From a virus, in the IMG/VR virus record IMGVR_UViG_3300020477_000078, positions 1 to 34,376 of that record: DNA of 34,376 nt. One strand, 5' to 3'. How positions within the stretch are numbered: the first letter of the stretch is position 1; every line of letters begins with the position of its first letter. Made by a program: the position numbers and the translations under genes. The notes under the pieces are model-generated. The model was not told the DNA's origin and made no database searches. It saw nothing but the letters and a program-made list of their open reading frames with translations. Positions 1 to 34,376 of this stretch are shown here, in pieces.

Positions 1-51
1 CAGTGTTTCGAGACGGGTTGCCAGTTCGATAAGCCAATCTTCGCGTGTCAT
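1..51 (-). CDS. Partial N-terminus of an unidentified phage protein
   Basis: An ATG at 51 opens a minus-strand frame that stays open for 17 codons and runs off the left edge of the window. The N-terminus begins MTREDWLIELATRLETL. It starts 3 nt after the stop of the small ORF upstream, so it looks like the next gene of the minus-strand operon. The opening resembles the start of SprT-like phage proteins that I recall, but 17 residues are too few to assign a family. Confidence 0.5.
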   Translation of the reverse strand, partial: MTREDWLIELATRLETL

Positions 52-54
52 TTT

Positions 55-147
55 TTAAGCCTCCAGTGCGATGAAAATGAGAAGGATAGTGCGCCTGTTG
101 TGGTCATCCCACTCAATACCCTCTCCCCTTACGCTTTCGAGTTTCAT
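55..147 (-). CDS. Candidate 30-aa mini-protein with hydrophobic C-terminus (copy 1)
   Basis: This 30-codon ORF begins at an ATG inside the end of the 94-aa gene (35-nt overlap) and stops 3 nt before the next ATG (51). Its C-terminus, ILLIFIALEA, nearly repeats the end of the 30-aa ORF at 1042-1134 (FLIFIALGA). The last 33 nt of the two ORFs are identical at about 26 positions, which suggests an old duplication. The N-terminal half is charged and not membrane-like, and no Shine-Dalgarno is obvious, so the start is uncertain. It may be a coupling peptide or a decayed copy. No function is known. Confidence 0.35.
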   Translation of the reverse strand: MKLESVRGEGIEWDDHNRRTILLIFIALEA

Positions 148-397
148 CAAAGTCAATAAGACCATTGATGTATTCTTCACCGCCGAGGTGTGACCTAAAT
201 TCAACGGCTTCGTCGCCATCACAGACGGCATACGTTTGTGTGCTGTCGATAGACGGTGGCCCACCATTGGCTTTCTCTCGGACATCATAGAAGCTGCCGC
301 CGTAGCCGAGACCGGAAGTGCCAAAATCTAAAAGTACACCACCGACTTCGTCTAAGTATTTTCTAGCCGCTCGTTTCGATTTGAATAATCTAGCCAT
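113..397 (-). CDS. Hypothetical 94-aa phage protein
   Basis: A small soluble protein with a basic N-terminus (MARLFKSKRAARKYLDEVGG) and a basic C-terminus (KRKGRGY). The acidic, Gly-rich centre carries no motif I recognise. The start ATG at 397 overlaps the stop of the preceding 26-aa ORF, which fits the packed minus-strand operon. No membrane segment is visible. It is probably an accessory protein. Being a gene is supported by packing and length; function is unknown. Confidence 0.65.
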   Translation of the reverse strand: MARLFKSKRAARKYLDEVGGVLLDFGTSGLGYGGSFYDVREKANGGPPSIDSTQTYAVCDGDEAVEFRSHLGGEEYINGLIDFDETRKRKGRGY

Positions 398-470
398 CGG
401 CCTTCTCCCAAAGGTTTGCCTTAATCCCTACTTGTGCTGCTCGATCAATAATGTCTTGTGCTGTTGTCAT
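390..470 (-). CDS. Candidate 26-aa mini-protein
   Basis: A 26-codon ORF, MTTAQDIIDRAAQVGIKANL followed by WEKADG, fills the gap between the 185-aa gene and the 94-aa gene and overlaps the start of the latter (ATGGCTAG junction). The sequence reads as a plausible amphipathic helix. The exact fit into the operon gap is the main support. There is no recognisable Shine-Dalgarno and no known family. Confidence 0.4.
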   Translation of the reverse strand: MTTAQDIIDRAAQVGIKANLWEKADG

Positions 471-482
471 CGTTTAGGTCTT

Positions 483-1040
483 CTATGACAGGTTTGTGAT
501 AAGGTGAATGGCGTCCTTCAGACGCATCTTCTCTTTGGTGTCGCGCGGCTTTGCTTCAACGAACATCTCTTCATCGACACAAACGGATGGATCTAACGCT
601 GGTGAAATTGATGAGTGAAACGAGCGATCAAGGCCGGTGTAGAAATACATTGACCCGTGCTTGGCAGTGCATTCGAGGTGTCCGGTTTCGATCAGCCAGC
701 GAACGCCCTTATCTTTGAGGTTATAAAGGCGTTCTTTCTTTTCCTTGTTTGCTGTCGCAAATGAATAGGCACCCATCTCGTAACAACTTCTTGCAGCGTC
801 TCGGTAACGCTTCGCCGATCTGTTTATCAGCATGGTTGCGTTGGCTACGTTTTCCGGAGTGACTTCATAGTCTGCTTCGGGGCGCACGTTGACCGGCCGC
901 ACCTCACGTACTTGGTCGCGTGTGTAAATGTGATGTTCATGCCGGTAAGGGTAATAGCGGGTAACTATTTCGCTTGGTTTCTGTCCATTGATTGGAACGA
1001 AACCAATGGCTTTCCATTCAGACTTGTTAAGCTGTTGCAT
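483..1040 (-). CDS. Hypothetical 185-aa protein
   Basis: Soluble protein, 185 aa, start ATG at 1040 just 1 nt beyond the stop of the upstream mini-ORF. The first third is rich in Tyr, His and Arg. The middle (about residues 70-125) looks helical and may be a small winged-helix-like segment (RWLIETGHLECTAKHGSMYF), but no catalytic motif is visible. It sits in the minus-strand accessory operon. Function unknown. Confidence 0.7.
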   Translation of the reverse strand: MQQLNKSEWKAIGFVPINGQKPSEIVTRYYPYRHEHHIYTRDQVREVRPVNVRPEADYEVTPENVANATMLINRSAKRYRDAARSCYEMGAYSFATANKEKKERLYNLKDKGVRWLIETGHLECTAKHGSMYFYTGLDRSFHSSISPALDPSVCVDEEMFVEAKPRDTKEKMRLKDAIHLITNLS

Positions 1041-1041
1041 G

Positions 1042-1134
1042 TTAAGCGCCCAATGCGATGAAAATTAAAAAAATGGATGCAAGGGTCGACGCAAATAAAA
1101 TCGTCTCGCCCATGATGATGAAAAAATCTTTCAT
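1042..1134 (-). CDS. 30-aa single-pass membrane mini-protein (copy 2)
   Basis: The ORF starts with an ATG that shares one base with the stop codon of the 227-aa gene (TAATG) and ends 1 nt before the ATG of the 185-aa gene, so it is placed exactly as a translationally coupled gene. After a short MKD N-terminus nearly the whole peptide is hydrophobic and long enough for one membrane helix. The end, IFLIFIALGA, matches the end of the ORF at 55-147. It may be a small membrane regulator or toxin-like peptide; that is a guess. Confidence 0.55.
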   Translation of the reverse strand: MKDFFIIMGETILFASTLASIFLIFIALGA

Positions 1135-1817
1135 TATGCCGCCTCCGCGACTGCTGATGCTTTCCGCTTCGCCGCGCCATGTGCGGGAAAGCCGACAATC
1201 GACTTGCGGTCGCGCCGCTGGCAAAGCTGGCAAGTCGCGCAAGATACGTCAGCGCGATAAGTCGCGGGACATGTCACGACGTTGCGCCCGCCTGGCGTGC
1301 TGGTGTTGCGCTTGTCGTGATCGGCGGGAAGAACGACGACGACTGGCGCAATATCTAGGTCGGCTAATTCGTCGGCGTGGTCGAGATTGTTTGCCGATAA
1401 ATTAACTGTGAAGCCGTCGCGGTTCGCGGCTTCGATAACGGCGGCATTCGTTGGGCCGCGCTTCGCGTCATAGTGTGTATAAGTGAAACCGCGCTTGCCT
1501 TTATTAGCGGCCATCAGTTTTGACATTGCGACGATATCGATATGAACGCCGTCGCCCGGTAAATCGCCCGCCTGGTTATGACGCCAGAATTGACCGTCTG
1601 GCAGATCGGCGACTTGTTCGCAAAACGTGTCCCAATCGCCTCCGGCTTCCCCGGCGTCGACCTTGTTCCAGAATAGCGCCAGCGGGCCGAGTGCGGCATA
1701 ACAGCCATTATCTCGAAATGGGCAATCAGTCGGGCAAGAATTGCGGCTTGTGGTGCTGACCGGCACCGGGCCGACTTTCTTGTTGCGTGATTTTAGCGTT
1801 AAATGTGCGGTAGTCAT
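1134..1817 (-). CDS. Cys-rich phage protein, probable metal/Fe-S binder (DUF7227-like)
   Basis: A 227-aa protein that heads the minus-strand operon. Two cysteine clusters are clear: C28-x3-C32-x6-C39 near the N-terminus (SCPTDCPFRDNGCYA) and C183, C193, C196, C199 near the C-terminus (SCATCQLCQ). The layout suggests bound zinc or an iron-sulfur cluster. The opening, the GPLALFW stretch and the terminal GFPAHG motif match a phage/prophage family that I recall as DUF7227, whose role is unknown to me. An AGGGG sequence about 10 nt upstream is the likely ribosome binding site. The promoter is at 1886-1916. It might be a redox or nucleic-acid-modifying enzyme, possibly linked to the radical SAM gene at 31528, but this is inference. 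Confidence 0.75.
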   Translation of the reverse strand: MTTAHLTLKSRNKKVGPVPVSTTSRNSCPTDCPFRDNGCYAALGPLALFWNKVDAGEAGGDWDTFCEQVADLPDGQFWRHNQAGDLPGDGVHIDIVAMSKLMAANKGKRGFTYTHYDAKRGPTNAAVIEAANRDGFTVNLSANNLDHADELADLDIAPVVVVLPADHDKRNTSTPGGRNVVTCPATYRADVSCATCQLCQRRDRKSIVGFPAHGAAKRKASAVAEAA

Positions 1818-1885
1818 GACGGAAGCCCCTTTCGCTTCTGTTGTGATTAGCGCCCGGCGACGTTGCCGCGTTGTCGGGCGTGTCT

Positions 1886-1916
1886 ATTATATAACAAGAT
1901 GTGATGCTATATGCAA
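1886..1916 (-). promoter_or_regulatory. Sigma70-like promoter for the leftward operon
   Basis: On the minus strand, TTGCAT (-35, 1911-1916) is followed after 17 bp by TATATAAT (-10, 1886-1893). It faces the 227-aa gene and its downstream operon. A GTGATGC half-site (1901-1907) lies in the spacer, and a similar half-site occurs in other control regions of this window, so repression is possible. Confidence 0.6.
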
Positions 1917-2004
1917 CCGCAAAATTACAATGACGGTCGTGCATGTCATTTTATTCCGTCCAATCGCCCGAAAATCAGTTATTTTTTTATAAAATGAGGG
2001 CGAC

Positions 2005-2490
2005 ATGACGACGCAAAGACGCGGAGGCGGAAAGCCGCGTAAGTTTACGCAAACAATTAAAAACGAATTCATAAAAGAAATGGCGTCGGGCAAAACGGCG
2101 TTATCGCTTTGCGAGAAACATAAGGTGTCGCGGTCCGGATTGTGGCAAGCGCGTCAAGACGATCCAGCATTCGACGCGGAATACGAACAAGCCGCTTGCA
2201 ACGGTATCATGGCGTTTTTAGATGACGCACGCCGCGCAATGGAAACGGCGGAAGGACGCGACGAAATATTAAAGCACAAAGAATTATTGAGGCATGCCGA
2301 ATGGCTTGCGGAAAAACGACTGGCAATCTTCCAACCGGCAACGCGTCTTGAAGCTAAAATTGACGGCCCAATGATCGTCGGCTGGCAAACCATTGAGGGC
2401 GTCGCCAACGTTTTATCGAGTGACAAAGTGGACGTTCGCGCGCGAACAATTAACGACGACAACCGCGCTGCATTGCCCGCCGCCGAATAA
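2005..2490 (+). CDS. terS: Terminase small subunit-like DNA-binding protein
   Basis: A 161-aa protein directly upstream of the terminase large subunit module. The basic N-terminus is followed by a helix-turn-helix region (about residues 30-55: SGKTALSLCEKHKVSRSGLW), then an acidic helical middle and a C-terminal segment that could join the oligomer core. This is the layout of small terminase subunits that recognise the packaging site and regulate TerL. A GAGGG Shine-Dalgarno lies 5 nt before the ATG. Identity rests on HTH plus gene order. The large subunit follows only after a 2OG-oxygenase gene, which is unusual. Confidence 0.8.
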   Translation: MTTQRRGGGKPRKFTQTIKNEFIKEMASGKTALSLCEKHKVSRSGLWQARQDDPAFDAEYEQAACNGIMAFLDDARRAMETAEGRDEILKHKELLRHAEWLAEKRLAIFQPATRLEAKIDGPMIVGWQTIEGVANVLSSDKVDVRARTINDDNRAALPAAE

Positions 2491-2532
2491 TCCGCAAGAA
2501 ATGTTGCGAGCGTCGACTATAACCTGTTGAAA

Positions 2533-2679
2533 ATGTTTAGTTTCCGTCAGGTTCCCGACCTAACTGTGGAAAATTCCGGCGCCGATAATAAAGACGGCAG
2601 GGGGTGGTCGACCAGGGGTACCCCCGGCGCGACGGTCGCCGCCACACTTGGTCCCATGCTGGAGCCGACTGCGATATGA
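2533..2679 (+). CDS. Candidate 48-aa ORF upstream of the oxygenase gene
   Basis: An ATG at 2533 opens a 48-codon frame ending 3 nt before the oxygenase start. It begins MFSFRQVPDLTVENSG and is rich in Gly, Ala, Thr and Pro. There is no clear Shine-Dalgarno, and the same DNA contains three adjacent palindromes (2605-2641), so the region could instead be a terminase recognition or regulatory site. It is recorded because it fills the only gap in this part of the operon. Confidence 0.3.
   Translation: MFSFRQVPDLTVENSGADNKDGRGWSTRGTPGATVAATLGPMLEPTAI
2605..2641. repeat. Three tandem palindromes between terS and terL
   Basis: TGGTCGACCA (2605-2614) is followed immediately by GGGGTACCCC (2615-2624) and shortly by a GCGAC-G-GTCGC dyad. 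All are perfect or near-perfect palindromes within 37 bp. Their position next to terS suggests a possible packaging (pac/cos) or regulatory site. They could be chance within a GC-rich stretch. Confidence 0.4.
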
Positions 2680-2682
2680 AAT

Positions 2683-3105
2683 ATGAGATTTCTTGTGCCC
2701 GACGTTCTTCCTCCCTCTGCCTGTTTTGCCCTGGCAGCAAATGTTGGGTATCTCAACTGGCGGGATGACAGGCTGGTTCCTCTCGCCGCTATTCTGTCAT
2801 CCCGTCTTTCTTCTCATTGCATGGACGAGCCCGCTTATGTCCGCGTCGAACAGCGACGGGAGGGTCATGCTTGGCACAGCGACAATAATAACAGGCACTG
2901 GCGCAACAGCGACCGAGCGCCTGGGTACACGGCATCGGTATTATTGAGTCACCCTGACGACTTTAGCGGTGGTGCGTTTAGATTTGAGGATGGAACAGAG
3001 TTTAAACATTACGGCGATTTGCTGGTGTTTTCAGCAGAGCAGCGTCACATGGTGCAACCGCATCACGGCGTTCGTAAGATTTTATTAATGTTTTTGAATG
3101 AGTAA
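2683..3105 (+). CDS. 2OG-Fe(II) oxygenase (prolyl 4-hydroxylase-like)
   Basis: A 140-aa non-haem iron dioxygenase-type protein. The double-stranded beta-helix motif is visible: the iron ligands H65-x-D67 (in WHSD) and H122, with R131 nine residues later (HGVRKI) placed to hold the 2-oxoglutarate carboxylate. The length is close to the minimal prolyl-4-hydroxylase/PiuC-type fold. Members hydroxylate proteins, nucleic acids or small molecules; the substrate here cannot be told. The gene ends 8 nt inside terL, so it is co-translated with packaging genes. Its location between terS and terL is odd and suggests an inserted moron or a virion-related hydroxylation role. Confidence 0.85.
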   Translation: MRFLVPDVLPPSACFALAANVGYLNWRDDRLVPLAAILSSRLSSHCMDEPAYVRVEQRREGHAWHSDNNNRHWRNSDRAPGYTASVLLSHPDDFSGGAFRFEDGTEFKHYGDLLVFSAEQRHMVQPHHGVRKILLMFLNE

Positions 3106-4435
3106 GAACGTACAAAATATCACTATACCGTACACTCCGCGTCCGTTGCAAAATACGTTTCATAACAATGCAGCGCGGTTTAGTGTAGCGGTCTGCCACC
3201 GAAGGTTTGGCAAGACCGTCATGGCGATTAACCATTTGCTTCGCGACATTCTTCTCTGCCCCCATCCACGGGCACAGGGGGCATACATCGCGCCGACTTA
3301 CACGGCAGCGAAGCGGATTGCGTGGGCGTATTTACGTGAGTATGCGGGCGTCATACCGGGCGTGAAGTTTAACGAGGCAGAGCTTCGCTGCGACTTACCG
3401 GACGACCGCCGAATATATTTGTTAGGAGGTGATAGCGCGGACGCGCTGCGGGGCTTGTTCCTTGACAGCGTCGTTCTTGATGAATACGCGGATATGAACA
3501 GCCGCCTCTATCCGGAGGTCATACGCCCTGCCCTTGCGGACAGACTGGGCAAGTGCCTCTGGATTGGAACGCCTCGCGGCGACAATCAGTTTAAGGAGAT
3601 ATACGACCACGCTTTGGAACAGCAGGGCGAGGGCAGCGAGGATTGGTTTACGATGCGCTTCAAGGCATCGGAGACCGGCATCCTGCGTGAAGCTGAACTG
3701 GAGGCCGCTCGTCAGACGATGGACGAGAGCCAGTATCAGCAGGAGTTTGAGTGTAGTTGGTCGGCTGCATTAGTCGGCAGCTACTACGGTGCGGCGTTAG
3801 ACTTAGCGGAGACCGACAATCGGGTTACGAGCGTTCCGTTCGATCCGAATCTCAAGGTATCGGTCAGCTTCGACTTAGGCGTTGCAGACAGCACAGCAAT
3901 CTGGTTCAGCCAGGAGTATCAAAGAACGGGTGAAGTCAGGCTGATCGATTACTACGAAGCCAGCGGCGAGGGGCTGCATCACTATGTTAGGGAGTTGAAC
4001 AACCGCCCTTATCATTATGAGCGGTTTTATTTCCCCCACGACATCATGGTCCGTGAGTTGGGCAGCGGCAGCAGCCGGTATGAAATGTTGCTGGGGTTGG
4101 GCGTTCGCCCGACTGTGGTTGCGAAACTGAAAGTACAGGACGGCATCGAAGCGGTAAGGTCTTTATTGCCGCGTTGCTGGTTTGACCGCAAGCGTTGCGC
4201 GCAGGGTCTGAAGTATCTGCGGGCGTATCACCGTGCATGGGATGCGCGCAAGAATGATTGGCGGGATCGTCCTAACCACGATCACAGCAGTCACTCGGCA
4301 GATAGTTTCAGATATCTGGCGGTGGGCTTGCGCGATGCGGATGAGGACGAAAGCATCAAGATGATGTCCCGCACGCAACGTATGGGCGATGGGCGTCCGG
4401 TGATAATGACGGATTATGCCGACAGTTTCGCTTGA
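3098..4435 (+). CDS. terL: Terminase large subunit (ATPase-nuclease)
   Basis: A 445-aa packaging motor. The Walker A-like P-loop is C33-HRRFGK-T40. Walker B with catalytic acid is VVLDEYADM (about residues 126-134). The C-terminal nuclease shows the acidic metal-binding strand SFDLGVADS (about 260) and the terminal acidic motif HSADSFRYL (about 403). It translocates DNA into the prohead and cuts the concatemer. The start ATG (3098) lies within the end of the oxygenase gene, and its own end overlaps the next gene by 20 nt. Length is normal for the family. Confidence 0.95.
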   Translation: MSKNVQNITIPYTPRPLQNTFHNNAARFSVAVCHRRFGKTVMAINHLLRDILLCPHPRAQGAYIAPTYTAAKRIAWAYLREYAGVIPGVKFNEAELRCDLPDDRRIYLLGGDSADALRGLFLDSVVLDEYADMNSRLYPEVIRPALADRLGKCLWIGTPRGDNQFKEIYDHALEQQGEGSEDWFTMRFKASETGILREAELEAARQTMDESQYQQEFECSWSAALVGSYYGAALDLAETDNRVTSVPFDPNLKVSVSFDLGVADSTAIWFSQEYQRTGEVRLIDYYEASGEGLHHYVRELNNRPYHYERFYFPHDIMVRELGSGSSRYEMLLGLGVRPTVVAKLKVQDGIEAVRSLLPRCWFDRKRCAQGLKYLRAYHRAWDARKNDWRDRPNHDHSSHSADSFRYLAVGLRDADEDESIKMMSRTQRMGDGRPVIMTDYADSFA

Positions 4436-4892
4436 GCCGGTAACATATGCTGACGCTGCTCACATCGCGCGAAGGCTTCGGAGGTGGGACGCGAAAGAGA
4501 TCATGCCGCTGGTACGCGGTGGCGCGGAGGACTTGGCGCTTCTGGCGTCGGCAAGTCACTACGGCCGTGCAGCGTTGTATGACGGTGAGCCGGTAGCGGT
4601 TTTTGGCGCGTCGGAGACAACGCCAGCAGTTTGGCAAGTGTTTATGTTTGCGACAGACAAATGGCCAAGAGTGGCGTTGTCGGTCACGCGACACGTTAGA
4701 AAGGTTATGATTCCGATCTTGTACGACGCTGGTGCCAATCGCGCAGAGTGTCGTTCGCATGGTCAGTATAAGTGGGCGCATCGTTGGCTTGAATGTCTGG
4801 GCGCTCGTCACGAAGCAACGTTTGAAGAGTATGGGCCGCGTCGCGAGACGTATTTTCTCTACGCATGGCGTAGATCTTTTTACGAGGTTTAA
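4416..4892 (+). CDS. Gp13-like internal/accessory virion protein (GNAT-like fold)
   Basis: A 158-aa protein resembling the T7 gp13 / DUF2833 family found beside podoviral packaging genes. Typical features are the Ala/Arg-rich first half, the NRAECRSHGQYKWAHRWLE helix and the C-terminal ETYFLYAWRR strand, which give a GNAT-like appearance. T7 gp13 is needed for correct virion assembly. The start lies 20 nt inside terL in another frame. The assignment rests on sequence pattern and gene order. Confidence 0.75.
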   Translation: MPTVSLEPVTYADAAHIARRLRRWDAKEIMPLVRGGAEDLALLASASHYGRAALYDGEPVAVFGASETTPAVWQVFMFATDKWPRVALSVTRHVRKVMIPILYDAGANRAECRSHGQYKWAHRWLECLGARHEATFEEYGPRRETYFLYAWRRSFYEV

Positions 4893-4897
4893 ACATT

Positions 4898-5119
4898 ATG
4901 TGTGTTTTTAGTAGTCCACCCAGCCCCCCGCCCCCACCTCCGCCACCTCCCCCTCCTCCTCCACCTCCCACGCGGGATGATCCGGAAGTAAACGCGGCAG
5001 CGGAAGCAGCGCGTCGTCGTCGTCGGTTAGCGCGCGGCCGTGCGTCAACGTTGTTGACCGGCGGTCAGGGTGTGACGGAACCGGCAAACGTTGGTCAAAA
5101 AACACTGCTAGGTCAGTAG
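4898..5119 (+). CDS. Polyproline small virion-module protein
   Basis: A 73-aa protein with an N-terminal MCVFSSP leader, an unbroken tract of about 16 prolines, then an acidic DDPEV turn, an Arg-rich helix (RRRRRLARGR) and the closing motif STLLTGGQGV...GQKTLLG. Small proteins of this type lie upstream of the connector gene in many T7-like podoviruses. The C-terminal TGG...KTLLG motif is characteristic. The proline tract would form a polyproline II rod and could stall ribosomes that lack EF-P. Function unknown, probably a minor virion or assembly component. Confidence 0.75.
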   Translation: MCVFSSPPSPPPPPPPPPPPPPPPTRDDPEVNAAAEAARRRRRLARGRASTLLTGGQGVTEPANVGQKTLLGQ

Positions 5120-5129
5120 GAGTACAGAT

Positions 5130-5273
5130 ATGCCCAAAGGAAAAGGTACTTACGGAAGCAAGCGCGGTCGTCCTAAGAAAAAAAGTTCTGCGGAAAAACA
5201 AATGGAATCTATTCGTCGTTTGACCGGCGCAAACACGAAGCGGGCCACGCAGTCTTATAAGCGGAAAAAATAA
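5130..5273 (+). CDS. Small basic protein (MPKGKGTYGS family)
   Basis: A 47-aa, strongly basic peptide beginning MPKGKGTYGSKRGRPKKK and ending in SYKRKK. It has a Shine-Dalgarno (AGGAG, 5118-5122) 7 nt before the ATG and shares one base with the following start (TAATG). Short KGKGTYG-type proteins recur next to podovirus connector genes. A DNA- or RNA-contacting assembly role is possible, but the function is not known. Confidence 0.75.
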   Translation: MPKGKGTYGSKRGRPKKKSSAEKQMESIRRLTGANTKRATQSYKRKK

Positions 5274-5494
5274 TGTGTACGCCAGCGGCGTATCAACAGA
5301 TTAGCGGCGGTTCTATTCAAAGTGCAGGTAAAAAGACGCCGCAAACTTCTTTAGGCGCGCGTCTTGATAAAGCGCAGCGTTCAGCCATGTCCACTTCTGG
5401 TGGCGGTACATATCAAGGTCGAACAGTAATGCAAGGCGTTCCACGCAACACAGATGTCGGCGCTTTGCGGCGCACGACAATGTTGGGGGTTTAA
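5273..5494 (+). CDS. Small protein upstream of the portal, unknown function
   Basis: A 73-aa Gly/Ser/Thr-rich protein. It starts on the last base of the preceding stop codon and ends on the first base of the portal ATG, so all three genes are coupled. The C-terminus DVGALRRTTMLGV resembles the terminal KTLLG motif of the polyproline protein upstream, so the two may dock to the same partner. No enzymatic motif. Confidence 0.7.
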   Translation: MCTPAAYQQISGGSIQSAGKKTPQTSLGARLDKAQRSAMSTSGGGTYQGRTVMQGVPRNTDVGALRRTTMLGV

Positions 5495-7107
5495 TGAATT
5501 TTAAAGATACGGACGCAATTTTTAAGCGCTATGAGCGCATGAAAAATATGCGTGGAACATGGGAACAGCACTGGGAAGAGATAGCCGAGCGGGTGCTGCC
5601 CCGGTCAGCAGAGTTTACCGGTGACCGGACGACTGGCGATAAGCGGACTCAGAAAGTGTTCGATGCTACTTCGGGCCTTGCATTGGAGCGTTTTGCCGCT
5701 GCCGTCGAAAGTTTGCTAACTCCGCGCGGCGCAAAGTGGCATACGTTGCGCGCGAGCGATATTGAGTTAAACCAGGTTCCGGAAGTGGCTGGCTGGTTTG
5801 ATGCGGTTGAAAATATTCTTTTTCATTATCGTTATGCGCCGCGTTCTAACTTTTCTTCGCAAATGCATGAAAGTTATATGTCGCTTGGCGCGTTTGGTAC
5901 GGGCGGTATTTATGTCGATGAGATGGCGGCAGAGGGGTTTCGCTATCGTTCTGTGCATCTTGCCGATATGTTTATTGCCGAAAATCAACACGGTATTATT
6001 GATACTGTTTATCGAAGAATAAATTGTTCTGCGCGTCAGGCGGTAATGATGTTCCCTGACGGCAACTTCTCAAAGGAGTTGACTGACAAAGCAGACGACA
6101 ATCCTGATGAACGTGTTGACCTTGTTCACGTTGTCGCTCCACGCGGCGACCGCGATGCATCTAAGCGCAACCGTGTTAATATGGAATTTGGTAGCGGGTA
6201 CTACGAGGTAAAGACAAAGTCGCTGATTCAAGAAGGCGGATTTACAAACTTTCCATACATTATAAGTAGGTACGTTACCACTTCTCGAGAAGTGTACGGC
6301 CGCTCGCCAGCCATGCTGGTATTGCCAGACATTAAAATGTTAAACCAGATGTCTCGCGTTACGATCCGCGCGGGTGAGAAGGTTGTCGATCCGCCCCTGT
6401 TGATTGCGGACGACGGCGTCATCCTGCCGGTCAACACGCGTGCGGGCGGTGCGACGTTTGCACGATTGGACGGACGGCAGCAGCCGCCAATCCAGCCGCT
6501 GAACACGGGCGGTCGTCCTGACATTGGCGAGGAGATGATGGAGCGGCGGCGTCGCACGATCAACGACGCGTTCCTTGTTACGCTGTTCCAGATACTGGTC
6601 GACAGTCCACAAATGACTGCGACGGAAGTGTTGCAGCGCGCCCAGGAAAAGGGAGCATTGTTAGCGCCTACGGTCGGTCGCCAACAGTCTGAAATGCTTG
6701 GGCCGCTGATTGAACGTGAGATTACGATCCTTGCTGACCAGGGACTGCTGCCGCCTGTACCGGAGGTGCTTGAAGAAGCGGAGTACAAGATTGAGTACGT
6801 TAGTCCGTTGTCCCGCGCAATGAAGAGTGAAGAGGGCGTGGGCATTTTGCGGACGCTGGAAATGGTGCAGCCAATTGCCGCTGTCGATCCTAGTGTCATG
6901 GATAACTTTGACTTTGATGAGATTACGCGTGTGTTGGCTGATGTAAACGGCGTACCGCAGCGCATTCTAAAGGGTGACGAAGATATACAAACTGCACGGC
7001 AAGCGCGTGCTCAACAGCAACAAATGCAGCAAATGTTAAATGCTGCTCCGCAAGCGGCTGATGCGGCATTGAAGGTAAGCCAGATAAGCCAGGCTGCTCA
7101 AAGGTGA
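5494..7107 (+). CDS. Portal / head-tail connector protein (T7 gp8-like)
   Basis: A 537-aa protein of the podoviral head-tail connector family. It begins with the helical segment FKRYERMKNMRGTWEQHWEE followed by the conserved AERVLPR and RTQKVFDATSGLALERFAA blocks and LTPRGAKWHTL. The centre contains the connector-type YGRSPAM motif and the C-terminus is Gln/Ala-rich and helical (ARQARAQQQQMQQML). It forms the dodecameric channel through which TerL packages DNA. Length is typical for T7-like portals. Confidence 0.93.
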   Translation: MNFKDTDAIFKRYERMKNMRGTWEQHWEEIAERVLPRSAEFTGDRTTGDKRTQKVFDATSGLALERFAAAVESLLTPRGAKWHTLRASDIELNQVPEVAGWFDAVENILFHYRYAPRSNFSSQMHESYMSLGAFGTGGIYVDEMAAEGFRYRSVHLADMFIAENQHGIIDTVYRRINCSARQAVMMFPDGNFSKELTDKADDNPDERVDLVHVVAPRGDRDASKRNRVNMEFGSGYYEVKTKSLIQEGGFTNFPYIISRYVTTSREVYGRSPAMLVLPDIKMLNQMSRVTIRAGEKVVDPPLLIADDGVILPVNTRAGGATFARLDGRQQPPIQPLNTGGRPDIGEEMMERRRRTINDAFLVTLFQILVDSPQMTATEVLQRAQEKGALLAPTVGRQQSEMLGPLIEREITILADQGLLPPVPEVLEEAEYKIEYVSPLSRAMKSEEGVGILRTLEMVQPIAAVDPSVMDNFDFDEITRVLADVNGVPQRILKGDEDIQTARQARAQQQQMQQMLNAAPQAADAALKVSQISQAAQR

Positions 7108-7346
7108 CAAGTCAAAAACAAATAATTGAAGCCTATCGTCATGTGTTTATGACAGTGCCGGAAGGTCAAATTGTTTTGCGAGATATGATGAAAGCCTCTG
7201 GCCTGTTTACGGTCACGGGCGTTCGCAACCCCGAAGAGGTTCAGCATCTGGAGGGAACGCGCGACATGGTACGTCGCATCATTTCGTTCCTTGGTTTAGA
7301 TGACGAACAGGTAATGAAAATTGGAATAGGAGTTATTGATGAGTGA
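7104..7346 (+). CDS. Bbp19-like structural protein
   Basis: An 80-aa protein with a GTG start overlapping the portal stop (GTGA). It has the helix pattern and ..RNPEEVQHLEGTRDMVRRI.. block typical of the small Bbp19-type phage proteins found right after the portal in BPP-1-like podoviruses. The hydrophobic end precedes an 8-nt overlap with the scaffold gene. It is probably an assembly or structural factor of the head. Confidence 0.75.
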   Translation: MTSQKQIIEAYRHVFMTVPEGQIVLRDMMKASGLFTVTGVRNPEEVQHLEGTRDMVRRIISFLGLDDEQVMKIGIGVIDE

Positions 7347-8190
7347 GGAAGGGTCCGTTATTACGGGTAACCCTGTTGAACAGGGCGATGAAAATACTGA
7401 TTCAAGTGCGTTAGCTTCGGAACAAACAAGCGAGTTAACGAAGTCGGAATGGATAAGTGATGAGTACCGCCAGTTTGTTGATAACAAGGGTTGGAAAAAT
7501 GCAGACGACGCTTTGAAGTCGTATGTCAATCTTGAAAAACAAATTGGGCAAGATCGTATTGCTTTACCAAGCGACGGCGACGATGTAGCAAACTGGGAAG
7601 GATGGCAACGGCTAGGTACGCCGGAAACCGCAGATGGTTATGAGTTAAATGTTCCCGAAGGGTATCAAGATTATTCGTCTGAATTGTCTGATTGGTTTCG
7701 TCAGGAAGCACACACGGCAAAAGTGCCAGCACATATGGCACAGCGGCTTCATGATGCGTATGTGCAGAGAATGATGGACAGTCAGTCCAACGCAGTTCTT
7801 GACCAGCAACGTGAGCTTGAAGATTGGAAGAACGAGATTAAAAAAGAATACGGTACAGCTTACGACGAAAAAGTTGGTATGGCTCGTCGGGCTGTTCGCG
7901 CTTTTGGTTCTGAAGAATTGTCTAATCTTTTAGACAATTCTGGATTGGGTAGTCACCCAGAAATGATTCGAGCATTTGCTAAAATTGGTGCAGAGTTAAG
8001 CACTGGACAACAGTTTAAAGACGCGGAAGAAGCTGGGTCATTTGGAATGACTCCAGAAGACGCCCGTGGAGAAATTGCACGCATCCGGAGTCATTCCGGG
8101 TTAATGGATAAAAGCGACCCAGAGCATCGCGTTCTAAACGAACGTCTTACTCAATTGTATGGTGTTGCTTATCCGGATGCCGCCGCATAG
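7339..8190 (+). CDS. Capsid assembly scaffolding protein
   Basis: A 283-aa acidic, helical protein placed between portal and major capsid genes. The Glu/Ser-rich N-terminus is followed by a middle domain (PSDGDDVANWEGWQRLG) and a coiled-coil-like stretch (QQRELEDWKNEIKKEYG), then a C-terminal helix that would bind coat subunits. I chose the ATG at 7339 over an in-frame TTG one codon earlier because AGGAG at 7328-7332 is 6 nt upstream. It templates prohead formation and leaves before maturation. Confidence 0.85.
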   Translation: MSEEGSVITGNPVEQGDENTDSSALASEQTSELTKSEWISDEYRQFVDNKGWKNADDALKSYVNLEKQIGQDRIALPSDGDDVANWEGWQRLGTPETADGYELNVPEGYQDYSSELSDWFRQEAHTAKVPAHMAQRLHDAYVQRMMDSQSNAVLDQQRELEDWKNEIKKEYGTAYDEKVGMARRAVRAFGSEELSNLLDNSGLGSHPEMIRAFAKIGAELSTGQQFKDAEEAGSFGMTPEDARGEIARIRSHSGLMDKSDPEHRVLNERLTQLYGVAYPDAAA

Positions 8191-8303
8191 CGGATAAGGC
8201 GAAAGCCCCCGCAGAGACACGCTGGAGAGACGGCGACCAACGACGTGCCGGGTTACCCGATAACGCGTCCTATCCCTTAAAACTTTCGCAATAGGAGAAG
8301 CAC
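8191..8303 (+). promoter_or_regulatory. Structured 113-nt leader of the major capsid gene
   Basis: This is the longest non-coding gap within the head cluster. It contains a CGGG-TTA-CCCG hairpin and ends with a clear Shine-Dalgarno (AGGAG) 7 nt before the capsid ATG. No promoter motif is convincing. The region probably tunes the high capsid expression through RNA structure, stability or ribosome loading. It carries no open frame of note. Confidence 0.4.
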
Positions 8304-9447
8304 ATGTCTGTGCAAATCACTACGGCGTTTGTCGAGCAGTATAAGGGAAATGTCGAGCATCTTGTTCAACAAAAAGGTTCTCGTTTGCGTGATTCGGTTC
8401 GTTTTGAAACGGTCACCGGCAAAAACGCTTTTTTTGAGCAGCTAGGCACAACTTCTGCTTCAAAACGCACGAGTCGTCATAGCGACACCCCAAGGCTAGA
8501 CGTACCCCACGCGCGGCGTCGGGTAAGTCTTGTCGATTTTGATTGGGCTGATTTGATTGATCGTGAAGACCAAGTTCGCATGTTGATCGATCCGGCTGGC
8601 CCATATGCCGAGAGTGCAGCGTTTGCTCTTGGTAGAGCAATGGACGATGAAATCATTTCTGCTGCTGATGGCACTGCCTTCACTGGCGTTGATGGTTCAA
8701 CGTCAACTGCGTTTGACACCAGCAACATTGTTGATGTTCAAGTCGGAATTAGCCCTGCTGCTGACACGGGGCTTAATGTGGGCAAACTCCGTGCCGCCAA
8801 GGAGATCCTTGACGCTTCGGATATTGATCCAGAAATTGATCGTTATTGCGTTGTTAACGCCAAGCAGCTTAAAAACCTGTTGGCCGAAACAGAAGTAACT
8901 TCGAGCGATTTCAACAGCGTCAAAGCGTTAACACACTAGCGCCCCAGCGTGGTGACACGTTGGTAAACTCTCTGTGAATTGCTGGAAAATCCTAACGTAA
9001 AGTCGAGGACAATCAGCAGCCAAGCCCCAAACGGGGAAGGTTCAACGACCATCCTTTTAGGAGTACACCGCAAGCGCGGTGGAAGCGCAGAGCATCTTAA
9101 TAAGATGAAGATATGGTCTGAACTTACGGGAAACCGTAAGCGGGTGAAAACCGGGGCAAACGGTAGCGCGTTTGTTTGAACATAATGTAGTGCAAGGCGA
9201 AGTAGACACCTTCTTAGGTTTTAACTTCATCCGGACGCAGCGCATTGGCACCGATTCAAATGCAGACGATAAGGTTCTGTTTTATGCCAAGCCAGGCATT
9301 GTTCTTGCCGTTGGTGCAGAACCGCAAGTTCGCATATCGGAGCGCGACGATAAAAATTATGCAACACAAGTGTTTGCATCAATGTCTATCGGAGCAACTC
9401 GTATGCAAGAAGAGCTTGTCGGCTTCATTGAATGCGACCCGAGCTAG
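8304..9447 (+). CDS. Major capsid protein, interrupted by a group I intron (join 8304-8928, 9188-9447)
   Basis: The coat protein is split. Exon 1 (8304-8928) gives residues 1-208 plus the first base of codon 209. Exon 2 (9188-9447) gives the rest. Splicing creates the codon T|TA (Leu) and the continuous segment SVKAL|VQGEVDTFLGFNF, a block typical of phage coat proteins of this type; the total is 294 aa. Without splicing, translation stops at 8939 after 211 aa (ending LTH). Gene order (after scaffold, before the tail genes) and length fit a HK97-fold coat. The region 8979-9179 and an ATG at 9172 lie in the intron and are not separate genes. Confidence 0.92.
8929..9187 (+). ncRNA. Self-splicing group I intron (IA-like, ORF-less) in the capsid gene
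   Basis: A 259-nt intron with all core helices visible. P1 pairs GCGUU (8925-8929) with AGCGC (8938-8942), giving the required U8928-G8939 wobble at the 5' splice site. P2 is CCAGCGTG/CACGTTGG (8944-8951/8956-8963). P3 is CTCTGTG/CGCAGAG (8970-8976/9086-9092). P4 and P5 are around 8981-9020. P6 is CCCC/GGGG (9025-9036). P7 is GACCA/TGGTC (9047-9051/9114-9118). Then P7.1 (9052-9062), P7.2 CACCGC/GCGGTG (9066-9081), P8 CATCTT/AAGATG (9093-9107), and P9 with a GAAA tetraloop (9123-9140). The R (TTCAACGACCA) and S (AAGATATGGTC) consensus elements are present. The 3' end GAACATAATG, with terminal omega-G at 9187, matches T4 td-type introns. The intron contains no endonuclease ORF. Confidence 0.95.
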
Positions 9448-9460
9448 GAGGGCTGGATAG

Positions 9461-9964
9461 ATGGCTAATGTCAATCAAACTTTAGTTAGCAACTTCCTCG
9501 CTACTCCGCATGTGCCAAACGACACTGCCAACCTACATGGTAGTATGCGTGTGGCTTGTGGTACAATTGCCCTCGCCGCCGGGGATCTTTCGGCGACGGA
9601 CACGGTGATGTTGGCTCCTGTGCCAACGAACGCTGCAATCATTTCCATTGGTCTTATGTCTGATGATCTTGATAGCGGTTCTACAAACACTTGTGACGTA
9701 GGGCTTTACACAGCGGACGGGAATGTAACCGCAAAAGACGATGATTGCTACGCATCAGCAATTACCGATCTTCGCGCTGCAACGACTGTTCCTGTGGAAG
9801 TTGCTTTTGAAGCTCGAAACATTAATCTAATGGGTCAAAAGGTTTTCCAAGACGCGGGCGACAGCACCGATCCTGGTGGACATTTTCTTGTTGGATTAAA
9901 GTTTGATGCTGCCGGTGATACAGCCGGTGACTTGAGCTTTATCATTACTTACATCGTGGACTAA
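9461..9964 (+). CDS. Putative capsid decoration / head protein
   Basis: A 167-aa protein directly after the major capsid gene with a perfect AGGAGG Shine-Dalgarno 9 nt upstream. It is rich in small and beta-forming residues, has a basic-free acidic profile and ends in beta strands (LVGLKFDAAGDTAGDLSFII). This, the position and the strong ribosome site suggest an abundant virion protein such as a head decoration or stabilisation protein. No family is recognised from sequence alone. A terminator follows. Confidence 0.6.
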   Translation: MANVNQTLVSNFLATPHVPNDTANLHGSMRVACGTIALAAGDLSATDTVMLAPVPTNAAIISIGLMSDDLDSGSTNTCDVGLYTADGNVTAKDDDCYASAITDLRAATTVPVEVAFEARNINLMGQKVFQDAGDSTDPGGHFLVGLKFDAAGDTAGDLSFIITYIVD

Positions 9965-9968
9965 CGGT

Positions 9969-9997
9969 AAGGGGGGCTTCGGCCCCCCTTTCCTTTT
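9969..9997 (+). terminator. Strong Rho-independent terminator after the head genes
   Basis: The stem AAGGGGGGC / GCCCCCCTT with a TTCG tetraloop (9969-9990) is followed by a T-rich tail (TCCTTTT). It separates the head block from the tail genes. Transcription read-through or an antiterminator is then needed for the downstream tail genes, unless another promoter exists that I cannot see. Confidence 0.9.
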
Positions 9998-10006
9998 GAG
10001 GTTAGA

Positions 10007-10564
10007 ATGATAACAAACACGCTTGTAAGCATTAGTAATCGTGCGCTTACGTTTCTTGGCGCGCAGCCAATTACGTCGCTTGAAGACGACACTAAGGAAG
10101 CGCGCTCGTGTAATCGTATGATTGCACAATCGCGTGACAGCGTGCTTCGCAGCCATGCGTGGAATTTTGCAGTTAAACGCGCTTCTCTTGCAGCGAACAC
10201 AACAGCACCGTTATTTGAATACGCAAATGCATTTGATTGGCCCGCTGATTGTTTAAGAATTATTGAAATTAACACGCTTGAAGAATGGAATGTCGAGGGG
10301 CGTCAAATTGTAAGCGACGCAGCCGCTCCATTGGAAATTGTTTACATTAGTCAGGTAACAGACCCAACAATTTTTGATGTGTTGTTTGTTGAGGTTTTAG
10401 CTTTGCGTCTTGCGGCAGATATCGCTTACGAAATAACTGCAAGTCAAACTATTTTGTCAAATATGGAAGAATTATACCGTCGAAAAATTGCTGGCGCTCG
10501 CGTCATTGACGCTCAAGAGGCGCAACCTGTCGATGAAGTAGACTTTTTGGAATCTAGAATTTAG
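10007..10564 (+). CDS. Tail tubular protein A / adaptor (T7 gp11-like)
   Basis: A 185-aa protein matching the gp11-like adaptor family: the N-terminal block SISNRALTFLGAQPITSLED and the helical C-terminal EELYRRKIAGARVIDAQEAQ are typical. In podoviruses it forms the dodecameric ring below the portal. It lies immediately before the nozzle gene, as expected. Length is typical (T7 gp11 is 196 aa). Confidence 0.9.
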   Translation: MITNTLVSISNRALTFLGAQPITSLEDDTKEARSCNRMIAQSRDSVLRSHAWNFAVKRASLAANTTAPLFEYANAFDWPADCLRIIEINTLEEWNVEGRQIVSDAAAPLEIVYISQVTDPTIFDVLFVEVLALRLAADIAYEITASQTILSNMEELYRRKIAGARVIDAQEAQPVDEVDFLESRI

Positions 10565-13324
10565 ATGTCTCGCGTTACTGCAATTCAGACAAACTTTACG
10601 GCGGGTCAATTGTCTCCGCGCCTGTTCGGTCGAGTTGATCTTGGCCGTTACAACAATGGCGCAGAGACAGTTAAAAATTTAATTGTGCAGCCGCATGGTG
10701 GTTTAACTAGACGGCCAGGTACAAAGTTTGTCAACGAAGTAAAAACTAGCAGTCAAAAAACTCGTTTGTTACCGTTTGAATTTTCCACGGTGCAAGCGTA
10801 TTGCATTGAAGCTGGGAATCAATATTTCCGGTTTTTTAAAGATCAGGGAGTTATTTTAGAAGCTAACAAAAACATAACGGCAATTACAAAAGCAAACCCC
10901 GGTGTTGTAACATCGAGCAGTCATGGTTTCGCCAACGGCAATTTAGTTTTTATTTCGTCAGTTGCTGGAATGACTCAGGTTAATGGAAAGTTTTTTAAAG
11001 TTGCCAACCAAACAACAAATACATTTGAGTTGCAAGATGTTGACGGCAACAATGTTAATACGTCAGGGTTTTCGACCTACAGTAGCGGCGGCACAGCGGC
11101 GCGTGTTGTTGAAATCGCAACACCTTACCCAACCGCAGATTTGTTTAAAATTCAATATGCTCAGACCGCAGACGTTATGTTTCTGGTGCATCCTTCTCAT
11201 AAACCTAGAAAGCTTTCTAGGACGAGTGATATTGATTGGACAATCGAAGATGTCGCCTTTGAGGATGGCCCATATTTAGATGAAAACATAACAACAACAA
11301 CTTTTAATCCTAGCGGCACAACCGAAGGAAGCACAATAACCATAACCGCGTCAGCAACAACCGGCGTTAATGGTGGCAGTGGGTTTTTGTCAACTGATGT
11401 TGGTCGTTTAATTCGCATTGGGCATCAGGCTACTGAATGGGCTGCGTCAACGTCGTTTGCTGTTGGTGCTATTAGAAGAAACAGTGGAAACGTTTATGAA
11501 TGTATTAAGGCTGGAACGTCTGCAGGATCTGGGGGTCCAAGCGGTGAGCTTGATGAAATTGTCGATGGCACCTGTACCTGGAAATTCGTAGATGACGGCG
11601 GTATTGCACAGGGAAACGCAACTATTACAGCAGTTAATTCAACGACGGAGGTTTCGGCTACAGTTAATAAGGCCTTTGCACAATCTACTGCTGAAACAAA
11701 ATGGCGGTTAGGCGCTTTTAGTGAAACAACTGGTTTTCCTGGGGCTGTAGCGTTTTTTGAACAACGTTTGTTTTTTGCTGGTACAACCGATCAACCACAA
11801 ACAATTTTTAGCAGCCGCAGCGGCGACTTTGAAAATTTTGCGCCTTCCGCTTTAGATGATGGTGCAATAACAGTAACCATTGCAACAGATGAAGTTAATT
11901 CAATTCATTGGTTGTCGCCAGGAAGAACAATGGCGGTAGGCACGGCCGGTGGAGAATTTACGTTTGGCTCATCTGGTAATGAAGAGGCTGTGACTCCGAC
12001 TAATGTGCGTGTTGTACGGCAAAGCACAAGAGGTGTTCATACCACTCGACCGATACGAATTGATGATCGAGTTTTGTTCATTCAGTTTCACCAACGTAAA
12101 ATTCGAGAACTTGTTTTTGATTTTGCAAGTGACAGTTTTGTATCGCCTGATTTGACAATTTTGTCAGAGAACGTAACTGGCGATGGTCTTGTTGAAATGT
12201 CTTTTCAACAAGAACCAGACTCTGTCATTTGGGCAGTGCGTAATGATGGGGTTCTTGCTGGCTTAACATTTTTGCGCGATCAAGAGGTTATTGCGTGGCA
12301 TGAGCATAGAATTGGTGGGGTTAGTGGCGCTGCAACAATTACGGTCACCGATTTCAGCAATATTGCAACTGGAACCAAGCTGGTTTTAACAAAATCAGAC
12401 GGTAACACGGTTACAATTACTTGTCAGGGCGCGGGCGCGGGCACTCCCGACGCCAACAAGTTTTTCCACAACGCATCAAATAACACGACGGCTGACAATT
12501 TATTTACCCTACTTAATGGCTTGGATGATTTTACGGTCGCTAACCCAGCCGCCAATGTTGTGACGGTCGAAGAGACAACCCGCACCGGAACTGGCTTTCT
12601 ATCGATTGTGAGTGATGACACAACTCGTCTAGCGGTCACAAGTCAGTCTCATTCTTTAGTAGAGTCTGTAATTACAATACCTGGAGATAAAGAAGACGAG
12701 TTATGGATGACAGTGCAGCGCACCATTGATGGTGTTACGCGTCGATATGTTGAGGTAATGACGGCAAAATTTGATACCTTTCGCGGTAGTACGCAAGAGG
12801 GTGCGGTTTTTGTAGACAGTAGTTTAACCTTTAGTGGCACAGCGTCATCGACATTGTCGGGTTTAGATCATCTTGAGGGTGAAGATGTCAGCATTTTGGG
12901 TAATGGTTCGGTATATGCAAATCAAGCAGTTTCCAGCGGTGCTGTGTCTTCGGTTGATCCGGCAGTTACACAAGCTGCAATAGGTTTGCCTTATACGTCT
13001 CTCGTTAAGACTTTGCGTCCAGAGCAAGGTGGTGACGACGGGTCAGCGCAAGGCAGAACTAAAAGAGTGTACGAAACAACGTTTCGTTTTCTCGACACGC
13101 TTGGTGCGGAATACGCGCCGGGTACAGATAGCAACTTTGACATTGTGCAATTTCGCACCGGCAGCGCGCCTATGGATTCCGCACCGTCATTGTTTAGCGG
13201 TGACAAAACTGTGCAATTCCACGGCAGTTGGGAAACTGAAGGTCAAGTTTCTGTTCGTCAAGAGCAGCCGTTGCCGTTTGAGCTAACGTCTATTGTTACG
13301 CGCATAGTAACGCATTCAGGATAA
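10565..13324 (+). CDS. Tail tubular protein B / nozzle (T7 gp12-like)
   Basis: A 919-aa nozzle protein. The N-terminal signature TNFTAGQLSPRLFGRVDLGR and the following GLTRRPGTKFV motif are diagnostic of the gp12-like family. The rest is beta-rich and contains inserted Thr/Val/Gly-rich domains (about residues 250-350 and 600-700) that make it longer than T7 gp12 (794 aa). It forms the hexameric tail tip and binds the fibres. It starts immediately after the gp11-like stop. Confidence 0.92.
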   Translation: MSRVTAIQTNFTAGQLSPRLFGRVDLGRYNNGAETVKNLIVQPHGGLTRRPGTKFVNEVKTSSQKTRLLPFEFSTVQAYCIEAGNQYFRFFKDQGVILEANKNITAITKANPGVVTSSSHGFANGNLVFISSVAGMTQVNGKFFKVANQTTNTFELQDVDGNNVNTSGFSTYSSGGTAARVVEIATPYPTADLFKIQYAQTADVMFLVHPSHKPRKLSRTSDIDWTIEDVAFEDGPYLDENITTTTFNPSGTTEGSTITITASATTGVNGGSGFLSTDVGRLIRIGHQATEWAASTSFAVGAIRRNSGNVYECIKAGTSAGSGGPSGELDEIVDGTCTWKFVDDGGIAQGNATITAVNSTTEVSATVNKAFAQSTAETKWRLGAFSETTGFPGAVAFFEQRLFFAGTTDQPQTIFSSRSGDFENFAPSALDDGAITVTIATDEVNSIHWLSPGRTMAVGTAGGEFTFGSSGNEEAVTPTNVRVVRQSTRGVHTTRPIRIDDRVLFIQFHQRKIRELVFDFASDSFVSPDLTILSENVTGDGLVEMSFQQEPDSVIWAVRNDGVLAGLTFLRDQEVIAWHEHRIGGVSGAATITVTDFSNIATGTKLVLTKSDGNTVTITCQGAGAGTPDANKFFHNASNNTTADNLFTLLNGLDDFTVANPAANVVTVEETTRTGTGFLSIVSDDTTRLAVTSQSHSLVESVITIPGDKEDELWMTVQRTIDGVTRRYVEVMTAKFDTFRGSTQEGAVFVDSSLTFSGTASSTLSGLDHLEGEDVSILGNGSVYANQAVSSGAVSSVDPAVTQAAIGLPYTSLVKTLRPEQGGDDGSAQGRTKRVYETTFRFLDTLGAEYAPGTDSNFDIVQFRTGSAPMDSAPSLFSGDKTVQFHGSWETEGQVSVRQEQPLPFELTSIVTRIVTHSG

Positions 13325-13328
13325 AAAT

Positions 13329-14024
13329 ATGTGTGCACCATTCCTTGCTCCAGCGGCTATCGGGGCTGCTGCCGGGCCCGGTACTGCCCTTGGCGTGGCC
13401 GCGCCTTCTATTTTTTCGGCTAGCAGTCTTGGAACCGCGTTTAGTGTAATTAGCACCGCCGTAAGTGCAATTGGCCAACTGCAACAATCAAGGGCGGACT
13501 CAGCGGCATTGCAGCAACAGGCAGACATTGCGCGATTCAATGCCCAGGTTTCCGAAAACAATGCAATTTTAGCGCGGCAAGCAGCGGAAGCTGACGCCGA
13601 TACAATTGACCGGCGTCGTCGTATTGCGCTTGCCCAACAAACAGCAAGCTTCGCCGCGTCCGGAGTTGTAATTGATGAAGGCAGTACGCTTGAGGTTCTT
13701 GGCGACACCGCTGCTGAATTTGAGCTCGACCGTTTAAACAGATTGCACCAAGGCGATGTAGAATCAAATTCACAACGAATACAAGCAACCCTGGATCGTA
13801 ACAATGCTCAAGGATTGTTGTCTCAATCTAGGTCGGCTAGTCGCGCTGGCGTTGGGTCTGCGCTAGGTACAGCTTTAGGTGGAGCGCAGTCGATAGCACG
13901 CAATTTGCCGAGGTCACGCAATCCTTCTTCTTCTGTTAACGCACCGATTACTAATAGTTCATTGCAAGGTTTATCAAGATCTCAGCAAATTACTTTAAGC
14001 GGATTACCCGGTAGCGGATTTTAA
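13329..14024 (+). CDS. Internal virion protein B-like (T7 gp14-like)
   Basis: A 231-aa protein with a hydrophobic Ala/Gly-rich N-terminus (residues 5-40) that could insert in a membrane, followed by a long Gln/Ala-rich helix and a Ser-rich tail. The AFSVISTAVSAIGQLQQSR motif and size agree with gp14-type ejection proteins, which form an outer-membrane pore for DNA entry. It lies between the nozzle and the large ejection proteins, as in T7. Confidence 0.75.
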   Translation: MCAPFLAPAAIGAAAGPGTALGVAAPSIFSASSLGTAFSVISTAVSAIGQLQQSRADSAALQQQADIARFNAQVSENNAILARQAAEADADTIDRRRRIALAQQTASFAASGVVIDEGSTLEVLGDTAAEFELDRLNRLHQGDVESNSQRIQATLDRNNAQGLLSQSRSASRAGVGSALGTALGGAQSIARNLPRSRNPSSSVNAPITNSSLQGLSRSQQITLSGLPGSGF

Positions 14025-14026
14025 GA

Positions 14027-16528
14027 ATGGCACGAATTCCCAGTTACACATCGCGGTCTAGTGCAATTACAACGTCTGGCATTGCACGGGCAAGAAGCAT
14101 TCCCTTTCGCGATTTTGAAGGGGCAGGGATGATTCAACTTGGACAGCAACTTGGTAAAATTGCTGAAAGCTTTAATGAGGCTGCAGAGAATGAAGCGGTA
14201 GGTCAAGCAACTTTAAACGCAACTCTAAAATTAAATGAATTGCAAATGGAGTTGCAGACCCTTGACCCAATGGAAGCAATGTCATCTTACGATACGCGGG
14301 CTCAATCAATTTTGGAGGAAGCGTCTCAAGGATTGTCGAGCAACGCCGTCGCCCGTTTTAATTCGTCAATGCGAAGAGAATTTGCTTCCGGCAAAATTGC
14401 TGTGCAAAAAGATGGAATTCGCCGTGGTCGTGAAAAGTTAGAAGCTGGTCTGGTAACTCGACTAAAGGGTTTGTCTTCAGCCGCCAACGCGTCAGATACA
14501 GATGTTCAATATAAACAACGTGCAGATCAAGCAAGGCAAGCAATTGACGAAGCAATTGCCAATCGCGTAATTGCTGCTGATGTTGGAGAGCGGCGGTATT
14601 ATGAATATCTTAACGACGCAGACAGCGCCCGTGCGTCATTCGACATGCAAGCTGATCCAGATGCGTTTCTTAAAAACATCGCAGATAAAGAAAAAGAATA
14701 TTTATCAAACCTGACAGGTGAACAGCGCGCGCGCTTCCAAAATCAAGGGAATGAAATATTAGAGCGTCGAGCGCGCACAGCAAAAACAAAAAGAAAAGCG
14801 GCAGAGCGCGATTACGTCAAAAGGGTTGATACAGCTTTATTGGCTCTTAAATCTGGTGCGCCTTTTACTAAAGACATAGAATCCTTGACATCGGATGAAG
14901 CAATTCGTGCCAACATCTCTGATTCTGTTAAAGCAAAAAACTATTCAGCTTTAGTGCAAGACGCTAAAAGTTTTTATTTTGACACACGGCAACTAAGCAA
15001 AATGTCAGTTCCGGCATTACTTAGAATGCAAGCTGCATATGAGGCAGAAGCAGCGGAAGACCAAGGCACCGCGTTTGGTTTGCAGAATCAAAACGCAGTG
15101 CAAGCTGTGGAGATGAAAAAATTAATTGATGGTCTGATAAACAAGAAGCAAAAAGCAGCAGCAGAAAAAATTGAGAGTGCCTTACTGGCAGATCAAGCAA
15201 GGAACCTTGACACACCGCTGCCAGATGAGCAACAACGTATTTTAAGTCCAGAAAACATAGAAGAAGTTTTTGGAAACGATCAATCTACCGCTGCTAAATT
15301 TATAAGATTAGTTGACGACCAAAAACAGTTTAACGAAATACAAAAGGTTTTGCCGAGCTTATCACGGCGCGCTGAAGCTGTGGTTAGAGAGGAGATGAAG
15401 AGGCAAGCTGAAGACGTTGACCAAACACCAGAAGAGCAAAAGCAAAATTTAAAACAGCTCAAAAATTTCGAAACAGCATCAGCAACGCTCGCCAAAGCGC
15501 GCCGCGATGATCCTGTTAATCAAGCTCTATTAAATAATGACGCCGTGCGTGAGTCTACGCAGGATTTAGAAACTGCGCTTCAAACCGGCGACCCAGATCA
15601 AGCAAGGGCTGCTTATGCTCGTCATAAATCAATATTAGAACAATACCATGAAGATATCGGGACAGAACCTGATAACCGGCGCTTCTTTTCAAATGCAATG
15701 GCAAAGCGTGAAGTTGACAATTTTAAGTTCGGGACGCTGGGGGACGCGTCTTCAAGAATTAAAATTTTGCGCGAGGCTATGGGAGAAGATTGGCCTAACG
15801 CAATGGCAGAATTGCAAAGCAAAGAAAAACTACCCGAAGTCGTGACGCAGTTGATGGTTGTTGATGACGACAGATTGCGCGAACGAATGATTGAAGTGCA
15901 ACGCAATGGAGGTTTTTCTGCCATTGCGGAACTGCTGCCCAAGCCATTTACAAACCAGAAGTTCAACCAAGAAGTTTCGCGACGAGTTAGAACCTTGTCA
16001 GGGGCAGCAGATGTCGCTGGGTTATCGATGACAGGGGCAGTTACAAAAGCCATTGGCAGCATTGCGATAAGTAATATGCTCGCGGACCGGGATATGACGC
16101 ATTCACAGGCGATAGATGAGGCATACGATCAAGTCGTAACTCAGCAATACGATGTAGTTAATTACGGTAGGTTGCAAGGAATTGTAACAAAGCAGGATTA
16201 CGACAGTCAGAAAACACAACTTTTTGAAGCTGGGTTGCGACACTGGTTTTCTGAAAACTCTAATTTTGAATTCCATGAAAGAAATCATGTTCGGTTTTCA
16301 CAGGGAATTACTGACAAAGCAAAAAGAGACATAATGCTTCAACTCGCGCAGCAAGAGGGCAGATGGCAGCTAACGCCAGACGGTCAAGCTGCTGAATTGC
16401 ATATTAATGGAAGTAAAGCGTTCGATGTCGCAGGGCGTCCTGTTCGCGTTGCTATTGATGAAGCGTTTGCAATAGCTGAACGCGCAAAGGAGCGTAACAG
16501 AAGTCGCAATAGGCGCGACATTCGGTAG
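14027..16528 (+). CDS. Internal virion protein C-like (T7 gp15-like)
   Basis: An 833-aa, mostly helical protein rich in Glu, Gln, Ala, Lys and Arg, with long coiled-coil stretches. Position after the gp14-like gene and size fit the gp15-type ejection protein (T7 gp15 is 747 aa), which forms the periplasmic channel for DNA. No lytic transglycosylase motif is visible. Assignment is by context and composition, not by a diagnostic motif. Confidence 0.7.
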   Translation: MARIPSYTSRSSAITTSGIARARSIPFRDFEGAGMIQLGQQLGKIAESFNEAAENEAVGQATLNATLKLNELQMELQTLDPMEAMSSYDTRAQSILEEASQGLSSNAVARFNSSMRREFASGKIAVQKDGIRRGREKLEAGLVTRLKGLSSAANASDTDVQYKQRADQARQAIDEAIANRVIAADVGERRYYEYLNDADSARASFDMQADPDAFLKNIADKEKEYLSNLTGEQRARFQNQGNEILERRARTAKTKRKAAERDYVKRVDTALLALKSGAPFTKDIESLTSDEAIRANISDSVKAKNYSALVQDAKSFYFDTRQLSKMSVPALLRMQAAYEAEAAEDQGTAFGLQNQNAVQAVEMKKLIDGLINKKQKAAAEKIESALLADQARNLDTPLPDEQQRILSPENIEEVFGNDQSTAAKFIRLVDDQKQFNEIQKVLPSLSRRAEAVVREEMKRQAEDVDQTPEEQKQNLKQLKNFETASATLAKARRDDPVNQALLNNDAVRESTQDLETALQTGDPDQARAAYARHKSILEQYHEDIGTEPDNRRFFSNAMAKREVDNFKFGTLGDASSRIKILREAMGEDWPNAMAELQSKEKLPEVVTQLMVVDDDRLRERMIEVQRNGGFSAIAELLPKPFTNQKFNQEVSRRVRTLSGAADVAGLSMTGAVTKAIGSIAISNMLADRDMTHSQAIDEAYDQVVTQQYDVVNYGRLQGIVTKQDYDSQKTQLFEAGLRHWFSENSNFEFHERNHVRFSQGITDKAKRDIMLQLAQQEGRWQLTPDGQAAELHINGSKAFDVAGRPVRVAIDEAFAIAERAKERNRSRNRRDIR

Positions 16529-16531
16529 ATA

Positions 16532-18313
16532 ATGCCACAACGATTTCCTTCTCCGTTATCTAATCAGATAAGACCGTTTGACGCGCAGTTCGACATAAGC
16601 ACAACTGCGGGTGCCGCGTTCCGCGATGCGTGGGAGACCAACCCGTTTATATCGGCGCTGACATCTTTAGAGTTGAATGAGGCGCGCGGTCTTGGTTATG
16701 AATTTATTATTAACAAGGAAGACAGGATACGGCAGCGGTTAGAAGAAGACCCTGATAATTACCCGATCCTGTCATTGGAGGAGCAGCAGGAACAGATCGA
16801 CGCTGTCAATCTGACCAAGGTACTCAACCCGAAGTTCGGAGAGACGCAAGAAAGTCTGGATATGATTATCCGGATGAAGCAGGAAGAGCTTGCGCGTCAG
16901 ACCGTGATATCAATGGGCAAGGATGGTTTTGCTGCTGGCGCGGCGAACATCGGTGCTGGGTTTGCTGCAAGTCTGCTTGACCCGGTCAATCTTGCCGCTG
17001 GTTTCGTACCAATCATCGGACCCGCAAGATACGCTGGATTGTTAGCGCGACAGGCGACAACAGCCAGACGGTTTGGCGTGAGGGCGGCCACAGGTGCCGC
17101 AGAGGGCGCAGCAGCAACGGCACTTATAGAGCCGCTGGTGTTACTTACGACGGCCGACCGGCAAGCTGATTATGACATCTACGACACGTTCGCCAACCTA
17201 GCGTTCGGTACTGTGCTGGGCGGCGGCATCCACGGTGTTGGCGGTTACTTCAAAGACAAGATATCGCCGAGTATCAACGCGCGAACGGTGATGCAAAGCA
17301 TCGACAATGCTGAACCGGAAGCGCGGCAGGCTGCATTCAATGGCGCAATAGGCCAAATAGCGGGAGGTAGAGTTGTACAAGGTATTGACTTCATTCTGCG
17401 CGAAAGCGTGGAAACGAGTTCAGCGGTGGGCCGCGTTCTTGATGCGCGCGATCCGTTGGACATGGACGCAGTGTTGCGCGCTGGTCAAGAAGATACGGGA
17501 CCGCGTGTTCTTCCCAAACACTTAAACGAAGGCGAGCCGCAGCCGGGGTTTCCGGTTGTGGCAAACGAGAAAACGTTTAAGCGCCCAGCCCAAGCCAACA
17601 AATTTGCAGAAGCGTTGCAGCAAGAGGGGTTTGACGCAACTGTCCGACAGGTAGACGGCGGGTTCGAGGTAGATGTAAATGTCGAAACCAATATCTTTGC
17701 CCGCACACCAGACGGAGCGTATCTATCGTTCCGCGACAAAAAGCGCGCAAACAAAGCGCGGACAAGATTAAAGAAAGAAGGTGCGCTGGAAGAAGCAGCA
17801 GTCGTCAAGATTGGAGACGAGTTCTTCATCATTGATGCAAGCAACAAACGTGTCGCTGATCTTGTGACCAAGAATGCAGACAGAATCGACCTTCCAATGG
17901 AGGTGCCAGGGATCAAAACAGATGCTGTCGCAGAAGGGTCAGCGTTCTCGCTGCCATCCGCACCGCGCATCATACCAGACATCGAGTATGGCTTAGATCA
18001 GGTCCGTCTGTCTTACGCGCCCGAAAACCGAATATTCGATTTGCAAGAAAGAGAAGCACAGCAGCGCGTTGATGACATGGAGTCGACGCTAATTGACGAA
18101 TATGACGAGGCGGCGGCGCTGCGCGAAACAGATGAACTGTTGGTAGAGGTAGAACGGTTGAAGGCAGAGAATGCCGACGATCCGCTGTTGTCCGAGGCTG
18201 TTAAGATAAGCGAGCGAGAACTCGCTGACGGTGATGAAATTATTGCGAACACGCGCCAAACGTCTGCCGGTTTCCGACAGGCAGCAACGTGTATACTTGG
18301 CGGGGTTGATTAA
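16532..18313 (+). CDS. Internal virion protein D-like, first half
   Basis: A 593-aa protein. A hydrophobic, Ala/Gly-rich segment (about residues 120-240, including AGFAASLLDPVNLAAGFVP) suggests a membrane-interacting domain, as in T7 gp16, followed by a highly charged C-terminal half. The stop shares one base with the next gene's ATG (18313). Together the two genes equal the size of one gp16-like protein (T7 gp16 is 1318 aa), so the ejection protein may be split into two chains. No soluble lytic transglycosylase motif is visible. Confidence 0.6.
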   Translation: MPQRFPSPLSNQIRPFDAQFDISTTAGAAFRDAWETNPFISALTSLELNEARGLGYEFIINKEDRIRQRLEEDPDNYPILSLEEQQEQIDAVNLTKVLNPKFGETQESLDMIIRMKQEELARQTVISMGKDGFAAGAANIGAGFAASLLDPVNLAAGFVPIIGPARYAGLLARQATTARRFGVRAATGAAEGAAATALIEPLVLLTTADRQADYDIYDTFANLAFGTVLGGGIHGVGGYFKDKISPSINARTVMQSIDNAEPEARQAAFNGAIGQIAGGRVVQGIDFILRESVETSSAVGRVLDARDPLDMDAVLRAGQEDTGPRVLPKHLNEGEPQPGFPVVANEKTFKRPAQANKFAEALQQEGFDATVRQVDGGFEVDVNVETNIFARTPDGAYLSFRDKKRANKARTRLKKEGALEEAAVVKIGDEFFIIDASNKRVADLVTKNADRIDLPMEVPGIKTDAVAEGSAFSLPSAPRIIPDIEYGLDQVRLSYAPENRIFDLQEREAQQRVDDMESTLIDEYDEAAALRETDELLVEVERLKAENADDPLLSEAVKISERELADGDEIIANTRQTSAGFRQAATCILGGVD

Positions 18314-20760
18314 TGGCAAGTTTTAAAGAATGCGTTTCAACGATCCGGCAAGCCGCACCGAATTTGTCTGAACAACAAGCGCAAGAGCTGTTTGATGAAG
18401 TCCATGATATTTACGATGGTCTGAAGGCTGACGGCAACGTCGCTGACCTGGAAGCCGAGTTGACGCGCGCTGTCGAAAAGCGCGTTGGCGAAGAAGAGCG
18501 GGCCGCAATCAACGAGAAGCGTATGCGCGCCCTAAACTACAAGACGCGTATGCGCTTTATCCAGAAGCTGCGGCAAGTTCCAGATGAAGATGTGCCGCGT
18601 TTTTTGGAAAGCATCCTTGCCGGTGAGTACGGGAACAGTCCGTACAAGACTTCGATAGAGCGCACGTACCGCGCGCTGGAGCGTGACACGGTCAGCGTGT
18701 TCTTGCGTGACATTGAGAAAGAGGGTCTGGACCGCAGTCAGGCGATCAGCTTCTTACGCCGTTCAGAAAACGGCGAGTTGCTGATGCGCGAAAGCTATGA
18801 GCCGGGAAGCACCGGCAACGATACAGCACGCATCATTTCTGAGGCGATGGAGAATGCCAACGAGCGTCTGCGAAAGATGGCAAACAAGCGTGGCGCTGAC
18901 ATTGCGCGGATACCGGGTTATCTGGTCAAGCAGACCCATGACAACATCAAGATCAATCGAGCGGGAGTGCAACAATGGACGGACGACATTCTGCCGCTGC
19001 TCGATGAAGAGCGCACGTTCGGTGTGAGGGGCTTGGATGATGCGGCGAAACGCAAGCATCTGGAAAGTTCTTGGGAAACGCTTCTTAAAGGTAGGCGCGA
19101 CGACAGTATCAAGGATTTGTCTGAACCGCCGGGGTACAAAGGACCGGGCAACTTAGCAAAGAAGCTGGGGCATCATCGGTCACTGCACTTCAAGGACGGT
19201 CAGTCAGCTTGGAAGTACATGAAAGACTACGGTCTGCCAGATGTCGGCACATCGTTCATCGGCGGTGTAGATATGATGTCGCGCAACATTGCAGCCTTGC
19301 AGCATCTTGGCCCTAATCCCGAATATATGCTGAAGGAATTTATACAGCGCGCGAAACTTAAGTTAGGTGCCAAAAAAGAAGGTAAAATTAACGCAGATTA
19401 TATTAACCTTTTATACCAAGATGTAACGGGCGTCGGGTCAATCTTGCCACAATACGACACAAAGGGATGGCGTATGGCGCGCGGCATGAATTTGGCAAAG
19501 AACTTGTCAAACGCCGCTCTTCTCGGCGGTACGGTAATTACAAGTCTTGCTGACCTGGGGACGGCGGCTGTTAGGCTTAATGAGATTGGTGTTTCGTTTT
19601 TCAAGGCACACACGGCCTCGTTAGATGTTTTTACGTTGCGCGGTCGTCGCAGTGGTGAATTGCGTGAGGTTGCCGACAGCATCGGCCTGGGAATGGATAG
19701 TTTGATATCTGGCGTGCAATCACGCTGGACGGGCAATGACGGCATTAATGGTCAAGGAGCGCATCTCGTCAGTACGGTAATGCGTGTGACGGGAATGAAT
19801 TGGCTCAACGACACAATGAAAACGTCAGTGGTGTTGACGTTATCAAATTACATTGCAAAGCAAGCAGGTAAAACGTTTGATGAAATTCATCCACAACTGC
19901 GCCGAGAGATGGCAGGTTATGGAATTACCGCAGACGACTTCGCCGCTATCACTGCGGCGGTGCGTGATCTTGACGGTAAAAAGTACGTTGATCTTGATGA
20001 AATAGCCGACCGGGATATTGCTGCGCGGGCGCAAGAGTTTTTTGGCGGTTTTGCTGACAGCGCTGTCCTTACGCCGGGTGCAAGAACAAACGTCTTGATA
20101 CGAGGCGGCAAGCGAGGCGAGCCGTTTACCGAAATGCGAATGGCATTTTTTAATTTAAAATCTTATAGCATTGCGTTCTATCAAGATATTTTATCCCGCA
20201 CATGGAGCAGCGGTGGCGCGGGCGTCGGGATAGGTCTGCATTTAGTTTTGAGCATGACCGTTTACGGCCACATAGCAAATTTGTTTAAAGACCTCGCGGC
20301 AGGGAAAGAGCCACGCGAAGTAACAGTAGAAAGCTTTCCAAAAGTATTTATGGACGCGTTCCTAACAGCGGGCGGTCTTGGGTTTTATGGCGATTTGATG
20401 ATCGGCGCTCTTGGAGAGCAACGCATGGGAAAAGGATTTGCAGAGGCAGTTGGCGGTCCCGTTCTTGGCAACGCGATTCGGTCGCTAAGAGCATTGGGCG
20501 ATCTTGGTGAATATGCTCTTGGCGATGATGAAGCGTTAGACCGCGCCGCATACAAGGGCTTGCGCACTGTAAAACAAATGATACCGGGTGCCAATATTTT
20601 CTACACCAGACAGGCACTGGATTATTTAGTTTGGTGGGAAATGGCCGAGTATCTACGCCCTGGTTGGGCGCAAAACTTTGAAGAGAGAGTGCGAGAAGAA
20701 ACCGGGCAAGAGTTCTATCGAAAGCCCACCGAATCCGTCTACGGCGGTTTATTAAACTAG
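18313..20760 (+). CDS. Internal virion protein D-like, second part (possible polyvalent-protein-like domain)
   Basis: An 815-aa, helical protein starting on the last base of the preceding stop codon. Residues 80-400 are charged and helical. The last third holds hydrophobic helices (LVLSMTVYGHIANLFKDLA and FLTAGGLGFYGDLMIGALG, about 640-700) and closes with a Trp-rich segment. The C-terminal part resembles large polyvalent protein-associated domains such as LPD38 in tailed-phage internal proteins. It is likely ejected with the DNA. Assignment is by context, size and hydrophobic pattern. Confidence 0.55.
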   Translation: MASFKECVSTIRQAAPNLSEQQAQELFDEVHDIYDGLKADGNVADLEAELTRAVEKRVGEEERAAINEKRMRALNYKTRMRFIQKLRQVPDEDVPRFLESILAGEYGNSPYKTSIERTYRALERDTVSVFLRDIEKEGLDRSQAISFLRRSENGELLMRESYEPGSTGNDTARIISEAMENANERLRKMANKRGADIARIPGYLVKQTHDNIKINRAGVQQWTDDILPLLDEERTFGVRGLDDAAKRKHLESSWETLLKGRRDDSIKDLSEPPGYKGPGNLAKKLGHHRSLHFKDGQSAWKYMKDYGLPDVGTSFIGGVDMMSRNIAALQHLGPNPEYMLKEFIQRAKLKLGAKKEGKINADYINLLYQDVTGVGSILPQYDTKGWRMARGMNLAKNLSNAALLGGTVITSLADLGTAAVRLNEIGVSFFKAHTASLDVFTLRGRRSGELREVADSIGLGMDSLISGVQSRWTGNDGINGQGAHLVSTVMRVTGMNWLNDTMKTSVVLTLSNYIAKQAGKTFDEIHPQLRREMAGYGITADDFAAITAAVRDLDGKKYVDLDEIADRDIAARAQEFFGGFADSAVLTPGARTNVLIRGGKRGEPFTEMRMAFFNLKSYSIAFYQDILSRTWSSGGAGVGIGLHLVLSMTVYGHIANLFKDLAAGKEPREVTVESFPKVFMDAFLTAGGLGFYGDLMIGALGEQRMGKGFAEAVGGPVLGNAIRSLRALGDLGEYALGDDEALDRAAYKGLRTVKQMIPGANIFYTRQALDYLVWWEMAEYLRPGWAQNFEERVREETGQEFYRKPTESVYGGLLN

Positions 20761-20770
20761 GACAAAATCA

Positions 20771-22648
20771 ATGGCAGTTTCGGCAACAACGTCTACCGTA
20801 AGTTTTACGGGTAATGGAAGCACAACGGAATTTGCAGTAACGTTTGCGTTTCAAGGAACAGGCACAACCGCAGAAATTGAGGTTGTTGAGCGTGTCATTG
20901 CAACGGGCGCAGAGACGGTCAAAAGCAACCCGTCTAATTTTACGGTCACAGGCGGCAACGGCAGTACCGGAACGGTCATTGCTGCATCTGCTCCAGCAGA
21001 CACGGTGCAATGGCATATTCGTCGCACGACAACGCGCACCCAAACTACCGATTACATTGCCAATGACCCATTCCCGGCAGAAACACACGAACTTGCTCTT
21101 GACCGTCTTGCAATGTCTCAGCAAGAAATCCAAGAAGAGTTAGATAGAACGTTCAAGGTTTCACGAACAAACGCAATTACAACACCGGAATTTGTTGATA
21201 ATGCAAGCACCCGTGCAAACAAAATTTTAGGTTTTTCTAGTGACGGTAATACTCTTGAAGCAATTACAGGAAGAGTAAACTCTGTTAGTGTTTCAAACGT
21301 TGCTGTCGATGGTAGTGGTGATAGTCAGGCTGCAACCGTGGCATTTACTGCCAGCACTGGCGCTCTTGCGTTGGGCATTCCGGTTGGGTCAAACGGAGCG
21401 GTGGGCTCGACCGGATCACAAGGCCCAGATGGCGTCGGCGGTCTGCCGTACACCTTTAGTACCACAACAGCTGACGCCGATCCTGGCGCGGGCGTGATCC
21501 GGCTGAACAATGGAACGCTCGGCAGCGTGTCGCAAATCTTTATTGATGACAGCACAGCGGCGAGCGGCAATCCTGATGTGTCTGCGTTCATTCTTACTTG
21601 GGATGATTCGACACAAACGAGCGACCGTGGACAAGTGACTATCGTCAAAAAGGCCGCGCAACAAAATTTCGCAACGTACAAAATATCGGATGCTTCGGTA
21701 GACGCTTCGGGTTATGTAAAACTGAATTGCACTCACGTTGTGTCGAACGGCTCGTTTAGCAATAGCGACGCGGTGCTTGTGTCGTTTGTGCGAACAGGCA
21801 ACGCGGGCAGTCTTGCCGATCCGATGACGACACGCGGCGACATCATCGTGCGCGACAGTTCAAACGCGACAGCGAGACTTGCGGTTGGCAGCGCAAACAC
21901 AGTTTTAAAATCTGATGGCACTGACGCGGCATATGGTCAAGTCGCCACCGCGATGATTGCCGACGACGCGGTGAGCCTCGCCAAGATGGCGAGCGGCACT
22001 GACGGTAACCTCATCACCTACGATACGTCGGGGAACCCAGCGCACGTCGCGACCGGAACAAGCGGGCAGGTGTTGACGAGCAACGGCGCGGGCGCGGCTC
22101 CGACGTTTCAGGCTGTGGCTGGTGCTCTTGAATTTCTTGGAAGCACAACCGCTAGCTCCAGCGCAAGCATCAGTTTCACTTCGTTGATGTCAAGCGATCA
22201 CGACAATTATATGTTTGTTTTCAACGGGATGCGCCCTGCGACAGATGGTGCTGAACTTCATATGCTTCTCTCCACGGACAATGGCTCGTCGTTTCTGAGC
22301 AGCAGCTATGCGTTTGTGATCCCGGCCAACTTCTTCATAGGCGCCAGCGGTAACGGTGGAAACACTGAATCAACAAGCGCATCTACAATCCAACTCAGCA
22401 GCGGAATGGGCAATGATGCCGACGCAGGTGTGACGGGGAACTTGTACGTTTGGAATGTCAACGATTCAGCAAAGCGCACATCCGTTTACTTCGAATGGAT
22501 CGGCGAAGAAGGAGTTAACGTTGGAGCCGCTGGTCATAGCTGGGGGTTCCATCTCACCGCTGCGGTTCACAATGCGGTTCAATTCAAGTTCAATTCGGGA
22601 AATATGGCGGACGGAAAGATAAAAATGTTCGGTATCAAGAACAGTTGA
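20771..22648 (+). CDS. Tail fibre / receptor-binding protein (T7 gp17-like N-terminus)
   Basis: A 625-aa fibre. The first ~150 residues carry the T7-type tail-attachment block (SFTGNGSTTEFAVTFAF, then DRLAMSQQEIQEELDRTFKV). A short collagen-like stretch follows (GSNGAVGSTGSQGPDG, about residue 205), then repetitive Ser/Thr/Ala/Gly beta regions and a C-terminal beta-rich domain likely to bind the receptor. Trimeric fibres of this type decide host range. It is followed directly by a tail fibre assembly-like gene. Confidence 0.87.
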   Translation: MAVSATTSTVSFTGNGSTTEFAVTFAFQGTGTTAEIEVVERVIATGAETVKSNPSNFTVTGGNGSTGTVIAASAPADTVQWHIRRTTTRTQTTDYIANDPFPAETHELALDRLAMSQQEIQEELDRTFKVSRTNAITTPEFVDNASTRANKILGFSSDGNTLEAITGRVNSVSVSNVAVDGSGDSQAATVAFTASTGALALGIPVGSNGAVGSTGSQGPDGVGGLPYTFSTTTADADPGAGVIRLNNGTLGSVSQIFIDDSTAASGNPDVSAFILTWDDSTQTSDRGQVTIVKKAAQQNFATYKISDASVDASGYVKLNCTHVVSNGSFSNSDAVLVSFVRTGNAGSLADPMTTRGDIIVRDSSNATARLAVGSANTVLKSDGTDAAYGQVATAMIADDAVSLAKMASGTDGNLITYDTSGNPAHVATGTSGQVLTSNGAGAAPTFQAVAGALEFLGSTTASSSASISFTSLMSSDHDNYMFVFNGMRPATDGAELHMLLSTDNGSSFLSSSYAFVIPANFFIGASGNGGNTESTSASTIQLSSGMGNDADAGVTGNLYVWNVNDSAKRTSVYFEWIGEEGVNVGAAGHSWGFHLTAAVHNAVQFKFNSGNMADGKIKMFGIKNS

Positions 22649-22658
22649 GGATTTGACA

Positions 22659-22952
22659 ATGTCTAGACACAAAACGGTCGTGACGCCGAGCGGCTCTGAA
22701 AACATTGAAATAACTGGCGACGAACTTGCTGCCCTTGAAGCAGCCGAAAAAGCGTGGGCTGACGGCGCGACCGGCCGAGCGTGGGCTGCGCTACGAGAAA
22801 AACGAAACGCTCTCCTTGCCGAAACAGATTGGTGGGCACTGCCGGATTCACCGACAATGACATCAGAGCAGACAAGGTATCGATCTCAATTAAGAGACTT
22901 ACCAGAAAACACTTCTGATCCATCTAACCCGTCGTGGCCGACGAAACCGTAA
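22659..22952 (+). CDS. Tail fibre assembly chaperone-like protein
   Basis: A 97-aa protein. The segment REKRNALLAETDWWALPDSP followed by TMTSEQTRYRSQLRDLP is characteristic of the small phage tail assembly chaperone family (Phage_tail_APC type). It probably folds or trimerises the fibre encoded just upstream. I chose the ATG at 22659, 7 nt after TGAGGA, over an in-frame TTG six bases earlier. Its stop shares a base with the next ATG (TAATG). Confidence 0.8.
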   Translation: MSRHKTVVTPSGSENIEITGDELAALEAAEKAWADGATGRAWAALREKRNALLAETDWWALPDSPTMTSEQTRYRSQLRDLPENTSDPSNPSWPTKP

Positions 22953-23173
22953 TGTGGATCATTGTTATTTTTATGTTCATGCCATCGGGCGTTGACCAAA
23001 ACGCACTTTTAGTGACCCACTTAAACGACCAGCCGCTTCAATTTTCTAAAATTGAACACTGTTATGAACATGTGACAAAAAATCTCGACGGTCTGAAAGT
23101 TTTGGCGCGCGAGCATTACGGTAACTCTCCTATTGCAAAGATTGACTGTGTAAAAAAGAGTACGGAAGTATGA
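22952..23173 (+). CDS. Small exported or membrane-anchored protein, unknown
   Basis: A 73-aa protein with a hydrophobic N-terminus (MWIIVIFMFMPSG) that could be a signal or anchor, then a polar domain with two cysteines (CYEH and DCVKK). The start is taken at the ATG overlapping the previous stop (TAATG). An in-frame GTG at 22934 is possible but has less context. It opens the lysis region. No family recognised. Confidence 0.55.
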   Translation: MWIIVIFMFMPSGVDQNALLVTHLNDQPLQFSKIEHCYEHVTKNLDGLKVLAREHYGNSPIAKIDCVKKSTEV

Positions 23174-23325
23174 ACGATCTTAAAAACATTGGCGATGCAG
23201 CGGCAGGGGTGACAGGATTCGCCGCTTTTTTTGAATGGTTACCAACAATCGCCGCAGCGTTGACCGTAATTTGGTACACCGCTCGCATTGGTGAATGGAT
23301 GTGGGAAAAATGGAAAAAGCAATAG
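23170..23325 (+). CDS. Small holin-like membrane protein (51 aa)
   Basis: A 51-aa protein starting at an ATGA overlap with the previous gene. The Gly/Ala-rich segment and helix (AAFFEWLPTIAAALTVIWYT) form one or two membrane passes and the C-terminus is charged (EWMWEKWKKQ), as in small class II holins of podoviruses. It would time membrane permeabilisation for the lysozyme encoded downstream. The position in the lysis cluster supports this. Confidence 0.7.
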   Translation: MNDLKNIGDAAAGVTGFAAFFEWLPTIAAALTVIWYTARIGEWMWEKWKKQ

Positions 23326-23654
23326 CCGCTGTCGCGGCTCTTTTTTTACTTTGCGCTTGCGTAACTAAAGCGCAGACACCGCCGGACAAAACTCAAGTGC
23401 AGATGGAATTTCCTGTCCCGTCAATTTTGCGTCAAGCAAAATACCCGTGCTGGACCGGAAATGAATTGCATGAACAAATTCGTAAATTTGGAATGACGGT
23501 TGTCCATCGCGGATTGGTCAGTAAAAACATTGACCCTTCGCAGCCGTTAGTTGAGATTTTTCAAAACGAAGAACATTTTGCCATTTTAATTGTTTACCCA
23601 AATCATCAAGTAGTTTGCTCAATGCTCGTTGGAGAGTCATTAGATGGAGCTTGA
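23310..23654 (+). CDS. Putative small lipoprotein in the lysis cassette
   Basis: A 114-aa protein with an N-terminal signal (MEKAIAAVAALFLLCACVT) and a possible lipobox ending at LCAC, suggesting a lipoprotein attached to the outer or inner membrane. The mature part is a compact beta-rich domain with two cysteines. The ATG at 23310 was chosen; an in-frame ATG at 23295 would add MDVGK and weaken the signal. It overlaps the holin gene by 16 nt. It may act as an outer-membrane spanin partner, which is only inferred from context. Confidence 0.5.
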   Translation: MEKAIAAVAALFLLCACVTKAQTPPDKTQVQMEFPVPSILRQAKYPCWTGNELHEQIRKFGMTVVHRGLVSKNIDPSQPLVEIFQNEEHFAILIVYPNHQVVCSMLVGESLDGA

Positions 23655-23973
23655 CGCTCGTATGCTGATAACGCTGGGCGGTATGGCGGCTTCAATTATT
23701 ACCAGCTTCATCGTCGTTCGGCAAAAAGTGTCCGAGCTTGAGGCTGACGTTAAGGAAACTTTATCAAAGCTTGGTAAACTCGATACAAGATTAGATCGTA
23801 ATGACACGCAAACCGATCTTGTCGCGCAAAAGCTGCAAGTTATTGCTGACATGAACAGTCCGTCAGAACGAGATAAACTTAGTCGCTCATTAGAAAATGT
23901 CAGTGTGCGTCTTCAATACCTTGACCGTAGCGTTGATCGACTTGAACACATGCATAACGGGAAGCATCCGTGA
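23644..23973 (+). CDS. Membrane-anchored coiled-coil protein (candidate i-spanin)
   Basis: A 109-aa protein with one N-terminal membrane helix (residues 7-25, MLITLGGMAASIITSFIVV) and a long coiled coil after it. This N-in anchor plus coiled coil is the layout of Rz-like inner-membrane spanins, which bridge to an outer-membrane lipoprotein. The neighbouring lipoproteins (23310 and 25190) are possible partners. It overlaps its neighbours at both ends. A structural tail role is an alternative. Confidence 0.5.
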   Translation: MELDARMLITLGGMAASIITSFIVVRQKVSELEADVKETLSKLGKLDTRLDRNDTQTDLVAQKLQVIADMNSPSERDKLSRSLENVSVRLQYLDRSVDRLEHMHNGKHP

Positions 23974-24407
23974 TTAAAGAATTACAAAGTGAATTGGAAG
24001 CTGACGAAGGGTGCAAATACCAAATTTATTTAGACCACTTGGGATACCCTACAGCCGGAATTGGACATCTGATTACTGAAAAAGATGACGAATTTGGCGC
24101 TCCGGTCGATACTCCAATTTCTCGCAAAAGGATTGACGAGTGGTTTAAACAGGACATTGGATATTGCTTAGACGATTGCCGTGTAATTTTTGCAGATTGG
24201 GACGAGCTTCCCCAAGAAGTGCAAAAAATTACTGCAAACATGGCGTTTAATTTAGGCCGGGTGCGATTGTCCAAATTTTCTAAATTTATCGCCGCTGTAA
24301 ATGCAGGGGAATGGCTTACCGCCGCTTCCGAAATGAACGATAGTCAGTGGCGTAGGCAAGTGCCAAACCGCGCACAGCGGCTAATCAAACGTATGCGGTC
24401 AGCTTGA
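23970..24407 (+). CDS. Endolysin, T4-type lysozyme (GH24)
   Basis: A 145-aa muramidase that cleaves the peptidoglycan backbone. The catalytic triad has T4-lysozyme spacing: E13 (EADEG), D22 (YLDHLG) and T28 (PTAGIGH). The C-terminal helices with NMAFNLG and the WRRQVPNRAQRLIKR basic end complete the fold. There is no signal peptide, so it needs a holin for release. The GTG start at 23970 overlaps the preceding stop (GTGA). Confidence 0.93.
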   Translation: MIKELQSELEADEGCKYQIYLDHLGYPTAGIGHLITEKDDEFGAPVDTPISRKRIDEWFKQDIGYCLDDCRVIFADWDELPQEVQKITANMAFNLGRVRLSKFSKFIAAVNAGEWLTAASEMNDSQWRRQVPNRAQRLIKRMRSA

Positions 24408-24808
24408 GCACTCAAATTGGTCGAGTCGGTGACCGTCTTGTTGCATCGGTTCTTGAAAGTTTCGGCGCAAAAACCGCCATTGCAAACACTGATGGTTTTG
24501 ATTTGATTGTCTACTATGACCAAAGCTGGTTTCGCGTTGAGTGCAAAGCTACTGGTCAAACCGAATCAAACGGAAAAGTGTATGCATTTAATCCGTCAAC
24601 CGGAAGCAAAAACAAAACGACAATCACTAATAAACACTGTGACATTGTCGGCTTTGCTGCACTGGATCTAAGGCGTGTTTTATTTCTTCCAGCATTAGCT
24701 GTCACAAGTCCGACAAAGCGGTTTTCGCCTAAAAAATTTACACCACTAAACGAATTCAAAACCTGGATCGAAGCAGTTGAGCGAGTGAAAAATGATACCA
24801 TTAATTAG
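24404..24808 (+). CDS. PD-(D/E)XK nuclease, possibly group I intron homing-type
   Basis: A 134-aa protein with a TTG start overlapping the lysozyme stop. The nuclease core is visible: GDRLVASVLESFGA, then D33 (GFDLIVYY) and E46-C-K48 (RVECKAT), the D...ExK triad of PD-(D/E)XK enzymes, and a later strand FAALDLRRVLFLP. The general pattern resembles both Holliday junction resolvase-type nucleases and the PDDEXK_5 family that includes the I-Ssp6803I homing enzyme. Its placement between the lysozyme and the 3TM holin is unusual and may mean a freestanding mobile gene. Confidence 0.7.
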   Translation: MSTQIGRVGDRLVASVLESFGAKTAIANTDGFDLIVYYDQSWFRVECKATGQTESNGKVYAFNPSTGSKNKTTITNKHCDIVGFAALDLRRVLFLPALAVTSPTKRFSPKKFTPLNEFKTWIEAVERVKNDTIN

Positions 24809-25193
24809 CGCAATAATGCCAATGGTTGGCGAAGTTGTTGACAGACTTGTGCCTGACAAGTCGGGAGCCGCAAAGGCAAAGCAAGAGCTAGAAGCAAAGC
24901 TGGTCGATGCCGCGATGGCGGGGCAGCTTGGCAATTTAGAAATTAATAAGGTTGAAGCGTCGCACAGATCGATCTGGGTGAGCGGATGGCGGCCATGCTG
25001 CGGCTGGGTTGCCGCTGTCGCGCTAGGCGCGCACTATTTGATTTGGCCGACCGCGCAGTGGGTCGGTACGTTGGTCGGCTTTCATGTGCCGCCGCCCGAA
25101 TTTGATATGGATCACCTCATGACCATCCTTATGGGAATGCTCGGGCTTGGCGGTTTGAGGACATACGAGAAACAGAAGGGCTTGACCAAGTGA
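24792..25193 (+). CDS. Holin, 3TM superfamily (GTA-type)
   Basis: A 133-aa membrane protein. It has the marker WRPCCGWVAAVALGAHYLIW (about residues 66-85) and further hydrophobic helices (GTLVGFH and MTILMGMLGLGGL), as in GTA_holin_3TM proteins of alphaproteobacterial phages and gene transfer agents. The N-terminal acidic helix is also typical. It permeabilises the inner membrane for the lysozyme encoded upstream. The start is 17 nt inside the previous gene. Confidence 0.88.
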   Translation: MIPLISAIMPMVGEVVDRLVPDKSGAAKAKQELEAKLVDAAMAGQLGNLEINKVEASHRSIWVSGWRPCCGWVAAVALGAHYLIWPTAQWVGTLVGFHVPPPEFDMDHLMTILMGMLGLGGLRTYEKQKGLTK

Positions 25194-25453
25194 ACCAGCC
25201 ACAAAACTGGCGCGGTACACGTTCAGCACCTGGGTCAACTATCACAAGTTTTCTAACCATTATTGCACTTGCCCTGGTGCTGTTTTTGTTCGCTGGATGT
25301 GTCCATGTTGCAATGCTTGGAACAATGACAAATATGGCACAGCTTCACCAAATGAACGAATTAAAACGTCGCGTTGAACTTCAAGAAGCTGCGCCTAAAA
25401 TATCATCCAAAACATCACCGTCTGACATGGCACTTGACCGCTCCTCAAAGTAA
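25190..25453 (+). CDS. Small membrane or lipoprotein at the end of the lysis region
   Basis: An 87-aa protein, GTG start overlapping the holin stop. A hydrophobic helix (about residues 18-42) ends in FLFAGC, which fits a lipobox. A coiled-coil-like helix (HQMNELKRRVELQEA) follows. This may be the outer-membrane spanin component or a simple membrane protein. Its last 73 nt run convergently over the integrase gene, an unusual overlap. Function uncertain. Confidence 0.5.
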   Translation: MNQPQNWRGTRSAPGSTITSFLTIIALALVLFLFAGCVHVAMLGTMTNMAQLHQMNELKRRVELQEAAPKISSKTSPSDMALDRSSK

Positions 25454-26550
25454 CGCGCGTATTGCCAATATGTATGATTGATATCGGCGTGACCCAGGAG
25501 CGCGGCCACCTCTGCGTCAGAAGTGCGGTGATCGAAAATCAAGCACGACGCGTAGAAGTGGCGCAAGTCATGCCATGTCATTTCATCGACCGGATAGTTT
25601 GTGCGCTGGATTGCAACAGACAATCCACGATTTCTCCAATTGTCGCCGTCTGCGATTTCGCCTACTGAATTCGGAAACACCAGATCGTGTTTACGCATAT
25701 GCAACGGCTGTGACATTTTCCATTCACGCATCATGGTCGCGACGGTTGTGGACATCTTGACACTGCGGCTGGATTTTTCCGTCTTCGGCGGTCCTATTGT
25801 GTCATCTGATTTGACAGCGCGACGAACCAATACACGCTGGTTGTCGAAGTCCACATGCTTCCATGTCAACGCACGTTGCTCGCCCTGGCGCAAGCCAGTG
25901 TAAGCGGAGAACATAATTTCCTTCTTGTACGTTTCGGGCGCTGCATTGATGACCGCAACCATTTCTGCCGGATGAATGCGGCGTAGCTCCGGTATCGGCC
26001 GATTACGCAAGCTGATCGTGATAGAACGGGCTGGATTAAATGCAATGTACTGACGATCCACACACCAGTCCAACAGTTGTTTAATTGTCACTAGCGTATT
26101 GCGCTGCGTCGTAAGCGCGAACCCGCGATTGCCATTTGCTTTGACACGCATCCATTCAATAAACGTGTCGCGGATATCGTCCGAAGTAAGGTGACCCACC
26201 TTCATCTTGTTGGTCGGACCCACGCGGTATTTAAGCGCACAGAACTGTTCGATGTGCCGCCGCTTATTACCCTCTTCCGATTTCTTCCCCTTGCCGATGT
26301 CACCGCGTGCCGCGCGTTGTGCTTGCAGCTTCATAAACTCCTCGCACGCTTGCAGTATCGTAGGGCTGTCGTTCGGCAGCAGTGCGCCGTCACGGCTGCT
26401 GCTGCGCTGCACCTCTTCCATACGACGTTTAAACTCGTCGTTTACTTCCTTCTCCGTACCGCAGAACAGTTGCTCCTTCGGCCCGGCATACGTCGTATTA
26501 CGCATGTCGATACGCCATTTGCCTGGGGCTAACTCAATTACTTTTGCCAT
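25381..26550 (-). CDS. int: Tyrosine recombinase (integrase)
   Basis: A 389-aa integrase. The N-terminal arm-binding and SAM-like domains (residues 1-190) precede the catalytic domain with the family residues: R in YTGLRQGE, K in PPKTEKSSR, H-x-x-R in WHDLRHFYA, H in LGHADINHT and the nucleophilic Y in YWQYARYF. It inserts the phage into a tRNA-fMet gene judged by the adjacent attP. I use the ATG at 26550; an in-frame GTG at 26574 is an alternative without a better ribosome site. The gene is read from the promoter at 26904-26932, after the 84-aa gene. Confidence 0.95.
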   Translation of the reverse strand: MAKVIELAPGKWRIDMRNTTYAGPKEQLFCGTEKEVNDEFKRRMEEVQRSSSRDGALLPNDSPTILQACEEFMKLQAQRAARGDIGKGKKSEEGNKRRHIEQFCALKYRVGPTNKMKVGHLTSDDIRDTFIEWMRVKANGNRGFALTTQRNTLVTIKQLLDWCVDRQYIAFNPARSITISLRNRPIPELRRIHPAEMVAVINAAPETYKKEIMFSAYTGLRQGEQRALTWKHVDFDNQRVLVRRAVKSDDTIGPPKTEKSSRSVKMSTTVATMMREWKMSQPLHMRKHDLVFPNSVGEIADGDNWRNRGLSVAIQRTNYPVDEMTWHDLRHFYASCLIFDHRTSDAEVAALLGHADINHTYWQYARYFEERSSAMSDGDVLDDILGAAS

Positions 26551-26605
26551 TTTCCGCACTCTCTCATTTGCCACAAGCCTGCGCGGCTAGTCGCTTTCGC
26601 TCTAA

Positions 26606-26860
26606 TCAATTAGCCCAACGCTTAATAAAGCGCCGCAACTGCGCGGCATCTCGACGCCATTCCGGCTCTTCCTGATTGTACGGGTCCATCGCAATATCGA
26701 GCTTGTCCTTTGCCGCCTCGACAATGGCTTCGTCGTCATACTTCAAATTGACTTCTTCGATTGAGCCGGTGTCGAGGTAGCCATCAGGCACGTCCACCTC
26801 AACAAATTGCACCACCAGTTCGTCAACTTTAAATGCGGCTTTTACGATTGGGCGGATCAT
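26606..26860 (-). CDS. Hypothetical 84-aa protein between attP and integrase
   Basis: An acidic 84-aa protein starting MIRPIVKAAFKVDELVV and ending in the basic tail RRFIKRWAN. An AAGGAG site is upstream of the ATG at 26860, which I prefer over an upstream in-frame ATG at 26935. It is cotranscribed with the integrase from the promoter at 26904-26932. An excision or integrase-control role is possible from position only; no DNA-binding motif is visible. Confidence 0.65.
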   Translation of the reverse strand: MIRPIVKAAFKVDELVVQFVEVDVPDGYLDTGSIEEVNLKYDDEAIVEAAKDKLDIAMDPYNQEEPEWRRDAAQLRRFIKRWAN

Positions 26861-26903
26861 TTTCTCTACTCCTTTACCTCTCATTGCACTCAACACACCA
26901 TGC

Positions 26904-26932
26904 AGTATATCACAATTTGTTACACATTGCAA
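26904..26932 (-). promoter_or_regulatory. Strong sigma70-like promoter for the integrase operon
   Basis: On the minus strand TTGCAA (-35, 26927-26932), 17 bp, then TATACT (-10, 26904-26909), with an extended -10 (TGA before the hexamer). It lies 44 bp upstream of the 84-aa gene. No overlapping long ORF competes for the DNA. Confidence 0.75.
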
Positions 26933-26996
26933 CACTGACGGTCACACCTGTGCGCTAAAAATGTGATACATCCGCAAATACGATGCGGCTGAACAC

Positions 26997-27022
26997 AAAA
27001 AAGCCGCTCCCGAAAGAGTGGC
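26997..27022 (-). terminator. Hairpin with T-tract, minus-strand terminator
   Basis: Read on the minus strand, a stem-loop (arms 27016-27022 and 27003-27009, GCCACTC against GAGCGGC with one mismatch) is followed by TTTTTT (26997-27002). It would end leftward transcription that comes from the 27156-28236 operon, keeping it out of the integrase promoter. Confidence 0.5.
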
Positions 27023-27121
27023 TAACTTGTTGATTTATAACTGGTTGCGGGGAGAGGATTTGAACCTCTGACCTTCAGGTTATGAGACTGTTTAATACAC
27101 CAATAGAGTCAACAAGTTAGC
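27021..27121. repeat. 13-bp perfect inverted repeats flanking the attP core
   Basis: GCTAACTTGTTGA (27021-27033) and its exact complement TCAACAAGTTAGC (27109-27121) enclose the 45-bp tRNA-like core. The arms are perfect over 13 bp. They may be integrase or accessory-factor binding sites, or the stem of a large hairpin. They extend the att region beyond what a tRNA copy alone explains. Confidence 0.75.
27042..27086 (-). other. attP: attP core: 3' half of tRNA-fMet (CAU), with CCA
   Basis: Read on the minus strand this is the end of an initiator tRNA: the anticodon loop CTCATAA, the 3' anticodon strand CCTGA, the T arm AGAGG-TTCAAAT-CCTCT and the acceptor end CCCCGCAACCA. The 5' half of the tRNA is absent (upstream sequence does not fold), so this is not a tRNA gene. 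A copy of a tRNA 3' end beside an integrase is the standard attP, able to rebuild the host tRNA after integration. Confidence 0.88.
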
Positions 27122-27155
27122 GCCCTATCAGCCATACAGTGACACACAGTGCATG

Positions 27156-27308
27156 TCAATTGACTTCAGATGTATCGGTAGTTTGCGGAGATTTTGCGGA
27201 TCGTTCAACGACCGTGAGTTCCCCTTGCGGATATAGTGGTAGTCCACAAGAAAGACATCGGCTATCAACAACGCGGGTGACAGCCCCACACCAATCGCAA
27301 TCTACCAT
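27156..27308 (-). CDS. Small zinc-ribbon-like protein (50 aa)
   Basis: A 50-aa ORF starting MVDCDWCGAVTRVVDSRCLS. It contains two Cys pairs: C4-x2-C7 and C18-x2-C21, a compact zinc-ribbon pattern, then a polar tail. It begins at an ATG 7 nt inside the end of the previous gene, as expected for coupled translation. The gene is short but the metal-site pattern makes it credible. DNA or protein binding is likely; no partner is identifiable. Confidence 0.6.
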   Translation of the reverse strand: MVDCDWCGAVTRVVDSRCLSCGLPLYPQGELTVVERSAKSPQTTDTSEVN

Positions 27309-27568
27309 CTTGCCCTCGCCCACAACTCAAAATGAAAGGGCGCAATTTTTCTGGTAAACATTACCATGTTGCCGTCTGCGACAGATTCTCTTACTAGTTT
27401 AAGCGGATCTGGCTTTCCTCTAAACGGGCAATATTTGGTAATTTGCCATTGGTAACTCGGCAACTCTTTAATGGCAATTCTCCGCAACGGTGGCCGTTCA
27501 TTTTTATTTGCGGAAATCTTAGATTTGTTACTAACAATACCGCGCGCCGACGTTTGAATTGCAACCAT
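27302..27568 (-). CDS. Hypothetical 88-aa basic protein
   Basis: A basic 88-aa protein, ATG at 27568, one base after the stop of the previous gene. It has a Lys/Ser-rich N-terminal half and a C-terminal half with hydrophobic and aromatic residues (VMFTRKIAPFHFELWARARW). The C-terminal tail overlaps the zinc-ribbon start. No family recognised. Coding status is supported by its place in the packed minus-strand operon. Confidence 0.55.
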   Translation of the reverse strand: MVAIQTSARGIVSNKSKISANKNERPPLRRIAIKELPSYQWQITKYCPFRGKPDPLKLVRESVADGNMVMFTRKIAPFHFELWARARW

Positions 27569-27569
27569 T

Positions 27570-27932
27570 TCATTCGCCTTCCTCTTCTAAGTTGACCTCG
27601 CCGTTCAAAGCCATGTAACCAGCCCCATCGACATAGTTATCTCGGTGCTGCGGGTTTGTTTGCGTTCGGGCAATCTTTAACAGCGCAAGCATATTACCAA
27701 CATCCATCAAAGAGATTTCTTTTTTTAGATAACCACTCCACAACGCTCCAATGTTTTCAAAATTTTCATCGACAGCGCCATGTGTCTCAGCACGATCACC
27801 GGACACCAAATCACGCGCCTCAAGTAAGAGAGCCTCGCGAACTGTAACGTGTCCAGACGCGTTGCACGTTGGGCAATTCGGACTCCCTTCATCCACAATA
27901 AACCCGTTACCGTGGCAATCCTGGCAAATCAT
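27570..27932 (-). CDS. Zinc-finger plus DUF6378-like protein
   Basis: A 120-aa protein of two parts. The N-terminus has paired CxxC motifs (C3-x2-C6 and C20-x2-C23), a DnaJ-type zinc finger pattern. The rest fits the DUF6378 signature: LVSGDRAETHGAVDENFENI, then a LWSGYL helix, and MLALLKIARTQ and DNYVDGAGYMAL. Proteins of this family are common in phages, usually without a known role; the layout suggests a nucleotide-pyrophosphatase-like helical fold (inference). The start overlaps the preceding stop (ATGA). Confidence 0.8.
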   Translation of the reverse strand: MICQDCHGNGFIVDEGSPNCPTCNASGHVTVREALLLEARDLVSGDRAETHGAVDENFENIGALWSGYLKKEISLMDVGNMLALLKIARTQTNPQHRDNYVDGAGYMALNGEVNLEEEGE

Positions 27933-28141
27933 TTTTCACCTCGCATTGCCTTAACAACGGCCATCGGAATATGATATCGATCACCGTCTCTTATGATGAT
28001 CGTCCCGGCCGCAGCCGCGATCTCGTCAAAGTTTCCTTTTTTGAGCCAACGGTAAACACGGCGAGTCGTACTCTCGTCGTCACTGCCCCAGATTTCCCTA
28101 GCCGCTTCCTTCGGGGTCAGCAAAGTTGCAACAGGTATCAT
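27929..28141 (-). CDS. Excisionase-like winged-helix DNA-binding protein
   Basis: A 70-aa basic protein with a helix-turn-helix/wing pattern: TPKEAAREIWGS, then STTRRVYRWLKKG, then a short beta wing and IPMAVVKAM. This matches phage HTH_17/excisionase-type proteins, which act as recombination directionality factors or small repressors. Being about 850 bp from attP on the same strand as int makes a directionality role possible. The start overlaps the stop of the preceding small ORF (ATGA). Confidence 0.65.
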   Translation of the reverse strand: MIPVATLLTPKEAAREIWGSDDESTTRRVYRWLKKGNFDEIAAAAGTIIIRDGDRYHIPMAVVKAMRGEK

Positions 28142-28236
28142 CGCGATTCATCCTCTTTTGTAATATCTGTCATTACAGATGCAACAAGGATGTAACGCGT
28201 GTCAACTGAAAAAGTTATATTGAGCGTATCGCTCAT
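28138..28236 (-). CDS. Candidate 32-aa leader ORF
   Basis: A 32-codon ORF starting MSDTLNITFSVDTRYILV that ends exactly in the ATGA overlap with the excisionase-like gene. The overlap supports coding. Weak points are the absence of a clear Shine-Dalgarno and the dyads lying within it (28165-28180, 28221-28235). It could be a true mini-protein or part of the control region. Confidence 0.35.
   Translation of the reverse strand: MSDTLNITFSVDTRYILVASVMTDITKEDESR
28165..28180. promoter_or_regulatory. Operator-like dyad ATCTGT-CATT-ACAGAT
   Basis: A perfect 6-bp inverted repeat with a 4-bp spacer, close to the start of the leftward operon. The size suits a homodimeric HTH regulator such as the Cro-like protein at 28396. 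Confidence 0.5.
28221..28235. promoter_or_regulatory. Operator-like dyad TGAGCG-TAT-CGCTCA
   Basis: A perfect 6-bp inverted repeat with a 3-bp spacer in the divergent control region between the minus-strand and plus-strand operons. Confidence 0.45.
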
Positions 28237-28320
28237 ATCATTGCGTGTTCTCAACTCTTTTATTCGGTTCTTTGACACGTAATGCACTCCATGTGACGCG
28301 CAGTGTAACACGTTGGGTAA

Positions 28321-28369
28321 TTTACAGCAACTCACATTCTGTTATATTTAGCATCACTTATATGTGATG
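28321..28369 (+). promoter_or_regulatory. Rightward promoter with CATCAC-GTGATG operator
   Basis: TTTACA (-35, 28321-28326), 16 bp, then TATATT (-10, 28343-28348), immediately followed by the inverted repeat CATCAC-TTATAT-GTGATG (28352-28369), which would cover the transcription start. The promoter faces the Cro-like gene and the replication block. The overlapping dyad suggests autoregulation. Confidence 0.55.
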
Positions 28370-28395
28370 TTTTTTAATTTGGCGAGGAAACAAAC

Positions 28396-28626
28396 GTGCG
28401 GCTCGACCAATACCTACAAGCTAACGGACTTAACTGCGGACAGTTCGCCAAGCGGATCGGAGTAAGCCGAAACGCTGTCTACTATTGGTGCATCGGCGAG
28501 CGACGCCCATCGATCCAAAACACAATTGCAATTGAAGAAGCGACAGGCCGTCAGGTCACGGCTCGCGATTTTATGGCTGTCCTTGAGAGGAAATATGTCG
28601 AACAGAAACAAGGCGCGCGGCTATGA
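28396..28626 (+). CDS. Cro/C1-type HTH regulator
   Basis: A 76-aa XRE/Cro-type repressor with a GTG start. The helix-turn-helix is MRLDQYLQANGLNCGQFAKR (helix 1) with IGVSRNAVYYW (recognition region, about residues 21-31) and RRPSIQNTIAIEEATGRQVT. It is the first gene of the rightward early block and probably binds the dyads upstream. The gene ends over the start of the following nuclease gene (32-nt overlap). Confidence 0.85.
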   Translation: MRLDQYLQANGLNCGQFAKRIGVSRNAVYYWCIGERRPSIQNTIAIEEATGRQVTARDFMAVLERKYVEQKQGARL

Positions 28627-28921
28627 ACTGGAACGCGAAACAGTTCTTCACTGGCAAGGCCTCGGCCTTGAATGCAACCGCGTTTTCGGAAGCGGCGCGT
28701 TTAAAAACCAACTCGGCGACGACTATTCGGGCGACCTGCTGCTCGCGGGTTTCACCGTCGAATGCAAACGCAAAAAAAGCGGCTTCAAATTTTTATACGA
28801 CAGTTTGGCGCAGGACGACGCCGATATGCTGGTCGTTCGCGAAGACCGCAACGAGCGCCTTTATGTCATGCGCGAAGCGACTGTCGAGACGATCTTCCGG
28901 CAGTTGGGCCTTATAAAATGA
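28595..28921 (+). CDS. PD-(D/E)XK nuclease, Holliday-junction-resolvase-like
   Basis: A 108-aa nuclease. The N-terminal RGYELERETVLHWQGLGLEC helix is followed by the typical resolvase elements RVFGSGAF, GD-D-YSGD47 and VE56-C-K58, giving the D...ExK catalytic set. This resembles phage resolvase-type proteins that cut branched DNA, needed for packaging or recombination. The ATG at 28595 has GAGAGGA upstream at good spacing, and a longer frame that starts at 28526 is a shadow of the HTH gene. Confidence 0.82.
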   Translation: MSNRNKARGYELERETVLHWQGLGLECNRVFGSGAFKNQLGDDYSGDLLLAGFTVECKRKKSGFKFLYDSLAQDDADMLVVREDRNERLYVMREATVETIFRQLGLIK

Positions 28922-29100
28922 TGAGTTTTGTTGAGTGGTGTAGCGAAATCGAATTGCGTTATGACCGCTTGCCGCGTTGGTTTTTCGACAATGGTCGGCA
29001 GATGTCAGCTTATCGCGAATATCAAAATCAATATGACGCAGAGCGTCCGCACATCGCCGTCGAACTTTCAATAACTAAGGGTGAGCTTGATGGCCGCTAA
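28918..29100 (+). CDS. Hypothetical 60-aa protein
   Basis: A 60-aa, helical, charged protein beginning MMSFVEWCSEIELRYDRLPR. The start overlaps the nuclease stop and the end overlaps the start of the next gene. No motif is recognised. It is coded in the early operon, so a small DNA-metabolism accessory role is the best context guess. Confidence 0.6.
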   Translation: MMSFVEWCSEIELRYDRLPRWFFDNGRQMSAYREYQNQYDAERPHIAVELSITKGELDGR

Positions 29101-29878
29101 AGTTAACGAGCCGCTGTCCGTCAGAGTCATTGAGGAGATTGCCAAGCGCTTCGGGATTCGTCGCCTGTCTCATTCAAGCCTTGAACTTTTACGCAATGAA
29201 CCTGCCCTGTGGACGATGCGATATTTGTTTAAGGTCTACGAAGGCACCAACGCGGCGATGGAGCGGGGCAAGGCGGTTGAACATGGTTGCTATCTCGCGC
29301 ACCCAAACGTCGGTTCCGAGTTCGATCACCCTATTGACGAAGCGGTTCGTGAATTCAACAAGGCAACCGCGCTAGGGGTCAACGGAGAAGCGCGGGACCG
29401 CGAGCGCGAAAACGTTGCGCCAATGGTTCAGCAATACATTGACTTGTTTGATGGTAAATTGCCGGAGTTAGACGGCTTTCAGAGGCGAATAGAAATAGAA
29501 ATCCCAGGGTGCCCGATACCCTTGATGGGCTATACGGACTTTGATTTTGAAGACGTAATTGTCGATTTAAAAACGACGACGCGCCTTCCCAGCGCCATAT
29601 CATCAGCGCACCGAAGACAGGGCGCAATTTACAGCCGCGCGTCCGGCAACCGGGGTGTGGACGTAATTTATGTAACACCTAAAAAATCTGCGCGTTATAG
29701 GTTAGATGATACCACGCAAGAGTGGGCAGAAATTTGCGGAACCGCCCACGCGCTATTTCGTTTCCTCAGTAACTTCGAGAATCGCGAAGAAGTTGCTGCC
29801 GTTTTAGCGCCTAATTATGACCACTTTTTTTGGTCTTCGACCTTGCGTGAAAAGGCGCGAGAGGTCTTCGGATACTGA
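29090..29878 (+). CDS. RecB/Cas4-like PD-(D/E)XK exonuclease
   Basis: A 262-aa nuclease of the RecB/Cas4-like superfamily. The N-terminal RLSHSSLELL motif and RGKAVEHGCYLA block precede D150 in MGYTDFD and the core D159-L-K161 in VIVDLKTTTR, followed by HRRQGAIYSRA as the conserved Gln/Tyr motif. It probably degrades or processes DNA ends in phage recombination. I prefer the ATG at 29090, preceded by AAGGGTGAG, to the GTG at 29081. Confidence 0.85.
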   Translation: MAAKVNEPLSVRVIEEIAKRFGIRRLSHSSLELLRNEPALWTMRYLFKVYEGTNAAMERGKAVEHGCYLAHPNVGSEFDHPIDEAVREFNKATALGVNGEARDRERENVAPMVQQYIDLFDGKLPELDGFQRRIEIEIPGCPIPLMGYTDFDFEDVIVDLKTTTRLPSAISSAHRRQGAIYSRASGNRGVDVIYVTPKKSARYRLDDTTQEWAEICGTAHALFRFLSNFENREEVAAVLAPNYDHFFWSSTLREKAREVFGY

Positions 29879-30036
29879 TGCGCGTAATAATATATAGCGT
29901 TTGCACAATTATTGTTGCGTTAATTTTTTTCGATTTTACCAATCGTTTGAGCGAATGTCGTGACCTATCGTCAGCGCACTACGAACGATTAGCGCAGATC
30001 GAGCGCGACTTTTTTCTTTTTCCCAGAGAACCGTGA
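29878..30036 (+). CDS. Small single-pass membrane protein (52 aa)
   Basis: A 52-aa protein with an N-terminal membrane helix (residues 3-19, VIIYSVCTIIVALIFFD) and a polar C-terminus. The ATG overlaps the previous stop and its stop overlaps the next ATG (TGATG), so it is well placed in the operon. Such small membrane proteins in early operons may act in superinfection exclusion or host modulation; no family is recognised. Confidence 0.6.
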   Translation: MRVIIYSVCTIIVALIFFDFTNRLSECRDLSSAHYERLAQIERDFFLFPREP

Positions 30037-30599
30037 TGGGCAAGCGGTCGACATTTGAGCGCCGCGAGCGCGACTTTTATCCGACGCCTTACGCTGCTGT
30101 CGTCCCGCTGCTGCCGCATCTATGCGCCGTGAAACGATACGAAGAACCTTGCGCTGGTGACGGTGCGCTTATCTCTCACCTTTCCAAGCATGGCAAAATT
30201 TGCGCTCGCGCTTCGGATATAGCGCCGCAATCGGTCAGCATTAAAAGCGGCGATGCGACTACGCAACTTAGTTGCAACGGCGATTGCTTCATCACAAACC
30301 CGCCCTGGTCGCGCCCCGTCCTCCACAAAATCATTGAGCGGCTTTCTGACATCGCACCCGCTTGGCTGCTTTTTGATGCGGATTGGATGCACACAAAACA
30401 GAGCGGCGTATTGATGGACCGCTGCCGCAAGATCGTCAGCGTCGGTCGTCTACGCTGGATACCTGACAGCAAAATGACCGGCAAGGATAACTGCGCTTGG
30501 TATCTCTTCGATAATTCCTGTCTTCGACCGACGCAGTTTGTCGGGCGGTCAGCGCCTTACGGCACCGCGCTTAATAAAATGTGCCTTACACAAAACTGA
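30036..30599 (+). CDS. DNA adenine-N6 methyltransferase
   Basis: A 187-aa methyltransferase. The AdoMet motif EPCAGDGALI (residues 37-46), the acidic D61 after the second strand and the catalytic NPPW (88-91) with a YPTPYAA block near the N-terminus are all visible, as in phage N6-adenine methyltransferases. It likely protects phage DNA from restriction or marks it for packaging. I use the ATG at 30036, which overlaps the preceding stop, rather than the GTG one codon earlier. Confidence 0.88.
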   Translation: MGKRSTFERRERDFYPTPYAAVVPLLPHLCAVKRYEEPCAGDGALISHLSKHGKICARASDIAPQSVSIKSGDATTQLSCNGDCFITNPPWSRPVLHKIIERLSDIAPAWLLFDADWMHTKQSGVLMDRCRKIVSVGRLRWIPDSKMTGKDNCAWYLFDNSCLRPTQFVGRSAPYGTALNKMCLTQN

Positions 30600-30612
30600 A
30601 AAGGAAAAGCAA

Positions 30613-31203
30613 GTGCCACTCAATCTTGATTCACCTTCTGACGGCTCCAGCGGCGGTCAGTTCTACGACAAGCTGCGTTTCAACGCCCAAGGCGGCGTGT
30701 GGTTCATGAAGTCGCAGGATGGCGAAAAGCGTTTCCCGACCGGCTTCGAGGCCGTGTTCGACGTGGAAAACCTGCAAACCGGCTGGTCGAAATGGAACCA
30801 GAAACATATGGATTTTACACCCGACCCATCGCTGGAAGACCCGGCACCGCGTCCAGGTTCTGACGATGACGAACAGTGGAAGCGAGCGTTTAAGGTTCTC
30901 GTTTACAGCAAAGATGCTTTTAACGGGACGCTTGAATTTATGCATCAAGCTCGAACAGTGACGGGTGCGTTCAACGAACTTTACGCCGCTTATGAGGCGA
31001 AAGCCGAAGCCGGGAAGCTGCCGGTCGTCGCAGTCGATGGAGATCCAGTGCGCGTCGGTGATTATTACGCACCGTCTTGGAAGATCAAAAAGATGATCCC
31101 TCGGCCGCAGGCTATGGGGGAAATGAAAGAGGAAGCCCCTGCAAAGGAAGAAGCCCCTGCCGCTGCGGATGGCGAGGATATTCCAACCAACGATGAATTT
31201 TAG
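30613..31203 (+). CDS. Single-stranded DNA-binding protein (gp2.5-like tail)
   Basis: A 196-aa protein, GTG start at 30613 with AAGGAA 6 nt upstream. The frame opens earlier but without a ribosome site. The body (e.g. TGFEAVFDVENLQTGWSKW, and FKVLVYSKDAFNGTLEF) resembles the phage ssDNA-binding OB-fold proteins of podoviruses, and the acidic Ala/Glu-rich tail ends in DEF, similar to T7 gp2.5 and bacterial SSB tails, which dock replication partners. It coats ssDNA in replication. Confidence 0.8.
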   Translation: MPLNLDSPSDGSSGGQFYDKLRFNAQGGVWFMKSQDGEKRFPTGFEAVFDVENLQTGWSKWNQKHMDFTPDPSLEDPAPRPGSDDDEQWKRAFKVLVYSKDAFNGTLEFMHQARTVTGAFNELYAAYEAKAEAGKLPVVAVDGDPVRVGDYYAPSWKIKKMIPRPQAMGEMKEEAPAKEEAPAAADGEDIPTNDEF

Positions 31204-31245
31204 AGAACCGTAGGGCGGGTTCCCACGCGCCGCCCTTCCTGCGGG

Positions 31246-31277
31246 TGGGGGGCGAGGACGGCCATCCTCGCTCCCCC
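31246..31277 (+). terminator. Very stable hairpin after the SSB gene
   Basis: The arms GGGGG-GCGAGGA and TCCTCGC-T-CCCCC form a 12-bp stem with one bulge and a 6-base loop. No T-tract follows, so it is not a classic Rho-independent terminator. It may be an RNA processing or stability element, or a partial terminator. Confidence 0.5.
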
Positions 31278-31316
31278 TATGCCCGCGCAACAAAAATGCA
31301 CATGAGGCGCAAGCAA

Positions 31317-31535
31317 ATGAAACTTAGGCGCAAGCAATGGACGGTAGCAACATTAAACAAAATGCTGCAAGGATACCGCGACGGCGTCAGCGTCGCTGAC
31401 CTAGCAAAAACTTATGATGTTACAGCCAGCGCGATCCGGCAGCAGGCGAGCAAGTATGGCGTAACGAGAACAGCCGAACATTTGTCGATGGTAAGGCGGG
31501 AAGCCAGCGGGTTGCCGAGGGTGGGTGATGAATAA
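31317..31535 (+). CDS. HTH DNA-binding protein
   Basis: A 72-aa basic protein with a resolvase/GcrA-like helix-turn-helix (about residues 12-45: GYRDGVSVADLAKTYDVTAS then AIRQQASKYGV). The start is uncertain: in-frame ATGs are at 31296, 31302 and 31317. I choose 31317 because GAGG lies 9 nt upstream. It overlaps the radical SAM gene by 8 nt. It could be a transcription regulator of late genes; this is inference. Confidence 0.65.
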   Translation: MKLRRKQWTVATLNKMLQGYRDGVSVADLAKTYDVTASAIRQQASKYGVTRTAEHLSMVRREASGLPRVGDE

Positions 31536-32427
31536 GCGCAATAACATTCAAACTGGTCAATGGCACCGTGGCGTCAAAGACTGGGTGGTTGGTGATACGG
31601 CGTACCTGTCTATCGTTTTTACTTGGGACTTGCCCCAAGCGTACAGCTTGGCGGTTTATTACAAATCACAGGGGCTTCGCGTCGTTGCTGGCGGTCCCGG
31701 TACATTCACTCGCGGCCGAAAATATTTAGACGGCGTTGCGGAAGTTCTAACTCATTACGATGATGCCGTTGCGCTTCACAATCCACAGGCGACATTTGCC
31801 TCTCGCGGTTGTCCGGTCGGTTGCTGGTTCTGCATTGTCCCGAAAATGGAAGGTCGCACATTTACCGAGATTGAAAATTTCCCGGTGCGGCCTGTATTGT
31901 GCGACAACAATCTGTCGGCGCTATCTCCAGAATATCAAGATCATATTGTAAAGCGATACATCGATGCTGATGTGCCGTTGCTGGACGCAAATTCGGGTTT
32001 TGAGCCGCGCACATTTAGCGACGATGTTTTTGAACGGTGGCGCGTAATCAATCGCGGCGCTTGGCGTTTCGCCTATGATGATCAAGGCGACGGCCCGCAT
32101 GTTGAGCGCGTTATGAAAATGCTGCGCGGCGTGTCGCAAAAGAAAAAGCGCGTTTATGTCCTAATTGGTAACGAACCGTTCGAGCAATGCCTAGACCGTA
32201 TCTACCGCGTTATCGGATGGGGCGGCGATCCCCATGTTCAACCCTTCATCAAATTAAACGCGCTCGAAAAAGTGCCGCACGTTCGTCACGATTGGACGCT
32301 GCAAACGCTTAAAGATGTGGCTCGGTGGTGCAATGGTTGGGTGTGGAAAAAAGTAAACTTTGAAGGGTACAGCCGCGCTATGCGCTCGGTCCCTGTTGAT
32401 GAAGATCAACTGGCTTGGGAGTTTTGA
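31528..32427 (+). CDS. Radical SAM protein
   Basis: A 299-aa enzyme. The [4Fe-4S] cluster motif is C95-x3-C99-x2-C102 in SRGCPVGCWFCIVP, which is diagnostic for radical SAM proteins. The N-terminal segment (YLSIVFTWDLPQAYSLAVYY, VAGGPGTF) resembles the Rossmann-like start of B12-binding radical SAM proteins, but a full cobalamin domain is not evident. The C-terminal part lacks a recognisable SPASM or TRAM domain. Radical SAM enzymes methylate, methylthiolate or rearrange RNA, DNA precursors and peptides. Function here is unknown. Start ATG at 31528, GAGG 7 nt upstream. Confidence 0.8.
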   Translation: MNKRNNIQTGQWHRGVKDWVVGDTAYLSIVFTWDLPQAYSLAVYYKSQGLRVVAGGPGTFTRGRKYLDGVAEVLTHYDDAVALHNPQATFASRGCPVGCWFCIVPKMEGRTFTEIENFPVRPVLCDNNLSALSPEYQDHIVKRYIDADVPLLDANSGFEPRTFSDDVFERWRVINRGAWRFAYDDQGDGPHVERVMKMLRGVSQKKKRVYVLIGNEPFEQCLDRIYRVIGWGGDPHVQPFIKLNALEKVPHVRHDWTLQTLKDVARWCNGWVWKKVNFEGYSRAMRSVPVDEDQLAWEF

Positions 32428-32428
32428 G

Positions 32429-34376
32429 ATGAGCGCCCGCTACGCAGACTATGGCCCCTCCCTTGTCGAAGCCGGTTACGACATTACGCCGGTTAAAGGA
32501 AAGCGCGCCTATCTGAGCGGTTGGACAGCCAGACCGCCCGAAGCGTTGGACTACAAAGCGCACGCAGATGCTAGCATCGGCGTCTTAACAGGGGGAGCGC
32601 ATAACCTTGTGGCAGTGGACATTGATGTCCTTGATCCCTTTACCGAAGGACAGATTGAAACGCTTATCAGCGACGAATTGGGAGAAGCGCCGAGGCGAAT
32701 TGGCAATGCGCCTAAATCGCTATTTTTATTCCGCTGCACGGAGCCGTTTTTAAAAACAAGGACCGGCGTCTATGACATCGATGGCGATGATTCCGCCGTC
32801 GAGGTGCTTGGCGAGGGTCAGCAATTTGTTGCGTCGGGCATACACCCGGACACGCTGAAGCCGTACAAGTGGCCGGACGATAGCCTCATTGATCTGACGC
32901 CGGGCGATCTTACAGCGGTGACGCCGGAACAGTTGCACACCTTCCTCGATGGATGCCGCAATATCCTGGGGCGCGTCGGGACGCTGAAGGGCAGGGTCAG
33001 CGAGCGGAAGCCCGTAATGAATGGCACGTCGCTGATGCTCAAAGAACTGGATGGCGAGATGCGGGAGATTGATGCCGCGCTCGCCTTCTTACCGAATGAT
33101 GACGAACACTATGACGACTGGATCGGAACGCTGCACGCAATTAAAGGTGCGCTGGGTGACGATGGCAGGGATCTGGCACATCGATGGTCGAAGCGGTCAG
33201 AAAAGTATGACGAAGCAGAGACCGACCGGGCGTGGGGTTCGATTAAAAATGTGAAGCACATCGGGGCTGGGTCCATTTATCATTGGGCCGCGCAGTATGG
33301 TTTTAATTTGCGCAATATCAGGGATGAGGCGAAGGAAGAGGTAAAGCAGGAAGCCGCGCAGGAAGCCGTTAAAGGGCGCATCCTGTCGCTCGGCCAGCTT
33401 GCATCCCTGCCACCACCCTCGCCGCTGGTCGATGGCCTGATTTTTCGCAACACGCTGGTCAATGTCTTCGGCCCGCCTGCCAGCTTCAAGTCATTCCTGG
33501 CGCTCGATATCGGCCTGTCCGTTGCGCGCGGCGGATCATGGCACGGCAGAGAGGTACACAGCGGACCCGTCTTATATATAGCGGGCGAAGGTGCCGCTGG
33601 TATCAGAAAGCGGGCGTCGGCGTGGATGCAAAACCACGGTGTGGCCGATAACGGGGAGCCGTTCTTTGTGCTGCCCCAGGCGGTTAATATCCGCGACGAC
33701 GCGGAAGTGGATGCCCTTATCGCCGAAGCCGGTGAAACAATGCCGCAGCCGCCTACGCTGGTCATCATCGATACGCTGGCGCGGTCCTTTGGCGGCGGTG
33801 ATGAAAACAGCAACGTCGATATGGGCGAATTTATCATGCAGTGCGACCGCATAAAGACTGCGTTCGACGGCGCAACCGTGATGATTATTCACCATAGCGG
33901 CAAAGATACGACGCGAGGAGCGCGGGGGCACAGCAGTTTATACGGTGCCGTTGATACTGAGTTGGAACTGAAGCGCAGCCAAGGCAGCGACACTGTAACA
34001 ATTCGAAACAGTAAGCAGAAGGACGCCGAAGAGACGGACGGCATACAGATGACCGCGCGTACCGTTACGCTGCCGCCTGGAGATGGGCTGTGGTTGGAAG
34101 AAGAAACCAGCATCGTCCTCGACTATGACGAAGCGCCTGAAGCCGTAGGCCGGGAAAAGAAACTGGGCGGCAATCAAAGGGCTGTGATGCAGCAACTGGA
34201 AAGAGCCGTTGAACAAGTTGGAAAACGTCAATTTGTCGATGGTGCAGAACGTAAAGTTATCACGGCTGATGCCGCGAAGGATTTTGCCTACATGGTGCTG
34301 CCCAAAACAGATGGAAAGGACAACCGATGGACGAATTACTCAAGAGCAATTACGACGCTGCGGGATCGTGGCTTGG
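32429..34376 (+). CDS. Primase-helicase (prim-pol plus AAA ATPase), 3' end cut by the window
   Basis: The frame runs open from the ATG at 32429 to the window edge (649 codons, no stop). The N-terminal part is a bifunctional primase-polymerase type: D64-x-D66 in VAVDIDVLD and ASGIHPDT (H139). After a charged linker (about 300-325) there is a RepA-like AAA ATPase with Walker A G348-PPASFK-S355 and Walker B VIIDTLARSF (D448), then MIIHHSGKDTTRGARG. Such proteins unwind and prime phage DNA. The partner SSB lies upstream. A GGGAG ribosome site is 7 nt before the start. Confidence 0.85.
   Translation, partial: MSARYADYGPSLVEAGYDITPVKGKRAYLSGWTARPPEALDYKAHADASIGVLTGGAHNLVAVDIDVLDPFTEGQIETLISDELGEAPRRIGNAPKSLFLFRCTEPFLKTRTGVYDIDGDDSAVEVLGEGQQFVASGIHPDTLKPYKWPDDSLIDLTPGDLTAVTPEQLHTFLDGCRNILGRVGTLKGRVSERKPVMNGTSLMLKELDGEMREIDAALAFLPNDDEHYDDWIGTLHAIKGALGDDGRDLAHRWSKRSEKYDEAETDRAWGSIKNVKHIGAGSIYHWAAQYGFNLRNIRDEAKEEVKQEAAQEAVKGRILSLGQLASLPPPSPLVDGLIFRNTLVNVFGPPASFKSFLALDIGLSVARGGSWHGREVHSGPVLYIAGEGAAGIRKRASAWMQNHGVADNGEPFFVLPQAVNIRDDAEVDALIAEAGETMPQPPTLVIIDTLARSFGGGDENSNVDMGEFIMQCDRIKTAFDGATVMIIHHSGKDTTRGARGHSSLYGAVDTELELKRSQGSDTVTIRNSKQKDAEETDGIQMTARTVTLPPGDGLWLEEETSIVLDYDEAPEAVGREKKLGGNQRAVMQQLERAVEQVGKRQFVDGAERKVITADAAKDFAYMVLPKTDGKDNRWTNYSRAITTLRDRGL

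Follow-up and report, generated by a model that had tools for sequence, protein, structure and literature searches.

A predicted td-like group I intron without an endonuclease in the major capsid protein gene of a phage related to HTVC010P

The 34,376-bp IMG/VR virus record IMGVR_UViG_3300020477_000078, analysed in its entirety and called the window hereafter, raises the question of how a phage obtains its major capsid protein (MCP) from a gene that is read as two open stretches. The head genes of the window resemble those of Pelagibacter phage HTVC010P and follow the order connector, assembly/protease-like gene, MCP and tail-tube genes. In the ORF listing, the unspliced capsid ORF (8304-8939) encodes 211 aa; a further open stretch, in a different frame, extends to 9447. 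The features of this region are as follows:

5494-7107, portal/head-tail connector, in the head-gene region of the window
7336-8190, assembly/protease-like gene, in the head-gene region of the window
8304..8928, + strand, MCP exon 1, 208 complete codons and base 1 of codon 209 (PF19821 and PHROG 3437 profile positions 1-205; alignment with intron-less relatives)
8929..9187, + strand, predicted group I intron of 259 nt with no endonuclease ORF (RF00028, 94 bits; exact empty site in L002-L004)
8937..8939, + strand, in-frame TAG that would stop the unspliced product at 211 aa (ORF listing)
9187..9187, + strand, terminal guanosine (omega-G) at the 3' splice site (from the sequence; G is also last in the related introns spliced here)
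9188..9447, + strand, MCP exon 2, including the stop (PF19821 profile positions 206-292, E 6.8e-19)

When 8929-9187 is removed, the two stretches fuse to 294 aa. This joined protein matches PF19821 with an E value of 9.1e-91 (profile positions 1-292 of 293, covering residues 5 to 292) and also matches PHROG 3437, 'major head protein', end to end. On the PF19821 profile, the match of exon 1 by itself reaches position 205 and that of exon 2 starts at 206; therefore, no residues are lost or doubled at the junction. HTVC010P-type capsids, which have no intron, align unbroken with all 294 aa at about 57% identity; the capsid of HTVC010P itself, likewise of PF19821, shares 57.5% identity over 294 aa but differs in having no intron. 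In the viral contigs L002, L003 and L004, whose capsids are 88-92% identical at the amino acid level, the gene is uninterrupted and GCGT is joined straight to TAGT, so that this empty site equals the predicted ligated junction of the window.

Screening of the whole record with Rfam gave a single group I match, to RF00028 at 8919-9140 (94 bits, gathering score 50 bits, E 3.6e-23, model positions 1-253, i.e. full length). The junctions read GCGT/TAACAC...CATAATG/TAGTGC. On sequence alone the boundary is ambiguous by one T. In group I introns exon 1 ends in U and the intron ends in G, and because these rules demand U and G at the two positions, the boundary is fixed as given here. The longest internal ORF (8979-9179, TTG start) is only 66 aa long and overlaps the catalytic core; the endonuclease that a self-mobile group I intron encodes was thus not found within the 259 nt. 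A first-pass annotation, made from the letters of the sequence, had called this segment an ORF-less group I intron with a td-type 3' end that splits the capsid gene. Its coordinates and junction proved exact on re-reading and by comparison with the empty site, the covariance-model search that it had proposed for 8900-9250 gave the match above, its joined 294-aa capsid is colinear with intron-free homologues across PF19821, and the lack of an ORF was borne out. As for the 3' end, the intron ends with GAACATAATG, and the td intron retrieved for comparison ends with CTGAACATAATG. By inspection against that one td intron, the features of subtype IA2 (td-like), namely the P7.1/P7.2 insertion and the P9 domain, are present. 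Judged by its sequence, then, 8929-9187 is an ORF-less, td-like group I intron of subtype IA in the PF19821 MCP gene of a phage related to HTVC010P.

Two tests on an alignment of 22 distinct related introns addressed the RNA structure. RNAalifold predicted 64 pairs, 38 of them with two-sided compensatory changes. With the hand-drawn P1-P9.2 structure, in which P7 was entered as a pseudoknot, 96.0% of the cells were paired and two-sided changes occurred at 42 of 64 pairs (mean in shuffles, 29.2; none of 500 shuffles reached 42), and pairing fell to 33-47% once partners were slid by 1-3 columns. All the drawn pairs are canonical in the window, where every core helix is intact, and the single-sequence fold of the intron is 4.6 sd more stable than shuffles. 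The structure drawn in the first-pass annotation, P1 to P9 with P7.1/P7.2, is thus backed by covariation. Its elements are:

8925..8942, + strand, P1, in which exon GCGU and intron UA are paired with UAGCGC; U8928·G8939 marks the 5' splice site
8939-8942, + strand, internal guide GCGC within P1, pairing with the end of the 5' exon
8944..8963, + strand, P2 hairpin; two-sided changes at 8 of 8 pairs
8970..8976, + strand, 5' strand of P3, with its partner at 9086-9092; 100% of cells paired
8980..9018, + strand, P4 (8980-8984/9014-9018) and P5 (8990-8993/9006-9009); two-sided changes at 3 pairs of P4 and 3 pairs of P5
9020..9040, + strand, P6 and P6a; C-G in P6 is replaced by G-C in 6 of 22 introns
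9047..9051, + strand, 5' strand of P7, with its partner at 9114-9118; neighbouring pairs covary
9054..9081, + strand, P7.1 and P7.2 hairpins; pairs kept across the 22 introns, same insertion in td
9093..9107, + strand, P8 hairpin; 3 pairs with two-sided changes
9123..9140, + strand, P9 hairpin; 5 pairs with two-sided changes
9143..9175, + strand, P9.1 (9143-9152) and P9.2 (9156-9175); 2 and 5 pairs with two-sided changes, 78% of P9.2 cells paired

All 7 P3 pairs and 5 P7 pairs of the P3/P7 pseudoknot form in every one of the 22 introns, with covariation. One P7 pair, G9047-C9118, is G-C in all 22 introns; given what is established for group I introns, we take it to be the guanosine-binding pair. 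Likewise, all 22 introns have the U·G of the 5' splice site. Three positions farther out, the exon/guide pair is G-C in 11 introns and C-G in the other 11, and so exon and intron positions covary.

That phage MCP genes can carry group I introns is already on record. The first-pass annotation left it undecided whether an intron at this site had been described; capsid introns are known elsewhere, in LittleE and crAss-like phages. Several known systems may be compared with the window. 1) The T4 td intron (group IA2) has the same 3' end GAACATAATG, the P7.1/P7.2 insertion and the U·G splice site, and the T4-type td intron that we inspected has similar P9 and P9.2 hairpins; td, however, interrupts the thymidylate synthase gene and encodes a homing endonuclease, whereas the window intron is ORF-less and lies in a capsid gene. 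2) Mycobacteriophage LittleE has a probable group I intron in its MCP gene, also with U before the intron and G at its end, and splicing was proven by RT-PCR and protein sequence; that intron differs in its length of about 819 bp, its LAGLIDADG-type endonuclease and in phage, capsid and site (PMC3706429). A capsid intron of Tuc2009 is cited in the same paper (PMC3706429). 3) The tail-gene intron of mycobacteriophages BAKA and Optimus, spliced according to RT-PCR, is similarly small (265 bp) and free of endonuclease, but its host is a minor tail gene (PMC3706429). 4) In crAss-like phages, which are gut phages of Bacteroidetes, the MCP gene is interrupted by group I introns into up to five pieces, but these were detected via encoded endonuclease domains (PMC7886860). 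The MCP introns of mirusviruses are spliceosomal. In the literature on introns of HTVC010P-type and other pelagiphages, of which the coverage was partial and the evidence accordingly weak, neither this site nor this phage group nor this ORF-less capsid lineage was found to have been reported. The part deserving follow-up is the capsid-centred, ORF-less mobile lineage.

The insertion site of the window, at codon 209, is termed site B. Here, introns are often more similar than the surrounding exons. The 249-nt introns of L108 and L126 are 100% identical while their capsids are 54% identical, with exon DNA beyond 20 nt at 52-60% identity; likewise, the intron of the window is 87.6% identical to that of L130, with most of the exon flank at 60-70%. 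A contig chimera as the source of the L108/L126 identity was ruled out, as both exons of L108 are of the HTVC010P type and the two contigs come from different metagenomes. A 22-nt exon run beside the L108/L126 intron is also identical, yet 24 nt are also shared by L108 and L130 despite their different introns, so that co-conversion on the basis of this upstream identity was not upheld. When mapped on the capsid tree (125 rows), the presence of the site-B intron requires 8 parsimony changes, at least 4 of them forced by supported branches, and the capsids nearest to that of the window are without it. On the intron tree, grouping follows the insertion site; the PF19821 introns at codons 48, 65 and 72 join the introns of the phrog_1328 capsids, which are unrelated (99*), and not those of PF19821 site B. 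These sequence comparisons show that the lineage has moved horizontally between phages without an endonuclease of its own, and the identical introns in 54%-identical capsids, together with presence and absence mixed on the capsid tree, argue against simple vertical descent to the point of excluding it.

Two scans of IMG/VR with different intron-core motifs gave 55 and 59 further loci, and of the loci submitted to cmscan nearly all passed the gathering score as group I introns. From the PHROG matches of spliced representatives and shared flanking exons, 54 of the 55 loci in the first set were placed in MCP genes, the sole non-capsid locus, L127, being a tail fibre; in the second set 53 of 59 were in MCP genes, with DNA polymerase, RNA polymerases and a head-tail adaptor among the others. 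Spliced representatives fell into PHROG MCP families 3437, 267/283, 1328, 1357, 14242 and 9953, and five MCP families that are unrelated to one another, plus one tail-fibre gene, have sister introns at about 12 non-homologous sites. Some capsid genes hold 2-4 introns (two in L105, L122, L125 and others). The SU10-like (phrog_1328) capsid gene of L102 contains four group I introns on the minus strand (148-378, 714-950, 1182-1406 and 1541-1763), and splicing in silico gave one MCP reading frame across all four. At 7 of the 12 non-homologous sites the 5' exon ends in the four bases CCGU, and at two more in GCGU, the chance of seven shared trinucleotides with random targets being about 1e-8 as a rough bound; the recurrent CCGU agrees with an intron lineage whose guide is retained and which inserts at matching targets.

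In a third scan, for which a generic motif taken from other group I introns was used, 54 loci were obtained, about 31 of them in MCP genes (23 by PHROG-identified classes and 8 likely T7-type N-termini) of T7-like, SU10-like and T4-like phages, while the remaining loci include ribonucleotide reductases. The idea that the capsid preference is peculiar to the sublineage of the window was therefore dropped, since this motif, too, lies mostly in MCP genes. All locus counts are raw counts from one virus collection in which marine and near-duplicate contigs are numerous, without normalisation for gene abundance. Capsid genes are thus frequent hosts of group I introns in this collection, beyond the lineage of the window. 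From their kinship to pelagiphages and cyanopodoviruses the carriers would be mostly marine, and capsid genes look like hot spots of group I introns in marine phages. Phage group I introns have been said to favour genes of nucleotide and DNA metabolism, for reasons called mysterious (PMC12350094). The other group I introns picked up by the generic motif include those in capsid genes of the T7-like, cyanopodovirus type (L220 with 16 similar loci, L228, L237 and L244), in SU10-like MCPs (L223 and L234) and in a T4-like MCP (L261).

How an intron of this kind would move is a separate matter, for which the candidates are a trans-acting endonuclease, recombination of the ordinary kind during co-infection, and reverse splicing. 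Collaborative homing within a site, in which a free-standing homing endonuclease would act in trans as described for the psbA introns of cyanophages, is a real possibility that falls somewhat short of probable: it has a precedent among ORF-less phage introns (PMC3984707), and the recent transfer at one homologous site in L108 and L126 agrees with it, but no HNH_3, HNH or GIY-YIG gene was found in 21 carrier records, a weak negative as the records are mostly fragments. The window itself has two ORFs on the + strand with weak PD-(D/E)XK matches below the curated cut-offs, at 24404-24805 (PF11645, E 0.0018) and 28592-28918 (PF24608, E 4.5e-5). The former was considered as the trans homing enzyme and rejected, as it had no match in 20 carrier or relative records; that it is not common to the other carriers also counts, weakly given that most are fragments, against such homing.

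It may also be asked whether the recurrence in capsid genes reflects only shared ancestry and sampling, i.e. vertical inheritance combined with the abundance of capsid genes in viromes. The introns do cluster by site on the tree, and many matches are near-duplicate contigs of one collection, but the L108/L126 introns and the patchy distribution on the capsid tree speak against this account, as does the prevalence of MCP hosts for the generic motif (uncorrected for gene abundance), and we regard it as rather unlikely. In another reading, also rather unlikely and offered tentatively, a compact endonuclease-free lineage specialised on MCP genes would spread through marine phages as RNA: the intron would reverse-splice into the abundant capsid mRNA at sites that fit a largely fixed internal guide (CCGU/GCGU), and the cDNA would then recombine. 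If this were true, capsid transcripts would be a hot spot for intron gain. Support for transposition by reverse splicing is circumstantial, the best coming from rDNA introns (PMC3984707).

Taken as a whole, a td-like group IA self-splicing capsid intron that is mobile without its own endonuclease is very probably the explanation of this locus. Splicing would start with guanosine bound in P7 attacking the U8928·G8939 splice site in P1; the freed U8928 would then attack after G9187, which would ligate the exons so that the 294-aa capsid is encoded again. The intron would persist as a mobile element with two modes of spread: i) within a site, from phage to phage by recombination at the homologous capsid position, and ii) by rare transposition to new capsid genes where the 5' exon matches the internal guide (mostly CCGU or GCGU).

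Could the fold have been kept while splicing failed, leaving a truncated 211-aa capsid or a defective phage? The in-frame TAG ends 11 bases into the intron, and the support for splicing here is sequence-based. Nevertheless, such a dead intron is very unlikely: the core helices are intact with canonical pairs throughout in the window, the U·G and the terminal G are present, exon 2 is still an open frame conforming to PF19821, and the aligned intron-less capsids do not stop at 211 aa, the outcome that the first-pass annotation had named as contrary to its reading. That exon 2 is translated alone from the TTG at 9172, giving two capsid fragments, can be dismissed almost entirely, since although an ORF from this TTG to 9447 is present, the codon sits within P9.2 of the intron, the insert scores as a group I intron and shows covariation, and close relatives have a single uninterrupted gene.

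The related ORF-less introns, found at about 12 sites that are unrelated and almost always in capsid genes, and with one identical copy in strongly diverged capsids, form a natural data set for studying the movement of introns that lack their own endonuclease and a possible preference for highly expressed transcripts. Annotators of viromes should note that capsid genes may be split by introns and miscalled as truncated.

Other features of the window were also observed. A phage integrase gene (PF00589) at 25381-26574 on the minus strand suggests that this HTVC010P-like phage may be temperate. Downstream of the capsid genes, a strong GC hairpin followed by a T-rich stretch (9965-10017, + strand), with a weak match to Rfam BASRCII26, is probably an intrinsic terminator. 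At 1812-1884 (+ strand), a sub-threshold match to Rfam symR (42 bits against a cut-off of 61) comprises two hairpins and could be a terminator pair. An ORF with a proline run (PPPPPP...) derived from a poly-C tract, at 4898-5119 (+ strand), marks a possible slippage or assembly-sensitive spot.
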